A DNA stretch of 57,371 bases from Planctomycetota bacterium. GTDB lineage: Bacteria; Planctomycetota; Phycisphaerae; UBA1845; UTPLA1. Shown here one piece after another: positions 1-57,371 of the stretch. Within the stretch, counting starts at the first letter, position 1. Each line of letters begins with the position of its first letter. The DNA lies in assembly GCA_003576905.1 (NCBI GenBank), contig QEVG01000034.1:1-57371 (forward strand). The letters are read 5' to 3'. Under the pieces are notes generated by a model. It was not told where the DNA came from, searched no databases, and was given only the letters and a program-made list of their open reading frames with translations. The translations under genes and the position numbers were made by a program.

Positions 1-37
1 AATCCGCAACTCACCGTTCGCGCCCCGCCCCGCCCCA

Positions 38-57
38 AACCTGAATGCATTCAGGTT
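38..57. repeat. Perfect 20-bp palindrome centred on ATTCAGG motifs
   Basis: The sequence aacctgaatgcattcaggtt equals its own reverse complement. Its half-site ATTCAGGTT recurs in direct orientation at about 59-67 and 131-139. This could be a binding site for a dimeric protein or part of a dispersed repeat family; the sequence alone does not decide. Confidence 0.75.
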
Positions 58-113
58 GTTCAGGTTTCATTCAGCCTTCCTGCGCAAGGAACGCCGTTTT
101 TCAGGATAAAAAT

Positions 114-150
114 AATTTGTGCATGCCCCCATTCAGGTTTGCTTATCCGG
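114..150 (+). repeat. Left arm of a 37-bp inverted match to the right end
   Basis: These 37 bases are identical to the reverse complement of the last 37 bases of the window (57335-57371). Identity stops after 150, where C faces A. The window therefore ends inside a sequence present at least twice in the genome, which is a common reason for a contig to stop. Confidence 0.9.
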
Positions 151-330
151 CCCCAGGAACCGCCCCCCGCGCCGTCCCGCGCCCCCATGCGCCGTTCCCG
201 CCTGCGCCGCCCCCGCCCCAGGCACACTCGCGGCTGGCGGGGCCTGCTCCAGCGGCGGCAGAAGGCGGGGGCGGCTGGACAACCTCGGCCGTACTGCACT
301 CCCGGTTGCAAGGCGCATTATGATGTCCAC

Positions 331-903
331 ATGGCTCTGATCGTTTTCCTGCGCGGCGTCAACGTGGGCGGGCACCGGACGTTTCGCCCCAGCGTCCTCG
401 CGCGCCAACTGAGCGAGTTCGACGTCGTGAATGTCGGCGCGGCCGGAACCTTTGTGGTTCGCAAGCCCGTATCACGGGCGACCTTGCGCACGGCGGTGCT
501 GCGGAAGCTGCCGTTCGAAGCGGAAGTGGTGCTATGCGACGGCCGCGATCTCATCCGCATGGAGCAGGATAGCCCGTTCGGGCCCAGGCCGGCGCGGCCC
601 GACATCGTGCGATTTGTGAGTTTTCTCTCGAAGAGTCGCCGCATCCGGGTACCCGTGCCGCTCACGCTGCCCCCGGATGGAGAGTGGTCCCTCCGGATCA
701 TCGCGGCGACGAGCCGATTCGTCTTCGGAGAGTACCGGCGTCACATGAAAGCCATCGCCTATCTCGGCAAGATCGACAAGCTTTTCGGTGTTCCCGCGAC
801 GACGCGGAACTGGAACACCGTGATGGAGGTTGTGCGGATCTTGAAAGGTGATGTCAGGAAACGAAGTCGATCGCGTTCGCCGAAAGCGCGGAAGGCAGAA
901 TGA
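331..903 (+). CDS. DUF1697 family protein
   Basis: A 190-residue soluble protein. The N-terminus 'ALIVFLRGVNVGGH' is the signature of the DUF1697 family (normally 'LLRGINVGGH'), followed by the usual alternating alpha/beta pattern with 'VVNVGAAGTFVV' in place of the family's 'YIQSGNVVF' strand. The frame is open far upstream, but the family begins at this ATG, so the extra 64 codons from a TTG at 139 were left out. The C-terminal tail is very basic (RKRSRSRSPKAR). The biochemical role of DUF1697 is unknown. The next gene starts 136 bases downstream on the same strand. The family assignment is fairly sure; function is not. Confidence 0.75.
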   Translation: MALIVFLRGVNVGGHRTFRPSVLARQLSEFDVVNVGAAGTFVVRKPVSRATLRTAVLRKLPFEAEVVLCDGRDLIRMEQDSPFGPRPARPDIVRFVSFLSKSRRIRVPVPLTLPPDGEWSLRIIAATSRFVFGEYRRHMKAIAYLGKIDKLFGVPATTRNWNTVMEVVRILKGDVRKRSRSRSPKARKAE

Positions 904-1039
904 GTTTGCCCGGCGAGTGACGGCGGCGCGTGTGCTTCTGCTCTCCGGAGACTGGTATGCTGAAGCCCCGTGTGCCGCGGAAACCGGGAGGCCCTTCTCT
1001 GGCAGCATTGACAAGCGCGACTTTGGAGACTCCTCGAAC

Positions 1040-1687
1040 ATGAGAAGTGCCAATCGACCGACAACCGCGATCCAGAAGAAAAAGGGCGACGCCGGAAAAG
1101 AAGCCGGGGCCGGCACCAGGTTGTGCTTTAGCGCACCGCTCCACCGGCCCAGCGCGACCGGCAAGCCTCCCACGTGGACCTTTCTGACCCTGCCCACGCA
1201 GGCCAGCGCGAAGCTCCCCTCGCGCGGACAGGTCACCGTCGAGGGCACGCTCAACGGCCGCCCCTTTCAGGCCACGCTTGAGCCTGACGGACAGGGCGGA
1301 CACTGGCTGAAGGTGGATCGGAAGCTCCGCGAAGCGGCGGCGGCGTCGCCGGGCGACGTCGTCGAATTGGAAATCGCGCCAGTGAGCGTGGAGCCGGAGC
1401 CGAAGGTGCCGCCCGACCTGCGCAAGGCCCTCGCGGCGGCCCCGCCGAAAGCGCGCGAGGCCTGGTCGGACATCACGCCCGCCGCGCGCCGCGATTTTGT
1501 CTTCTGGATCGTCTCCGCAAAGCAGGCCGAGACGCGCGCCCGCCGGATCGCCACCGCCTGCGACATGCTCGCCAAGGGCAAGCGCCGCCCGTGCTGCCTC
1601 GATCGGTCGGGCATGTATGCCAGGAGCCTGAGCTGCCCGGTGCCGGAGGATCCGTCAAACTTCAGGCGCCGCGACGCAGGGCAATGA
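1040..1687 (+). CDS. DUF1905 / YdeI-like (OmdA) domain protein
   Basis: A 215-residue protein with two recognisable parts. Residues about 25-110 match the DUF1905 beta-barrel fold ('TFLTLPTQASAKLPSRGQVT', 'VEGTLNGRPFQATLEPDG'). Residues about 125-185 match the YdeI/OmdA helical domain ('PPDLRKALAAAPPKAREAWS', then 'VSAKQAETRARRIATACDML'). Proteins of this build have been linked loosely to bacteriocin protection; the molecular function is not established. The ATG at 1040 was chosen because a GGAG lies 11 bases upstream and the family starts there; the frame is open from 848. The last 25 residues, with a Cys-Cys pair, look unlike the family and may be lineage-specific. Confidence 0.75.
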   Translation: MRSANRPTTAIQKKKGDAGKEAGAGTRLCFSAPLHRPSATGKPPTWTFLTLPTQASAKLPSRGQVTVEGTLNGRPFQATLEPDGQGGHWLKVDRKLREAAAASPGDVVELEIAPVSVEPEPKVPPDLRKALAAAPPKAREAWSDITPAARRDFVFWIVSAKQAETRARRIATACDMLAKGKRRPCCLDRSGMYARSLSCPVPEDPSNFRRRDAGQ

Positions 1688-1913
1688 GCGCGCAACCTCG
1701 GAGCCGATGGCCAAGGGGAACGCCGCGCGTTGGAATCCAGCTGTTACACGGCCATCACCCGACGCTGGCGCCCTTGTGCGTCAGCAGGTTGCATGCACAC
1801 AACACGCAAGTCGGAGGATCGGCAGAAATCAACCGCCGATCTGAAGAGACGCCTCGCAGGCCCAGAAGGAAGAGCCAGACTTCCGGCGTCCTCTACCGAC
1901 TTGCTTCAAATCG

Positions 1914-4097
1914 CTATGGGCCTAAATTGACCGTGATTGACTTCGTGGCGCTCAGAGGCATTGGTTCGCCCGGGCCGCCAGCGCCGTGGTCCTGCACAAT
2001 GATGATGATCGTCTGGTCAACGGGCGAAAGGGCGGTGGCATTCAGTCCGAGCGAAAGCTGTGCCAGCGTCCCTTCGACGAGAACCTGCCCCGGGCCATTT
2101 TGGAGGATCGTCATCGTACCCGGGTCAATCAGTTGAATATTCAGGCCCGTCGTGCAGAAGATGTTCACGGTCAGCACGTCAGCGGGCGCGGCATCATCCG
2201 AAACAGAGATATTCTCGATCGTGAAGGGGATGTTGAACTGTGCCGGCACGGAGGCGGGCGCGTTGATGACCGGTGCGTCGTTTACGGGAAGGACTTCGAA
2301 TTGCTGGGTGAAGGTTCTTCGAGGAAAGTCGTATGCAATCGGCTGGTCGGTATCGATCGTGTAGAAGTATTCGTAATCCTCGAGCTGAAAAGACCAGCTG
2401 TCCGGCGGGCCGCCTGCCGTGTTGAAGTCCGGGTTTGGAACGTATTCAAGCTGGTAATAATTGAGTTCCTCTCCCAGTGGAAGCGGAAGCGGCGTATTCA
2501 GCTCGACGGCCATCCGTAGCGGCGGAGCCTGGAATTGCGGCTGCAGGTAATACAGCGTTCCATGCAGGGGAAGGCTTATCGGCCGGACATTGATATTGCT
2601 GTATCCGTCATCATCGGTCGGCGTAAACTGAGTAATACCGGAAACGTCTTCGCTTAGCGTCACCGTCGATTCCCAATCTGGATCCATGACCGGCGGCAGG
2701 TTCTGCATGAAAAAACAAAATGTGTAGGAGACCTCCTCGGACAGGAGCTCGCCATCGCTCGCGCGGAAGGAGATGGCGTCGAAAGGGCATTCCGTCTGGT
2801 AGATGAAATCCCAGTCTGTTGCATCTCGAACATACGTGAATGACGTGATGCAGCCGCCGAATTCGTGATTCGTCGCGGTGACTTCCTGCTCTGGCGGCGG
2901 TGCGGTGTTCGCATAATGGCCGACGTACAGGCGCCCCGTCTGCGGGAGCGTTGTGATGTCGACCGTCATACTGCCATGACAAACCGAACCGTCGGCCGCG
3001 TCGTTGTACTGAACATCAAACTGAATGTTGAGGGCAAAATTGGGGGCCGGCATATTTCCCGAATAGGCGACGGGCGCGTCGTTGACGGCCGCAACATCGA
3101 CATCGACGCGCAGGTCATTTGCATAGAGCGGCAACTCCGGCCAGTGATCGAGAGAGTGGGCGAAGGCAAAGAACGCAGTCGTGTCGCCGTTCTGATTCAC
3201 TCCGGGAACGAACAGCAGCCAGTTCGCCGCATTCGTAACTTGCACCGGCGCGTGCCCCGTGCTCGTGTCAATAATGATCAGGGAGCCGGGGGTCAGGTTG
3301 TCACTTTCTACCTGGTAGAACAGGCCGAAATCGTCAAAGGTTTCGGTGATATAGTATCGGCCTTCCGGCGACGGTGGAAGCTGAAAGTAGAGCGGAGTGT
3401 CTTCGGTTGCCTGGAGTGGCGTCGGCGGGCCCATTCCCGGCGGCCACCACTCCACAGCGTCGTAGACCGGCGTCAGGTAGATCGCGACATCGCCAAACGA
3501 CGAGACGCGTCCCGACGGCAGGCTCGTCGCTGTGTAGCCGAACGATGCGAGTGATGAGTCGCCCGGAAACGTGCACGCGTCCTCCTCGCCGAGGTATCGG
3601 ACGATTCCGTCAGGATCCGTCACCAGTGCCGGCGCCGCGCTGATGGGCGTGCCATCGGACTGCATCAACTGCCCGGCAATCGGCAGCGACGTGATCGTGA
3701 ACTGAAACGAAGCATCGGGCTCGATGGGGTCAACCGCCGCGAGCATGATCGGCGAGGAGACGTCCTCGGTTCCGATCATGGTCGTCGTGAGCGTGACGGG
3801 CGTTGCCCCACCTGTCAGAACAATCGAAACAAATGGAGGTGCGTCCTCGGCAGACACGGAACCGTCGCCATCAATGTCGCCCCCCGAAATGAGGCAGCCC
3901 GGATGATCGGCCGCGTAGCCCGCCGGGTCGAGAATCGCCTGCATGAACGGCTGAATGTCGAGGCCGCTGACAACCGTATCGCAGTCCATATCTCCGAGTT
4001 GGCTCGCCGATACGGGCCGAGGTACGAAAGGGACAAGGGAAGCGCCGACGACCACAATCAGGGTCGATTCAAGGCGAAGCTTTGTCGGCTGAGTCAT
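1914..4097 (-). CDS. Secreted protein with dockerin-like module and cadherin-like tandem repeats
   Basis: A 727-residue exported protein of unknown function. A signal peptide covers about residues 1-32 (hydrophobic 'LIVVVGASLVPFV', cleavage near 'SAS'). Residues 35-97 form a dockerin-like pair of calcium loops (DMDCDTVVSG and DIDGDGSVSAED). The rest is beta-rich with degenerate repeats of the cadherin-like type that recur as 'TITSLPIAGQL', 'DITTLPQTGRL' and 'ISLPLHGTLYYL'; 'VNDAPV' linkers are also present. Such proteins act at the cell surface or outside it. The start was moved from 4112 to 4097 because a GGAGG lies at 4104-4108, six bases upstream of this ATG. The annotated end is a TAG with no membrane anchor or sorting signal visible. 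Confidence 0.8.
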   Translation of the reverse strand: MTQPTKLRLESTLIVVVGASLVPFVPRPVSASQLGDMDCDTVVSGLDIQPFMQAILDPAGYAADHPGCLISGGDIDGDGSVSAEDAPPFVSIVLTGGATPVTLTTTMIGTEDVSSPIMLAAVDPIEPDASFQFTITSLPIAGQLMQSDGTPISAAPALVTDPDGIVRYLGEEDACTFPGDSSLASFGYTATSLPSGRVSSFGDVAIYLTPVYDAVEWWPPGMGPPTPLQATEDTPLYFQLPPSPEGRYYITETFDDFGLFYQVESDNLTPGSLIIIDTSTGHAPVQVTNAANWLLFVPGVNQNGDTTAFFAFAHSLDHWPELPLYANDLRVDVDVAAVNDAPVAYSGNMPAPNFALNIQFDVQYNDAADGSVCHGSMTVDITTLPQTGRLYVGHYANTAPPPEQEVTATNHEFGGCITSFTYVRDATDWDFIYQTECPFDAISFRASDGELLSEEVSYTFCFFMQNLPPVMDPDWESTVTLSEDVSGITQFTPTDDDGYSNINVRPISLPLHGTLYYLQPQFQAPPLRMAVELNTPLPLPLGEELNYYQLEYVPNPDFNTAGGPPDSWSFQLEDYEYFYTIDTDQPIAYDFPRRTFTQQFEVLPVNDAPVINAPASVPAQFNIPFTIENISVSDDAAPADVLTVNIFCTTGLNIQLIDPGTMTILQNGPGQVLVEGTLAQLSLGLNATALSPVDQTIIIIVQDHGAGGPGEPMPLSATKSITVNLGP

Positions 4098-4588
4098 GAC
4101 ATTCCTCCGCATCCGGCCGGGCCGTTGGCCCTCGCGGAGACCTGCCCATCAGGACCGTCTGGAACCGCGCAGCGCCCTTCCCGGCCACCTATCAGTTCGC
4201 AATTCGAGGTGAAAGGACATCAATCGACTTTCTCCATTTGACTCTTCCTGTCGCGAGGCTCGCCGGGCAGGAGAGAATTTTACTCGAACCAAACTCGGAT
4301 CGGAACCTTTCCACGTCCGTGTCGGCAGTCAGCCGCTAGGCATCGAAGCCCGCGGCCATGAACGTTCCCGCCCGCCGGCAAGGCCCATTGGGATCGCTGT
4401 GCGTTAGGTCCGGGCCCATAGGCCGCCGAATGCACGACTATTCCGAGCGGGCGAGGAGATGCGGAATCAATGCCTCCCGACTGGGGGGCGCATGATGGTA
4501 GCCGAGGGCTTGGTCCCCGGTTAAAGACATCCCGATCTTTTGATCCCACTCAGTGGAAGGATGACGCATGCCGCTCCGAATCGTCCCA
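4098..4588. other. Intergenic region upstream of the cadherin-like gene
   Basis: No credible gene. On the minus strand a TAAAAT at 4277-4282, with a weak TTCCGA 17 bases upstream (4300-4305), could be a promoter for the gene starting at 4097, leaving a leader of about 170 bases. The rest, next to the end of the S51 peptidase gene, shows nothing I recognise. Confidence 0.35.
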
Positions 4589-5293
4589 TCACGTCCCGAT
4601 GAATCGCGTCCCCATTTCTTCTTCGCGGACAACGCCGTTGCGAATGCCGACGCGGTAACACCCGGCGCCGGGCTTCGTCGAAACACACGCCTGAATCTTA
4701 GTGCCGACATAGTGAATCGCCGCCCAGTCGTCCGCGGCGACGCCGGCTGGCAATCCGCGCTGCAGCAGCCGATGATAGATGGGGCGTCGATCCGTCTCGC
4801 CGTCGTAGTGAGGGCACGAACTTCCCTTGAGAAGACCCAGCCCGTCGCGGATGGCCGAGAGCGGCCGCCCGAAAGAGTCGGTGACGCCGCCCTCGAACCA
4901 GCAGAGCATTCCCGCGCTGACGCCGGTGAGCACGATCCCGCGCTTCCACGCCTCGCGCAGCACGCGATCAACTCCGTGGACGCGCCAGACGGCCAGCATG
5001 TTCGCCGTATTGCCGCCGCTCACGTAGATCACATCCTGCGACAGCAGGAACGCGCGGATATCCGTACGGGGCACGCCGAAGAGCCGCAGATGAGACGCCT
5101 CCGCCCGCCTTGCCGGGAACGCCTCGTAGAACTTGACGATGTTGTCCCGGTTATCGCCCCCCGCAGTCGCGATGAAGCACACGCGCGGCCTGCGCTTTCG
5201 CGTTAAAGAAAGGATGTAGTTGTCCAGGGCGTCGTAATCCCCGGACATCAGAAACCCGCCCCCGCCCATCGCCACGATCTGCCGATTAGCCAT
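4589..5293 (-). CDS. Peptidase S51 family protein (dipeptidase E / cyanophycinase-like)
   Basis: A 234-residue cytoplasmic serine hydrolase of the PepE/cyanophycinase clan. The nucleophile is Ser126 in 'TGVSAGMLCWFEGG', the family elbow motif GxSAG. The loop 'YVSGGNTANML' at about 90-100 is the second signature, and His162 in 'CPHYDGE' fits the catalytic histidine. Known members cleave aspartyl dipeptides or cyanophycin; the substrate here cannot be read from the sequence. The ATG at 5293 was taken because 'RQIVAMGGGGF' is the typical first strand, although the frame is open to 5395. No SD is evident. The neighbour upstream on this strand is a DinB gene about 150 bases away. Confidence 0.85.
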   Translation of the reverse strand: MANRQIVAMGGGGFLMSGDYDALDNYILSLTRKRRPRVCFIATAGGDNRDNIVKFYEAFPARRAEASHLRLFGVPRTDIRAFLLSQDVIYVSGGNTANMLAVWRVHGVDRVLREAWKRGIVLTGVSAGMLCWFEGGVTDSFGRPLSAIRDGLGLLKGSSCPHYDGETDRRPIYHRLLQRGLPAGVAADDWAAIHYVGTKIQACVSTKPGAGCYRVGIRNGVVREEEMGTRFIGT

Positions 5294-5449
5294 ACTTGAA
5301 TCCAACTGGGCCTTGAGACACGCACCAAGCCATTGCACGGTCCCGCAACCGGTAGCTTGTTGTCGGCTCCGCTTCGCCGCCAGGCCGCGTTGCACGTGCC
5401 GTTAAGTCAAGCCCCAGACGCGCCGATTCGCCCACGCCGGGCCGCCGCC

Positions 5450-5974
5450 TCAGGCAAGCTCTCGGCGGTCATACATCATGTCGTTGAAATCGATATCCTG
5501 CACCGGTGTCGCCGCGTCGCCCAGTTCGCGGAGCATGGCAAGCACCTGTGCCCGGTGGTGGACCTCGTGCAGGGCCAGCTGGGTGAAGAAGTCGCCCGCG
5601 GTCGCCGTAATGTAGTATCGCCTGCCGCGGTCGTCGGGGAAGGTCAGGTACGAGATCGTCCGGTTCCAGTCGCCTTCGGCCGCAACGGCCGCGCGCACGC
5701 GTTTCGCCTGTTCGCGCCAGGTTTGATCGATCACCTCAAACGCGGGCGGCCGCTCGTATTGGAACGGCCACTCGGCATAGGGCGGAACGGTGCGGCCCTC
5801 GAGGCGCTCGATGTAGTACCACTCCGCGATCATGATGTGCGTGAGGGTTGAGCCCATCGTCTTCAACCCAAAGGCGAACTCGCGGCGGTAGGCCGCTGGC
5901 GTGAGCCGTCGCACGGCATCCATCACGCGTTCGCGGGATAGTGCCAGGTAGTCATAAATCCGGGTCGGGTTCAT
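5450..5974 (-). CDS. DinB family metalloprotein
   Basis: A 174-residue four-helix-bundle protein of the DinB/YfiT-like group. The three expected metal ligands are visible: His46 in 'STLTHIMIAEW', and His136 and His140 in 'LALHEVHHRAQVL'. Members include thiol-dependent transferases (bacillithiol or mycothiol type) and proteins of unknown role; no thiol-synthesis gene lies nearby, so the reaction is left open. The start at 5974 is where family similarity begins ('NPTRIYDYLALSRERVMDAV'); 24 further codons upstream look non-coding. Its start is about 120 bases from the divergent PLP-enzyme gene. Confidence 0.8.
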   Translation of the reverse strand: MNPTRIYDYLALSRERVMDAVRRLTPAAYRREFAFGLKTMGSTLTHIMIAEWYYIERLEGRTVPPYAEWPFQYERPPAFEVIDQTWREQAKRVRAAVAAEGDWNRTISYLTFPDDRGRRYYITATAGDFFTQLALHEVHHRAQVLAMLRELGDAATPVQDIDFNDMMYDRRELA

Positions 5975-6094
5975 TGCTGCAGTATATCGGAATCCGGCGC
6001 GACCATTCCACGCGTGCCGTTCGTCGGTGGTCCGTTTGCGACGCATGCTCCGGACTTGCCTGCCGGGGGGCCCTGCTTTCTACTGACCGTATCC

Positions 6095-7021
6095 ATGGAC
6101 CTCCTCCGTGCCATTGGAAGTACGTCGATCGTCCGGCTGCGGCGGGTCGTGCCGCCGCAGTGCGCGGAAATCCTCGTGAAGCTCGAGTGGGAAAACCCGA
6201 CCGGCAGCATGAAGGATCGAATGGCTGAAAGCGTCATCACGCGCGCAGAGGCTGATGGGCGTCTGCGCCCCGGGTACACGGTCATCGAATACACCGGCGG
6301 CAGCACGGGTGCTTCGCTGGCGCTGGTCTGCGCCGCAAAAGGCTACCGCATCAAGATCGTCACCTCGAACGCTTTCAGCCAGGAAAAGCGCGACCATATG
6401 GCGGCGCTGGGGGCCGAGCTTACCATCGTCCCCAGCCCGGATGGGCTCACGTCGAAGAAGCTGATTCTCGACATGATCGAGACCGCGCGGCAGATGGCCA
6501 GCGAGCCGAACACCTTCTGGACCGATCAGCTCCACAACCCCGACACCATTGCGGGCTATCACGCGCTGGGCGAGGAGATCTGGCGTCAGACCGATGGCCG
6601 GGTTGACGCCTTTGTGCATTCGGTCGGCACCGCCGCCTCGTCGCGCGGCGTCGCGACAGTGCTCAAGCAACACAACCCGAGTATTCGCATCGTCATCGTC
6701 GAGCCGGGAGAATCGGCCGTGCTCTCGGGCGGCAGCGCGGGCTCTCACAAGATCGAGGGGGTGGGAATCGGGTATACCCCGCCGCTCTGGGAACCGTCGC
6801 TGGTCGATGAAATCGTGCCGGTCGCGACGGACGCCGCAAAGGAAATGACCCGCCGGATTGCGCGGGAGGAGGGGCTCTTCGCCGGCACGTCCTCCGGAGC
6901 GAACGTCGCGGCCGCGATTGAAGTCGCCCGGCGCCTCGGCCCAAATGCCAGGGTGGTGACGCTGATGTGCGACTCGGGGCTCAAGTACCTGAGCACTGAT
7001 GTCTATCGACGCGGAGGGTGA
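6095..7021 (+). CDS. Cysteine synthase-like PLP-dependent enzyme
   Basis: A 308-residue fold-type II PLP enzyme of the CysK/CysM/cystathionine beta-synthase group. Lys40 in 'NPTGSMKDRMA' is the Schiff-base lysine (family motif N-P-x-G-S-x-K-D-R). 'EYTGGSTGASLAL' is the substrate-loop motif, and 'GTSSGANVAAA' near the C-terminus is the family's phosphate/ring-binding segment. The usual glycine-rich loop appears as 'SVGTAASSRGV' rather than 'GTGGTxxG', which suggests altered substrate use. The product could be cysteine or another beta-replacement amino acid. The ATG at 6095 gives the expected N-terminus ('DLLRAIGSTSIVRL'); the frame opens at 6014 but that part is not family-like. It stands alone, with no serine acetyltransferase gene next to it. 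Confidence 0.85.
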   Translation: MDLLRAIGSTSIVRLRRVVPPQCAEILVKLEWENPTGSMKDRMAESVITRAEADGRLRPGYTVIEYTGGSTGASLALVCAAKGYRIKIVTSNAFSQEKRDHMAALGAELTIVPSPDGLTSKKLILDMIETARQMASEPNTFWTDQLHNPDTIAGYHALGEEIWRQTDGRVDAFVHSVGTAASSRGVATVLKQHNPSIRIVIVEPGESAVLSGGSAGSHKIEGVGIGYTPPLWEPSLVDEIVPVATDAAKEMTRRIAREEGLFAGTSSGANVAAAIEVARRLGPNARVVTLMCDSGLKYLSTDVYRRGG

Positions 7022-7056
7022 CCGGGCGTCCTCACTTCGATCACGGCTTTCCGGAG

Positions 7057-8679
7057 CTACTTCGGATCATTCGCGAGCCGCCCCAGGGCTTTCAGCCGCC
7101 AGACGTGTTCGGTGTTCGGAAGTGTCCCCCATGCCGTGCCGATGCGATCAAGCGCTTCGGGCGTCAGCAGTCCCAGGGCCTGCGCCTCGACCGGGTCGAA
7201 AGGCGTGTGTCCGACGGCGCGCTGCGCGGCGGATTTGTTGAGCCACGCCGAAAGCGCCCGGCGGGTTTCGGCATGGTCCGGGTCCGGCCCGAGGCTGGTG
7301 AGCGTCAGCATGGGTCGGAGACTGTAAAGCGCAAGCAGCACGCTGGAGATTGCGACGTACCCCAGCACGATGTTGAGCCGCCGGCTGGAGCCGATTCCCG
7401 CCGCGCACGCAATGGCCGTCGCCACCCAGCACCACGCGAGCGGCGCGATGTAGAAGCGAACGGCCGGAAAGAAATAGAGCGAATACACGACGATATGGCC
7501 GCCGATCCAAATCGCGACGGCGAGTCCCACGGCCCCAAAGGTCGCGCGTGTCCAACCCTTGGCACGCCGGGACGCGACCAGAACCCACGCCGCACAGAGC
7601 CAGCCGGTCATCGGCCAGTACCGACCGAGACCCTGGTTGCCGTCGGGACGAAGTCCGCGCAGGCCGAGGAAGGCATTGCCCGCGACCGCAAGGTTTCCGA
7701 TTCTCTCGTCTGATTGACGCCGGCGAAGCGCGAAATCCGGGTGGCCCTCGAAGGCGTTGCGCAGGCTGAATGAATCCCCCAGTCGGTCGTAGAGTTTCGG
7801 TATCCAGAACCGATATCCGCTCCACTCCCACGCCCTGTACCCCGAGCGGTGCATGGTGAACATCGTGAGCCCCGCGACCAGGATCAGCCCGGCAAGCCCG
7901 ACGGCGAGACGGCGCGCCGCGCGTTCTGCGCCATGCCGCTTCGCGCCGCAGGCAAACAGGACCGCGATGGGAGCGACCAGCAGGCATCCGGCAATCGGAC
8001 GCGTGGCGAGTGCCATGCCGGCGGCAACCCCTGCGGCAAGCATCGCCGCGCGAGCGCGTCGGGCCGACGGCTCCCCCACGAGCGCCAGCGCGCAGGCGGC
8101 GAGGGAAAGGGTACCAAAGAACGCCGTCGGCTCATCGCTCATGAGCGTCCGGTCCCATTCGATGGACACTGGCGTGATGGCCCAGCCCCATCCCGCGCAG
8201 GCCCCCGCAAGAAACGCGCGGCGGTTTACTTTTTGCGGGGCCAGATCGGGCATCCGCGCTCTGACTAAAAGGCGCACGCCGTGAACCGTGATCACGGCGA
8301 GCACGTACGCATGGGCGGCGCCAAACAGCCCGGTCAGCCGCCACAGCGATTCCGTCTCCATCCCGCAGCGGATCGCGACCGACAGGAGCATCGGCCAGCC
8401 CGGTGCATAGCGCGGACGGACCGTTTCGGGCCCGACGTGCAGGCAGTAGCGGCCCTCGAGGGCAAGGGCCTGCGCCGCGGCGGCATACTCCAGTGCGTCC
8501 GGCCGGGGATCGAGGTGCGGGCCGGGGGTCCGTTCAACGAGGGTCCAGCGGATCAGAAGTGTCGGCGATACGACAGCAAGCGCAAGCAGGACATGGCAGA
8601 GCCGCTCGCGATTGAATATTCCCGGAGCCCGATGCGGCTGCATTCCGTTGCTCCATCGCCGCCCGGCGCGCGACGTCAT
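7057..8679 (-). CDS. Polytopic GT-C (ArnT/PMT-like) glycosyltransferase, putative
   Basis: A 540-residue membrane protein with about 11-12 hydrophobic segments. After the first segment it has an acidic loop ('HLDPRPDALEYAAAAQAL') and then 'RYAPGWPMLL', the layout of GT-C enzymes that use polyprenyl-phosphate sugars on the outer face of the membrane. Its start codon overlaps the stop of the large upstream gene in an ATGA (8676-8679), so translation is probably coupled and the product belongs to the same surface-glycan pathway. An internal Met at 8643 is possible, but the ATGA overlap favours 8679. The donor, acceptor and exact family are not readable. Confidence 0.7.
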   Translation of the reverse strand: MTSRAGRRWSNGMQPHRAPGIFNRERLCHVLLALAVVSPTLLIRWTLVERTPGPHLDPRPDALEYAAAAQALALEGRYCLHVGPETVRPRYAPGWPMLLSVAIRCGMETESLWRLTGLFGAAHAYVLAVITVHGVRLLVRARMPDLAPQKVNRRAFLAGACAGWGWAITPVSIEWDRTLMSDEPTAFFGTLSLAACALALVGEPSARRARAAMLAAGVAAGMALATRPIAGCLLVAPIAVLFACGAKRHGAERAARRLAVGLAGLILVAGLTMFTMHRSGYRAWEWSGYRFWIPKLYDRLGDSFSLRNAFEGHPDFALRRRQSDERIGNLAVAGNAFLGLRGLRPDGNQGLGRYWPMTGWLCAAWVLVASRRAKGWTRATFGAVGLAVAIWIGGHIVVYSLYFFPAVRFYIAPLAWCWVATAIACAAGIGSSRRLNIVLGYVAISSVLLALYSLRPMLTLTSLGPDPDHAETRRALSAWLNKSAAQRAVGHTPFDPVEAQALGLLTPEALDRIGTAWGTLPNTEHVWRLKALGRLANDPK

Positions 8680-11600
8680 TCGACCGGCCTGCCCGATCGG
8701 AACCGCAGGAGCCCATCATACATGGTGAGGCGAAGATCGATGTAGAGCCAGCGATAGAGCCACTTGCCCAACGGCCGCGGGGCATAGCGGATGCTCTCGA
8801 TGCCGTAGAGCAGCCTGGCAACAGGCAGCCCGATCCAGCGCAGCAGGCTCAGCGCCCGGCGGTACTTGACCAGTTTCCGCTCGAAGACGAACCGATGGGC
8901 GTGCTCCGGGTGCTGCTGGAGAAAGTAGCCGAGGGAATAGCCCGCCCGGCGCTTCTTGCGCCGGTACGCGTCGTACTTGGGGTAATAATCGTGCAGTACT
9001 TTGAGGTCTGGCAGATAAACCATGCGGCGATCTTCGCCAAGCAGGCGGAAGCCGAACTCGATGTCCTCGACGCCATAGACGGAAAAGCCCTCGTCGAAGC
9101 GCGTCGATCCGAGCACCTCGCGCGGAATCGCCACGCAGGCCGTGTAGAAGTAGTTGGCCGGGACATCGTCGTTGTCGGGGAAGTTGTAGATGTTGACGTC
9201 CTGCGCCTGGAGCAGATAGCGCTCGAACGGGTCCACCGAATCGGTCCACGGCGCTTCGATGTGTCCCAGCAGGACACGGCCCGGGCGACGCTTTGCAGCC
9301 GACAGAGTGCGGCGCAGGAAGTCCCGGCCCACGAGGATGTCATCGTCGATCAGGAAGACGAGCGGGGCGCCGGCCTTATCGAGGCCCATGTTCCGCGCCG
9401 CGGCGGCGCCGGGCTTCTCGCAGCGCAGCGTGGTGAGGTTTTCATACCGGCGCGCCAGATCAGCCAGAAGCTGTGGCGTGTGGTCGGAGGAACGGCTGTC
9501 CACCACGATGACTTCATAGCAGTCGGTGGGAATGTCCTGCGCCATGATCCTCTGGATAACCCGTTCGAAGCGGTCGGCGCGATTGTGCGTGGGAATCACG
9601 ATCGAAACCGCGGGGCGCGGAAGCCGGTCCATGTCCAACGCGTCTGCGTCCGCGTTCTCCTCCGCGGGAGTGCCCAGATGCAGGCCGCCCCACAATCCCC
9701 ATGCCAGATCGGTCTCGCCCACGAAGCGCAGCGTGATCGTTGAACGTCGGTCGCCGGGAGGCGCTTCCAGCGGCGCTTCAAATGGAATCCAGCGCCGATG
9801 CTCGCGCCGGGCCAGCTCGACGCGCTGCTGCCAGACCGTGCGACCGTTCTGATCCACGCTGAACAGGCCGACGGCCTTGTCATTCCACGCTTCCTCCGGC
9901 GCCGCGACCGCGCCGGACAGTCGGGCGTCGGCGGGCACGGGCAGGTCAAAACTGATCTCAGCCGTATTGAACGCCAGGATCGCCGGGCGCACCGCGCCGG
10001 CGACGCTCGCACCGGCGTGTGCGACGATGTGCGAATCGACCGGGAGATGCACCTTCAGCCGCTTGCGCGCGCGCGGGAATTCGGCGTGCAGATCGGCCGC
10101 GGGCTTCAGTGGGGACATCTCTTTCAGGCTCAGGTCCTGTCCGTGGTGCCCGTAAGTCCAGCCGTTGAAATAGACCCACCGGTGCGTGCCGAGCCGGGCC
10201 CGGTCGTCGCGCCCGCGGATTGCGGCAGGCAGGTGTCGCATCGACGCCAGCGCGGCCTTCAGCGTGCCCCATTTATGCCAGAGGGGATTGCGTGAGATAG
10301 TTCCGACGCGCAGCATGGCGAGGTAATGCAGGGCCAAGTCTTTTTGGGAGCCGTACATCGCGCGCATCAGCGCGCCGTTGCGCATTGAGTAGTAATGCTG
10401 GAGCTTCGGCGTCTTTTTCGGGTCGAGGTCTTCGGTAAAGTGCTGCACGACGGCCTCGGGCACATAGATGCACTTCCAGCCGCGAAGCCACATTCGCCAC
10501 GAGAGGTCCACGTCCTCGGCATACATGAAGAAGGACGGCATGAATCCGCCGCCGATCTGCCGCAGGGCCGTCGGACGCACCATCATGCACGCCCCGCTGC
10601 ACCAGCTTGTTTCGCCTGTGATCGGGTCGTAGTACTTGGGGTGCTCGCGCGGGGCCTGGCGGGCCTCGGCGATGCCGATCGTCGCGTCGGCTTCCATGCG
10701 ATCGACCAGCAGGCGGATCGCGTCAGGCTCGATGACCGTGTCGAGGTTCACGACGAAATAGTAGTCCGCCTCTCCGTGGCGGAAGGCTTGTTCGTATCCG
10801 CCGGTGAAGCCGAGATTCCTGCCGGTCGTGACGACCTCGACGCGCATCGGCAATTCGGACGCGGCGGCGACCATGCGCGCCACCGAGTCGTCGCGCGAGC
10901 CGTTGTCGACGAAGACTACCCGCAGGCACTCCGGCGGATAATCGAGCTTCCTGAGGCCGCCGACAAACCCGTCGAGCCACCGCGCCGAGTTGTACGACAC
11001 GACCATGATGTCGACGGTCGCGACCGTACGCTTGCGGATCACCGCTTCCAGCGTGCGGATGTTGTCTTCGAGGCCCTTCTGATACGATCGGGCACGATCG
11101 ATCTCCCGTTCAAGCGATCCCTGGTACTCGCGGGCCGCGGCGAGGTCGTGCTCCAGTTGTACCTGGTGCGCCCGAACGTCCTCCATCGCGTCCGGCGCCA
11201 GCGCGGCGAGCACGTGCTCGCGATACTGGCGAAGGACGTCGCGCCGGTCGGTCGGCGGTGCAAACTCCTTCTGCAGGACGTATTCGACGGCGACGGCGGC
11301 GACGTTGGTGAGGGCCGGATCGAGGCCGCGAAACGGTTCGGCGCGGAAAATCCGCTGCGTGCAGTGCGGTGAATGTATGAAGTTTCGCGCGAGCGTCAGG
11401 GCGAACAGCGAGGTCCGCCGGGCAAGGTCATAGTCAAAGAGGAGCCAGTGCCCGTCCTCCGTCCGCGCGATGTTTCGCCCGATGTAATCGCGCGTGGAAA
11501 TCACGGTTCTCAACGCGTCGGCGCGCGAACGCACCATCTCGCAGAAAGCTTTGCACACGATCTCGCCGATGTGGTTTTCGCCGAAGAGCGCCCGAAATGC

Positions 11601-13115
11601 CTCTTCGACAAGGCGCAGATCGGCGCGGATCTCGTCGTCGCCGGACGGCGCGCCGAGATCGTAGACATCGTTTGCAATCGTGACGAGCCGGTCCGTCGCC
11701 TCGTCGGCCGTCAGTATCCCTTCGGCCACGAGTTCATCCAGCGAGCGCGTGCCCTCGACGTGTTCCTCGAGAAGGTAAAGGTGGCGGGCGTGCCGGCGCG
11801 ACGCCAGTAGTCGCACGGGCCGAAAGGTTGATGCCCGCTGGTAGCATTCGTAGGCGGAAACGATAGCGTCGGGGTCGAACGCACTGGACAGCGGCACGCG
11901 CTTCATCGATGCGACGGCCCGATCGTCCAGGATTACGGAAAACCGGGCCGTACTCGTTTCGGCCTGCCGCGCGAATGCACCGCCGACGCTCCGCAGGCGG
12001 ATGTCCGAGACCGAGTGTTCGCCGAGAAGCCCCGCTTCCATGAGCAACTCCGCGGCTACTTCGCTCAGGCTTTCCGAGCGGACACCACGCCCGCCGACCA
12101 CCCGGCCGGCCCGCTTCAGCACGAAGCCGAACGAAGGCACGAAGTACCTGGCGATTCCCATACGGGCGAAATTCTGATAGAGGCTGCGGAGCTCGGCATA
12201 AAGGTCCAGCGGCGCGCCGTCCGCCCCGCTGTGTTCCGGGGCAGGCAGTCCGTGCCGAAGGAGGAAGGCGTCCACCTGTTCGAGCGGCACAATGTGGCGA
12301 ATAAGCTTGTAATCCGGGAAGCAGCCAAAGGCTCCCTCTGTCTCGAGTCCGGCGTCGGCGAAGAGCTTCAGATACTGATCGAGGGCCCAGGTTCGCGCCG
12401 CCGCTCCGTCGTCGCGGTCGGTGCGATAGGTAAACGCGCGCTTGCCGGTGTGGTCGTCGGGCGCTCCGAGGATGTATTTCAGCCCCGTGGCGTTCTCGAT
12501 TCCGATGTAAAGAGAGCCGTCGTCGGCGAGGGCGTCCCCGAGCTTTCGCAGCACGGAAAGGTGCGCGGCGCGGTCGCCCTCCTCGCGGCCGAGATTGGTG
12601 TACTCCAGCATGCCGTTGACGATGATTACATCGAAGAAGTGATTCCGCAGCGGGAGCGTGTGAATGTTGCCGCAGATCATCCGCGGCTGCACCTGCTCCT
12701 GCCGCGCGATCTCGCGCAGGATGCGCAGGCGGTTGACCGTCTGATCGATCGCAAACGTCTCGCCGATGCGCGCCAGCGGAATGGTCACCTGCCCCCAGCC
12801 GCTGCCCACGTCGAGAAACCGCCCGCCCGGGGGCACGGTCATTACGTCCAGCATCTTCGAACGCGACGGATCAGTGATAATGTTGTACAGCCAGGGCAGC
12901 TTCCGGGCGTATCGACGCGCAACCACGTCGCGCCAGGATCCGCGCCGCAGTTCGTCGATCAGGCTTTTCTCTTCGGGCGAGCCGAGATCGGTGTACGCCC
13001 CCTGGTGATCCACGTGACAGAGGATGTCCCGGTCGACGATTTCGAATCCATCGGCGTCGGCCAGTGCGGCCGCGCCGGGATGCTTCAACTCTGCTGCGGC
13101 CTGGTCCAAACCCAT
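8676..13115 (-). CDS. Multidomain methyltransferase-kinase-coiled coil-GT2-GT2 glycan enzyme
   Basis: A 1479-residue soluble protein. Residues about 60-290 are a class I SAM methyltransferase (motif I 'FLDVGSGWGQ' at 100-109). Residues about 370-600 look like a kinase/aminoglycoside-phosphotransferase fold: Lys405 in 'VASMKRV', catalytic-loop 'RDYIGRNI' (Asp543, Asn548), metal-binding 'LFDYDLA' (560-565). Residues about 645-695 are a charged heptad-like helix. Residues 700-960 are a GT2 ('DIMVVSYNS', 'NLDT' at 790-793, 'EDVDLSWR'). Residues about 1020-1150 are beta-rich and may bind carbohydrate. Residues 1168-1440 are a second GT2 ('IVIPTHNRAD', 'LIDDDI'). Methyltransferase, kinase and coiled coil in this order resemble WbdD, which caps and measures O-polysaccharide; that comparison is inference from motif order. 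Neighbours are a flippase and a GT-C enzyme. Confidence 0.8.
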   Translation of the reverse strand: MGLDQAAAELKHPGAAALADADGFEIVDRDILCHVDHQGAYTDLGSPEEKSLIDELRRGSWRDVVARRYARKLPWLYNIITDPSRSKMLDVMTVPPGGRFLDVGSGWGQVTIPLARIGETFAIDQTVNRLRILREIARQEQVQPRMICGNIHTLPLRNHFFDVIIVNGMLEYTNLGREEGDRAAHLSVLRKLGDALADDGSLYIGIENATGLKYILGAPDDHTGKRAFTYRTDRDDGAAARTWALDQYLKLFADAGLETEGAFGCFPDYKLIRHIVPLEQVDAFLLRHGLPAPEHSGADGAPLDLYAELRSLYQNFARMGIARYFVPSFGFVLKRAGRVVGGRGVRSESLSEVAAELLMEAGLLGEHSVSDIRLRSVGGAFARQAETSTARFSVILDDRAVASMKRVPLSSAFDPDAIVSAYECYQRASTFRPVRLLASRRHARHLYLLEEHVEGTRSLDELVAEGILTADEATDRLVTIANDVYDLGAPSGDDEIRADLRLVEEAFRALFGENHIGEIVCKAFCEMVRSRADALRTVISTRDYIGRNIARTEDGHWLLFDYDLARRTSLFALTLARNFIHSPHCTQRIFRAEPFRGLDPALTNVAAVAVEYVLQKEFAPPTDRRDVLRQYREHVLAALAPDAMEDVRAHQVQLEHDLAAAREYQGSLEREIDRARSYQKGLEDNIRTLEAVIRKRTVATVDIMVVSYNSARWLDGFVGGLRKLDYPPECLRVVFVDNGSRDDSVARMVAAASELPMRVEVVTTGRNLGFTGGYEQAFRHGEADYYFVVNLDTVIEPDAIRLLVDRMEADATIGIAEARQAPREHPKYYDPITGETSWCSGACMMVRPTALRQIGGGFMPSFFMYAEDVDLSWRMWLRGWKCIYVPEAVVQHFTEDLDPKKTPKLQHYYSMRNGALMRAMYGSQKDLALHYLAMLRVGTISRNPLWHKWGTLKAALASMRHLPAAIRGRDDRARLGTHRWVYFNGWTYGHHGQDLSLKEMSPLKPAADLHAEFPRARKRLKVHLPVDSHIVAHAGASVAGAVRPAILAFNTAEISFDLPVPADARLSGAVAAPEEAWNDKAVGLFSVDQNGRTVWQQRVELARREHRRWIPFEAPLEAPPGDRRSTITLRFVGETDLAWGLWGGLHLGTPAEENADADALDMDRLPRPAVSIVIPTHNRADRFERVIQRIMAQDIPTDCYEVIVVDSRSSDHTPQLLADLARRYENLTTLRCEKPGAAAARNMGLDKAGAPLVFLIDDDILVGRDFLRRTLSAAKRRPGRVLLGHIEAPWTDSVDPFERYLLQAQDVNIYNFPDNDDVPANYFYTACVAIPREVLGSTRFDEGFSVYGVEDIEFGFRLLGEDRRMVYLPDLKVLHDYYPKYDAYRRKKRRAGYSLGYFLQQHPEHAHRFVFERKLVKYRRALSLLRWIGLPVARLLYGIESIRYAPRPLGKWLYRWLYIDLRLTMYDGLLRFRSGRPVE

Positions 13116-13231
13116 CTTACCCCTTTCCGCGGGGTGGCGGTGCGGGGCGCAACGCCCGTGACCCGGTGCGATTCGCGAGCACGCCAGTTTACCTGATGAT
13201 GGTCCGGATTCCAGCCGGAAGCGGGTCCAGC

Positions 13232-14611
13232 CTAGAGCGCCACAGCGAACAGCCTCCGCGCGAACAGGACGATGAGCACGGCCTCGCCGACGAACATTAT
13301 CGAAGTAGCCGCCGCCGCGCCGTAGATTCCCAGGGGCGGAATGAGCAGCAGGTTCAGAAGAACGTTTCCGGCGACGGCCGTGAAAATGATCAGCGTGTAG
13401 GCTCCCGGCCTGCCGCCCTGGAGGAAGATGCCCAGGAACGGGCGATAGCCGGAATTGATCCAGATACCCGCCATGAGAATCACAAACACCGCCCAGCTCG
13501 GGCCGAGTCCCGCCTCTGCGCCGAGAAGCCAGAGCAGGATTGGAAATCCGCCGACCGCGGCGAGCGCGATCGCCGCCATGAGGACGTACATGATCTTCTT
13601 TACTCTTCGCGCGGCCTCGCGAATGCGTTCGCGGTTGTTCTCCGAAAAGGCCCGGCCGATGATCGGATCGAGGTTTCGGCGCACGACCAGCGGTATCTGG
13701 CAGAAGCCCTCGGCGAGGATGGCGGCGAAGCTGTACACGCCGACCGCGGCATCGCTGGTGAAATAACCCAGCATCAGCACGTCGACGCGCGTATTCATCT
13801 CGCTGAGCAGCCCGGCGAAGAATCCGCGCATGCCGAAGGAGAGATGCTCCGCGATCCAGGGCGACGCGGGCGACGCGATGAACAGGTGCACCGCCCGGAC
13901 CCGTACGTAGGTCGCCGTGATGACAAAGAGCGCCAGCTCGGAGGTCGTCAGCGCGAGCGCGATATCATGTGACGGCCGGCCGCTCGCCAGGATCGCCACG
14001 ACGGAGATCAGGAGAAAGATAAACCGCAGCGCCTGGAGCACGGCGAAGGCCCGCATGCAGCGCAGGCCGTTGAGCGCGTTGAGCAGAATCTTGTTGAGCG
14101 AAAAGAAGACCAGTCCCGGCGCGGCGAGCACGACGCCCGTCGCGACCGCGGGACTGCCGAGGACCGCGCCGAACGATCCGCTGAGAAGATACGCACAGGC
14201 GGAGACGACCGTCGAAAGCCCGAAGCCCAGGAGCAGTCCCGCCGAGGCAATCTCGCCGCACTTCGCGCGGTCGTCCTGATGATAAGAAAGGCACCTGAGC
14301 ACCGACAGGTGCACACCGCCCACCGCGATCTGCGAGAGCATGATATAGATCGCGAACACCTGGTTGAAGATGCCCAGCGCCTCGGCGCCGCGCCAGCGGG
14401 CGATCACGCCGTTCATCAGGATTCCGGACACGCCGAGAATCCCGACGCTCGCCAGGTTCCACACCACCTCGGCGTTGAAACGCCGCTTGAGCGACAGGCT
14501 CTCCCGCAGGCCGCCCAGCCCCGTCGCCGCCGGCGGCGAAGGCTCATCCGCCGCGTCGATCGCGGAAGGTACGGCGGTCTCGTTTTGCGGCGCGACCGGG
14601 TCAGGCGTCAT
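13232..14611 (-). CDS. Wzx-like polysaccharide flippase (MOP superfamily)
   Basis: A 459-residue inner-membrane protein with about 12-14 hydrophobic segments and typical MOP/Wzx features: an N-terminal 'FNAEVVWNLASVGILGVSGI', a first helix pair ending 'ARWRGAEALGIFNQVF', and 'MNTRVDVLMLGYF' in the middle of the protein. Flippases of this group move undecaprenyl-linked oligosaccharide across the membrane. The ATG at 14611 overlaps the stop of the amidotransferase gene by 11 bases, which fixes the start better than the upstream 14731. Residues 1-30 are a Pro/Ala/Glu-rich cytoplasmic tail that Wzx proteins usually lack. The next gene begins 116 bases downstream. Confidence 0.85.
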   Translation of the reverse strand: MTPDPVAPQNETAVPSAIDAADEPSPPAATGLGGLRESLSLKRRFNAEVVWNLASVGILGVSGILMNGVIARWRGAEALGIFNQVFAIYIMLSQIAVGGVHLSVLRCLSYHQDDRAKCGEIASAGLLLGFGLSTVVSACAYLLSGSFGAVLGSPAVATGVVLAAPGLVFFSLNKILLNALNGLRCMRAFAVLQALRFIFLLISVVAILASGRPSHDIALALTTSELALFVITATYVRVRAVHLFIASPASPWIAEHLSFGMRGFFAGLLSEMNTRVDVLMLGYFTSDAAVGVYSFAAILAEGFCQIPLVVRRNLDPIIGRAFSENNRERIREAARRVKKIMYVLMAAIALAAVGGFPILLWLLGAEAGLGPSWAVFVILMAGIWINSGYRPFLGIFLQGGRPGAYTLIIFTAVAGNVLLNLLLIPPLGIYGAAAATSIMFVGEAVLIVLFARRLFAVAL

Positions 14612-16661
14612 GGTAGAGCTTGGGGATCCGGGCGATGCGATGCACGATGGCGTCGAACTGGTCTCCGATGCCGATGGTGTCGAGGTACCAATGGATCGAC
14701 TCCCACCGCGGCTCGTTTTCCTTCCGGGCAAGCTCGACGGCCTGCTCGCGGGTGAGGATGCCCTCGCGAATCTGGTTGCTTCGAAATGTCTCGTTCTCGG
14801 AGAATCCGGCGACGGTGTAGTAGATGTAGTTATAGAACGAGGCGGTGCCGTCGCCGATGCGCCAGGTGGAATCTGTGTCGGTCGCGGTCTCCCAGTCGTA
14901 GGCGTCGATGATCGTGCGCGTAATGGTGTGCTCGTCCCAGCGGACGAAGCGATAGATGTTCAGATAGTCTCGCCGGATGACGTAAAAACAGGCGTAAGCC
15001 CACGCGGTGTCCAGCAGCGAGGCGTTGATGTAGCCCGGATTCTTCAGGTACGCGCCGGCGTAATACCCGGCGAGCTTGATCTTGTCGCCCATCGTCAGCG
15101 TGTAGACGTGGTCCGGATCGTCCGGCCGGCCGCTCCGCACGCCGCAGAAGCCGGTCTTGAAGTCCGTTTTCTCCAGCATGTTCTCGCCGAGAATGATGAC
15201 CGGCAGGTTCATCTGTTTTTTCAGCTTGTTCGCGTGGTGGAAATACTGCTTGTCGCCCGCCATGAAGAGCGGAATGATGCCGAGGTCCGGCTTGCGGAGC
15301 CATGCCAGGACGTTGGCACGGATAAACGACCGCTTCCGCTCGATGTCCGCCGATACGAGAATGTGCTCGATTCCCAGCGCGCCGCAGATGCGCGAGATGT
15401 TCCGCCGAGCCAGGTCGGTCACCATACCCCAGTCGTAGGTGAAGGCCACCGGGTTCATTCCCAGTTCAACCTTTGCAAAGTGCAGCGCGTAGGTGCTGTC
15501 GCGTCCGCCGGAAAGGCCCACGAGGCAGTCGGGACGCCCGGTCGCGCTGCGGTGTGGCTCGAGGATGCGGCGCAGCGCGTCGGCCCCGCGCACGTCGTTC
15601 CGCCGATAGGTGCGGCAGTAATTGCAGACGCCGTCCGCCCCAAAGGCGATCATTGGCATCGTTTCGGGAAGGATGCACCTGGTACACCGCCGCAGCCGCC
15701 CGATCGCGGCATGGTTCATCTCCGGCAGGTTGCTGAATCGCGGCGCCACGACGCGGGGGGGTGCAACCGCTGTGGCATATCCGTTGCCCTCCCCGAGCAT
15801 CGAGGTCGGCAGGATGTCCACGACGCGGCGGGCCTTGTCGCGCCGCGGAAACGCCGCGGCCGCATCGGCGGCGCGATCAAGTTCGAAGGGCGTGCGCGAC
15901 AGATCCGAAAGATGAATGACGCAACCCTGACCGGGCCGGACCTGGCTGACTTCGAATCCGCGCGTATCCCTGCCGAGTCGGCGGCGCGACAGGAGCGTGC
16001 GAAGGATGTACTCCTCCGATGCAAACACGATCGCGTCCTGTCGAGGCCGTGTCGCGATGTAGAGGGAGCCGGTGTTGGTCGCCAGAAGCAGCGCGTCGAG
16101 ATCCTCAAACAGGACCGCGATCGAGGCCGCGCCGCGGATTTCTCGAAAGGTGGCCTGCGCCGCGGCCACAAGGTCGCCCGCCTCCTTGAGGTGCTTTCGT
16201 ATCAGTCCGGCGATGACTTCCGAGTCCACCCGTCCGTGGCGCGGCAGGTCGGGATGCGCGCGCCACAAATCCTCGTCGTTGACGACGATGCCGTTGTGAA
16301 TGCCCACGACACCGCTGTTGATGACCGGCTGGTTGTTGAGGCGATTGTCCTGAAGACCGGTGGTCACCAGCCGCGAATGACCGATGATGGCCAGTGGACG
16401 TCCAGCGGCGTGCCCGTTGCCCGACGCCGCGCCGCGCTCCAGCTCGGAAAAAAGCCCTCGGTACTCGGGGCGTCGCACCAGCGTCCGCGCTCGTACCGCC
16501 TCCTTGTAAATGCGGATTTCATCGCCCGCCAGCATCGCCACGCCGGCGGCCTCCTTGCCGCGCGATTCCGATAGGCGAAACAGATCATTGACGGTCGCTC
16601 TCAATTCGCTGAGCGAGAACGGCGCGTCTTCCCGAACTGTAATGCCGAAGATACCGCACAT
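14601..16661 (-). CDS. Class II glutaminase fused to N-acetyl sugar amidotransferase (WbpG/PseA-like)
   Basis: A 686-residue fusion. Residues 1-290 are an Ntn-type glutamine amidotransferase: catalytic Cys2 ('MCGIFGI'), 'GHSRLVTTG' at 94-102, 'HNGIV' at 122-126, 'RVDSEVI' at 144-150. Residues about 320-686 match sugar amidotransferases of LPS biosynthesis: zinc-type 'CTRCILPETMP' (326-336) and 'CNYC' (346-349), then the PP-loop 'LSGGRDST' (383-390) that binds ATP. Such enzymes turn an acetamido group of a nucleotide sugar into an acetamidino group. In Pseudomonas the ammonia comes from a separate HisH-type class I glutaminase; here a class II domain is built in. The product suggests an amidino or amide sugar in the surface glycan. 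Confidence 0.85.
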   Translation of the reverse strand: MCGIFGITVREDAPFSLSELRATVNDLFRLSESRGKEAAGVAMLAGDEIRIYKEAVRARTLVRRPEYRGLFSELERGAASGNGHAAGRPLAIIGHSRLVTTGLQDNRLNNQPVINSGVVGIHNGIVVNDEDLWRAHPDLPRHGRVDSEVIAGLIRKHLKEAGDLVAAAQATFREIRGAASIAVLFEDLDALLLATNTGSLYIATRPRQDAIVFASEEYILRTLLSRRRLGRDTRGFEVSQVRPGQGCVIHLSDLSRTPFELDRAADAAAAFPRRDKARRVVDILPTSMLGEGNGYATAVAPPRVVAPRFSNLPEMNHAAIGRLRRCTRCILPETMPMIAFGADGVCNYCRTYRRNDVRGADALRRILEPHRSATGRPDCLVGLSGGRDSTYALHFAKVELGMNPVAFTYDWGMVTDLARRNISRICGALGIEHILVSADIERKRSFIRANVLAWLRKPDLGIIPLFMAGDKQYFHHANKLKKQMNLPVIILGENMLEKTDFKTGFCGVRSGRPDDPDHVYTLTMGDKIKLAGYYAGAYLKNPGYINASLLDTAWAYACFYVIRRDYLNIYRFVRWDEHTITRTIIDAYDWETATDTDSTWRIGDGTASFYNYIYYTVAGFSENETFRSNQIREGILTREQAVELARKENEPRWESIHWYLDTIGIGDQFDAIVHRIARIPKLYHDA

Positions 16662-16757
16662 TGCCCCTGGGCCTTTGAGGTCGGACCGGGCGGTTCAGGC
16701 GACGTGCTCCGCCGGCAGGCGGCTCGCCGGCCCGGCGCCGTTCCAATGTGCCTGATC

Positions 16758-19700
16758 CTATTGCGCGGCGGCTTTTTCGGAAAGTGGCCGGGCCTTGCGC
16801 CGCATTCGCCGGATAAGGTAAAGATGTCCCGCCATGGTGAAGAGCGCCAGCGCCGTCGCCGGCACGAGCCACGGCGGTCGATAGACGAACTCGACTTTGT
16901 GCGACCCCTTGGGTAGGCATATGGCCCGGAGGTTGTAGTCCGCCCGGAAGACGCCCGTCTCCGAGCCGTCGATGAAAGCCCGCCAGCCGTGGTCATAGTT
17001 ATCGCCGACGACGAGGTAGCAGTCTCGATCCGCCTCCGCCGAGAAAACCTGTTTCGAGCTTCTTAGCTCCACGGGGACGACGCGGCCCGTAACCCGCGCC
17101 GCGGGGCGCGGCGCGCCGGCGATCGCGCGCATGTCCTCCTCCGCCCAGATCAACTCTCGAAGATCGCCCGTCGCCTCGGAAAGCGCCGACAGGACCTGCT
17201 CCGGCGAACCGTAGCTCAGCCCTCCCGCAAGCCACGCGCGCCCGTACACCTGCGTGTTCTCCAGCACGACGATCTCTCGTTCGAACACAAGCTTGTACTT
17301 GGACAGGTCGTGCCGCCCGACGGCATACAGGGAGGCCGTCAGGTCGCCGCCTCGCGGCCGGCCGCCGATGCTCAGAGTCCCTTCCGGCAGGACGTCCACT
17401 TCCTTCGTACAATAGACGGCGAGGTGCCCGGCATTGGCGCCGTCGATATCCAGCCGCAGCTCGACCTCGCGCCCGGGCGGCAGCGCGTGCCGATCCAGCC
17501 CGAATGCGAGCACGCCCCGCTCGGAGTCCCACTCGGCGTCGGTCCATTCGCGCTTCTCGCCGCTTTCAACGTCGGTGATGGTAAGCCGGCATCCCGCCGG
17601 ATCGGAAAGAGCGTTCTCCTGCACGCGGACGTCGAAGCGATCGACCGTAAGCTCCCTCGCAGCGCGATACGTCTGCGTCAGGCTCTCGCCGGCGAGCAGC
17701 TGCGCGGAGTCGTTCCACTCCTTCTGGTCGAAAGCGTAGGTGTTGCCGTGGTCGGCAAACAGCGAAAAGGTGAGGTCTCCCTTCCACGGCCCGCCGTCCC
17801 AGTCGATACTGCCGCTACGGATGATGTCCACGTCTTTCGTGCAGAGAACGTCGACGGGCCCCCCGGCGTCCGGCTTTGTCGTCAGAGTGACCACATATTC
17901 GTGTCCAGGGATCGTCTCGAAGCCGTCGAGGTCAAACTCCAGCCGGCGCATCGCCGGAATCCACCGCGCGTGAGCACACGCAGCCTCCCGGCCGTCGGTC
18001 GCATCCCTCAACCGCAGTTCCGCCGGAGATGCGCTTTTCCACAGGCCCTGGGCGATCTGGATCATGCAGCGATCCAGCTTGATGGACCGCGAGGGCGTGA
18101 AGGACTGTCGAAGCGACTGGCCCGGCGCAATCGCAATCTGCGCGTTCCAGTCGGTCTGCTTCACGGCGTAGTCGCGCTGGAGGTCTTCGATCTGCATCCG
18201 ATGGTCGAGCGCAACGTACTTGATGCCAAGCGCATCGACGATCGGGCTTGCCAGCCGGGTGCGCAGACTGCTTTCGAAGAAGAATGCCGTGTTCTGGCCG
18301 CCGGTAAATGCGTCTTCGTTGACCAGGCGATAGAGGCCCTTCTGCCGCGCGTCGAAGAAGCCGCGCCCGCTGAAGTTGTTGACGCCGTAAAAGAGCGGCA
18401 CGTTGGCGAGGCACGTAGTGTTCAGGCCGAGCAACTTGTGCGGGCCGATGTTCTCGATAAGAAAGTCCATCGCCGGAATCTTCGGAAAAAAAGTCTCGCG
18501 GCGGATCGTGGGGTTCCAGCCCACCGCGATGCGCCGCTCCGCGATGGCCTCGCCGGTTCCCCGTGTGAGATTTCGGTCTCCGAACGACAGCGGGTACCAG
18601 CTCTTGTCCCACAACTGGAGATCGACGAAGAGCACGAGCACGGCGAGCGCCTTGACCCAGACGCCCGCCCTGACCCCCAGCCCCAGCACGATAAAAACAC
18701 CCAGCGACGCCAGCACCGCCGCCGCCTGAAGCCAGAACGCTGAACGAACAAATGCGGTCGCCTCGGCGGAAAGCGCGTACCGGGCGGCGAATGCGGCCGC
18801 CACGACGCCAATCGGCGCAGCCAGGATCGCGGCGAGCTTGCGCAGCCGGGCCGTGACGCGCGGCAGGTCGTTCAGCGCGTACGCGAAGAGGATGGCGAGT
18901 GTGAACACCAGCAGTAGCTTCTGGCGCGTGTTGGGATTGCTGTTGAACACTGGCAGGTGCCGCACGACGTGTTCGAGAATGTTCCCCACGTTGTAGAGAA
19001 TGGCGATGAGCCACGCGGTAAACAGCAGGAAAAAGACGCGGACATTGTCATACCGCCGAAACAGCAGGCTCTGAATTACGAGCAGCACGGGCAGCGTCCC
19101 GATGTGAAACGCATACTCGTACCACCACCCAATCGGCGTCCCGCGGGCATACGGCGGCCCATAGATGATCGGGAAGAACCATGTCAGGAGACTTGTCATC
19201 GGAAGCCGCCAGCTCCAGTAACTCTCGCGATAGGACCAGTCGAATCCGGAGAAGAAGTCGGCCGTCGCGACCAGCGCCGGCGCGGCGGCGAGAAACGGAA
19301 TGACATTCAGAAGCGCAAAGAGCCCCAGCAGGCGCAGCCGCCGACCCGGTTGGAACGTCGCCCGCCACGCCGCGTACAGCGCGAGGAAATAGAGGCAGTA
19401 CGCCGTGCCGGCCGGAAACCCGGAGAGGATATTCATCCAGTGCAGAACCGGAATGAGCCACACCCAGAGCAGGCTTCGGTCGCGGATTATCCGCTCCGTC
19501 CCGTAGGCGACCATTGGAATCAGGAAGAGTTGAAAGTCCATCGGCAGGATGAAATCCTGAATGGTGTACTTGCAGTACGAGAAGGCGATTGCGCCGCAGA
19601 GGCCCGCCCAGCGGTCCATCCCGATGATCCGCGCGTACTTGTAGAGAAAAAGCCCGCCGATCAGGTGCCGGAAGATGAAGAACACAGTCAGACCGACCGG

Positions 19701-20171
19701 CACCTTGAGCAACATGATGAGCGCAAGCAGCGGCAGCGTCATAAGCTCGTGCTTGATAACCAGCAGAAACGGCGTTCCGTTCTGTATCTTGTCGCACCAG
19801 AAGGGAATGTCCCCTTCCTTGAGGCACTTCCGCATGTACTCCATCTGCGGATAAAACATGTCCACCAGGTCCGAGAGGACCGGGTTCGTGCCCGGCACCG
19901 TGTCCTCGGTCGCATGAACGGCCCATGGGGTGTAGAAGTAAATCAGGTCCGTCGGCGACAGCGCGTCGTGCCGGAGCCAGACATCCGGCCAGGCGACGAC
20001 ACTCAGCAGGACGAGCACGGCGCAAACCGCCAGTTCATCATGTCGGTGGAGAAACGACGCGCGCTGCGTCGCGCCGTGTGCCGGCGAAGGCGAAGCGGGA
20101 TCGCCCGGGGCCGCGGCGATTGGCTCGGCGGTCGTGGGTGCGGGCGTCGTGTGGGTATCCTGTTCTGCCAC
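16758..20171 (-). CDS. YfhO-family membrane protein
   Basis: An 1137-residue protein. Residues about 45-550 hold about 12 membrane segments with an acidic first outer loop ('LSPTDLIYFYTPW', then 'DLVDMFYPQMEYM') as in GT-C glycosyltransferases. Residues about 560-1090 are extracytoplasmic and beta-rich, ending with 'VVGDNYDHGWRAFIDG', the C-terminal signature of YfhO. A final membrane helix follows at about 1100-1120. Bacillus YfhO adds sugars to lipoteichoic acid; most other members are unassigned. The outer part contains two similar segments of about 110 residues ('LTQTYRAARELTVDRFDVRV' is the second, matched by 'LRQSFTPSRSIKLDRCMIQI'), so an internal duplication. The start is a GTG, with a GGAG about 15 bases upstream. 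It is the first gene of the minus-strand glycan run. Confidence 0.75.
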   Translation of the reverse strand: MAEQDTHTTPAPTTAEPIAAAPGDPASPSPAHGATQRASFLHRHDELAVCAVLVLLSVVAWPDVWLRHDALSPTDLIYFYTPWAVHATEDTVPGTNPVLSDLVDMFYPQMEYMRKCLKEGDIPFWCDKIQNGTPFLLVIKHELMTLPLLALIMLLKVPVGLTVFFIFRHLIGGLFLYKYARIIGMDRWAGLCGAIAFSYCKYTIQDFILPMDFQLFLIPMVAYGTERIIRDRSLLWVWLIPVLHWMNILSGFPAGTAYCLYFLALYAAWRATFQPGRRLRLLGLFALLNVIPFLAAAPALVATADFFSGFDWSYRESYWSWRLPMTSLLTWFFPIIYGPPYARGTPIGWWYEYAFHIGTLPVLLVIQSLLFRRYDNVRVFFLLFTAWLIAILYNVGNILEHVVRHLPVFNSNPNTRQKLLLVFTLAILFAYALNDLPRVTARLRKLAAILAAPIGVVAAAFAARYALSAEATAFVRSAFWLQAAAVLASLGVFIVLGLGVRAGVWVKALAVLVLFVDLQLWDKSWYPLSFGDRNLTRGTGEAIAERRIAVGWNPTIRRETFFPKIPAMDFLIENIGPHKLLGLNTTCLANVPLFYGVNNFSGRGFFDARQKGLYRLVNEDAFTGGQNTAFFFESSLRTRLASPIVDALGIKYVALDHRMQIEDLQRDYAVKQTDWNAQIAIAPGQSLRQSFTPSRSIKLDRCMIQIAQGLWKSASPAELRLRDATDGREAACAHARWIPAMRRLEFDLDGFETIPGHEYVVTLTTKPDAGGPVDVLCTKDVDIIRSGSIDWDGGPWKGDLTFSLFADHGNTYAFDQKEWNDSAQLLAGESLTQTYRAARELTVDRFDVRVQENALSDPAGCRLTITDVESGEKREWTDAEWDSERGVLAFGLDRHALPPGREVELRLDIDGANAGHLAVYCTKEVDVLPEGTLSIGGRPRGGDLTASLYAVGRHDLSKYKLVFEREIVVLENTQVYGRAWLAGGLSYGSPEQVLSALSEATGDLRELIWAEEDMRAIAGAPRPAARVTGRVVPVELRSSKQVFSAEADRDCYLVVGDNYDHGWRAFIDGSETGVFRADYNLRAICLPKGSHKVEFVYRPPWLVPATALALFTMAGHLYLIRRMRRKARPLSEKAAAQ

Positions 20172-20271
20172 GTGATTTCGCGAAGGCTCCGGCCGCGCCG
20201 GTCGGGATGGTCCCGCGCGGCCGACGAAGCGGCCAAGGCTAACGACCGCGTCGGCGAATCGTCAAGCCGCT

Positions 20272-20300
20272 TTGACCCGGCGCGCCGCGATGCGTAGGAT
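20272..20300 (+). promoter_or_regulatory. Sigma-70-like promoter for the small methyltransferase gene
   Basis: TTGACC at 20272-20277 and TAGGAT at 20295-20300 are separated by 17 bases. Initiation near 20307 would leave a leader of about 23 bases. Confidence 0.45.
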
Positions 20301-20329
20301 GATCGGCGGTATCCGCGCGAAAGACCGCC

Positions 20330-20857
20330 ATGAACGATCCCCTCGGCAAAATGCTGGCCAACTGGCGCATCCGAATGGTGCTGCCGCATATCCGCGGCCG
20401 GCTCCTGGACATCGGTTGCGGCGCGAACCGACTGGTGCGGCGGTACGGCAACGGCGTGGGCGTCGACGTCCACGACTGGGGCGATGTCGATCACGTTGTC
20501 GAGGATACCGCGAAACTTCCCTTTGAAGACGCGTCCTTCGATACGGTCACCATCATCGCCGCGCTCAATCACATCCCCAACCGCCTCGACGTGCTCCGCG
20601 AGGCGCGGCGCGTGCTCCGCCCCGGCGGACGGATCATCCTTACCATGATTCCGCCGACGATCTCAACCGTGTGGCACACCCTGCGCCGCCCGTGGGACGA
20701 TGACCAGACCGAGCGCGGCATGAAAGAGGGCGAGGTCTACGGCCTGACCCGGCAGCAGGTCGAGGACCTTCTGCGCGAGGCGGGCCTCGCCGTGCGTGTG
20801 TCGCGCGCATTCATGTTCGGGGTTAATCGCCTCACGGTCGCCGAAAAGGCGGCCTGA
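20330..20857 (+). CDS. Class I SAM-dependent methyltransferase
   Basis: A 175-residue cytoplasmic methyltransferase of the Methyltransf_11 type. Motif I is 'LLDIGCGANRLVRRYG', the acidic end of strand 2 is 'GVGVDVHDW', motif post-I is 'DTAKLPFEDASFDTVTII', and 'EARRVLRPGGRIILTMIP' is motif III. The short C-terminus ('QVEDLLREAGLAVRVSR') is usual. The target cannot be read; its place between glycan genes suggests a sugar or lipid carrier. It is transcribed on its own strand, divergent from the YfhO-like gene and convergent with the GT2 gene. Confidence 0.85.
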   Translation: MNDPLGKMLANWRIRMVLPHIRGRLLDIGCGANRLVRRYGNGVGVDVHDWGDVDHVVEDTAKLPFEDASFDTVTIIAALNHIPNRLDVLREARRVLRPGGRIILTMIPPTISTVWHTLRRPWDDDQTERGMKEGEVYGLTRQQVEDLLREAGLAVRVSRAFMFGVNRLTVAEKAA

Positions 20858-20893
20858 TTGCCGGTGCCTGAAATGTGGCACTCATGCCGGACT

Positions 20894-20920
20894 CGACGCT
20901 CGATCGTTCACCGAGCGTCG
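20894..20920. terminator. Perfect 9-bp stem hairpin between convergent genes
   Basis: The arms cgacgctcg and cgagcgtcg flank a 9-base loop. The hairpin sits 36 bases after the methyltransferase stop and covers the stop of the convergent GT2 gene (20908). There is no T-run on either side, so termination in both directions is inferred from position and stem quality only. Confidence 0.45.
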
Positions 20921-22044
20921 CGGGCGCGCGAGGGCGCGGCGGGGGCCATGTCTTCCGGCTCGTCCTCGTCTTCGTCAGGCTCGCTTTCGAGGGCAACCTG
21001 CAACTCGCGCACGTTGGGCGCGCCGGCCATGGGGGGCGAGGCCGGCGCGGGAGCCGGAGGCGGACCGGTTTCGGCGGCGGCCTCGATCGGCCGATGGCCC
21101 GGCCCGTACTGGCGGAGCCGCTCGAAGTAAAGCAGTTCCTCCTGGACAAAACGCAGGCGGTCGAGCATGTCGACGATTATGGCGACGAAGGCCAGCACCA
21201 TGGCCATGCTGAAAAGGAAGGCCCCGGTGAAGCCCGCCCACTTGATCCAGATTTCGGTCATCAGGAAGTATGCGACGCAATAGATCATCAGGCCCATGCC
21301 GACGAGGGCCAGCGGGATCGCCGGCATGCCGAAAAACCGCAGGGGGCGGTAGTCGCGATAGGCTCGGAGAATGATCTTCATCGTCCGCAGGCCGTAGTTC
21401 ATGAGATTTCGCGCGACGCGCGACTGGCCGTGCTCGCGCACGCCGCGCACCTTGAGCGGAATCTCGACGATGCGCATGCCCCGCACGCCCAGGTCGAGAA
21501 ACACCTCGTGCGTATAGGTGAAGTTCTCCCGGAGGGTGAGTCGCAGCAGGGCCTCGCGTGAAAACGCGCGAAACCCGCACGACACATCGTAAAAGCGCTG
21601 GCGGATCAGCTTGCTGATGAACCAGGCGAAGACATGATTGCCGATCAGCTTCGACTTCGGCATGACCGGCTTGAGCCGCTCGTCGGCGAACCGCGAACAC
21701 GTTGCGAAGTCCGCCCGCCCCTCGATGATCGGCCGGGCCAGCTCCGGAATCTGCGTCGGGTCGAACTGGCCGTCGCCGTCAATGTTCACGACGACGTCCG
21801 CCCCGCGCTGCAGCGCCGTCCGCACGCCCGACTGAAACGCCGTGCCAACGCCCATGTTCCGTGCGTGGCTGATGACCTCGGCCCCGGCGCGCCGCGCGGC
21901 CTCGGCCGTGCCGTCGCGCGAACCGTCGTCGATCACCTGGACGATCACCTCGTCGACGCCGGGTATCCGCCGGGGAACGGCCTGCACGACCGCGCCGACC
22001 GTTTTCTCTTCGTTGTAGGCCAGGACATTGACGATCAATCGCAT
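20908..22044 (-). CDS. DPM1/GtrB-like family 2 glycosyltransferase
   Basis: A 378-residue enzyme. Residues 1-230 form the GT2 catalytic domain: '[18 protein letters not shown]', '[20 protein letters not shown]', and the metal site '[10 protein letters not shown]'. Two membrane helices follow near 235-310 ('[19 protein letters not shown]' and '[19 protein letters not shown]'), the arrangement of enzymes that move a sugar onto polyprenyl phosphate on the inner face. Residues 325-378 form a Pro/Ala/Glu-rich tail, not expected for the family. Such an enzyme would supply the lipid-linked sugar that the GT-C proteins in this window use. It is transcribed away from gmd and shares a 270-base intergenic region with it. 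Confidence 0.85.
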
Positions 22045-22249
22045 GGGTGGTCCATCGGAAAGGCCCGCCGCCCGCTCGCGGCGGAAGCCCTATCGTACCC
22101 GATCCCCGCCGGCCGACCAAGCTGCACGACCGAGCCGCCCGGCGCGGGTCGGGAAGCGCGCCTACCCTCGGCGCGCCGCGAGCGCGGCCTGGCCGCGGGC
22201 GCGCAGACCGCGCGCCGAGTGTCGAGGCCGATTGCGGCGAGCGGCGGGT

Positions 22250-22277
22250 TTGCAGCACATTCGGGCGCGTGTATAAC
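22250..22277 (+). promoter_or_regulatory. Putative sigma-70-like promoter of gmd
   Basis: TTGCAG at 22250-22255 and TATAAC at 22272-22277 are 16 bases apart. Only the -10 element is strong. Initiation near 22284 gives a leader of about 31 bases. Confidence 0.4.
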
Positions 22278-22314
22278 GTGCCACGCGGGCGCGGGACGCA
22301 GCCCGGCGAAGGAC

Positions 22315-23331
22315 ATGGCGAAAAAAGCACTCATCAGCGGCATTACCGGGCAGGACGGTTCCTACCTTACGGAGCTATTGCTCGAGAAAGGCTACGAAGT
22401 CCACGGCATTATCCGGCGGTCCAGCTCGTTCAATACCGGCCGCATCGACCATGTCTATTCCGATCCGCACGACCCGTCCTGCAAACTGTTTCTGCACCAT
22501 GGCGATCTGACAGACGGCGCGAGCCTCGCCTCGCTGATTCGCCGGATTGAACCGACCGAAGTCTACAACCTCGGCGCTCAGAGCCACGTGCGCGTCAGCT
22601 TTGACACTCCTGAATACACTATTGACGTATGCGCCCTCGGCACGGTTCGGCTCCTCGAGGCCATCCGCGATGCCAAGGTCGCCTGCCGCTATTACCAGGC
22701 CTCCAGCAGCGAGATGTACGGCAACGCGCCTCCGCCGCAGGACGAATCGACGCCCTTCGCGCCGCGCAGCCCCTACGCCGCCGCGAAGGTGCTGGCCTTC
22801 TGGATGACGCGAAACTACCGCGAGGCGTACGGCATGTTTGCCTGCAACGGCATCATGTTCAACCACGAAAGCCCGCGCCGCGGCGAGACATTCGTGACGC
22901 GAAAAATCACCCGGGCGCTCGCCCGGATCGTAAATGGCGAGCAGGACAAGCTGTACCTCGGCAACCTCGACGCCCGGCGCGACTGGGGCTATGCCCGGGA
23001 GTATGTCGAGGCGATGTGGCTCATGCTCCAGCAGGAGAGTCCGGACGATCTCGTAATCGCCACCGGCAGAACGCACAGCGTGAGGGATTTCCTGGATGCG
23101 ACCTTCTCGCTGGTAGGCCTCGACTGGAAACGCTTCGTCGAAATCGACCCGCGTTACTTCCGGCCGACCGAAGTGGACGCGCTTCAGGGAAACCCCGCGA
23201 AGGCGGCCGCGAAACTGGGGTGGCGACCGAAGACGTCCTTCGAGGAACTCGCCCGGATCATGGTTGAAGCCGACCTGAAGGCCGCGGGATTGACCCTCGA
23301 CGCGGCGCGAAAGGCCGCCGCCGGGCGATAG
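22315..23331 (+). CDS. gmd: GDP-mannose 4,6-dehydratase
   Basis: A 338-residue SDR enzyme that converts GDP-mannose to GDP-4-keto-6-deoxymannose, precursor of GDP-fucose, GDP-rhamnose or GDP-perosamine. The NAD(P)-binding motif is 'GITGQDG' (9-15), followed by '[13 protein letters not shown]' (34-46). The catalytic set is Ser131/Ser132-Glu133 ('ASSSEMYG'), Tyr154 and Lys158 ('SPYAAAK'). '[16 protein letters not shown]' and '[17 protein letters not shown]' are near-invariant in Gmd. The frame is open from 21634 but the protein starts at this ATG; a purine-rich GAAGGA sits unusually close to it. No second-step enzyme (GDP-fucose synthase or Rmd) lies in the window, so the final sugar is unknown. 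Confidence 0.95.
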
Positions 23332-23346
23332 ACATCGCGGGGGGCG

Positions 23347-24450
23347 TCAGCGGCTCCCGCCGCCGGACAGGGCCTTGCGGATCTTCTCGCGCTCTTCCTC
23401 GGTCAGGTCGGAGTTCTGCAGACCCTCTTCAAGGTTATCGCCGGCTTCGGCATCGGCCTGGTTCGGGTCGGTCTGACCGTTGGCGGGTAGATTTGCGGGG
23501 TCGAGCATCGAAGGGTCCACGCCCTGCGGAAGCTGCCCGTCGGGAGGCACGGCAGCCGCGCCGCCGGTCAGCGGATCGAGCGCGCCGTCGCCCTGCGGCG
23601 GCTGCATGGAGGGATCCATCAGGTTGCCCGACTCGTCGGTGGCGATCTGAAGCGTCAGGTCTTCGGGCGTGACTTCTTCGGGCAGTTCGAGCTTTTCTTT
23701 TTGAACATAGAAGTCCGGATCAGCGAGCTGTTCCTGCGTCACCTGCTCGCGCACGGTCGCCAGCCCCGTGCGACCGTCGAGGACGATCCAGAGCTGATGG
23801 ATTTCGTCATCGAGCGCTTGTCCCAGCTCAAGCTGCGACAGGATAATCGTCGCCCAGTCGGAGGAGCCGTCGGTCTCGAAGACGATCGGCGGGCGGTTGG
23901 GATCGAACTCCGCCTCGTCGTTGCCCTGGGCGACGCTGATCGAGCCGATCTGCTGACCGTCGGTGACGCCGACGTCGAGGCGAAGCTCTTCCTGCGCGGC
24001 CTCCTGGCTTTCCTTGCCCTCGGCGTCCTCGGTGGCCGAGACCGGTTTAAGGTAGATCGGCCGGCCGGGCTGAATCGCGCTGACCTGTACGTCTTCGAGC
24101 AGAATCGTTTCCTCCGCCCAGGGATAAGCGACCGGCGTCCAGACACCGGGCTGAAAGATCGGGTCGATCTCGATTTCGAAGTACGGCTGCTGCTCGTTTG
24201 GCGCAAAGCGAATGCGATGCCGCCGGTGCTCCAGCATCGCGGCAGAACGGGTCATGTAAAGCGCGTCGCGCATCCGCGCGGCGCTCTCGGGCATCTCAGA
24301 CGCGGTAAGCTGGCTGTCAAGCGCCGGCATGGCCAGCGCCGCCATGAGCGTGATGAGCACCAGCACAATGAGGATTTCAAGCAGGGTAAAGGCGCGGCGG
24401 GAGAGCCCACCCTGTCGCGCCCGGCTCGAACTTCTGATGCGCTGTGCCAT
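23347..24450 (-). CDS. GspH/PulG-type pseudopilin with long acidic tail
   Basis: A 367-residue prepilin-like protein. The leader 'GGLSRRAFTLLEILIVLV' is a type IV prepilin site with Ala instead of Gly before the cleaved Phe, which is common in planctomycetes; Glu5 of the mature protein is present. A long hydrophobic helix follows, then 'ESAARMRDALYMTRSAAMLE', as in GspH minor pseudopilins. From about residue 260 the chain is rich in Pro, Gln, Asp and Gly with no clear fold and ends 'TEEEREKIRKALSGGGSR'. GspH proteins are usually 160-200 residues, so this one is about twice as long. It lies downstream of gspG-like and gspF-like genes on the same strand and would sit in the pseudopilus tip. Confidence 0.8.
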   Translation of the reverse strand: MAQRIRSSSRARQGGLSRRAFTLLEILIVLVLITLMAALAMPALDSQLTASEMPESAARMRDALYMTRSAAMLEHRRHRIRFAPNEQQPYFEIEIDPIFQPGVWTPVAYPWAEETILLEDVQVSAIQPGRPIYLKPVSATEDAEGKESQEAAQEELRLDVGVTDGQQIGSISVAQGNDEAEFDPNRPPIVFETDGSSDWATIILSQLELGQALDDEIHQLWIVLDGRTGLATVREQVTQEQLADPDFYVQKEKLELPEEVTPEDLTLQIATDESGNLMDPSMQPPQGDGALDPLTGGAAAVPPDGQLPQGVDPSMLDPANLPANGQTDPNQADAEAGDNLEEGLQNSDLTEEEREKIRKALSGGGSR

Positions 24451-24573
24451 GTGCTCTCAAATCTCTGCCCGGTGATGCGTCGCCCCGGCGCGTGAATCTG
24501 CGCAGGAGCCGAACGGATCGTCACGGGCGTGCGCGGCACGCCGCCGCCCCGTTCAGAGCGAATCGGGCCGCGA

Positions 24574-25029
24574 TCAGCGATCGTCGGACCAGTTGCCGAT
24601 ATCGTCGTCCGTACCGTCGCGGCCGTCGGGGCCGACGCTCCAAAGGTCGTATCCGCCTTCGTTCTTCTGGCCGGGGAACTGGTACATGAAGTCATGACCC
24701 CACGGGTCCTTCAGGCCTTCCTTGTTGTTGAGGTAGGGCCCGCTCCACTTCTTGGCGACGTCGTCATCGCTCGGCTTCTCGATGAGGTCCTTCAGGTCCT
24801 CGGGATAGGTCCCGATCTGAAACTTGTAGAGGTCCATCGAGCTGCCGATGGTGCCGTTGGAACCGATCGCCCCCTTGACCATGTCGATCTTGGCCTTTTC
24901 GCCGGCGCCCACGAAGTTGGGGATGGCGAAGGCGGCCAGCAGGGCGAGCAGCCCGACGACCAGCATGATCTCGAGCAGGGTAAAGCCCCGCCGCCGCATG
25001 TTCTTCCGCCTGTGTGTTGTTCGTCGCAT
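24574..25029 (-). CDS. gspG: Type II secretion major pseudopilin GspG-like
   Basis: A 151-residue prepilin. The leader ends 'RRRGFTLLEIMLVVGLLALL' with a canonical Gly before Phe and Glu5. The mature part shows GspG hallmarks: 'GTYPEDLKDLIEKP', 'KWSGPYLNN', 'KDPWGHDFMYQFPG' and the Asp-rich C-terminal calcium site 'GPDGRDGTDDDIGNW'. GspG is the major subunit of the T2SS pseudopilus. The start was set at 25029 rather than 25071 because AAGGAGA lies six bases upstream of this ATG. It is downstream of gspF and upstream of the gspH-like gene; the gap to gspF is about 113 bases and contains a stable hairpin. Confidence 0.85.
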   Translation of the reverse strand: MRRTTHRRKNMRRRGFTLLEIMLVVGLLALLAAFAIPNFVGAGEKAKIDMVKGAIGSNGTIGSSMDLYKFQIGTYPEDLKDLIEKPSDDDVAKKWSGPYLNNKEGLKDPWGHDFMYQFPGQKNEGGYDLWSVGPDGRDGTDDDIGNWSDDR

Positions 25030-25107
25030 GGCACGTCTCCTTATCAGATTCCTGAGAACGGGAATTCGCAAAAGGTATTAAAGTCCAAATTCCTCATTAT
25101 GTCTCGC

Positions 25108-25123
25108 GGCGGCACGCGCCGCC
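25108..25123. other. GC-rich hairpin between gspF-like and gspG-like genes
   Basis: The arms ggcggc and gccgcc enclose a 4-base loop and can be extended by one more pair. On the minus strand it lies after the gspF-like stop and before the gspG-like gene. It lacks a U-run, so it may attenuate read-through or protect the gspG message from decay. Confidence 0.3.
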
Positions 25124-25142
25124 GGTAATTCCACTGGCAGAC

Positions 25143-26345
25143 TTACTTCACCCCGCCCGCGCTCATGGAAAGGATCGGCAGGAGCAGGGCTACGGCGATG
25201 ACCGCGACCACGCCCGCCATCATGATGAGCAGGAGCGGCTCCAGAATCCGGACCATCAGGTCGATTTCCCGCGCCGTGCGCGTCTCGTACGAGTCCGCGA
25301 TCGTGACGAGAACGTGCTCCAGGCTGTTACTCTCCTCGCCGACAGCGATCATGTCCACGATGTCGAGCGGGAACAAGCCGCTTTTCAGGAGGGGCGTGGC
25401 GAGCGCCGCGCCCTTGCGAACGCTCTCAGTCGCCTCGTCGATCGCGTCGCCGAGCATGCGGTTGCCGGCCGAGTCCCGCGAAATCTTGAGTGCCTGAAGG
25501 ATCGGCACGCCGTTGTGCAGAAGCGTACCGAGGATTCGACAGAACCGGCAGATGGCCACCAGGGTCACCACCTTGCCGAACTTGGGAATCTTGAGCTGGA
25601 ACCGGTCCCAGAAGTCGCGGCCCGATTCACTCCGAAAGACAAAAGCGGCCCCGACGATCGCAACCACTAGGCCTCCCGCGACGGCCGTTCCGTTCTGCTG
25701 AAGGAAGTCGCACAAGGCGAAGACGAACTTGGTGATGGCCGGCAGATTGCCCGCCGTCAGGAACGCCTTCACTTTGGGGACGACCACTACGAGAAGAAAG
25801 GTAACGACGCCCGCGCCAACCAGCATGAGGATCGCCGGATAGAGCATCGATCCGATGAGCTTGTTGCGCAGCTCGTTCTGCCGCTCGGTGAACGCCGCGA
25901 TGCGCACGAGCACTTCCTCAAGAAAGCCGCCCTTCTCGCCCGCGCGGATCATCGACACATGCAGCGGACTGAACGCATTGGGATGTTTATCCATCGCGTC
26001 GGCCAGAGTCTCGCCACGGGCCAGGTCTTCGCGGACCTCGCCGATGATCTCCTTGAAGACCGGGTTCGACGTCTGCTTGTGCAGCACGTCAAGCGAGCGC
26101 AGGGCCGGTACGCCGGCGCGAAGCAGGTCGGCGAACTGCGAGTAGAACACGGCGACCTTGGCGGGCGAGACCTTTCGCTTGCGCCCCCCGACCGCGCTTT
26201 GGGCCTTGCCGCCCTCCACCACTTCGACCGGAAACAGGGATTGTTCATCCAGCGTGCGAAGGACGTGCTGCTGGTTATCGGCCGTGAGGATGCCCGTCAC
26301 GGTCTTACCCTCGACGTTCCGTGCTGTGTATGTGAATGTGGGCAT
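25143..26345 (-). CDS. gspF: GspF/PilC-family inner-membrane platform protein
   Basis: A 400-residue protein with the family layout. The N-terminus 'FTYTARNVEGKTVTGILTAD' is typical. Two T2SSF domains follow, about 70-190 ('VFYSQFADLLRAGVPALRSL') and 272-395 ('ICRFCRILGTLLHNGVPILQ'), with membrane helices near 170-195, 220-240 and 370-390. It anchors the assembly ATPase and the pseudopilus in the inner membrane. 'AGEKGGFLEEVL' and 'VGEESNSLEHVL' are the paired family motifs. It heads a three-gene run with two pseudopilins; no GspE, GspD or prepilin peptidase lies in the window, so those parts must be elsewhere. It could equally be a PilC of a type IV pilus; the GspG partner favours T2SS. Confidence 0.9.
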   Translation of the reverse strand: MPTFTYTARNVEGKTVTGILTADNQQHVLRTLDEQSLFPVEVVEGGKAQSAVGGRKRKVSPAKVAVFYSQFADLLRAGVPALRSLDVLHKQTSNPVFKEIIGEVREDLARGETLADAMDKHPNAFSPLHVSMIRAGEKGGFLEEVLVRIAAFTERQNELRNKLIGSMLYPAILMLVGAGVVTFLLVVVVPKVKAFLTAGNLPAITKFVFALCDFLQQNGTAVAGGLVVAIVGAAFVFRSESGRDFWDRFQLKIPKFGKVVTLVAICRFCRILGTLLHNGVPILQALKISRDSAGNRMLGDAIDEATESVRKGAALATPLLKSGLFPLDIVDMIAVGEESNSLEHVLVTIADSYETRTAREIDLMVRILEPLLLIMMAGVVAVIAVALLLPILSMSAGGVK

Positions 26346-26433
26346 CAGCGTACCGAAAACAGGGGCAACCTGGCTCTATCGGCCAAACCGGATCACACCG
26401 CCCATTTTAGCCTAAGCCCCGAAACCATACTGA

Positions 26434-26439
26434 ATTATA
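26434..26439 (-). promoter_or_regulatory. TATAAT -10 element upstream of gspF
   Basis: A perfect TATAAT on the minus strand in an otherwise GC-rich gap. Initiation near 26428 would give a leader of about 80 bases before gspF. No good -35 hexamer sits at the right distance, so the site is only suggestive. Confidence 0.3.
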
Positions 26440-26610
26440 ACGCAGCGGCTGGGGATGGGCAGACCCGCGGCGACCCGATTCTTGTACCCGCCAAAGGCCC
26501 CCTTGATTGCAGCGATTACAGGCAGGCACGCGTGGCGTCGGGGCTCGATCGACCAACTTGCGAATGCGGGCGGGGCCTTCAGGGCGGGTGGAATGTGTCG
26601 CGGGCAGGAC

Positions 26611-28701
26611 TCAATCCGACTTCCGCCGCACCGAAAGCTGTTCGTAACCGGACGCGAGGGATTCGCGGGACAAAAGCCGAGCGGGGGCCTTTGCGATCGC
26701 TTTTTCCAGGCGGGGCCATAGCGTCCTATGGACTTCGGGCGGCGGCGGGCCGGGGTGAATCCATGCCCTCTGGCCGCGCGCGGCCGGGGAGCCGTCGGTA
26801 AGGACGACATAGCGTGTCACGTCGCCGGACTGCGCGGCGGGCTGGTAGTGCGCCAACCGCGACCAGAATGGCTCGTGCTCTGCAACCCGGCACGCCTGTC
26901 GCGTGAGGTACGAAAGGACGTGGGCGTCAAAGATCTCGGCGACCGCCGAGGGAGTCTGACGGGCCATGAGAGCGTCCGCCACCGGGCGAAGCGGATGTGG
27001 CGCGCCAAGCTGCCGGTGCATGACGAGTTGTCCCAGGGCCCACGCGCCGAGGAGCGCCACACTCGCGAGCCGGCCGGTGCGCCGCATGTGCCTGTGCGTA
27101 ACGACGGCGGCAACGAGTCCGGGCAGAAACGCCCACAGCGGAATGAGATAGCGAATCGTGTTGAAGTCGTGTGCCGCCCCGGAGACCAGAAACAGGACGA
27201 CTGTGCCGGCCGCGCCGATCAGCAGGAACATCGCAGGGGAATAGCGCGTGGGTGTCAAGCGAAACAGCTGCGCGATCTCGCCACGATAGGACTGGACCAG
27301 TGCGATGGCGAGGGTGAGTGCCGCGCCCAGGACCAGGAGGTTCGCCCCGCGCACGAGGCCGTGGGCGATGATGTCCGGCGGGCGAATCGGCGAGGGGCGG
27401 CCGATGGTGACAAGCTCCATGAACGGGCGGGCATCCGCGCCGAAGAGCAGCGGCAGTCCGTGCCATATATATGACATCGTCTCGTGCACGGTCCACAGGG
27501 GGCGCAAACCAAGCGGCAGTGACGAATCAAGAGGGTGCAGCCCGACGACTGCCCCGAGCAGATACGCCAGCGCGGGCAGCGCCCCGGCGAGCAGGCCCGC
27601 GAGGAACATCCCGCGGGTCCGGGCCATTTCGCGCAGCCGCCCGATCAGGTTCCAGCGGCGTTGAGCAATCGCACCGACGGCCGCGAGGGCCGTGGCAAGG
27701 ACCGCAAGCGCGACCGGCCGCGGCACGGCGCCCATCAGCAGCCTGGAATCCACGCGGCCGCGATCGACGTGGACGGACCAGATGCCTGTGACGATCACGA
27801 GCGCGGCGGCGACCAATGCGGGCAGCGTTAACAAGCCCAGGCGTTCGGACACGCGGGCCGCGAAGGCGTTGCCGGCCGAGCCCTTCGGCACCAGGAGGCG
27901 ATGAGCCGCGACGGGCATGACGAACAGAATGATGGACGGATTGATCCAGAAGCCCGACCCGAGCAACGCGCCAAACGCGAATTGTCGAATCCGGCGCCGA
28001 TGTCGACGCAGGGCCTGGGACGCGAATTCAAAGCGGCGCATCCGGGTGATGTCGTCGAGCGGAGTGGCGAGTCGGTCCGTGATGGGCGAAGGATCCTCGC
28101 TTGTGCGTCGCTCACTGAACCAGGATCCATAGGCCCAGAGGAGAAGCGTCCCCCAGAGCAGTATCTCGATGTATCCGCCGCGCGCCGAGATGGACCATTG
28201 GGCGAACATCGGCGCGGCGCAGATCAGCGTCGCCGCGCCTGCCAGTCCGCCTTTGCGCCCGAACCACCGTGCGAGCATCAGGTATTGCGCCGCGACAAGG
28301 GCCGCGAAGAACAGGGCGGGGCCGACGCGCAGCGCGTGGATCGGATTCTCGAAGAGTGGAGAAAGAGCGGCGATGACGTAGGCCTCGAGCGCGCCCATGT
28401 ACCGCTGGCCGTAGAAATAGATCGGATAGCGCGTGCCTTCGGCAATGTCCTGGGCCATGAGGCCCACAATGGCCTCGTCGGAGTGAAGCAGTGTTTCACC
28501 GCGATCGATCAGCGGCCAGCGAACAAAAAGCGCGGCCAGCAGCAGCGCCCCGGCCAGGAGAAGATCGCGCCGATCCAGGGCATGTCGCTTCCATGCGTCG
28601 GGCTCGGGCGTCTCATAGATCAGCGGGACGGGATTGATCCACGCCGCGAACTCGTCCGGTGTCGGTGTTCGGGGTTCCTTCAGGTGTTTAAGTGCGCGCA
28701 T
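26611..28701 (-). CDS. Polytopic membrane protein, GT-C (family 39-like) glycosyltransferase, putative
   Basis: A 696-residue protein. After a 45-residue cytoplasmic start the first helix ends at about 68 and is followed by 'DRGETLLHSDEAIVGLMAQD', an acidic outer loop like the catalytic loop of PMT/ArnT enzymes. About 11 membrane segments follow up to residue 560. The final about 130 residues ('TPSAVAEIFDAHVLSYLTRQ' onward) are soluble and presumably outside. A charged stretch at about 195-245 lies between two helices, longer than in most relatives. Its substrate is unknown. It is the third GT-C-like gene in the window but lies outside the tight glycan operon. Confidence 0.65.
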   Translation of the reverse strand: MRALKHLKEPRTPTPDEFAAWINPVPLIYETPEPDAWKRHALDRRDLLLAGALLLAALFVRWPLIDRGETLLHSDEAIVGLMAQDIAEGTRYPIYFYGQRYMGALEAYVIAALSPLFENPIHALRVGPALFFAALVAAQYLMLARWFGRKGGLAGAATLICAAPMFAQWSISARGGYIEILLWGTLLLWAYGSWFSERRTSEDPSPITDRLATPLDDITRMRRFEFASQALRRHRRRIRQFAFGALLGSGFWINPSIILFVMPVAAHRLLVPKGSAGNAFAARVSERLGLLTLPALVAAALVIVTGIWSVHVDRGRVDSRLLMGAVPRPVALAVLATALAAVGAIAQRRWNLIGRLREMARTRGMFLAGLLAGALPALAYLLGAVVGLHPLDSSLPLGLRPLWTVHETMSYIWHGLPLLFGADARPFMELVTIGRPSPIRPPDIIAHGLVRGANLLVLGAALTLAIALVQSYRGEIAQLFRLTPTRYSPAMFLLIGAAGTVVLFLVSGAAHDFNTIRYLIPLWAFLPGLVAAVVTHRHMRRTGRLASVALLGAWALGQLVMHRQLGAPHPLRPVADALMARQTPSAVAEIFDAHVLSYLTRQACRVAEHEPFWSRLAHYQPAAQSGDVTRYVVLTDGSPAARGQRAWIHPGPPPPEVHRTLWPRLEKAIAKAPARLLSRESLASGYEQLSVRRKSD

Positions 28702-28848
28702 GAAAAGTCCCCGGCGCGCGGTTTGCGCCTTCGCCGCTGTTTTCGGTCGTCCGGCGGGAAGGCTTCAGATAACAATGGCCCCTTTTGCAGACCTGCTTAT
28801 CGGATGATCTGAATCGGCGACGTGAGCCGCCGGCTCAGAAGCGACGGG

Positions 28849-30576
28849 TTATGACAGCTTCCCGCTCCGCAGGATGGCGATCAGCAGCCCGCCGGCCATG
28901 ACAAACGTGATGGCATAGCCGACGAAGCCGAGGTAGCGGATCGGTACGCCGAAGACCGGCACGTCCGACTCCATGCTGAGCAGCATGGTGCTTCCAATGA
29001 TCGTCGATGCGACGAGCATGGCGAAGGCGATGCGGTTGCTGGACCGGTCCAGTTCGCTCGCGAGGTGATCCAGGTTTTCGTGGCGGATGTTGATCTGGAA
29101 CTGCCCGCGGCCCATGCCCCGCATGGTGTCGCGGATAAAACGCGGAGCGTCACGCACGATGCTGAAGAGATGCCAGGCCGAAAGGCCGAACGCCCGCAGC
29201 AGCCGGTTCGGGCTGAAGCGCTCGCGGAGGAGCTTTGAAATCTTGGGCTGGAGCAGTTCGAGCAGGTTCAGCTCGGGATCGATCTGGAGCACGACGCCCG
29301 ATACCGTGGCCAGCGACTTGAACAGGGCCACAAAATCGCGCGGCAGCGTCACGTCGTTTCGCCGGACCGTGTCGATCAGTTCGCGAAAGATCACGACGAG
29401 ATCGAGTCGGTGCAGCGGGAGCCCGTAGTATTTCTCCAACATCTGCCGCAGATCGCCTGCCAGCGCCAGCCGATCCGTATTTCGACCCAGCGCCCCAAGG
29501 TCCGCCAGGACGTCGATCAGTACGTCTATCTCCTTGCGTACGATGGCGACGATGCTGATGACCAGCCGCCCGACCAGTTCGTCGTCGATCCGCCCGATCA
29601 TGCCGAAGTCGAACAGCACGACGCCGGACGGCGGACGGACCAGCATGTTGCCGGGATGCGGGTCGGCGTGAAAGAATCCCAGTTCGAAGAACTGCTTGAG
29701 AAAGCACTCGGAAAGATTGCGCGCCAGCTCCTTCCGGCTGATCGCCATCTCGCCCGGCGTCAGGCTCTTCCCGTCCGCCTTGGCAAGCGCGTCCTTCAGA
29801 TGCAGTCCGCTCATGTACTCGAGCGTGACGACGCTCGCGCCGGTCAATTCCCAGCAAACCTCCGGCGTGTCAATGTTCGGGTCATCCTTGAAGGCTTCGT
29901 AAAAACGGCTCGTGGCCGAGGCCTCGTTGATGAAGTCGAGTTCGCGGCGGATCGTCTGGGCGAACTCCTCGATGATCATCCGCGGCCGGAACGGGCGCAG
30001 CTCCGGAAACAGCGCCTCGGCACGCTCCGCCATCCATTGCAGGACGTACATGTCGAGCTGGATCATCTGGTCGATGCCGGGGCGCTTGATCTTCACGACG
30101 ACCTGCCGGTCGTCATGGGTCACGGCCCGGTGGACCTGGGCAATGGACCCGCTCGCAAACGGCTCGGCGGTGAACGTCTTGAAAGCCTTCGTGACTGTGA
30201 TCCCGGTGTCGTCTTCGAAAATGTCGCGTGCCACCTCGGCGGCAAACGGGCTCACGTCATCCTGAAGCTTCTCGAGCGCCGTGAGGATCTGCGGCGGAAA
30301 GATGTCCGGCCGCGTGCTGGCGATCTGCCCGAGCTTGATAAAGGTCGGGCCGAGTTCCTCGCACACGCGCACGAGCCGGGCGCCAATGGCCTCCAGCGGA
30401 TCGACTTCCGGCTCCTCGACCGGTTTTTCGCGGCGAAGCCAATCCGCCGAGGGCAGATACCGCGAAAGCTGCAATCGCTCGACGAAGTGTCCGAACCCGT
30501 GCTTGGACAAAACCTGCGCGATCACGCGAAGGCGTGCGAAGGTGCGGACGGTTCTCGGCAGGGCGGCAATGGACAT
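28849..30576 (-). CDS. ubiB: ABC1/UbiB-family atypical kinase
   Basis: A 575-residue protein of the UbiB/ADCK group, which supports ubiquinone (or other isoprenoid quinone) synthesis through an ATPase activity whose exact role is still debated. The diagnostic 'FIKLGQIASTRPDIFP' contains the KxGQ motif (81-84). Other kinase-fold motifs are 'VVVKIKRPGI' (ATP-binding Lys) and the catalytic 'FFHADPHPGNMLV' followed by 'LFDFGMIGR'. Two C-terminal hydrophobic helices ('IAFAMLVASTIIGSTMLL' and 'GYAITFVMAGGLLIAIL') anchor it in the membrane, as in E. coli UbiB. No quinone-synthesis gene is adjacent. The gene symbol follows family naming; the quinone of this organism is unknown. Confidence 0.9.
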   Translation of the reverse strand: MSIAALPRTVRTFARLRVIAQVLSKHGFGHFVERLQLSRYLPSADWLRREKPVEEPEVDPLEAIGARLVRVCEELGPTFIKLGQIASTRPDIFPPQILTALEKLQDDVSPFAAEVARDIFEDDTGITVTKAFKTFTAEPFASGSIAQVHRAVTHDDRQVVVKIKRPGIDQMIQLDMYVLQWMAERAEALFPELRPFRPRMIIEEFAQTIRRELDFINEASATSRFYEAFKDDPNIDTPEVCWELTGASVVTLEYMSGLHLKDALAKADGKSLTPGEMAISRKELARNLSECFLKQFFELGFFHADPHPGNMLVRPPSGVVLFDFGMIGRIDDELVGRLVISIVAIVRKEIDVLIDVLADLGALGRNTDRLALAGDLRQMLEKYYGLPLHRLDLVVIFRELIDTVRRNDVTLPRDFVALFKSLATVSGVVLQIDPELNLLELLQPKISKLLRERFSPNRLLRAFGLSAWHLFSIVRDAPRFIRDTMRGMGRGQFQINIRHENLDHLASELDRSSNRIAFAMLVASTIIGSTMLLSMESDVPVFGVPIRYLGFVGYAITFVMAGGLLIAILRSGKLS

Positions 30577-30624
30577 GGGTTCGCCAGTGGGCTGCTCCCA
30601 TAATTATTGGGAGGAACGCAACGC

Positions 30625-30653
30625 ATATTCCGGGCTGTCGGGAGTATCGTCAA
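30625..30653 (-). promoter_or_regulatory. Sigma-70-like promoter of the UbiB-family gene
   Basis: On the minus strand TTGACG (30648-30653) and GAATAT (30625-30630) are 17 bases apart. Initiation near 30617 leaves about 40 bases of leader. The -35 is good and the -10 is weak. Confidence 0.4.
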
Positions 30654-30735
30654 ATAACGGGCGCGGAATCAGCTGCGGTGTGCCGGCCCGGCGCCCGCTT
30701 GACGCCCGATCCGCGCTGCGGGAGAGTCGCGAGGC

Positions 30736-32352
30736 ATGGCGACGGGGCTGCGGCAGTGCGTGACCTGGCTTACGCCCTGGCGGCGTTTCTGCGGCTTGGT
30801 CGTTCTCCTTTATCTGGCGCGCGGCGTTTTTCTACTTTGCGTTCTTCCGCCGTTCGAGGGGTGGGACGAGTACCAGCATCTCGCCTGCATCGTGCATGTT
30901 GTGGAACACGGGCAATCCCCCGCGCCTGGCGAAGGCGCCGCCGTTCCGCGATCCATGTATCCGGGAATTGTTCGATACCCCCACTCAGCGCTGGGCGTCG
31001 AACAGCTCGGCGCACTCGGCGCATTGCCGTATGAGGCCTACTGGGAGCGTGGAGCCTCGCAGGTTCGGCCGGATGCCCCCGCGATTGCACTCTACCAGGC
31101 GCAGCACGGGCCGCTGTACTATCGAGCGATGGCGATGCTGGTCCGGCCGCTCCTGTGCGGCGACGATCCGCTGGCCGTGATATCCGGTCTGCGGCTAATC
31201 AACGTGCTGCTCGGCGCGGCGGCGGTCGGGCTGTTTCTCCTGGCGATCGGACATCTGACGCGGGACGCGCCCGATCGCTACATGGCGGCCTTGCTGGTTG
31301 CGGTCCAGCCGATTTTTCTGCTGAACACCGCGCGCGTGGCGAACGACGCCCTCGCGGTGTTTCTTGGTACGGCGGCCCTTTGTCTCATTCTGCTGGGCGG
31401 AAGAAAGTCGTGGTGGCGGGTTACGGCCGCGTCGGGGGTGATCGTCGGCCTTGCGGTTCTCGCCAAGAGCGTAAATCTCGCCGTGGCAGCGTTCGGGGGC
31501 GTCGCGCTCCTGTTCATGGCCCGGCGTTGGAAGGCGGGCGGCATGGCGACTGCCGTCGGCCTGGCGGTCTACTTCGCCGGCGCTGCGATTGTCACCGCCG
31601 GCTATTTTGCCGGGAATCTCAATCGGTTCGGCATGCTCACGCCGATGCAGGAAGCCGTGCAGAACCGCGCGGCCGGCAGGACCACGGCTGACTTTTTTAC
31701 GGCCATCACCCGGATTGACTGGCTCCGCGAATCGTGGCGCATGCTCTCGCGCAAGAGCCTTTGGGTCGGTGGATGGAGCATGCTCAAGCCGCCGGCGCTT
31801 CTTGTCGCAGCGTATCAGGGACTTGTCGCCCTCGTGCTGACCGGCGCATGGTTTGCCCTGTCGCGCCGTCGGCGCTGTGAACGGTCCATCTTTTCCGAAC
31901 CCGGCACGGGGAGGGTTCTTTGTATCCTTCTTGTTCTCTTTGTCGCGGGGCTGGGCTACCACGCCGTGCATACGAAAATGGCGCTGGGTATGGTAGCGAC
32001 CAACAGTTGGTACGCGGCCGTCGTCATGCCCTGGATGATACTGCTGGGCGTTCAGTGGCTTCGCCTGCTGCCCGGCAGGCGGACCTGCGGAATTCTCGGC
32101 GCGGCCTGGTGCCTGCTCTATCTGATCACGGAAACGGCGAGTGCCCTCTTGGTGATGCTGCCGACCTATGCCGCGTCCGATTCGCCGTCGGTCATCTGGC
32201 AGCGCACGGCTGCCATGCACCCGGCCTGGCTTTCGCCCGGTGTCGGGGTTGCGGCGCTGCCGGTCGTGACGATTCTTTCGGTTGCGGCGCTTGCCGTCTG
32301 GCGCGGCCGATACGGCGCCTTGAACGATTCACGGCACGAGGTCAGGTCTTGA
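30736..32352 (+). CDS. Polytopic membrane protein, DUF2142/GT-C-like
   Basis: A 538-residue protein with about 11 hydrophobic segments. The first outer loop 'LPPFEGWDEYQHLACI' matches the pattern of DUF2142 and related GT-C membrane proteins (P-P-x-x-G-x-D-E-x-x-H), where the Asp-Glu pair is the likely catalytic or metal site. 'LYQAQHGPLYYRAMAMLV' just before the next helix also fits. These proteins are thought to transfer sugars from polyprenyl phosphate, but few have been tested. It is monocistronic, and its last 11 bases overlap the end of the convergent lptG gene. Neither partner nor substrate is evident. Confidence 0.7.
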   Translation: MATGLRQCVTWLTPWRRFCGLVVLLYLARGVFLLCVLPPFEGWDEYQHLACIVHVVEHGQSPAPGEGAAVPRSMYPGIVRYPHSALGVEQLGALGALPYEAYWERGASQVRPDAPAIALYQAQHGPLYYRAMAMLVRPLLCGDDPLAVISGLRLINVLLGAAAVGLFLLAIGHLTRDAPDRYMAALLVAVQPIFLLNTARVANDALAVFLGTAALCLILLGGRKSWWRVTAASGVIVGLAVLAKSVNLAVAAFGGVALLFMARRWKAGGMATAVGLAVYFAGAAIVTAGYFAGNLNRFGMLTPMQEAVQNRAAGRTTADFFTAITRIDWLRESWRMLSRKSLWVGGWSMLKPPALLVAAYQGLVALVLTGAWFALSRRRRCERSIFSEPGTGRVLCILLVLFVAGLGYHAVHTKMALGMVATNSWYAAVVMPWMILLGVQWLRLLPGRRTCGILGAAWCLLYLITETASALLVMLPTYAASDSPSVIWQRTAAMHPAWLSPGVGVAALPVVTILSVAALAVWRGRYGALNDSRHEVRS

Positions 32353-33463
32353 TGCTGTCCATGAACAGAACCGCGATCGGCCCGAAGATCAGCACGGGCA
32401 GCCATGCGGGCAGGGCGGGGCTCATACCCAGTCCGCCGAGGTCGACGCTCTGGCAGATGAACGTCAACACGTAACAGAGGCCGCACACCGCGAGGCACTG
32501 CCCGCCGGCGACGATGACGGAAACGCGTTCGCGGTTCAAGAAGAATGGCATGCCGAGGCAGAGCATGATCATGTTGATCAGAATGACGGTCAGGCGCCGA
32601 TGCTTGATCTTGATGAATTCCGTCGTGCCGGTCTCTGCGAAGCGCTGCTGGAGCTTCTCGATCTCGGGCAGGCTCAGGAAGCTGGTCCACAGCGACGCCT
32701 GCTGAAGCGCCAGTTCCTTGGGCGTAAGGTCGGAGGCGTATTCCGTCACGGTGACGCCGCCAAGCTCCTCCACCGACGTGACCGGCTTCCCCACGTCCGT
32801 ATCCGGCGCAGCCCGGCCGGTGAAGCGCGTCTGCATTCCCTTTTCCAGGTGCCAGACCAGCCGCTCCTCGTCCCAGCGCGCGCGGTCGGCGCGGATCACC
32901 TCGATCATGCGGCCCTCCCTGTCGCGCTTCATGATAAGGACGCCGCGCATCTCACGGGCCCGCGGATGAAACTGCGTCGCCGACACCAGCGCGTTGTCCC
33001 GGTCGGGCTGAAACCACACCGCGAAGGACCGCCGGCCCTCGATGTCGCCGTGCTTGCGGGCCAGCTTGTCCGCGAAGCGCGGAATGACCACTTCCTGATC
33101 GAAGAACCACACCGCGTTCATCCCGAGCGAGGCGATCAACACGGGCGTCGCCACCCGGTACAGGCTCGTCCCCGACGCGAGAATGGCGGTCAGCTCATTG
33201 GTGCGATGGAACCGGGCAAGGGTGCAGCACGCGGCGACGAGGAGGATCGTGCCGGCAAGCTGGGAGAAATACAGAAACAGGTTGTACCCGTAGTAGTCAA
33301 TAATCTTGGCAAAGGTCTGGGCCTTCGTATCCGACTTGATCTTGGTGAACTCGTCGAGGTTTACAAAAAGGTCGAGAACGATGTAAAGCCCGATCATCAC
33401 ACCGAGGGCGATGAGATAGTTCGTGAAGAAAGCCCGCAGGATGTAGCGATCGAGGATCTTCAT
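32342..33463 (-). CDS. lptG: LptG-like LPS export permease (YjgP/YjgQ family)
   Basis: A 373-residue inner-membrane protein. It begins with the family motif 'MKILDRYILRAFFTNYLIAL' and has three N-terminal helices up to about residue 120 ('LARFHRTNELTAILASGTSL' is the coupling-helix region that contacts the LptB ATPase). A periplasmic beta-jellyroll follows at about 130-270, then three C-terminal helices ('ILINMIMLCLGMPFFLNRER'). LptF and LptG with LptB2 extract lipopolysaccharide from the membrane and push it onto the Lpt bridge. It follows lptF by 34 bases. Which gene is F and which G is assigned by length and order and may be swapped. Confidence 0.85.
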   Translation of the reverse strand: MKILDRYILRAFFTNYLIALGVMIGLYIVLDLFVNLDEFTKIKSDTKAQTFAKIIDYYGYNLFLYFSQLAGTILLVAACCTLARFHRTNELTAILASGTSLYRVATPVLIASLGMNAVWFFDQEVVIPRFADKLARKHGDIEGRRSFAVWFQPDRDNALVSATQFHPRAREMRGVLIMKRDREGRMIEVIRADRARWDEERLVWHLEKGMQTRFTGRAAPDTDVGKPVTSVEELGGVTVTEYASDLTPKELALQQASLWTSFLSLPEIEKLQQRFAETGTTEFIKIKHRRLTVILINMIMLCLGMPFFLNRERVSVIVAGGQCLAVCGLCYVLTFICQSVDLGGLGMSPALPAWLPVLIFGPIAVLFMDSIKT

Positions 33464-33497
33464 TCCAGAATCTGATTAACGCACTCGATATCTTTGC

Positions 33498-35138
33498 CTA
33501 CTGTTTGAGAAACCTGAGCGTAATAAATCCGGTCGCCAGGTAGATCATCGCCGTCCCGCCCCACATGACACCGAGGCTCACGAAAGCGTATTCCGGCTTG
33601 TCGGCCAGGTTCCGACCCACGATGCTGCACAGCACCACGAAGAGCGACGGGATGCAACTGATGCCGAACGCCGTCAGCACCTGCCCGCCGCGGACAATGA
33701 TCCCGAGCACCGCTCCCATGACCACGACGGCGATGCTGGTCAGGGCGTAGGATGCCCGGAAGTGGATTTCTCCGTTGACCTCCGCGCGGTAGGCCAACGC
33801 GAACTCCTGGAACTTTTCGACCTGGCGCTCCTGCTTTCGCGGAAGGCCGGGGATCGTCTCGCCGCGCAGCAGGCCGCGCGTGTCAAAGGCCTCGGCCTGC
33901 CTGCGGAGCAGCTCCTGGTCCATGTACTGGATCGGCTTGAGCGATTCCTTCGGCTTGCGCACCGATCGTTCTTCGCCCGCCGGAGCCCCCTGCTTGGAGA
34001 CTTCGACGTTGTCGATCAGCTCGATGAGAATCACCGGCCGCTCGCGGTCGAAGGTACTGCGCACCTCGATTGTTGCCGTGTCGGCGGTATAGATAAACGT
34101 GCCCTCCGGACCCTTTTCCACCACGCGGATCACCCGCATGATCGGCCGGCCGTCGTCGGGGTCACGCGAGCCTTCCTTGGAGTGAATCTCGTACGATACA
34201 CCGGGGCCGCTGAGCCGGAAGTACCCGTCGGACTGGAGACCCTCGATCACGTACTGATACAGATAGAGGGTCATCATCTCCTTCTTGATGCCGTACAGCC
34301 ATCCGACCACCTCCGGGCTCTCTTCGGGGTGCCGGAGATAGGTAAGAAGGCTTCCGAGGTCCTCGAACTTGGTCTTCCGCTTCATGGGCAGCGGAATCTC
34401 GATCGGCGGCAGGGACTGGTGGGCAAGGTCGTAATACTGCCCCCGCGCGGCGTCGTACACGTGGACCCCTTGCAGGTCGGCGCTGACCCGGGGAAGGCCC
34501 TCGCTCCGGTGAAAGTCGATGACCGTCGCGTCTGCCGTTCCGTAGCGCATGATCTCTTCGTCTTCCATCTCGACGAAGCTCACGCCCGTGAGCAGCAGGT
34601 ACGTATGGTCCTGGGGACGATCGGAGGCCATCCGGGACGGGTCCACGAGTTCGCAGCGGCTCGCCATGATGCGGTGGCGGCCGAAAATCAGCGGCTTGGC
34701 CCGCTGAAACTGTTGCACGACGATGCCCGGCAGGTCGCGGCGCGTGATTTCCTCGATCTGCCGCGACAGCCCCGGAATCATGTAATTCCACGCCCAGTAC
34801 GTGATGATCGTGACGAGGAGCCCGAGGAGACCCGCCGAGAGCAGAAGCCTGTGAATGTTGATCCCGGCGGCGCGACAGGCGGTGATTTCGTTGTCCGCCG
34901 CGCTCCGTCCGTACGTGATGGCCGCGGAGAATAGGGCGGCAACCGGCAGGATGAGGGTGATCGCCACGGGTGTGAGGAACGCGAACACCTTCAGGACATC
35001 CATCGCCCCGATGCCCTCTCCCTTGAAGATGTTGGCGACGCCGCCGCCGAGCACCACGAGAAGCGTCAGGGCGATGGCCGTCAGGCCGAAGGCCTTCAGA
35101 AGCTCGCGGGCAAGGTAAAGGTGAAGGGTTCGCATCAT
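33498..35138 (-). CDS. lptF: LptF-like LPS export permease with enlarged periplasmic domain
   Basis: A 546-residue member of the YjgP/YjgQ family, against about 360-370 residues in E. coli. The N-terminal 'MMRTLHLYLARELLKAFGLT' and helices to about residue 120 are standard, with the coupling helix 'RSAADNEITACRAAGINIHR'. The C-terminal three helices start near 425. Between them about 300 residues replace the usual 150-residue jellyroll, including a charged segment 'LLRRQAEAFDTRGLLRGETI'. The start was placed at the double Met (35138/35135) where similarity begins; the frame opens at 35243. There is no obvious SD. It is cotranscribed with lptG, and no LptB or LptA gene is in the window. Confidence 0.85.
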   Translation of the reverse strand: MMRTLHLYLARELLKAFGLTAIALTLLVVLGGGVANIFKGEGIGAMDVLKVFAFLTPVAITLILPVAALFSAAITYGRSAADNEITACRAAGINIHRLLLSAGLLGLLVTIITYWAWNYMIPGLSRQIEEITRRDLPGIVVQQFQRAKPLIFGRHRIMASRCELVDPSRMASDRPQDHTYLLLTGVSFVEMEDEEIMRYGTADATVIDFHRSEGLPRVSADLQGVHVYDAARGQYYDLAHQSLPPIEIPLPMKRKTKFEDLGSLLTYLRHPEESPEVVGWLYGIKKEMMTLYLYQYVIEGLQSDGYFRLSGPGVSYEIHSKEGSRDPDDGRPIMRVIRVVEKGPEGTFIYTADTATIEVRSTFDRERPVILIELIDNVEVSKQGAPAGEERSVRKPKESLKPIQYMDQELLRRQAEAFDTRGLLRGETIPGLPRKQERQVEKFQEFALAYRAEVNGEIHFRASYALTSIAVVVMGAVLGIIVRGGQVLTAFGISCIPSLFVVLCSIVGRNLADKPEYAFVSLGVMWGGTAMIYLATGFITLRFLKQ

Positions 35139-35193
35139 GGAGGAGATCGGGCGACGGCCCTGGCCCTGGCGGAGGCGACGACCGGCAGGCAAG

Positions 35194-35221
35194 AGCATAG
35201 GTCCGCCCGAAAATTCGTCAA
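35194..35221 (-). promoter_or_regulatory. Sigma-70-like promoter of lptF-lptG
   Basis: On the minus strand TTGACG (35216-35221) and TATGCT (35194-35199) are 16 bases apart. Initiation near 35187 would leave about 50 bases before the lptF start. Confidence 0.45.
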
Positions 35222-35248
35222 GGCGGCGCCGGGGCGCGGGCAATCCGC

Positions 35249-35277
35249 TTGACTTTGTCGGGCAACATTGCTCTTAT
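35249..35277 (+). promoter_or_regulatory. Sigma-70-like promoter upstream of speA
   Basis: TTGACT (35249-35254) and TCTTAT (35272-35277) are 17 bases apart. Initiation near 35284 would give speA a 5' leader of about 330 bases, long for a housekeeping gene. Confidence 0.4.
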
Positions 35278-35578
35278 TAGGAATTCTCGGTGACGCCGAA
35301 CGACACAGTCGGCAAACCGGAGGGCCGGTCGCCCCGCCACGGCGTACCGAGGATGAGCAAAGAATTGCCGACATCGCACGACGATCTCTCGCAGCATTCC
35401 GAAATTGTTCCCTGCACGGAGCCGCCGAGGCCCGTTCGGCGGCCTCTCAGTGCGCTGGGCGGCGCCGCCTTCGGTGTTGATGCGCTGCTCTCCGTCCGGC
35501 ATTTCGACTTCATCGCCGACGGGCGTGACCTTTCGTCCTGGCGCGGGAAAGACGCGCCGCGCGACCGCTAAGCGGCGC

Positions 35579-35610
35579 GATCGGGAGCCTCCGTTCATGG
35601 AGGTTTGATC
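35579..35610 (+). promoter_or_regulatory. Hairpin that pairs the speA Shine-Dalgarno
   Basis: The SD GGAGG (35599-35603) pairs fully with CCTCC (35588-35592) across the loop GTTCAT. The stem extends by G-U, A-U and G-U pairs (85-87 with 604-606) and, after a 2-base bulge, by GATC/GATC (35579-35582 with 35607-35610). Folding would hide the ribosome site five bases before the speA start codon, so translation could be controlled by unfolding it. Confidence 0.5.
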
Positions 35611-35614
35611 AACG

Positions 35615-37552
<1,938 letters not shown>

Positions 37553-37564
37553 CGCCGCATCGCG

Positions 37565-37585
37565 GGCCGTCAGCGTCCAACGGCC
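37565..37585. terminator. 6-bp stem hairpin between convergent speA and beta-helix genes
   Basis: The arms ggccgt and acggcc flank a 9-base loop just after the speA stop and over the stop of the convergent gene (37570). The layout resembles the hairpin at 20894-20920. There is no T-run, so a terminator role is tentative. Confidence 0.3.
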
Positions 37586-40500
37586 GGGGGCGCGGAATGT
37601 TCATCCGCTCCGATATCCACGCGCGCGCCCGCCACGCGCGCGTCGCCGTCAATGTCCGTCTCGCCCGGAAGGGGCACGAAGCCCGGATCTCCGGCGTCGA
37701 TGCACGGCGAGTCCGGTTCAAGATGAAAGTCGTCGTCCGCCGTACCTGCGACCCCGTCCGCGCCAAGCGCATCGACGAACAAGGGGTCGACGTCGATGTT
37801 CCCGCCGCCGGCAAACAGGTCGAGAAACTCGATGCAGCTGAAAGTCACCGTGATGCCGCCCCCTGTGTAGTCGAGAATCTGAATGGCCTCGCTCGCTTCT
37901 CCAACCAGCCCGCGGTTTCCCCAGAACAGGGAGTTCCGGGCCGCGACCGTGCTGTCGCCCGCCAGGAGGCCCACATCGGCGTTCATCACGATGTCGCAGC
38001 TGTCGAGTTCGCAGTTTGATCCGTACAAGAAGATTCCACCGTACAGGTTGCCGGCAAATATGCAGGATCGGAAACGCACTTCGCTCTCCGGGTCACCGTA
38101 GAACCCGCAATCAGAGTTGCCGAGAAACCGGCACCGGGAAAACTCGACATCGCGGCTGACCCCCACGCAGGCCCCGCCGCCGATGTACCCCTGGTTCGCG
38201 ATAAAATCGCAGGATCGGACGCGCAGTCCGTGGGCTTGGGAGGCGTTAAGCCCCGCGGCGTAAAAGGGCGACTCATTGAGTTCGAACACGCAATTCTCAA
38301 AGACCGGGTGTCCCCCGGTGATGTATGCCCCGGCGCCCTCGTATCCGTAGTTCTGCGCGATTCGGCAGTTTCGAATCGTGGGGCTGCTGTCTTCAAGATA
38401 GACGCCTCCCCCGCGCGATTGATTCGACGCTCCTTCGATCGTGAATCCGTCAACTACCGCGGACTCGCCAAGTCCGAAACCCCAAACGATCGCGCCAATC
38501 GTCGGTACGCCGGTCCTCGCGAGGCCGGCCGACAGGTCGCCGCTGAGCACCGTCGGATTCGCTGCGGGATCGCGTTCTTCCCGGTCGGCTTCGTGGCCGG
38601 CGAAGCCGCCGTACAGCCGAATGTTGTCGGCCAGTCGAAACGCAAAGTAATGACTTGTCCCCGACTCGGGCCGACCGGGCCAATAGGTTCCGGCCGCCAC
38701 ACGGATCTCAACGTCCGAGGGACGCCGGTAGGCGAGGTGAAGCGCGTCCTGAAGATAAGTGAACGCGTCCTGCCAGCTCAATCCGGTTTCGAGTCCGGTC
38801 GCATCGCTCTTTACGAAAAGAACAAGTGGCCGGCACTCGTCGGGTGCGGCGTCACCGTCGGCGTCCATGCTCGTACCCGCGGCGATGTCGCAAACATCGG
38901 GGGTGTTGTTTCGGTTGCAGTCGGCGGCAATCCCGCCCGCGAGCGCGCACGCGTCGTCGATCCCGTCCAGATCGCAGTCCGAGGCCGACCCTCCTGCCGT
39001 CTCGTCCGCGCCGATGTCTGCCCGGCAGTTCTGAATTCTTGGGTCCCCGTCCAGGTCGGCGTCCGCCCCTGAAGAGAAATAGTTGGTGCCCGCATTGATG
39101 CACGGCGACGACGGCAGGAGATGGAGATCATCATCGAGCGTGCCAGGCACGCCGTCCGCACCAAGCGAAAGCGCGAGGAGCGGGTCCGCGTCGAGATTGC
39201 CCTCGCCGCCCAGCGCGCCGCTGAGCCCCTGAAGGACGCAGTAGCTGACTTCGGGCGATGGACCGCGCACCTGGGCCTGTTCCGTCGCGCCGGTGGTATC
39301 CGTGTTCCCCCAGAGGATGGAGTTCACGATCCGGCCCGACGTGCTAAGGTAGACGCCGCCGGCACTCGATGCGGAATTGTGCGCGAGGGTGCAGCTGGTC
39401 AAGGTCAGCCGCGCCGGATCGACCGCGCCGAATTCATCCCCGAATACCGCCCCGCCCCTGGAGGCCGTGTTGCCTGAGAAAGCGGAATTCATCAACCTGG
39501 ATTCGGTGGCGCTGATTGCTCCTCCGTACACCGCGCTGTTACCGACAAAAACACAGCGATCGACGGCCGCGCTTTCTAGGCTGAGGGCGCCCCCCTCCAA
39601 CGAGGCATGATTACCGGCAAAAAAGCAGCTCCGGACTTCTCCTCCGATGACTCTGCACGCGCCCCCATTCTTTGCTGAATTATCGTCGAATCTGCACTTC
39701 GTCACCGTTGGTGTCACGTCCACATGGAAAAGAGGTCTGATGTACAGGCCCCCGCCCCATCCACCGTTCGTCGTGTTCAGCACGAAGTCGCAATCCGAAA
39801 TGACGACGTCAGAGGCCTGGATATCGGCTGCGCCGCCTCCAAACCCATGAGCACTCACGATGCTGTTCCCGGCAAAGTCGCATCGCTCCATTCGCAAAGC
39901 GCCTGTCAGCCAGGGATGGAAACTCAGGGCTGCGCCCCAGTCCCTCGCGGAGTTCCCTATGAAGGCGCAGTCTTCGATTCGCGTAGTTGCGGTCGGCGCC
40001 AGCGTACACGCACCGCCAGAGCCCCAGGTGTCAGCATTGGCCGAGTTGCCCAGGAAGGTGCTGTGGGTGATCGTTACGTTTCGGTCACCGTACGAATACA
40101 GCGCGCCGCCGGAACCTGCCAGGTTGTCCTCGAAAGTGCAATGGTTAATTGTTAGTTCCGCGCCAGACGCAAAAACAGCTCCGCCATCTGAGTCGTTTCG
40201 ATCGGCCTGTGCGACATTTCGCGTGAAAGTCGTGTTTCGCAGCGTTACCATTCCCCCGAAAATGACAATCGCTCCGCCTCGGCCGGCATACCCATTCGAC
40301 TCGTTGCGTTCGAAGGCGCAGTCCTCAATGACTGCGTTACAACGACTCAGCCCGAGGCCGCCCCCGTAGCCGTTCTCGGAGACATTGTCGACAAAGCGCG
40401 TGTTCGTAATTGCAAGGGCGGCGATGTCGGAAAACGACAAACCACCGGTGCTGACGTAGGCCCAGTTCTCGATAATCGTGCAGTTTGCAATGGCGAGCGA

Positions 40501-41202
40501 GCCGAGGCTTCGCTCGGACCGATCGTGTGCTCCGGCGGATCCCGGTACGGTTCCCTGGTATCCCCGCGTAATTGTAAGTCCGTCAAGCCTGCCGTTTTGC
40601 AGTCCATCCGAGATCGTGATAACGCGGTAGGCGTTCTCCGCGCGCGATGGGTCGTAGTGCCCTCCGGTGTCGTTGCCGGCCAGATCGCCGGTCAGGATGG
40701 TCGGATACGCGGCTACGTTCCGTTCCGATGGATTCGGATGGGTAAGTCCCGCGTACCCGCCGCGAATCGCTAGTCCGTCGCGAAGCAGAAATGTCGCCGA
40801 ACGCGGGTCATTTGCGGTGATCTGAAAGGTCGGCCTGTACGTCCCCTGGGCCACGCGAATCAGACGCGCGCCGGAACCCGGCTGGCTCGCGGCATCGAGT
40901 GCCGCCTGCAACGTGTTAAACGCGGTCTGCCACGAGCGGCCGTCTCCCTCCGCCGGCGCCGCCGCATCTACGTGCAGTGCGACAAGCGGAACAGGTATCG
41001 CCTGCACCTGCCCGGCCGGCACAAGCGTCTCTGTTGCACTTTGCGGAGCGGCTTTCGCCGCGGCGGCGATCAGCATCGTCAGGCAGATTGCCCCTGCCGG
41101 ACCGCCGGCCCCAATGGCCTGCCCGACGCATCCTATCCGGCGGCCGCGCGCGTACCGCCTCGATGGGGCGGCACCCCACTCGATTCTCGTTCGGTCATAC
41201 AT
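37570..41202 (-). CDS. Large secreted double beta-helix protein with choice-of-anchor Q ends
   Basis: A 1210-residue exported protein with an N-terminal signal region (hydrophobic 'GPAGAICLTMLIAAAAKAA'). It contains two copies of one architecture. Copy 1 (about 70-735) starts 'LHVDAAAPAEGDGRSWQTAF'; copy 2 (about 793-1205) starts 'LFVKSDATGLETGLSWQDAF'. Each runs through right-handed parallel beta-helix repeats ('NCTIIENWAYVSTGGLSFSD', 'SCDFIANQGYIGGGACVGVS') and ends with a choice-of-anchor-Q-like 'DADPLL...SPCINAG...DIGADE'. Between them is a linker of calcium-type loops ('DCDLDGIDDAC', 'DCNRNNTPDVC', 'DADGDAAPDEC'). Such proteins are surface adhesins or polysaccharide-binding factors; no catalytic site is evident. 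The start at 41202 has GGGAGGA four bases upstream; a second ATG at 41220 is possible. Confidence 0.85.
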   Translation of the reverse strand: MYDRTRIEWGAAPSRRYARGRRIGCVGQAIGAGGPAGAICLTMLIAAAAKAAPQSATETLVPAGQVQAIPVPLVALHVDAAAPAEGDGRSWQTAFNTLQAALDAASQPGSGARLIRVAQGTYRPTFQITANDPRSATFLLRDGLAIRGGYAGLTHPNPSERNVAAYPTILTGDLAGNDTGGHYDPSRAENAYRVITISDGLQNGRLDGLTITRGYQGTVPGSAGAHDRSERSLGSLAIANCTIIENWAYVSTGGLSFSDIAALAITNTRFVDNVSENGYGGGLGLSRCNAVIEDCAFERNESNGYAGRGGAIVIFGGMVTLRNTTFTRNVAQADRNDSDGGAVFASGAELTINHCTFEDNLAGSGGALYSYGDRNVTITHSTFLGNSANADTWGSGGACTLAPTATTRIEDCAFIGNSARDWGAALSFHPWLTGALRMERCDFAGNSIVSAHGFGGGAADIQASDVVISDCDFVLNTTNGGWGGGLYIRPLFHVDVTPTVTKCRFDDNSAKNGGACRVIGGEVRSCFFAGNHASLEGGALSLESAAVDRCVFVGNSAVYGGAISATESRLMNSAFSGNTASRGGAVFGDEFGAVDPARLTLTSCTLAHNSASSAGGVYLSTSGRIVNSILWGNTDTTGATEQAQVRGPSPEVSYCVLQGLSGALGGEGNLDADPLLALSLGADGVPGTLDDDLHLLPSSPCINAGTNYFSSGADADLDGDPRIQNCRADIGADETAGGSASDCDLDGIDDACALAGGIAADCNRNNTPDVCDIAAGTSMDADGDAAPDECRPLVLFVKSDATGLETGLSWQDAFTYLQDALHLAYRRPSDVEIRVAAGTYWPGRPESGTSHYFAFRLADNIRLYGGFAGHEADREERDPAANPTVLSGDLSAGLARTGVPTIGAIVWGFGLGESAVVDGFTIEGASNQSRGGGVYLEDSSPTIRNCRIAQNYGYEGAGAYITGGHPVFENCVFELNESPFYAAGLNASQAHGLRVRSCDFIANQGYIGGGACVGVSRDVEFSRCRFLGNSDCGFYGDPESEVRFRSCIFAGNLYGGIFLYGSNCELDSCDIVMNADVGLLAGDSTVAARNSLFWGNRGLVGEASEAIQILDYTGGGITVTFSCIEFLDLFAGGGNIDVDPLFVDALGADGVAGTADDDFHLEPDSPCIDAGDPGFVPLPGETDIDGDARVAGARVDIGADEHSAPPAVGR

Positions 41203-41303
41203 GTCGTCCTCCCTTCCCATTCATACGGAAAATGCGGAGAACCCCCCCCCGGCCCGCGGCCCTTATGGCCGTACCTTGAAGCTATTTTAACGCAATGGCC
41301 CTT

Positions 41304-42098
41304 TCAATCGCCCCCGGTCATCGGCACAAAACGAACCGGGGCGACGCTCTCGGTCTTGAGCGTTCCGTCCGCCTGTTTCCGCAGCAGCAGGAGTTCCTGG
41401 AGCCCGTGCTCCGGCCCGACGGGCACGCACATCCGCCCGCCGACGGCAAGCTGCCGCACCAGTTCCGGCGGAGGAGCCTCCGGCGCGCACGTGACGATTA
41501 TCGCGTCGAAGGGCGCGTGCTCCGGCCAGCCCTTGTACCCGTCGCCGATGCGGACCCGCACGTACTCATAGCCGCGGCGCTGGAGTGTCTCGATCGTGCG
41601 CTCCGCCAGCGGTCGGACGATTTCAATGGTAAACACCTTGTCGGTCAGTTCTGAAAGAACCGCCGCCTGGTACCCGGACCCAGTGCCGATTTCGAGTACT
41701 TTTTCCCCCGGCCTGAGCCGCAGCAGTTCGGTCATCAGCGCCACGATGTACGGCTGGGAGATTGTCTGATCCCAGCCGATCGGCAGCGGATTGTCGTCAT
41801 ATGCATCCGCCGCGTACTCCGCCGGTACGAACCAATGGCGCGGGACATGCCGCATCGCATCGAGCACGCGCTTGTCGCGGATGCTACGCCCGGCGATCTG
41901 ATCGGCGACCATGCGCTCGCGCTCACGGGCCCGCTCCTTCGTCCTGGGCCGTTCGGCGGTTGAAGGCGTGGTCGTCGGTTTTTCATTCCCGCCCGGCTCG
42001 GGCGGCGGATCGTCCGGTGTCCGGCACGTCGCAGCCGCGGACGCGAGCAGCACGAGAGCCACGGCTGCGGCCTTTCTGATGAGTTCCAGCGATGTCAT
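41304..42098 (-). CDS. pcm: Protein-L-isoaspartate O-methyltransferase with signal peptide
   Basis: A 264-residue Pcm-family protein. Residues about 60-264 are the full enzyme: 'MRHVPRHWFVPAEYAADAYD', 'PLPIGWDQTISQPYIVALMT' (the family hallmark), SAM motif I 'VLEIGTGSGYQAAVLSEL', and 'VTCAPEAPPPELVRQLAVGG'. Pcm repairs isoaspartyl residues in aged proteins using SAM. Residues 1-25 are a classical export signal ('AAAVALVLLASAAATC') followed by a Pro/Thr/Glu-rich linker, so the protein may be a periplasmic enzyme or lipoprotein; the Cys context 'AATC' is a poor lipobox. SAM is not known in the periplasm, so export is puzzling. Downstream of it on this strand lies the beta-helix gene, 101 bases away. 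Confidence 0.85.
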   Translation of the reverse strand: MTSLELIRKAAAVALVLLASAAATCRTPDDPPPEPGGNEKPTTTPSTAERPRTKERARERERMVADQIAGRSIRDKRVLDAMRHVPRHWFVPAEYAADAYDDNPLPIGWDQTISQPYIVALMTELLRLRPGEKVLEIGTGSGYQAAVLSELTDKVFTIEIVRPLAERTIETLQRRGYEYVRVRIGDGYKGWPEHAPFDAIIVTCAPEAPPPELVRQLAVGGRMCVPVGPEHGLQELLLLRKQADGTLKTESVAPVRFVPMTGGD

Positions 42099-42416
42099 GG
42101 GCAGGCTCCCCGAAGCGAGTGCAAAAGGCTGCGAGCCTCACTGGAGCAACGCACACCGCGCGGCGCGCCGCTCGCGGCGGGATCCGCCCACGCGTCGGCC
42201 AGGCCGTCGAAGGCCGGCCCCCATAGACCCGAGGCCCGCCTTCGGACCCGCGAGTATTGTAGCGGCGGCACTGTTCGGCCGTCGGCTCCGCGCCGAAACC
42301 GGCCCTCTTCCGCCCAACATGCACCGCAACCGGAATCGCGCGCATGGTGCCTCGCCTAATGCACTGTGTTGAAAGCGTTCGCCGACCGCCCGCACCGGGA
42401 TCACGTGAACTGCGAC
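42099..42416. other. Intergenic region between pcm and the tRNA
   Basis: No gene seen. A minus-strand TACAAT (42256-42261) could be a -10 element for pcm, about 150 bases upstream of its start, but no matching -35 is visible. The rest is GC-rich with short inverted repeats around GGCCGGCC. Confidence 0.35.
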
Positions 42417-42489
42417 TGGGCCCGCTCGGACTCGAACCGAGAACCCGGAGATTATGAGTCCCCTGCTCTGACCATTGAGCTACGGGCCC
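42417..42489 (-). tRNA. tRNA with anticodon CAU (Ile2 or elongator Met)
   Basis: A 73-base cloverleaf on the minus strand: acceptor GGGCCCG/CGGGCCC, D-stem GCTC/GAGC, anticodon stem GGGGA/TCTCC with loop CTCATAA (anticodon CAT), T-stem CTCGG/CCGAG with loop TTCGAGT, discriminator A. CCA is not encoded. All four stems pair, with one G-U. C4-G69 and C5-G68 are the acceptor pairs associated with TilS recognition, and the anticodon arm resembles E. coli ileX, so tRNA-Ile2 (lysidine-modified) is a little more likely than elongator Met. It is not initiator-like: the first pair is G-C and the anticodon stem lacks the three G-C pairs. Confidence 0.9.
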
Positions 42490-42710
42490 CCAGGAATGCC
42501 GCGGGGGCATGGCTCCTATTTAGCCACCGCCTCGGCGTTTGACAAGCCACGCGGTCGCTGCCCCGCCGTCCTCGCCGTGGCGGCCGTTCAATCGGCGCCG
42601 TAGCCGTGCGGCGGAGAGATCTATTGTCGGCCGGCTGCAACCGCCGTTCCGGCACGCCGCCACGCGTGGCATCGTTGGCGCGGCATGCCATCTCGTCACG
42701 GCGATGCCGA

Positions 42711-44390
42711 TCAGCCGAAAGGCCCCTCATCGGTTGGCGGGGGCTGCTGCTCTTCAGGCATGCCGTCTTCGACGACAATCGTGCCGGCCATGAGATCGCC
42801 GACGCGCTGGCGATTTCGGCTGAGCATGCCCATCATCATCAACGTGATGATCAGCCCTGGCGAGCCGATCCCCACCATGATCGTCCGAACGATGTTTCGT
42901 ACGACGATCTGGCGCGGCCGCGGGCGATCGCCCGTCACGCTCAGCACTCGGCAGCCGAAGAAGTACTTGCCGGGCGTCGTGCTTATCACCATTTCCCAGA
43001 TCATGCACCAGAGCCCATAGATTACGACGGTGGCGAATTGCAGCGGAACAAGGCGCTGCTTGATGACCGGCTCGTCGATGCGCGTCTGAAGATCGCGCAG
43101 ATCACCGATGTGCGACAGCTCGGGAATGCTCCGGGCCACAAACGGCACCACGATCAGCACCGCCGGGGCGATATCGATGAACGTCGCCATGATGCGTCGC
43201 CAGACCGCCGATGGGACGAGTCCCTCCGGCAGGACGATCTCGCCCGTTAACTGCTGCCGCCGCGTCCACATCACGACGGTCAGAATCATGAGTGCCATCG
43301 CCAGGGACAGCGAATCTCCCCAGTCGGACGACATCTCCGGGTCCGGGCGCCTGAGCGAAAGCGGCACAAACCGAATGGGCTCGCGCGTCGCCGTGTCTCC
43401 CTCGCCATACTCCACCGCGCCGCCCGCGCCGATCCGGGCGACGCTCAACCGTCCCCGGCAGATCGCGACGCTGCTTCGCAGGGGGTCCAGGCTCAGGTAG
43501 TCCTCGTTCTCCCGAGCCACGCCCAGCCGGGTCCATTCGCCGTCCGTCCCCGGCGCGAGGATGTGAAGGTTGATTCGGTCATTGCCGGCGTCGACGCCGA
43601 GCACCATGACGGCGTGCGCCTCCGTCACGCCGGGCCAGGCCAGCCGGACCGCGGCGTCGGCGGTAACAACCTTCGGCGCGGACCACTGGGCGTCCTTCAG
43701 CGTGGACACGCGTAGGACTTTCCCCTCCATCCAGAACAGATAAACCTCTCCCGCCCGTGCGGCGAGCCAGAACTGCTCGGCTTCGTCCGCCTCATCCGGC
43801 GCACCGACGCGCGCCCACACACCGCGCCGCTGGTGCAGAAGCGCGTAACGAGCCGTCGGCATTGACGCGGCGGCCGGCGCGCCGGCGGGGGAATCCGCCG
43901 CCGGTTCGTCCTCGTCCGATTCCTCTTCCGCGGGCGGCTGTGTCGTCGGCGGAACGAGATGCTCGCCGATCACGACCGCCCAGACCGACTCCTCCGCCGC
44001 GTCGCCGCACCAGGCGAGCGGAGGCTTGCGGCAGACGCCCCGCCAGGGCGGCCCCGGCGCGTGCGCGCCGGCGGGCCGGTAGTCGTACTGAGTCAGATCC
44101 GAAAAGAACACGCGGAGTGCCGATTCATCGGCACCAGCGAAGAGCGGATTTCCGGTCAGCGGCGGAAGCGCGGCCAGAAGCGACGGCGCAAGTAGCCCCG
44201 GCGACGCCTCTCCCATGTACCAGATCTGAAGCTCCGGCAGCACCTTGTCCGCCGTGTCCGCTGCCCCGATCACCCACGTGTGATGGTCGGCGCCCGTCAC
44301 CCAGACGCGTGATGCGTGCCACGTCTGGCCCTGCGCCGCCGGCAGGGCGACGAAACACGCGAACAGTGCGATCCGGCGGGAACAATTCAT
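42711..44390 (-). CDS. Signal-peptide protein with large periplasmic domain and C-terminal RDD domain
   Basis: A 559-residue protein. Residues 1-22 are a signal peptide ('RRIALFACFVALPAAQGQ'). Residues about 25-370 form a soluble region with a low-complexity acidic insert near 155-180 ('PAEEESDEDEPAADS') and beta-rich segments that could be propeller-like. A membrane helix ('SLAMALMILTVVMW') near 385-398 leads to an RDD domain at about 420-545: 'VWRRIMATFIDIAPAVLIVV', 'TPGKYFFGCRVLSV' and 'RQRVGDLMAGTIVV' contain its conserved Arg, Asp and Gly. RDD proteins are small membrane proteins, some linked to ion exchange; a large exported N-terminal domain is uncommon. The start at 44390 follows the upstream gene by 34 bases. 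Function unknown. Confidence 0.75.
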   Translation of the reverse strand: MNCSRRIALFACFVALPAAQGQTWHASRVWVTGADHHTWVIGAADTADKVLPELQIWYMGEASPGLLAPSLLAALPPLTGNPLFAGADESALRVFFSDLTQYDYRPAGAHAPGPPWRGVCRKPPLAWCGDAAEESVWAVVIGEHLVPPTTQPPAEEESDEDEPAADSPAGAPAAASMPTARYALLHQRRGVWARVGAPDEADEAEQFWLAARAGEVYLFWMEGKVLRVSTLKDAQWSAPKVVTADAAVRLAWPGVTEAHAVMVLGVDAGNDRINLHILAPGTDGEWTRLGVARENEDYLSLDPLRSSVAICRGRLSVARIGAGGAVEYGEGDTATREPIRFVPLSLRRPDPEMSSDWGDSLSLAMALMILTVVMWTRRQQLTGEIVLPEGLVPSAVWRRIMATFIDIAPAVLIVVPFVARSIPELSHIGDLRDLQTRIDEPVIKQRLVPLQFATVVIYGLWCMIWEMVISTTPGKYFFGCRVLSVTGDRPRPRQIVVRNIVRTIMVGIGSPGLIITLMMMGMLSRNRQRVGDLMAGTIVVEDGMPEEQQPPPTDEGPFG

Positions 44391-44424
44391 GATTGGATTA
44401 TCCGTGGGGGCGTCGGCGGCCGCG

Positions 44425-45621
44425 TCACTGATTGTCCTCGCCCTCGGGGTATTCGGGCGCATCGTCACTCGCGGGAGGTTCCTGCCCGGATTCGTCCTCG
44501 GCGGCAGCGCCGGAATCATAGTTCGGGGCCGACTGCCGGCGTTCGCGGTCCTCGGCAGAATCGTACTCCGGTGTGGAGTCGGCGGGCGCGTCATCGGTGA
44601 TCGGCATCTGTTCGCCTTCGCCCGTGCCCGGCTCAGGAACGGCCGGCTCCTGCCATTCCTCGGAAGCGCCTTCGCCGCCGCCTTCGCAGTCCGCGTCCAC
44701 CTGAACGATTCGCCGAACGCCCTCCGGCAGGTTACGCCGCGTGGGGAGCGCGAAGGCTCGCGGACTCACTTCCTCAAGCCGCTTCTTCTGGTAGCCGTCG
44801 ACGCGCATTGTGAACTTCGCATCCTGCGTCGGCCAGATGATGTTGACCGAGTGCGGCAGCGCCGGCCCGCCGTCCCACGCCGGCTCATACTCGTCGAGGT
44901 AGGCGCTCATCACCATCCGCCCCATCGCATCGCGGAAAATCACCATTTCCACGAGGTACGGAGGCTTCCGCATGACCCAGTATTCGCGGTGGTCCTGCTG
45001 TGGATGCGCGCGGTGGTACGTTAGGATGTCGTGCGTCTTGCCGAAGCGCCGCACCGGGCCGTAAAGGCCCTCGCTTTCCGTCGGTAGGCCCGCCACAACC
45101 AGCGCGGAGATAAGTTGGTCCGGCCGGACCGGCATCTCTTCGCAGCACGGACGGCCCGCATTGCGATGATGCCCCCAGCTCATTGTCCCCGTCTCCGGCT
45201 CGATCCAGACCCAGAACGCGTCGTCGTTGGAGCCGATGCTCATCACCTGGTCGCCGAGGCCGGGCCGAAGGTCCATGCGGAAGTTCCGCGGTTTGGCAAA
45301 GAGCAGCGTGCCGTCTAGGTTGAGACTGTGCCCCTTGCCGCGCTCATCGCGAAACCTGGCCGTCGTGCTCACGCTGCTCGACCACAGCGCTTCCGTCAAC
45401 TTCGATACGTTTTCTTCGACGCCGTATACGATGTCGTTCGTCGATCGAGGGGGGCCCACCGGGCCGCCCTCTTCCTCCGTGACGGGCGGCCGATCCGGCC
45501 CCGGACACCCCCCCAAGGACACCAGGGGCAGCAGGACAAGCGCCGCGCGCAGTGCGCCCGTGCCGAGTCTGCGCTGTGCGCGGCGAGCATGGATGATGGT
45601 TGAGCCGGGCCGAAAGTTCAC
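44425..45621 (-). CDS. Putative lipoprotein, LolA/LppX-like fold possible
   Basis: A 398-residue lipoprotein. A long basic N-terminus (24 residues) leads to 'ALVLLPLVSLGGCPGPD', a canonical lipobox (LGGC). The mature core, about 55-300, is beta-rich ('LDGTLLFAKPRNFRMDLRPG', 'VWIEPETGTMSWGH'), resembling the incomplete barrel of LolA/outer-membrane lipoprotein-sorting proteins; this is a resemblance of pattern only. Residues 310-398 are an acidic Pro/Glu/Asp-rich tail ending 'YPEGEDNQ'. The GTG start overlaps the upstream stop in GTGA (45618-45621), which implies translational coupling. The downstream partner is the RDD protein, so the two may work together at the envelope. Confidence 0.7.
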   Translation of the reverse strand: MNFRPGSTIIHARRAQRRLGTGALRAALVLLPLVSLGGCPGPDRPPVTEEEGGPVGPPRSTNDIVYGVEENVSKLTEALWSSSVSTTARFRDERGKGHSLNLDGTLLFAKPRNFRMDLRPGLGDQVMSIGSNDDAFWVWIEPETGTMSWGHHRNAGRPCCEEMPVRPDQLISALVVAGLPTESEGLYGPVRRFGKTHDILTYHRAHPQQDHREYWVMRKPPYLVEMVIFRDAMGRMVMSAYLDEYEPAWDGGPALPHSVNIIWPTQDAKFTMRVDGYQKKRLEEVSPRAFALPTRRNLPEGVRRIVQVDADCEGGGEGASEEWQEPAVPEPGTGEGEQMPITDDAPADSTPEYDSAEDRERRQSAPNYDSGAAAEDESGQEPPASDDAPEYPEGEDNQ

Positions 45622-46199
45622 GTTTCATCCTCTTCCGCGTCGCCGCCGGTGGACGCATCATCCGGCGCCGCGGCTTCTCCGCCGGTCGCCGTCGTGGCGT
45701 CCTCCTCGTCCGGAACGTAGCCCGCGAGGATGCTGCCGAGCTGGCCGGTCAGGTCTTCGATCTCGGCGTCGGTCAGGACCGGGTTGTACACGCGGTGCGT
45801 CGACTTGTCGCGCATCAGCCGCATGGACCAGTACTCAGCGCCGCCTTCGCGGATGGTCTTCTCGTACTTGAGCAGGCGCTTGCGAAGCAGAATGAGCGAG
45901 AGCACGAAACGAAAGCGCAGCTTCGAGGCGTCTTCGCTGTCGGCGAGCCGCTGGAAGAAGTTGATCAGCGTATCGTCGTCGACGAATGTTTTCTTCGTCT
46001 CCGCCCTCCTTGGCATGCGCGTCTTGAAATGGCAGAGTGCTCCGTCGGGGGGGCCGGTCCACGCATCCGTCGAATAATCCTTGCGCGCGAACCCTTCGGG
46101 CGTCTCGAATATCGCCGTGAAGAAAACCTCGCCCTCGTCGAAGGCGCGGCCCGTCACGCTGCACGTTCCGGCCGGCCGGGATACTTCGTAATCAATCAT
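45618..46199 (-). CDS. Uncharacterised protein with paired CxxTG / C-type motif
   Basis: A 193-residue cytoplasmic protein with no signal peptide. The N-terminal 60 residues contain 'GTCSVTGRAFDEGEVFFTAI' and 'DGALCHFKTRMP', which could be the two halves of a small zinc-binding module, though only two cysteines are visible. The middle, about 80-130, is helical and basic ('FRFVLSLILLRKRLLKYEKT'), and the last 35 residues are acidic and low-complexity. I do not recognise a family. It starts at 46199, where the N-terminus 'IDYEVSRPAG' begins cleanly, and its stop is shared with the start of the lipoprotein gene. It is the first gene of a three-gene operon that may extend from coaD. Confidence 0.65.
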   Translation of the reverse strand: MIDYEVSRPAGTCSVTGRAFDEGEVFFTAIFETPEGFARKDYSTDAWTGPPDGALCHFKTRMPRRAETKKTFVDDDTLINFFQRLADSEDASKLRFRFVLSLILLRKRLLKYEKTIREGGAEYWSMRLMRDKSTHRVYNPVLTDAEIEDLTGQLGSILAGYVPDEEDATTATGGEAAAPDDASTGGDAEEDET

Positions 46200-46298
46200 G
46201 TCACTTTCGCGTCCTTGCTGGCGCGGGGCACGATGCAACCCGCGGGTGAAATCCCGGGGCGTCGTTCCGGAGAGAATCGAACATAACCGCCCCTGTCG

Positions 46299-46835
46299 TC
46301 ATACCTTGACGGCTCTTCGCCTCTTTCGCACGGAGGGCTTGCGGCTGACCCCGAGCTTCCTTCGCAGGGCTTCGATCACCAGGGGCGGGATGAGCCGGTT
46401 CATGTTGGCACTCTCCAGACCGCCCAGCTCGCAGATCTGCCGGATCAACGTGCTCGAAATCAGCGCCGTGGTGTCCGTCGTAAACAGAAAAACCGTCTCC
46501 ACGTCGCCGGCGATCATGTTTACATTGGCCTGTCGAAGCTCGTTGCGTAGGTCGTCGCTGTCGCGGATTCCCTTGACGATCACGTCGGCCTTCCGGCTGC
46601 GCACGTAGTCCATGGTCAGTCCGACGTACGCCTCGACCTCGACACTCGGCTCTTTCCCCACCAGCTTCTTGAGCAGGTTCACACGCTCCTGCTGGGTGAA
46701 CAGCGGTTCCTTCTCCGGGTTCACGCCGACCGCCACGATCGTTTTGGAAAACAGCCGCCGCGAACGCCGGATGATGTCGAGATGCCCCGAGGTCGGTGGA
46801 TCGAACGTCCCCGCGAATACCGCTGTCTTAGGCAT
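46299..46835 (-). CDS. coaD: Phosphopantetheine adenylyltransferase
   Basis: A 178-residue nucleotidyltransferase that makes dephospho-CoA from 4'-phosphopantetheine and ATP, the fourth step of CoA synthesis. The HxGH-type motif appears as Thr15-Ser-Gly-His18 in 'AGTFDPPTSGHLDII', and the second nucleotide motif is 'ISSTLIRQICELGG' (126-139, Arg132). 'VIVKGIRDSDDLRNELRQAN' is the conserved substrate segment (usually 'IVRGLR'), with Lys replacing Arg at one position. Length is slightly above the usual 160, owing to a basic C-terminal tail ('RKPSVRKRRRAVKV'). It lies 66 bases downstream of the MacB-like gene and 100 bases upstream of the next operon. Confidence 0.92.
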   Translation of the reverse strand: MPKTAVFAGTFDPPTSGHLDIIRRSRRLFSKTIVAVGVNPEKEPLFTQQERVNLLKKLVGKEPSVEVEAYVGLTMDYVRSRKADVIVKGIRDSDDLRNELRQANVNMIAGDVETVFLFTTDTTALISSTLIRQICELGGLESANMNRLIPPLVIEALRRKLGVSRKPSVRKRRRAVKV

Positions 46836-46901
46836 GGGTGGAAAACCTGATGCAACCTGTGAAGACCGCCCGCCGCCCGGATTCCGCGCATCCGGTCCGC
46901 G

Positions 46902-48131
46902 TCATTCATATCGTAACGCTTCAACGGGATCGAGGCGAGAGGCCTTCCACGCCGGATAGATGCCGCTGACGATGCCGACGATGGTCGCCATGCTCAGGGC
47001 GAGCAGGATCGACGCTCCGGTCGTAATCGTTTCAAAGACGCGGGTGGCGTTTTGAATGATCGTGGCCAGCCCCCAGCCGACGAGCACCCCCAGCGCGCCG
47101 CCGAGGAAGGACACGATGCTGGCCTCGACGAGAAACTGCTGAAGCACGTCGAGACGCTGCGCGCCCATCGCCATGCGCACGCCGATCTCGCGGGTCCGTT
47201 CCGTCACGGCGACAAGCATGATGTTCATGATGCCGATGCCGCCGACCGCGAGGCTGATGCCGGCGATCGAACCGAGCACGACGCCGATAAGCGTCTGAAA
47301 CGTCGAAAACTGCTGCACGAACTCCTTTTGCGCCTGAACCTGGAAATCGTCCTGCTGGCCGGCGCGAATCTTGTGCCGCTGCCGCAGAAGCTTCTTGATC
47401 TCTTCCTTGGCCTTCTCGATATCCGCGTCGGACGGCGTGGCGGCCTCGGCCATGATCATCTGCACGGCCTTGACGCCCCAGAGCTTGTCCATTGCCGTGC
47501 TGATCGGGATGATCACCTGGCGATCCACGTCGGTGAAAGCGACGTTTCCCTTCTCTTCCATCACCCCGATCACCGTGAACGTCCGCGAGCCCAGCGTGCC
47601 GGATATCTTGATCTTTTCGTCAATTGCCGGGCGTCCGCCGAAAAGCTCGCGTTTCACCTTGGATCCGAGCACGGCCACGCTCGCCGAGCCCTGAATGTCG
47701 GTCGAGTTTAGAAACTGCCCCTCGGTCACCTTGTGATTGTTGATGGCCGAGTAATTCTCCGTCGCCCCCAGGACGGTCGCGTTGGTGTTCTTTGAGAGGA
47801 ATTTGATCAGCGCACTGTTGGTGATCTGCGGCATGACGTTGACGACGTTGGGACACTCCTTGGCGATCGCCGTCGCGTCCTCCAGTTTGAGCGATTCGAA
47901 ATTGCCCACCATGCGCCCGCTGCGGCGCTCGATGTTCGGGGAAATAAAAATCTTGTTCGATCCCATCGTTGCGAAGCCCGTCTCGATGCGCGCGCTCATG
48001 CCCTCCAGGATCGACATCGCGGCGACGACGGCCCCGACGCCGATGATGACGCCGAGCGTGGCGAGGATGCTCCGCAGCGGATGAATCCACAGGCTGCGAA
48101 GCGCCATGACGAAGATGCGAAAGAAAAACAT
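46902..48131 (-). CDS. MacB-type ABC transporter permease
   Basis: A 409-residue membrane protein of the MacB/FtsX family without its own ATPase domain. Helix 1 is 'ATLGVIIGVGAVVAAMSILE' (about 24-43). A periplasmic MacB_PCD region follows to about residue 280 with the usual 'VLGSKVKRELFGG' and 'FTVIGVMEEKGN'. Three C-terminal helices (about 285-405) contain 'GGIGIMNIMLVAVTERTREI' and the terminal 'GIYPAWKASRLDPVEALRYE'. Such permeases act as mechanical pumps, moving substrates through a MacA-like adaptor to an outer-membrane channel. It works with the ATPase and MacA genes directly upstream. The exported substrate is unknown. Confidence 0.92.
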   Translation of the reverse strand: MFFFRIFVMALRSLWIHPLRSILATLGVIIGVGAVVAAMSILEGMSARIETGFATMGSNKIFISPNIERRSGRMVGNFESLKLEDATAIAKECPNVVNVMPQITNSALIKFLSKNTNATVLGATENYSAINNHKVTEGQFLNSTDIQGSASVAVLGSKVKRELFGGRPAIDEKIKISGTLGSRTFTVIGVMEEKGNVAFTDVDRQVIIPISTAMDKLWGVKAVQMIMAEAATPSDADIEKAKEEIKKLLRQRHKIRAGQQDDFQVQAQKEFVQQFSTFQTLIGVVLGSIAGISLAVGGIGIMNIMLVAVTERTREIGVRMAMGAQRLDVLQQFLVEASIVSFLGGALGVLVGWGLATIIQNATRVFETITTGASILLALSMATIVGIVSGIYPAWKASRLDPVEALRYE

Positions 48132-48212
48132 CGGTGCCGCTTTATTCCCGTCCGCTCAAAAGACTCGTTCCCGCTTCCCGCCGCCGGCAGCCGCGCCGGT
48201 GTGCGGCCGAAC

Positions 48213-49001
48213 TCACGATACATTCGCCGGGCGCGCCATCGGCGGCCGCGCCCGGGGCGCTGCTTCTTCAACCGGCGGCGCCGCGCCGCCTTCGGTCAGC
48301 AGCTCCTCGCGAAGCGACTGATCCACCGTGCGATCTTCGTACATCAGCCCGTCCCGCATCCGGATCACGCGGCGCGCCTGCAATGCAACCGACATTTCGT
48401 GGGTTACCAGGATCACCGTCACGCCGGCATGATTCAGATCGTGAAAGATCTGCATGATCTGCTTGCCGGTACGGCTGTCGAGATTGCCGGTCGGCTCGTC
48501 GGCGAGAATGATTTTCGGTTCATTGACGATTGCCCGGGCGATCGCCACGCGCTGCCGCTCGCCGCCGGACAGTTCGCTGGGCTTGTGCGTGGCCCGGTGG
48601 GCCAGTCCGACGCGCTCCAGCGCCTTGAGCGCCGGCCCGCCCGTCCAGTTCTTGCGCGCGTAAAACAGCGGCACGGCGACGTTGTCCGCCGCGCTGGTTC
48701 GCTGGATCAGATTGAACGTCTGGAATACGAACCCGATCTTCTGGTTGCGGATCACCGCCAGCTGGCGATCGGTCATCGCGCTGACCAGTTGCCCGTCGAG
48801 CCAGTACTCGCCGCTGGTCGGCCGGTCGAGGCACCCGAGCAGGTGCATCAGCGTGCTCTTGCCGCTGCCCGACGCGCCGGTAATCGAAAGAAACTCGCCT
48901 TCCATCACGGTCAGGTCGACCCCGTCGAGCGCGCGCACGGTCGTGTCGCCCATCACGTAGTGCTTCGTGAGCTTCTTGATCTGAATCAGCGGTCGCTTCA
49001 A
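48213..49001 (-). CDS. MacB/LolD-type ABC transporter ATPase
   Basis: A 262-residue ATPase. Walker A is 'GASGSGKST' (42-50), the Q-loop region is 'FVFQTFNLI', the ABC signature is 'LSGGERQ' (144-150), and Walker B is 'IILADEP' (164-170) followed by 'TGNLD'. '[20 protein letters not shown]' at the start is typical of the MacB/LolD branch. The C-terminal about 35 residues are Ala/Pro-rich and outside the fold. The only start in frame is a TTG at 49001, with AAGGCGA upstream. It sits between the MacA and MacB genes with short gaps, in the same operon. Confidence 0.9.
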
Positions 49002-49053
49002 CGGATCGTCGCCTTTCGCGCGGCGGTGGCGCGGTGTTCCGGGTTTTGCCGGC

Positions 49054-50460
49054 TCATCGCAGACCCGCGTTCTCGCTTTCTTCTTTTTCGCGCTCGGTCT
49101 CGCGCGGCCGCTTTACCCACACGTCGTCGCCGGCCTTGATGCCCGACACGATTTCCGTAAACGTGCCGTCGGTGGCCCCGATCTTCACCGGCTTCTTTTC
49201 CTCGCCCCACCGCCCGCTGCTCTTTTTCACCGGGACATAGACGTAGCAGTCGCGACCCTCTGAAAACAGGGCCTCGTTCTTTACCAGCACGATGTGGTCG
49301 AGCTTCTCCGTGGTAAACGACAGGTCCGCCTGGAGGCCGATCAGCTTCTGAAGGTCGTCGCCCACCAGCCGCACTCGTACATTGAAGGCGAGTGCGTTGT
49401 TGATGCGCTGCGGCTCAGGCAGAATGCGCTCGATCACGCCCTGGTACGTGTTCGCGCGATACGCTTCGACCGTGACCTCCACGCCCTGGCCGCCCAGCTC
49501 CGCCAGCCGCGCTTCCGCCAGCCGGGTGTATTCCTCGTCCGACTGCTTGGTTGACGTGCCCGGCCGCGCGTAGTCCGGGGCGATCTTTCGAATCGCCCCG
49601 ATGTCCGCCTCATCGACCTGCGCCGACACGTACACCGCGCTGATGTCCGCCAGCGTCATCACCGGCGTTCCACCGGTGAAACCCGACGTGCCGCTCTGAA
49701 TCATCTCGCCCTGGTTGACGATAATGTTATAGACCATTCCCGCCGAGCGCGCCCGAACCGTTGTCTCTTCAAGGCGCAGCTTCGCCTCGTCCAGGTCCTT
49801 CTGTGACGTCACATACGCCGCCTCCGCCTGCACGACGTCCTGCTCTGCGCTCTTCAGGAGAATCGTCTGGTTGTTCCGGGCACGCTCGAGGTCGTAGGCC
49901 GCCAGGTCCCGCGCCGCCTTGGCGACGAGGTACGCCGCTTCGGTCGACACCGCCTCGACGTCTCCCGCGACGTTCCCCTCGACATACCCTTTCATCTTCT
50001 CCCAGCGGTATGAAGCCTCTTTCAGTCGGGCCTCGGCATCCTGAAGCCGCGCCTCCGCCAGCCGCGTTTGCAGCGGAAGGTCAAGCCGCTGGTTCTCCAG
50101 CGCGATCTTTGTCTTTTCGTATGCCGACTGCGCGCGGTCGAGATTGGCCTGGCTGGCTTCGAGCCGGCGCTTCTCGTCGACCGGGTCCAACTCGACCAGA
50201 ATGTCGCCGACTTGCACTACCTGTCCCTCGACCACGTGGATCCGGTCCACCTGACCGCTGGCCTTGCTCTTGATAGTAATGAAACGATTGGCCTGTACCG
50301 TACCCGTCGCCGTAACCGGTATCACGAGGCTGCCGAGTTTTGCGGTTTCGCGCTCGCCCTCAAGCCAGGGATTGCTGATCCGCGCCTTTGACAGTCCATA
50401 GATACCCGCGACGAGAATGAGAACGACGACTCCGGCGATTATCAGTCTCTTGTTCATCAT
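49054..50460 (-). CDS. MacA-like periplasmic adaptor (HlyD/RND family)
   Basis: A 468-residue protein. One N-terminal membrane anchor ('LIIAGVVVLILVAGIYGL') is followed by a biotinyl-lipoyl-like half ('VTATGTVQANRFITIKSKAS'), a long helical hairpin at about 95-230 with coiled-coil character ('RRLEASQANLDRAQSAYEKT'), the second lipoyl half ('TTVRARSAGMVYNIIVNQGE') and beta-barrel domains. A repeated Ala-rich segment in the hairpin makes it longer than in E. coli MacA. It links the inner-membrane ABC transporter to an outer-membrane TolC-like channel; none is encoded here. The double ATG at 50460/50457 was chosen; the upstream part of the frame (to 50721) has no family similarity. Confidence 0.88.
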   Translation of the reverse strand: MMNKRLIIAGVVVLILVAGIYGLSKARISNPWLEGERETAKLGSLVIPVTATGTVQANRFITIKSKASGQVDRIHVVEGQVVQVGDILVELDPVDEKRRLEASQANLDRAQSAYEKTKIALENQRLDLPLQTRLAEARLQDAEARLKEASYRWEKMKGYVEGNVAGDVEAVSTEAAYLVAKAARDLAAYDLERARNNQTILLKSAEQDVVQAEAAYVTSQKDLDEAKLRLEETTVRARSAGMVYNIIVNQGEMIQSGTSGFTGGTPVMTLADISAVYVSAQVDEADIGAIRKIAPDYARPGTSTKQSDEEYTRLAEARLAELGGQGVEVTVEAYRANTYQGVIERILPEPQRINNALAFNVRVRLVGDDLQKLIGLQADLSFTTEKLDHIVLVKNEALFSEGRDCYVYVPVKKSSGRWGEEKKPVKIGATDGTFTEIVSGIKAGDDVWVKRPRETEREKEESENAGLR

Positions 50461-50779
50461 GCCCTGCCCGGTAGTACCCCGGCTGCGCGGAATTCTTCCA
50501 CGCCCGCCTGTCGATTCAACGCGACACCGCCGCCCATACCACGCAGGCACGGCCGCGTCAATCAAGACGCCCCGATGGGCGTCTCGGTGCAACTCTCGTT
50601 CCGGGCGTATTTTAGGGGGGATTGAGGGCAGGGAACAGGGTCGATGCCCGCGCAAATTGCTCCGGGCCCGCGCGATGTCCTTGTTACGTACCCTCAAACA
50701 GTTGGATACCGTTCCACGCACCCGGTGCCGGGATTTCGACGCACCGGCGCATGGGCGGTCACAAGCGGCGATGCGGCAT
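50461..50779. other. Intergenic region between macA-like and ald genes
   Basis: No gene. A minus-strand TTGACG (50556-50561) and TATGGG (50533-50538), 17 bases apart, may form the promoter of the macA-ATPase-macB operon with a leader of about 66 bases. A G-rich repeat (50626-50645) resembles one inside the NtrB-like gene; see the findings. Confidence 0.4.
50533..50561 (-). promoter_or_regulatory. Putative promoter of the MacA/ATPase/MacB operon
   Basis: On the minus strand TTGACG (50556-50561), 17 bases, then TATGGG (50533-50538). The -35 is good and the -10 poor. Confidence 0.3.
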
Positions 50780-51895
50780 TTATTCGCCCGACGCCTTGTA
50801 TGGCCGGTACTCCATACCGAAACATTTCGCCACGGCCTCGTTGGTCACTGTGCCGCGATACACTTCCATTCCTTCGGCAAGCCCCGGATCCCCCTGGGTT
50901 GCCTTGCGATATCCGAGATTGGCCAGCCGCAGCACGTACGGAAGCGTCGCGTTCGTCAGCGCGAAAGTGCTCGTCCTGCCGACCGCACCCGGCATGTTGG
51001 CAACGCCGTAGTGAACGATCCCGTCAACGATATAGGTCGGCTCGGCATGGGTCGTCGGGCGGATCGTTTCCACGCAGCCGCCCTGATCAACTCCCACGTC
51101 CACGATGACCGCGCCCGGCTTCATCAACTTAAGGTACTCCCTCTTGATAAGGACCGGGCAGCGGGCGCCGGGGATGAGCACCGCGCCGATGACCAGGTCC
51201 GCCAGTGCGAGATGTTCCTTGATCAGGTGGTCATTGCTGAAAACAAGCTGCACGTTGGCCGGCATCACGTCGGAAAGATAGCGCAGCCGCTCGAGATTCA
51301 CGTCCATTAGGACAACGTGTGCGCCCAAGCCCGCGGCCACTTTAGCGGCGTTCGTGCCGACCACGCCGCCGCCGAGTATGAGCACCGTGGCCGGTTCGAC
51401 GCCCGGCACGCCGCCAAGCAGGATGCCCCGGCCCATCATCGGGCGTTCGAGATACTTGGCGCCTTCCTGGACGCTCATCTTGCCGGCGACCTCGCTCATG
51501 GGAGTCAGCAGCGGCAGCCGGCGCTCGCGATCGCGCACTGTCTCATAGGCGATGGCAACACACTTGCTGTTGATGACGCCTTCGGTGAGCTTGCGGTCCG
51601 CCGCGAAGTGGAAATAGGTGAAGCACACCTGTCCATCGCGGAGCAGGGAGCACTCGACCGGTTGCGGCTCCTTCACTTTCACGATCATCTCCGCCTTTGC
51701 GAAGATCTCGCCCGGTGTCGCCACCATCGTCGCCCCGACCTGTTCATACTCGGCGTCAGTAAAGCCCGAGCCATGACCCGCGTCGCGCTCGATGAGAACC
51801 TTGTGTCCCGCCCGAACCAGCTCCGCCACGCCCGCGGGCACCAGGCCGACGCGGTATTCATCCGGTTTAATTTCTTTCACACAGCCGACGATCAT
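50780..51895 (-). CDS. ald: Alanine dehydrogenase
   Basis: A 371-residue NAD-dependent enzyme interconverting alanine and pyruvate plus ammonia. The catalytic set matches the family by position: Arg15 ('EYRVGLVPAGV'), Lys75 ('VKVKEPQP'), His96 ('FTYFHFAAD') and Asp270 ('VDVGVDQGG'). The NAD fold starts at 'VLILGGGVVGTNAAKVAAGL' (171-190). The C-terminal 'YGVANMPGAVGRTSTFALTN' is also diagnostic. The start 'MIVGCVKEIKPDEYR' is standard. It is transcribed away from the two-component genes, with a 417-base gap between them. It may serve alanine catabolism or ammonia assimilation. Confidence 0.95.
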   Translation of the reverse strand: MIVGCVKEIKPDEYRVGLVPAGVAELVRAGHKVLIERDAGHGSGFTDAEYEQVGATMVATPGEIFAKAEMIVKVKEPQPVECSLLRDGQVCFTYFHFAADRKLTEGVINSKCVAIAYETVRDRERRLPLLTPMSEVAGKMSVQEGAKYLERPMMGRGILLGGVPGVEPATVLILGGGVVGTNAAKVAAGLGAHVVLMDVNLERLRYLSDVMPANVQLVFSNDHLIKEHLALADLVIGAVLIPGARCPVLIKREYLKLMKPGAVIVDVGVDQGGCVETIRPTTHAEPTYIVDGIVHYGVANMPGAVGRTSTFALTNATLPYVLRLANLGYRKATQGDPGLAEGMEVYRGTVTNEAVAKCFGMEYRPYKASGE

Positions 51896-52312
51896 GACTT
51901 GGGTGCTCCGATTGAGGTCTGATCCCGGCCTCGGTCGGTCCTGGGCCGGGACCGGGAATGCTATCGCAGAGCGAAGCCAAACGCCAAAAACTGCGGCAAC
52001 CGGCTCAGCGTACAGCCAAACGACGGTCTGGCTCGCACCGTTGCTGTGCCTTTACGCCCGGTAATAGCTGGAAGTACTTATCGCCTGCACTGCCATGATG
52101 CGAAAACGCAACATTCTGCTTGATTGACCCTGCGGCGCACCGATACTTGTTTAGCCAATTCACAACCCCGGGGGACATCGCCGGTGCGGCCCCGTTTCGC
52201 TCTGATCCTTGGGGTGTGAGTGACGAATGTGGGATGCGCCCCGGCCGTTTGGGTCAAAGCACCTCGTGCCGGTACCCGATCGTATCCGTAGACCTTCTTC
52301 TCGCGGGAACGA
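51896..52312. other. Divergent intergenic region between ald and the NtrB-like gene
   Basis: No gene recognised. A 7-bp stem (51924-51930 with 51944-51950, cccggcc/ggccggg) lies in the presumed ald leader. TTGATT (52120-52125) and GATACT (52142-52147), 16 bases apart on the plus strand, could be the promoter of the histidine kinase gene. Confidence 0.4.
52120..52147 (+). promoter_or_regulatory. Putative promoter of the NtrB/NtrC-type operon
   Basis: TTGATT and GATACT are separated by 16 bases, each matching four of six consensus bases. A leader of about 160 bases would follow. Confidence 0.3.
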
Positions 52313-53548
52313 ATGATCAAGACGCCCACGAAATCCGAACCAGCCGAACGCCCCGCCACCGCAGGAGAAGATCTCTTCGCGCGGGTCTTCGAGTCGTTGC
52401 CCACGGTCGTCGTGGTCTTCGATCGGCGGCTCCAAGTCATCCGCGGGAACACCGCGGCCAAGAACATGTTGCCCCAGCATGCCGATCTCTCGGTGGCGTT
52501 GTCGAAACTCACCGCCGAGGGACGTTTCGAGGACTGGGCCGTCGAACTCCGAAGGGTCATGGAGACGCGCCTCCCGCGCCGGATTGACGTGACCGTTCGG
52601 CAGGGCGACGACGCGGGGGAAACCTACCTGAACCTGCTGGTGCACCCACTCCTTTCGCCGGACGGACGCGAGGTCTCGGGCGGCGTCCTGCTGGCCGAGG
52701 ACGTCACCGCGCACATCAGCATGGAACGCCGGCTCGCCGTTTCGGAACGGCTCGCCGCCGTCGGGAAGCTTGCCGCGCGGGTCGCGCACGAGCTCAATAA
52801 CCCGCTCGATGGAATCCTTCGCTTCACCAATCTCGCCATTCGCCGCGCCCGCGAAGCAGCGGCCGACCAGGCCGGCGCGGATGAAAAGCTGCTCAGCTAT
52901 CTCGAAAACATCCGCTCGGCGGTCGTGCGGATGAGCGAAATCACGGGCGACCTTCTCGAGTTCTCCCGCTCCACGCCCAGCGCCTTCGAACAGGCCACGA
53001 TCAACCGCATCGCCGAGGACGCCGTCCGCGCCATGGAGGGCCGGGCCCAGGAACGCGGGATCACCGTCGTATGCAACTTCAGCGAACACGATGTCCCTGT
53101 CGCCCGCGGCAGCAATCTCTTCCAGGTGTTCTGCAACCTCATCAAGAACGCCGTTGACGCGATGGGCGAGGAAGGGAGCCGGGCAGAGGGAACGGGTCGA
53201 TTTTCCGCCAGGGCGGAAAACAGGTCGCAGATGGGTCGAGGCGGTGGAACGCTGACTGTTTCCACGCGCGTCTGCCCGCCGGACGTAATCGTTACCGTCG
53301 CCGACACCGGCGTCGGTCTGCCTCCCGAGGCCGAGCGCATCTTCGAGCCGTTCTTTACCACCAAGCCCGCCGGCCAGGGCACCGGGCTCGGTCTCGCCGT
53401 CTGCAAGGACTTAATCGAGAAGTACGCCGGAACCATTACGGCCGCGCCCAACGAGCCGAGAGGGACGGTTATGACCGTCCGAATCCCTGTCGCGAACTGC
53501 GCGGCGGTGCCGGGTGTACGGGGTCGGACAACGCAGGAAACCCGATAG
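52313..53548 (+). CDS. NtrB-type PAS sensor histidine kinase
   Basis: A 411-residue cytoplasmic kinase without membrane helices. A PAS domain covers about 20-135 ('VFESLPTVVVVFDRRLQVIR'). HisKA at about 145-215 contains His159 in 'RVAHELNNPLDGIL', which is autophosphorylated. The ATPase domain has N-box Asn279 ('NLIKNAVDAM'), G1 'DTGVGLP' (331-337), F-box 'FEPFFTTK' and G2 'GTGLGLAV'. Between the N-box and the strand 'GGTLTV' there are about 24 extra residues (286-309) rich in Arg, Gly and Ser, encoded by a palindromic repeat; most relatives have a few residues there. It phosphorylates the regulator encoded 71 bases downstream. The signal is unknown. Confidence 0.92.
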   Translation: MIKTPTKSEPAERPATAGEDLFARVFESLPTVVVVFDRRLQVIRGNTAAKNMLPQHADLSVALSKLTAEGRFEDWAVELRRVMETRLPRRIDVTVRQGDDAGETYLNLLVHPLLSPDGREVSGGVLLAEDVTAHISMERRLAVSERLAAVGKLAARVAHELNNPLDGILRFTNLAIRRAREAAADQAGADEKLLSYLENIRSAVVRMSEITGDLLEFSRSTPSAFEQATINRIAEDAVRAMEGRAQERGITVVCNFSEHDVPVARGSNLFQVFCNLIKNAVDAMGEEGSRAEGTGRFSARAENRSQMGRGGGTLTVSTRVCPPDVIVTVADTGVGLPPEAERIFEPFFTTKPAGQGTGLGLAVCKDLIEKYAGTITAAPNEPRGTVMTVRIPVANCAAVPGVRGRTTQETR

Positions 53549-53619
53549 CAACGACGAGAGACCGCAACCTGGCAAATTCGACTGTCGCATAATCCTTATA
53601 CATACACGGGAGCCCCGCC

Positions 53620-55113
53620 ATGACGCATGCAAATACCGCGACCCACCGAACGCCGGCCGCGCAGTCCGCCACCCCCGCGGCCAAGGGGCGGATCCTCGTC
53701 GTCGATGACGACCGCATCGTCGTTGACTCCCTCGGCGAGTTTCTCCGCCTCGAAGGCTACGAAGTTCACGGCGTCGGCGGGGTCGATGCAGCGCTCGCGT
53801 CGCTCGCCGAGCGCCCGTGCGATCTTGTCATCACCGATGTGAACATGCCGCAGGCGGACGGCTTCGAGCTCCTCCGCGCCCTTCACGACCGCCATCCCGA
53901 CGTCGTCGCCATCGTCATCACCGGCTACGGCACGATCGAGTCCGCCGTCGAGGCCATCAAGATGGGGGCCTACGACTACCTGACCAAGCCCCTTTCCGAC
54001 GACGAAATCCGGCTCGTCGTCCAGCGGGCCCTCGCCCAGCAGGCCCTGCTCCGCGAGAACCGCACGCTCCGTGAGCAGCTCGACCTTCGCTATTCGCTCG
54101 ACAGCGTCGTCGGCCACGACTACAAGATGCTGAAGATCTTCGATCTCGTACAGACCATCGCCGACAGCCGCACGACGGTTCTCATCACCGGCGAGTCGGG
54201 CACCGGAAAGAGCCTCGTCGCCCACGCCATTCACCATCGATCCGACCGGCGCGCCAAACCCTTCATCGAGGTCTCCTGCGGGGCAATCCCCGAAGGCCTG
54301 CTGGAGTCCGAGCTGTTCGGCCACGTCAAGGGCAGCTTCACCGGCGCCGTCGGCAACAAGGACGGCAAGTTCAAGGCCGCCGAGGGTGGAACGCTCTTCC
54401 TCGACGAGATCAACTCTGCCTCGCCCGCGCTACAGGTCAAGCTGCTCCGCGTCCTTCAGGAGAAGAAGTTCGAACCAGTCGGCTCCAATCAGACGATCAC
54501 CGCCGACGTCCGAGTCATCCTCGCTTCCAACGTGGACCTGAAACGCGAAGTCGAGGCCGGACGATTCCGCCAAGACCTGTACTACCGCGTCAACGTTGTC
54601 ACCCTTCAGATGCCTACCCTCGTCGAGCGGCTCGGAGACATTCCGCTCCTTGCGGAGACCTTCCTCCGGAAGTACTGCGCCGAGAACCGCAAGCAGATCG
54701 TCGACATCTCGCTCGAGGCGATGCAGCGGCTTCAGCGCTACCACTGGCCCGGCAACGTCCGCGAGCTGGAGAACGCCGTCGAACGGGCCGTCGTCCTCTG
54801 CAAGGGACGGCACATCCTGCCCGAAGACCTGCCGGCCGCCGTGCTCGACGAGAGCGGGCCGATCGCGTCCGGCGGTGAAAGCGGCGGCGGATGGACGCCT
54901 GCCGGCACGCCCGAGGGGGCGTGGAAGCCGATGTCGCTCAAGGATGCCCTCGAGGAGCCCGAACGGCGGATCATTGAGGCGGCCTTGAAGGCGAACAACT
55001 GGAACCGGCAGCTCACCGCCGAGGTGCTCCAGATCAACCGCACCACGCTCTACAAGAAGATGAAGCACTTCGGGCTGGAATACGACCCGGCGCGGCACGG
55101 GACGGCGCGGTAG
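53620..55113 (+). CDS. NtrC-type sigma-54-dependent response regulator
   Basis: A 497-residue enhancer-binding protein. The receiver domain (about 24-140) has the phosphorylation site Asp73 ('LVITDVNMPQADG') and Lys123 ('YDYLTKPL'). The AAA+ domain (about 160-395) has Walker A 'GESGTGKS' (191-198), the sigma-54 contact loop 'GSFTGA' (238-243; the usual form is GAFTGA) and Walker B 'GGTLFLDEI'. The C-terminal Fis-type helix-turn-helix reads 'NWNRQLTAEVLQINRTTLYK'. With the kinase upstream it forms a two-component system that activates sigma-54 promoters. 'GGESGGGWTPAGTPEGAW' is a flexible linker before the DNA-binding domain. Targets are not evident; no glnA or nitrogen gene is next to it. Confidence 0.94.
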   Translation: MTHANTATHRTPAAQSATPAAKGRILVVDDDRIVVDSLGEFLRLEGYEVHGVGGVDAALASLAERPCDLVITDVNMPQADGFELLRALHDRHPDVVAIVITGYGTIESAVEAIKMGAYDYLTKPLSDDEIRLVVQRALAQQALLRENRTLREQLDLRYSLDSVVGHDYKMLKIFDLVQTIADSRTTVLITGESGTGKSLVAHAIHHRSDRRAKPFIEVSCGAIPEGLLESELFGHVKGSFTGAVGNKDGKFKAAEGGTLFLDEINSASPALQVKLLRVLQEKKFEPVGSNQTITADVRVILASNVDLKREVEAGRFRQDLYYRVNVVTLQMPTLVERLGDIPLLAETFLRKYCAENRKQIVDISLEAMQRLQRYHWPGNVRELENAVERAVVLCKGRHILPEDLPAAVLDESGPIASGGESGGGWTPAGTPEGAWKPMSLKDALEEPERRIIEAALKANNWNRQLTAEVLQINRTTLYKKMKHFGLEYDPARHGTAR

Positions 55114-55119
55114 CGCCGC

Positions 55120-55443
55120 TCAGGCCGGCAGGCGGGCAAAGAGAGCGCCGTCCTCGATCCGGGTTTCGAAGCGGCGAAGGGCAACGGCGTCGGACAGCGT
55201 GCAGGCCCCCGAGTCCAGGTCGAACTCCCATTGATGCCATGGACATGTCACTACCGCGCCGCGCACCTCGCCCGCCGCAAGGTTGCCGCCGGCGTGCGGG
55301 CAGCTGTTGGGCGTCACGACAAAGCGGTCGGGATCGCGGAGATGAAAGACCGCCAGTTCGTGCCGGCCGAGGGCGATAAACCGCGCGCGGCCGGGCGGCA
55401 GGTCGGCGACGGGCAGGAGGCGGGTCCAGCTTTCATACGGCAT
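55120..55443 (-). CDS. Rieske-type [2Fe-2S] ferredoxin-like protein
   Basis: A 107-residue soluble protein. The cluster ligands are Cys48/His50 in 'NSCPHAGGNLA' and Cys67/His70 in 'VTCPWHQWEFD', the C-x-H and C-x2-H pairs of Rieske proteins. The size and lack of a membrane helix match NirD-like or dioxygenase-ferredoxin members rather than cytochrome bc1 Rieske proteins. It would carry electrons to an unknown oxygenase or reductase. It is convergent with the NtrC-like gene, six bases apart. Confidence 0.9.
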   Translation of the reverse strand: MPYESWTRLLPVADLPPGRARFIALGRHELAVFHLRDPDRFVVTPNSCPHAGGNLAAGEVRGAVVTCPWHQWEFDLDSGACTLSDAVALRRFETRIEDGALFARLPA

Positions 55444-55500
55444 GGGCGCATTTTAGATCGGCGCGCGCCGGCCCGACAGCATCCGCGCAGGGCGGGGCGG

Positions 55501-55707
55501 TCAGTCGATGACGTAGCGGGAGCCGCGGAACGGCCGGTTCGTCTGGGCGAACAGGGCGATGTCGTCCACCAGCATGCGGGCGTCGTAATCGGCGACGCGG
55601 CTGAGCATGCGGTTGTTTTCCTGCTGTGTCGTGGCGACACCGCAGCCGACCGCCGGCGCGATCATGACGATGGCGAGCAGAGCCAGGCTGGCAAGTTTTC
55701 GCTTCAT
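55501..55707 (-). CDS. Small putative lipoprotein
   Basis: A 68-residue protein. The signal peptide 'LASLALLAIVMIAPAVGC' ends in a lipobox (AVGC). The 46-residue mature part is polar with 'QQENNRMLSRVADYDARMLV' likely helical. GAGGAA lies about nine bases upstream of the ATG. There is no family I recognise. It could be an envelope structural or accessory peptide. The Rieske gene follows 57 bases downstream on the same strand. Confidence 0.65.
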   Translation of the reverse strand: MKRKLASLALLAIVMIAPAVGCGVATTQQENNRMLSRVADYDARMLVDDIALFAQTNRPFRGSRYVID

Positions 55708-55923
55708 CTCGTGTTTCCTCGTCGGGCAGGCCCCCGCGGGGCGGGTGTCGTATCGGGATGACGGCGGATTCCCGCCGGCCAGGGTGGAATGTTCCCCTCC
55801 AAAGTATATGGAGTTTATTCGATCCGGCGCGGCATCGTCAACGATTCCGCCCGATTCGTGGTAACTCCAGTCGGCCGCGTCTCATAAAAGCGAAAGGCGC
55901 CGCACACCGCGACCCGCCGCGGG

Positions 55924-56490
55924 TTATGGCCCCCGAGCCCCCGGCCGTAGGGACGCCTGCGCGTCTGCTCCACCCTCGACGGGCCCGAACGCCTCATCCA
56001 GTGCCGCGAGCCATTCGCCGTAGCGGTAGGGAATGGTGAACGCCTCGCCGATCTCCTTGAGCCGGGCGAGGAACCGTTCGTATTCCGGACCCTGCCAGGC
56101 CTGCGAGCGCTCCTCGCAGAAGAACACGCGGCAGCCCAGCGGGCGGTGGTCGCGGGCGGTGCAGCGGCCTTCGATCTGGTAGGGGCACGCCCCATCCGTC
56201 GGGGCGAGCGGCCGGTCGGCCAACCCTTTGGCGAAGTACATCATCTCGACGGCCGTGACGTAGAGCCGATGTCCGAAAGTGTCAAAGCGGCAGCACTGCC
56301 CGCGATTGACGCAGACCGGGGCGTGGGCCGCGACGGCGGCGTCGACCTCGGCGTAGAAGTCGCGCATCGCCCGCGCGAAGCCGCCGGCGCCGGGCGACGG
56401 AGTTCCGTCGGCGGAGGCCGGAGTCGAACCGACCATGCCGGGCGGCGCGCCGGTTTTCTGCGTGACGAGCTGTGTCAGCGGGATGCTCAC
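55924..56490 (-). CDS. YkgJ-family cysteine-cluster protein
   Basis: A 188-residue protein. The N-terminal cluster 'CVNRGQCCRFDTFGHRLYVT' (Cys, then Cys-Cys) and the later 'CPYQIEGRCTARDHRPLGCR' plus 'FFCEE' fit YkgJ/UPF0153, which binds a metal, probably zinc or an Fe-S cluster, through about eight cysteines. Function is not established. Its GTG start overlaps the upstream stop in GTGA (56487-56490), so the two YkgJ-like genes are translationally coupled. The long frame reaching 56646 was rejected because it overlaps the upstream gene by 160 bases. Confidence 0.75.
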   Translation of the reverse strand: MSIPLTQLVTQKTGAPPGMVGSTPASADGTPSPGAGGFARAMRDFYAEVDAAVAAHAPVCVNRGQCCRFDTFGHRLYVTAVEMMYFAKGLADRPLAPTDGACPYQIEGRCTARDHRPLGCRVFFCEERSQAWQGPEYERFLARLKEIGEAFTIPYRYGEWLAALDEAFGPVEGGADAQASLRPGARGP

Positions 56491-56942
56491 ACCGGGACCT
56501 CTCCCCAGGACTGGGCGCCCGCGCGCAGTTGAATCTGGACGAGGTCGTAGTGGCGGCCCTTGTTCATGCCGGGACAGCCCTTCGCGGCGTCGGCCCAGTC
56601 TGCGGGGGACGCGAGGTTGATGTCCCAGAAGGGCCACGTGCGGCACTGAAGCGGGCGCACCGGGTAGATCGAGCAGATCCGCTTGCCGTCCACCTCCTTG
56701 AGAAAGCAGCAGTCGCCGCTCCTGCGGTCCTCGGTCAGCGAGTAGCGTCGGCCGACGCGGCGAAGATGCTCCCGACCCAGCGTGCCGTCGGAGCGGCCGA
56801 TGAATTCAGCGATCATGCGGATCTCTTCGTCGTCGACATAGACATATCCCGGCGCGCCGGTGCAGCAGTTTCCGCACTGGGTGCAGGTGAACTTGAGGCC
56901 GTCTGCGTACCAGGGCGCCTTGGGCGCGGGGGTCTTGGGCAT
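56487..56942 (-). CDS. YkgJ-family cysteine-cluster protein (second copy)
   Basis: A 151-residue member of the same family: 'CTQCGNCCTGAPGYVYVDDE' near the N-terminus, then 'DCCFLKEVDGKRICSIYPVR' and 'PLQCRTWPFWD', the canonical order of YkgJ motifs. It is the closer of the two to the typical family. The ATG at 56942 was preferred over the frame's opening at 57248, which reads into Arg/Pro-rich non-coding sequence. It is the upstream partner of the coupled pair. Confidence 0.8.
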   Translation of the reverse strand: MPKTPAPKAPWYADGLKFTCTQCGNCCTGAPGYVYVDDEEIRMIAEFIGRSDGTLGREHLRRVGRRYSLTEDRRSGDCCFLKEVDGKRICSIYPVRPLQCRTWPFWDINLASPADWADAAKGCPGMNKGRHYDLVQIQLRAGAQSWGEVPV

Positions 56943-57371
56943 GGGGCAATCCGTATGCGGATGAGCGGTGTGGCGATTCCGATTCGGGCCATTGTAGCGG
57001 GAGTTGCGGCAAAATCGAAAAGGCGCCGTCGAAGACCGGGAGGGGACGCTGCGGGGAAGGCGAGGGTGGGGCGTCGAAACGGCGAAAAGGGAACAGCGAA
57101 TAGGGAACGGGGAACAGAGAAGGCAGGGGCGGGGGAATCGTGTCCTGTCCCTCTGAAGGCAACGAGGTGCGCGCGGGGGGCGCGCGACGGCGCGGGGGGC
57201 GAGGGAGGGCGCGGGACGGGGCGAGTGAAATGGAGACGGAAGAAGCACGAAGGAGTCGGAGTGAGAAACTCCCGGCGCGAGGCGACGCGTACCGCGCCGC
57301 CTGTGGCGGCATGTTCACCTGACGGCTGCCGCGTCCGGATAAGCAAACCTGAATGGGGGCATGCACAAATT
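56943..57371. other. Gene-free right end with G-rich repeats
   Basis: No gene supported. Bases 57086-57120 hold imperfect direct repeats of GGGAACAG/GGGAACGG. G-rich, A-poor runs span about 57030-57240. The last 37 bases match the left end in inverted orientation. Confidence 0.6.
57335..57371 (-). repeat. Right arm of the 37-bp inverted match
   Basis: The reverse complement of 114-150, ending exactly at the window edge. See the left arm for the comparison. Confidence 0.9.

Follow-up and report, generated by a model that had tools for sequence, protein, structure and literature searches.

A planctomycete protein combining methyltransferase, kinase-like, coiled-coil and two GT2 modules: a candidate polymerase and terminator of a lipid-linked glycan

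Described chain terminators and the planctomycete fusion protein

Termination of glycan chains in the cytoplasm, with a coiled coil as ruler, has been described for glycans exported by ABC transporters (PMC11231755). The closest known protein by layout to the one analysed here is ORF6 of Klebsiella pneumoniae O7 (2024), which has about 1414 residues in the order methyltransferase, kinase, coiled coil, GT2, GT2; its kinase was unannotated and resembles AmiN. Phosphorylation, methylation and polymerisation have been proven for ORF6, which caps its glycan with methyl phosphate, has a CBM after the kinase and ahead of the coiled coil, and acts together with wzm/wzt (PMC11231755). WbdD of E. coli O9a shares the methyltransferase-kinase-coiled coil order with the planctomycete protein, but has no GT modules, a longer coiled coil and ABC export (PMC3482155). 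In WbbB of K. pneumoniae O12, too, a single protein has a terminating part, a coiled coil and polymerising GTs; it caps with Kdo through a GT, and the part of the source that describes it mentions no methyltransferase or kinase (PMC11231755). WsaE of Geobacillus stearothermophilus is a methyltransferase fused to two GT domains that caps its glycan, but its cap is 2-O-methyl, its export depends on wzm/wzt and the relevant part of its description names no kinase (PMC2943079). None of the best-ranked titles in a literature search, whose coverage excluded most subscription journals and all preprints, dealt with chain terminators from planctomycetes or from Wzx loci.

We analysed a window of 57,371 nucleotides (the whole stretch of DNA) from a Planctomycetota bacterium, in which an open reading frame at 8676..13115, minus strand, starts with ATG and encodes 1479 aa. 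From the reading frame, Pfam matches and structure models, the protein comprises a methyltransferase, a kinase-like domain, a coiled coil, GT2-A, a beta insert and GT2-B, and thus has methyltransferase, kinase, coiled coil, GT2 and GT2 in the order of O7 ORF6. An initial annotation had proposed the methyltransferase-kinase-coiled coil order, which Pfam, a three-sequence alignment, a profile and the model bear out, and its motifs are all present: FLDVGSGWGQ (residues 100-109), K405 within ASMKRV, D543 and N548 within STRDYIGRN, and FDYD (560-563). The layout is already known from O7 ORF6; judged by sequence, the differences lie in the methyltransferase clade, the kinase motif, the GT2 modules and a Wzx-type neighbour without Wzm/Wzt.

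A full-length orthologue with 58% identity overall is encoded in a sister genome. Residues 12-672 were matched only in the protein's own genome and in G002, among 40 of 297 genomes with any match; matches in other relatives covered the methyltransferase only and were set aside. A plasmid tblastn search returned 281 records, none reaching 80% coverage, and the best 30 matched the GT half (29 records) or the methyltransferase (one, Citrobacter, H10). A scan of viral contigs gave no match to the fusion protein.

Domains of the fusion protein

The SAM-dependent methyltransferase (about residues 40-338; 12102..12998, minus strand like all features within the gene) matches Pfam Methyltransf_11 over residues 101-178 (E 1e-9), and its SAM-binding motif (12789..12818) is near-identical in the sister and in Firmicutes relatives. 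VIA-align gave Z scores up to 17.7 against methyltransferases for residues 38-338, the only part that it covered; its 50 listed rows do not include WbdD, which we do not count as a negative result. Two candidates from a genome contig scan (L049 and L050) were dropped from the relatives, as we read them as cyclopropane-fatty-acid-synthase-like.

The kinase-like domain (about residues 345-620; 11256..12083) is recognised by no Pfam model and was assigned from profile and fold matches. We aligned it with the sister and a Firmicutes relative, which are 42% and 24% identical to it; in the latter, methyltransferase and kinase are separate genes. Invariant in all three sequences are the predicted ATP-binding Lys405 (11901..11903; on strand 399-408 of the model), the predicted catalytic loop Asp543-x4-Asn548 (11472..11489; also located by motif scan), and Asp561 and Asp563 of the predicted metal-binding Asp561-Tyr-Asp563 (11427..11435), these five residues being among 47 invariant columns of 385. 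Loss of Asp543, Asn548 or Asp561 in close homologues would count against a kinase, and both relatives found keep all three. The spacing from this asparagine to the metal-binding aspartate is 13 in the fusion protein (N548, D561) as in WbdD (N356, D369; PMC3482155). A profile of the three sequences had 141 matches among PDB sequences at E<=10 (best E 5.8e-4); 58 of the best 60 belong to protein kinases, with a few kinases represented many times over, and the two top printed alignments cover the hinge region but not the catalytic loop. The profile also matched 9 of 392 planctomycete genomes, its own counted, and 10 of the 11 other matches that we read are Ser/Thr kinases (the remaining one is L073).

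In the N-terminal model, residues 372-451 form five strands; K405 lies on strand three, and a helix links strands three and four. Its top PDB fold match is WbdD (Foldseek ranks 1, 2, 6 and 11; best E 1.5e-9; 626-687 alignment columns), for a model with a pLDDT of only 61 overall. The pLDDT falls below 50 at 530-547 and 562-598, which makes the modelled catalytic loop unreliable; of the kinase fold expected at 370-600, the N-lobe is modelled and the catalytic loop stays at low confidence. A phmmer search of PDB chains with residues 1-690 gave 19 matches at E<=10, and one with the full-length protein gave 36 at E<=1; WbdD is in neither set. The likeness to WbdD put forward initially holds for domain order and is suggested for the fold by the Foldseek match, but does not extend to sequence relationship. 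The kinase claim itself gains support from the invariant catalytic-type residues, the kinase profile matches and the WbdD fold match, and on these sequence and model grounds the assignment is more than chance.

The heptad helix, which the initial annotation had placed at 645-695 and called short (about 50 residues), spans residues 643-697 in the model (55 residues; 11025..11189), and its heptad hydrophobicity was reached in 17 of 10000 shuffles. If straight it would measure about 82 Angstrom, compared with about 200 Angstrom reported for WbdD. Within it lies a tandem 14-residue, or two-heptad, repeat (residues 661-688; 11052..11135; unit borders drawn by eye): 11 of 40 positions at lag 14 are identical, and 0 of 20000 shuffles scored as high. 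The coiled-coil linker has 59 residues here and 45 in the sister, a difference of exactly 14 that is explained by the tandem duplication in the fusion protein. Such a two-heptad difference between sister species is what a ruler model would predict and suggests that spacing matters, although for a ruler role it is suggestive only. No CBM-like domain precedes the coiled coil, and there is no room for one between the kinase region and the helix.

The two GT2 domains proposed initially both appear as Pfam GT2 stretches (E 3.8e-39). GT2-A (about residues 700-985; 10161..11018; Pfam and NCBIfam) carries NLD at 790-792 and ED at 867-868 and is 76.6% identical in the sister; GT2-B (about residues 1168-1445; 8781..9614; PF00535 at 1171-1287) carries DDD at 1257-1259 and ED at 1350-1351 and is 64.4% identical. 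Between them, the claimed beta-rich insert (about residues 1047-1150; 9666..9977) has no significant Pfam match; its strands are visible, in a low-confidence model, where it would occupy a position unlike that of the O7 CBM. A GlfT2 match of the GT half was not used as evidence, the model being poor (pLDDT 46).

Relation to O7-type proteins and genomic context

In a methyltransferase tree, the three sequences of the fusion-protein lineage form one clade (99/98) outside the O7-type clade, which holds all nine O7-type rows (100/100), including a contig-end fragment without the kinase part (L127). The tree comprises relatives of O7 ORF6 in place of ORF6 itself and contains no WbdD; L046, missed by the motif pattern, was left out. 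The methyltransferases of both lineages belong to one superfamily (hhalign probability 99.8% over 279 columns), whose members are paired with kinase-like domains elsewhere too: in the O7-type proteins and in a pair of planctomycete proteins whose APH domain exceeds the Pfam cut-off (42.6 and 59.4 bits vs 23.2), against which our kinase domain gave an hhalign probability of 0.3%. After the catalytic loop, the fusion-protein lineage reads D-x-D-L in all three members (D-Y/F-D-L), whereas D-x-E stands at this point in seven of the eight O7-type proteins scanned; L051, with E-R-E-W, falls outside the pattern. The motif D-x4-N ... D-x-E-W of the O7-type relatives is absent from the fusion protein. 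Likeness between the kinases is confined to the catalytic loop: a first comparison gave a probability of 0.5%, and one with eight sequences scored 30.2, where 100 column shuffles reached at most 19.2, at an hhalign probability of only 17%. In their GT2 halves, two O7-type proteins share 55% and 46% identity, against 15-31% with the fusion protein in alignments of at least 60 residues; by this sequence comparison, the GT2 modules are not orthologous. The fusion protein therefore looks, at sequence level, like a lineage apart from both WbdD and the O7-type proteins that reached a similar module order independently. The order shared with O7 ORF6 is probably convergent, a conclusion that stays short of proof, given the tree's long branches and midpoint rooting.

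The stop codon of the fusion gene overlaps the start (ATGA) of a gene for a 540-aa GT-C-like membrane protein (7057..8679; PMT match weak and below cut-off); BLAST cannot align this protein with the 554-aa protein at the same place in the sister. Also on the minus strand lie a Wzx-type (MOP) flippase (13232..14731; PF01943, E 2.1e-11, above cut-off; 67% identical to the sister neighbour), a GATase plus WbuX-type N-acetyl sugar amidotransferase (14601..16661; TIGR03573, E 5.7e-40, below its cut-off; 72% identical in the sister) and a YfhO-type membrane protein (16758..20171; PF09586, E 1.1e-14; about 50% identical neighbour in the sister), presumably a GT-C glycosyltransferase. The Wzx-type neighbour noted initially is confirmed by its Pfam score and by conservation, as is the anticipated contrast with WbdD systems: Wzm has no match in the window or the sister locus, the window's only hit for Wzt (48393-49010) belongs to a distant ABC ATPase, and a CBM-bearing Wzt with ABC exporter is absent from the fusion-gene locus. 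None of the 25 window proteins scanned with Pfam has a Wzy_C domain; the genome has eight matches, none on the window's contig.

We read the exporter context of 16 loci. Wzm and Wzt occur in eight (L048, L051, L070, L097-L100 and L127), a Wzx-type flippase in three (the window, the sister and L041), and neither type was found within the stretch read in five (L045, L124, L125, L126 and L128). The last verdict comes from BLAST searches using three or four exporter queries and may miss flippases, as the window's Wzx query missed the L041 flippase that Pfam found. The counts are not a random sample, because L097-L100 (4 of 12 listed loci) were chosen for long frames or best score, and they leave out three further matches (G298, G437 and G473). 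In L048, the Firmicutes relative, wzm and wzt precede the genes for methyltransferase and kinase. In the second planctomycete, L041, one stretch encodes a MOP flippase and a WbuX protein together with a methyltransferase-kinase that lacks GT modules and a protein with a sub-threshold Wzy_C match.

Proposed function and alternative explanations

On balance, we favour a role for the fusion protein as both polymerase and methyl-phosphate terminator of a lipid-linked glycan. That one protein might extend and terminate a glycan had been suggested initially, and the idea is supported by the layout match with O7 ORF6, in which both activities are demonstrated. The protein would be cytoplasmic and probably membrane-associated. 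GT2-A and GT2-B would add sugars to a polyprenol-linked glycan; by analogy with O7 ORF6 and WbdD, the kinase would place a phosphate on the non-reducing terminal sugar, which the methyltransferase would then methylate, and this methyl-phosphate cap would stop growth. More tentatively, the helix may keep the capping and polymerising ends apart and thereby fix the chain at a short length. Going by gene order, the capped glycan would most likely leave through the adjoining Wzx-type flippase. Catalytic-type residues are present in the kinase, the methyltransferase and both GT2 modules, and those of the kinase are conserved. Weighing against this reading are the absence from the locus of wzm/wzt and of a CBM-bearing Wzt, partners of the known terminators, the helix much shorter than that of WbdD, the low model confidence at the catalytic loop and the limited likeness to O7-type kinases.

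The methyl phosphate could instead be a decoration, a reading that we consider unlikely but take seriously: the GT2 pair would make a short repeat unit or oligosaccharide, to which kinase and methyltransferase would attach methyl phosphate ahead of flipping by Wzx. A unit blocked at its non-reducing end could, in a Wzy-type pathway, serve only as the first of a chain; alternatively, the oligosaccharide would go onto protein or be extended outside by GT-C proteins. The surroundings fit such a pathway, with the Wzx-type flippase and the GT-C-like protein adjoining the gene and WbuX and YfhO-type genes further on (all but the GT-C-like protein conserved in the sister), as do the L041 stretch, the eight Wzy_C domains of the genome and the shortness of the helix. 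It sits less easily with the lack of Wzy_C among the scanned window proteins, with a fused GT2 pair past the helix, which is the polymerase layout of known terminators, and with the two-heptad length change. Export could also depend on an ABC transporter encoded elsewhere, the adjoining Wzx serving another glycan, but a standard terminator of this kind seems improbable. The genome does have a Wzm-Wzt pair on contig C14 and, on C42, a Wzt with a C-terminal Wzt_C domain; yet contig C42 shows no Wzm match, its Wzt_C gene adjoins what we take to be aspS and also occurs in G001, where the fusion protein had no match, and in both species with the fusion gene a Wzx gene is its neighbour.

Independent assembly would be the wrong conclusion if the fusion protein were a fast-evolving O7-type member with rearranged domains, which the shared methyltransferase superfamily and the identical module order would allow. 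Separate, strongly supported clades, the different kinase motif, non-orthologous GT2 modules and, in the low-confidence model, a beta domain placed elsewhere make this doubtful. We regard as least probable that the kinase-like domain has no activity or takes protein as its substrate, with methylation alone capping the glycan as in WsaE or O5-type WbdD. It has no significant match to a known sugar kinase and its profile matches are protein kinases, but catalytic-type residues kept down to 24% identity make a dead domain unlikely.

The favoured polymerase-terminator reading can be carried further, though the fuller picture is speculative and rather unlikely to hold in every part: a third, independently assembled lineage of methyl-phosphate terminators with fused polymerase, whose length-limited glycan leaves via a Wzx-type flippase and not an ABC transporter, and whose chain length would evolve through gain or loss of heptad pairs, like the one that separates the two sister species. 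A terminator-polymerase beside a flippase would break the pairing of such proteins with ABC export, or would show that methyl phosphate tags Wzx substrates too. It would extend methyltransferase-kinase cappers to the Planctomycetota, and points to several forms in which this methyltransferase superfamily has combined with kinases. The two sister species would then constitute a natural two-heptad ruler experiment.

Module composition of the fusion protein

The fusion gene (8676-13115, minus strand) encodes 1479 residues and lies on contig C50, which is the window in full and one of the 65 contigs of a 4.7 Mb genome. As the initial annotation had proposed, Pfam matched a methyltransferase module (E 1e-9) and GT2 modules in two stretches (E 3.8e-39), and a full-length orthologue with 58% identity is present in a same-genus relative, the sister genome. 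The beta-rich insert, also proposed between the GT2 modules, is placed there by a low-confidence model; it would occupy 9666-9977, immediately ahead of the second module. The best PDB match of this low-confidence GT-half model was GlfT2, an enzyme in which a GT2 module is likewise joined to a beta domain.

A Pfam scan of the kinase-like segment returned nothing significant. A Firmicutes relative (locus L048) carries adjacent genes for a methyltransferase (345 aa) and a kinase (546 aa); judged by eye, this kinase has an extra domain and a C-terminal helix, and its APH match extends across the catalytic loop but stays below the cut-off (17.1 against 23.2 bits, E 0.0049). The three-way alignment of the window, sister and L048 kinases holds 47 invariant columns among 385, including K405, D543, N548, D561 and D563. 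When the profile of these three sequences was run against the PDB, protein kinases made up 58 of the best 60 rows of 141 (best E 5.8e-4), with printed alignments that span the hinge; in planctomycete genomes, 10 of the 11 other matches read were Ser/Thr kinases.

Structure prediction had been suggested in the initial annotation as a check. The AlphaFold model of the N-terminal 700 residues was built on an alignment of four rows; its N-lobe resembles that of a kinase, but confidence is poor at the catalytic loop. WbdD entries ranked 1, 2, 6 and 11 among its PDB fold matches (best E 1.5e-9). Their alignments, reported as lengths without ranges, cover 626-687 columns against the 700-residue model, which suggests that the methyltransferase and kinase domains are probably both involved; VIA-align of the same model covers the methyltransferase only (Z up to 17.7). 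Given the conserved residues, the profile matches and WbdD as top fold match, the kinase domain claimed earlier is most likely real.

Relation to Klebsiella pneumoniae O7 ORF6

ORF6 of K. pneumoniae O7 is described as a methyltransferase and an unannotated 223-residue domain similar to amicoumacin kinase, followed by a CBM, a coiled coil and a pair of GT2 modules (PMC11231755). According to the same report, a mimic of the repeat unit was both phosphorylated and methylated by the full-length protein, an activity abolished by D441A, and the C-terminal half of ORF6 polymerised glycan together with a separate ribofuranosyltransferase. The central idea of the initial annotation, that one protein both extends and terminates a surface glycan, has thus been demonstrated in another protein of the same layout, and by analogy may apply to the window protein. 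The CBM of O7 sits between kinase and coiled coil, whereas the window protein has instead the low-confidence beta-rich insert between its GT2 modules. The parts of the window protein are ordinary, and its overall plan has been known since 2024.

For comparison, O7-type relatives stood in for O7 ORF6 itself: two plasmid-encoded members (1457 aa, Pseudomonas asturiensis; 649 aa, Citrobacter braakii), four from genomes related to the Firmicutes one, and three planctomycete members, one a fragment. Both groups have methyltransferases of a single superfamily (hhalign probability 99.8%, E 1.6e-30). A tree of 18 rows places the nine O7-type rows in one clade (100/100) and window, sister and L048 in another (99/98), which under midpoint rooting groups with standalone or APH-like-kinase-paired methyltransferases (100/100). 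The kinase catalytic loops of the two groups align in register with a score of 30.2, at an hhalign probability of only 17%; none of 100 column shuffles exceeded 19.2 and two reversed controls scored about 10, and an earlier comparison with four sequences failed. Between two O7-type proteins the GT2 modules share 55% and 46% identity, against 15-31% between O7-type modules and ours (alignments of at least 60 residues). We conclude that the same module order was probably reached independently, although long branches and a sampling of relatives in place of the true O7 and WbdD sequences leave some doubt. One O7-type fusion (locus L098, 2609-7276; 1555 aa) has three GT2-like stretches past its coiled coil, as judged by BLAST among themselves, one more than ORF6.

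Methyltransferases and kinases are paired repeatedly. In two planctomycete genomes from a single genus, a related methyltransferase is fused to an APH domain (L124, 8728-10644; L125, 8213-11893) that scores 42.6 and 59.4 bits against the Pfam cut-off of 23.2 and, by eye, carries an HGDLHAGN motif; possibly these represent a simpler methyl-phosphate modifying enzyme. Profile comparison of our kinases with these two proteins gave no match (hhalign probability 0.3%). In a third genome, a methyltransferase gene adjoins an APH-like reading frame that has no Pfam APH match.

Length of the linker helix

From D642 to the residue preceding V701, the window protein has 59 residues and the sister 45, so that the two differ by exactly two heptads. 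A tandem repeat makes up the added stretch: at lag 14, 11 of 40 positions are identical, a value reached in 0 of 20000 shuffles. Changes by whole heptads leave the register of a coiled coil intact. With a rise of 1.5 Angstrom per residue, the helix would be about 82 Angstrom long, under half the length given for WbdD (roughly 200 Angstrom); that the coiled coil is short had been noted from the sequence. In WbdD, coiled-coil insertions are described to lengthen the glycan and truncations to shorten it (PMC5082667); by analogy, we predict that glycan length follows helix length in the window protein.

Gene neighbourhood, export and proposed mechanism

YfhO-type, GATase-WbuX and Wzx genes precede the fusion gene, in an order preserved in the sister, and an ATGA overlap links the fusion gene to the one that follows. 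A Wzx-type export gene, unlike WbdD systems, had been pointed out before; Wzx adjoins the fusion gene, and no Wzm or Wzt was found at the fusion locus in either genome. Just past the YfhO gene, on the opposite strand (20330-20857, plus), lies a 175-aa methyltransferase-domain protein; it shares 81% identity with its sister counterpart and is thus better conserved than the glycan genes nearby.

Among 16 loci with methyltransferase and/or kinase genes, a non-random choice, eight have Wzm and Wzt, and three, namely those of the window and the sister plus L041, have a flippase of Wzx type; neither was found in the other five, by BLAST searches that can miss flippases. L041, from a planctomycete of the same class (G212), is a second case of a capper-like gene in Wzx surroundings: one stretch (7866-18164) holds a MOP flippase, the capper-like gene (a 633-aa methyltransferase-kinase of O7 type that lacks GT modules), a protein with a Wzy_C match below threshold and a WbuX amidotransferase. 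This stretch adjoins an EpsI/exosortase-associated gene.

The modules, conserved residues, gene order and two-heptad difference are observed; in the mechanism inferred as most likely, the GT2 modules would polymerise the glycan, the kinase would phosphorylate the chain tip, the methyltransferase would cap the tip phosphate, the helix would keep the two ends spaced and Wzx would export the product. The main rival is that the window protein decorates a Wzx repeat unit instead. It is also possible that a capped glycan leaves through an ABC transporter encoded on another contig, since the same genome holds elsewhere one Wzm-Wzt pair and one Wzt-type ATPase with a Wzt_C domain (L104, 9704-10990 on contig C42). 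Contig C42 gave no Wzm match. Wzt_C occurs in each of the three genomes searched from this genus; the gene is also found in G001, where a search with the fusion protein's N-terminal half gave no match. By sequence, the window protein represents a lineage of its own; its exporter neighbour is unusual, and its linker shows a clean natural variation of the putative ruler.
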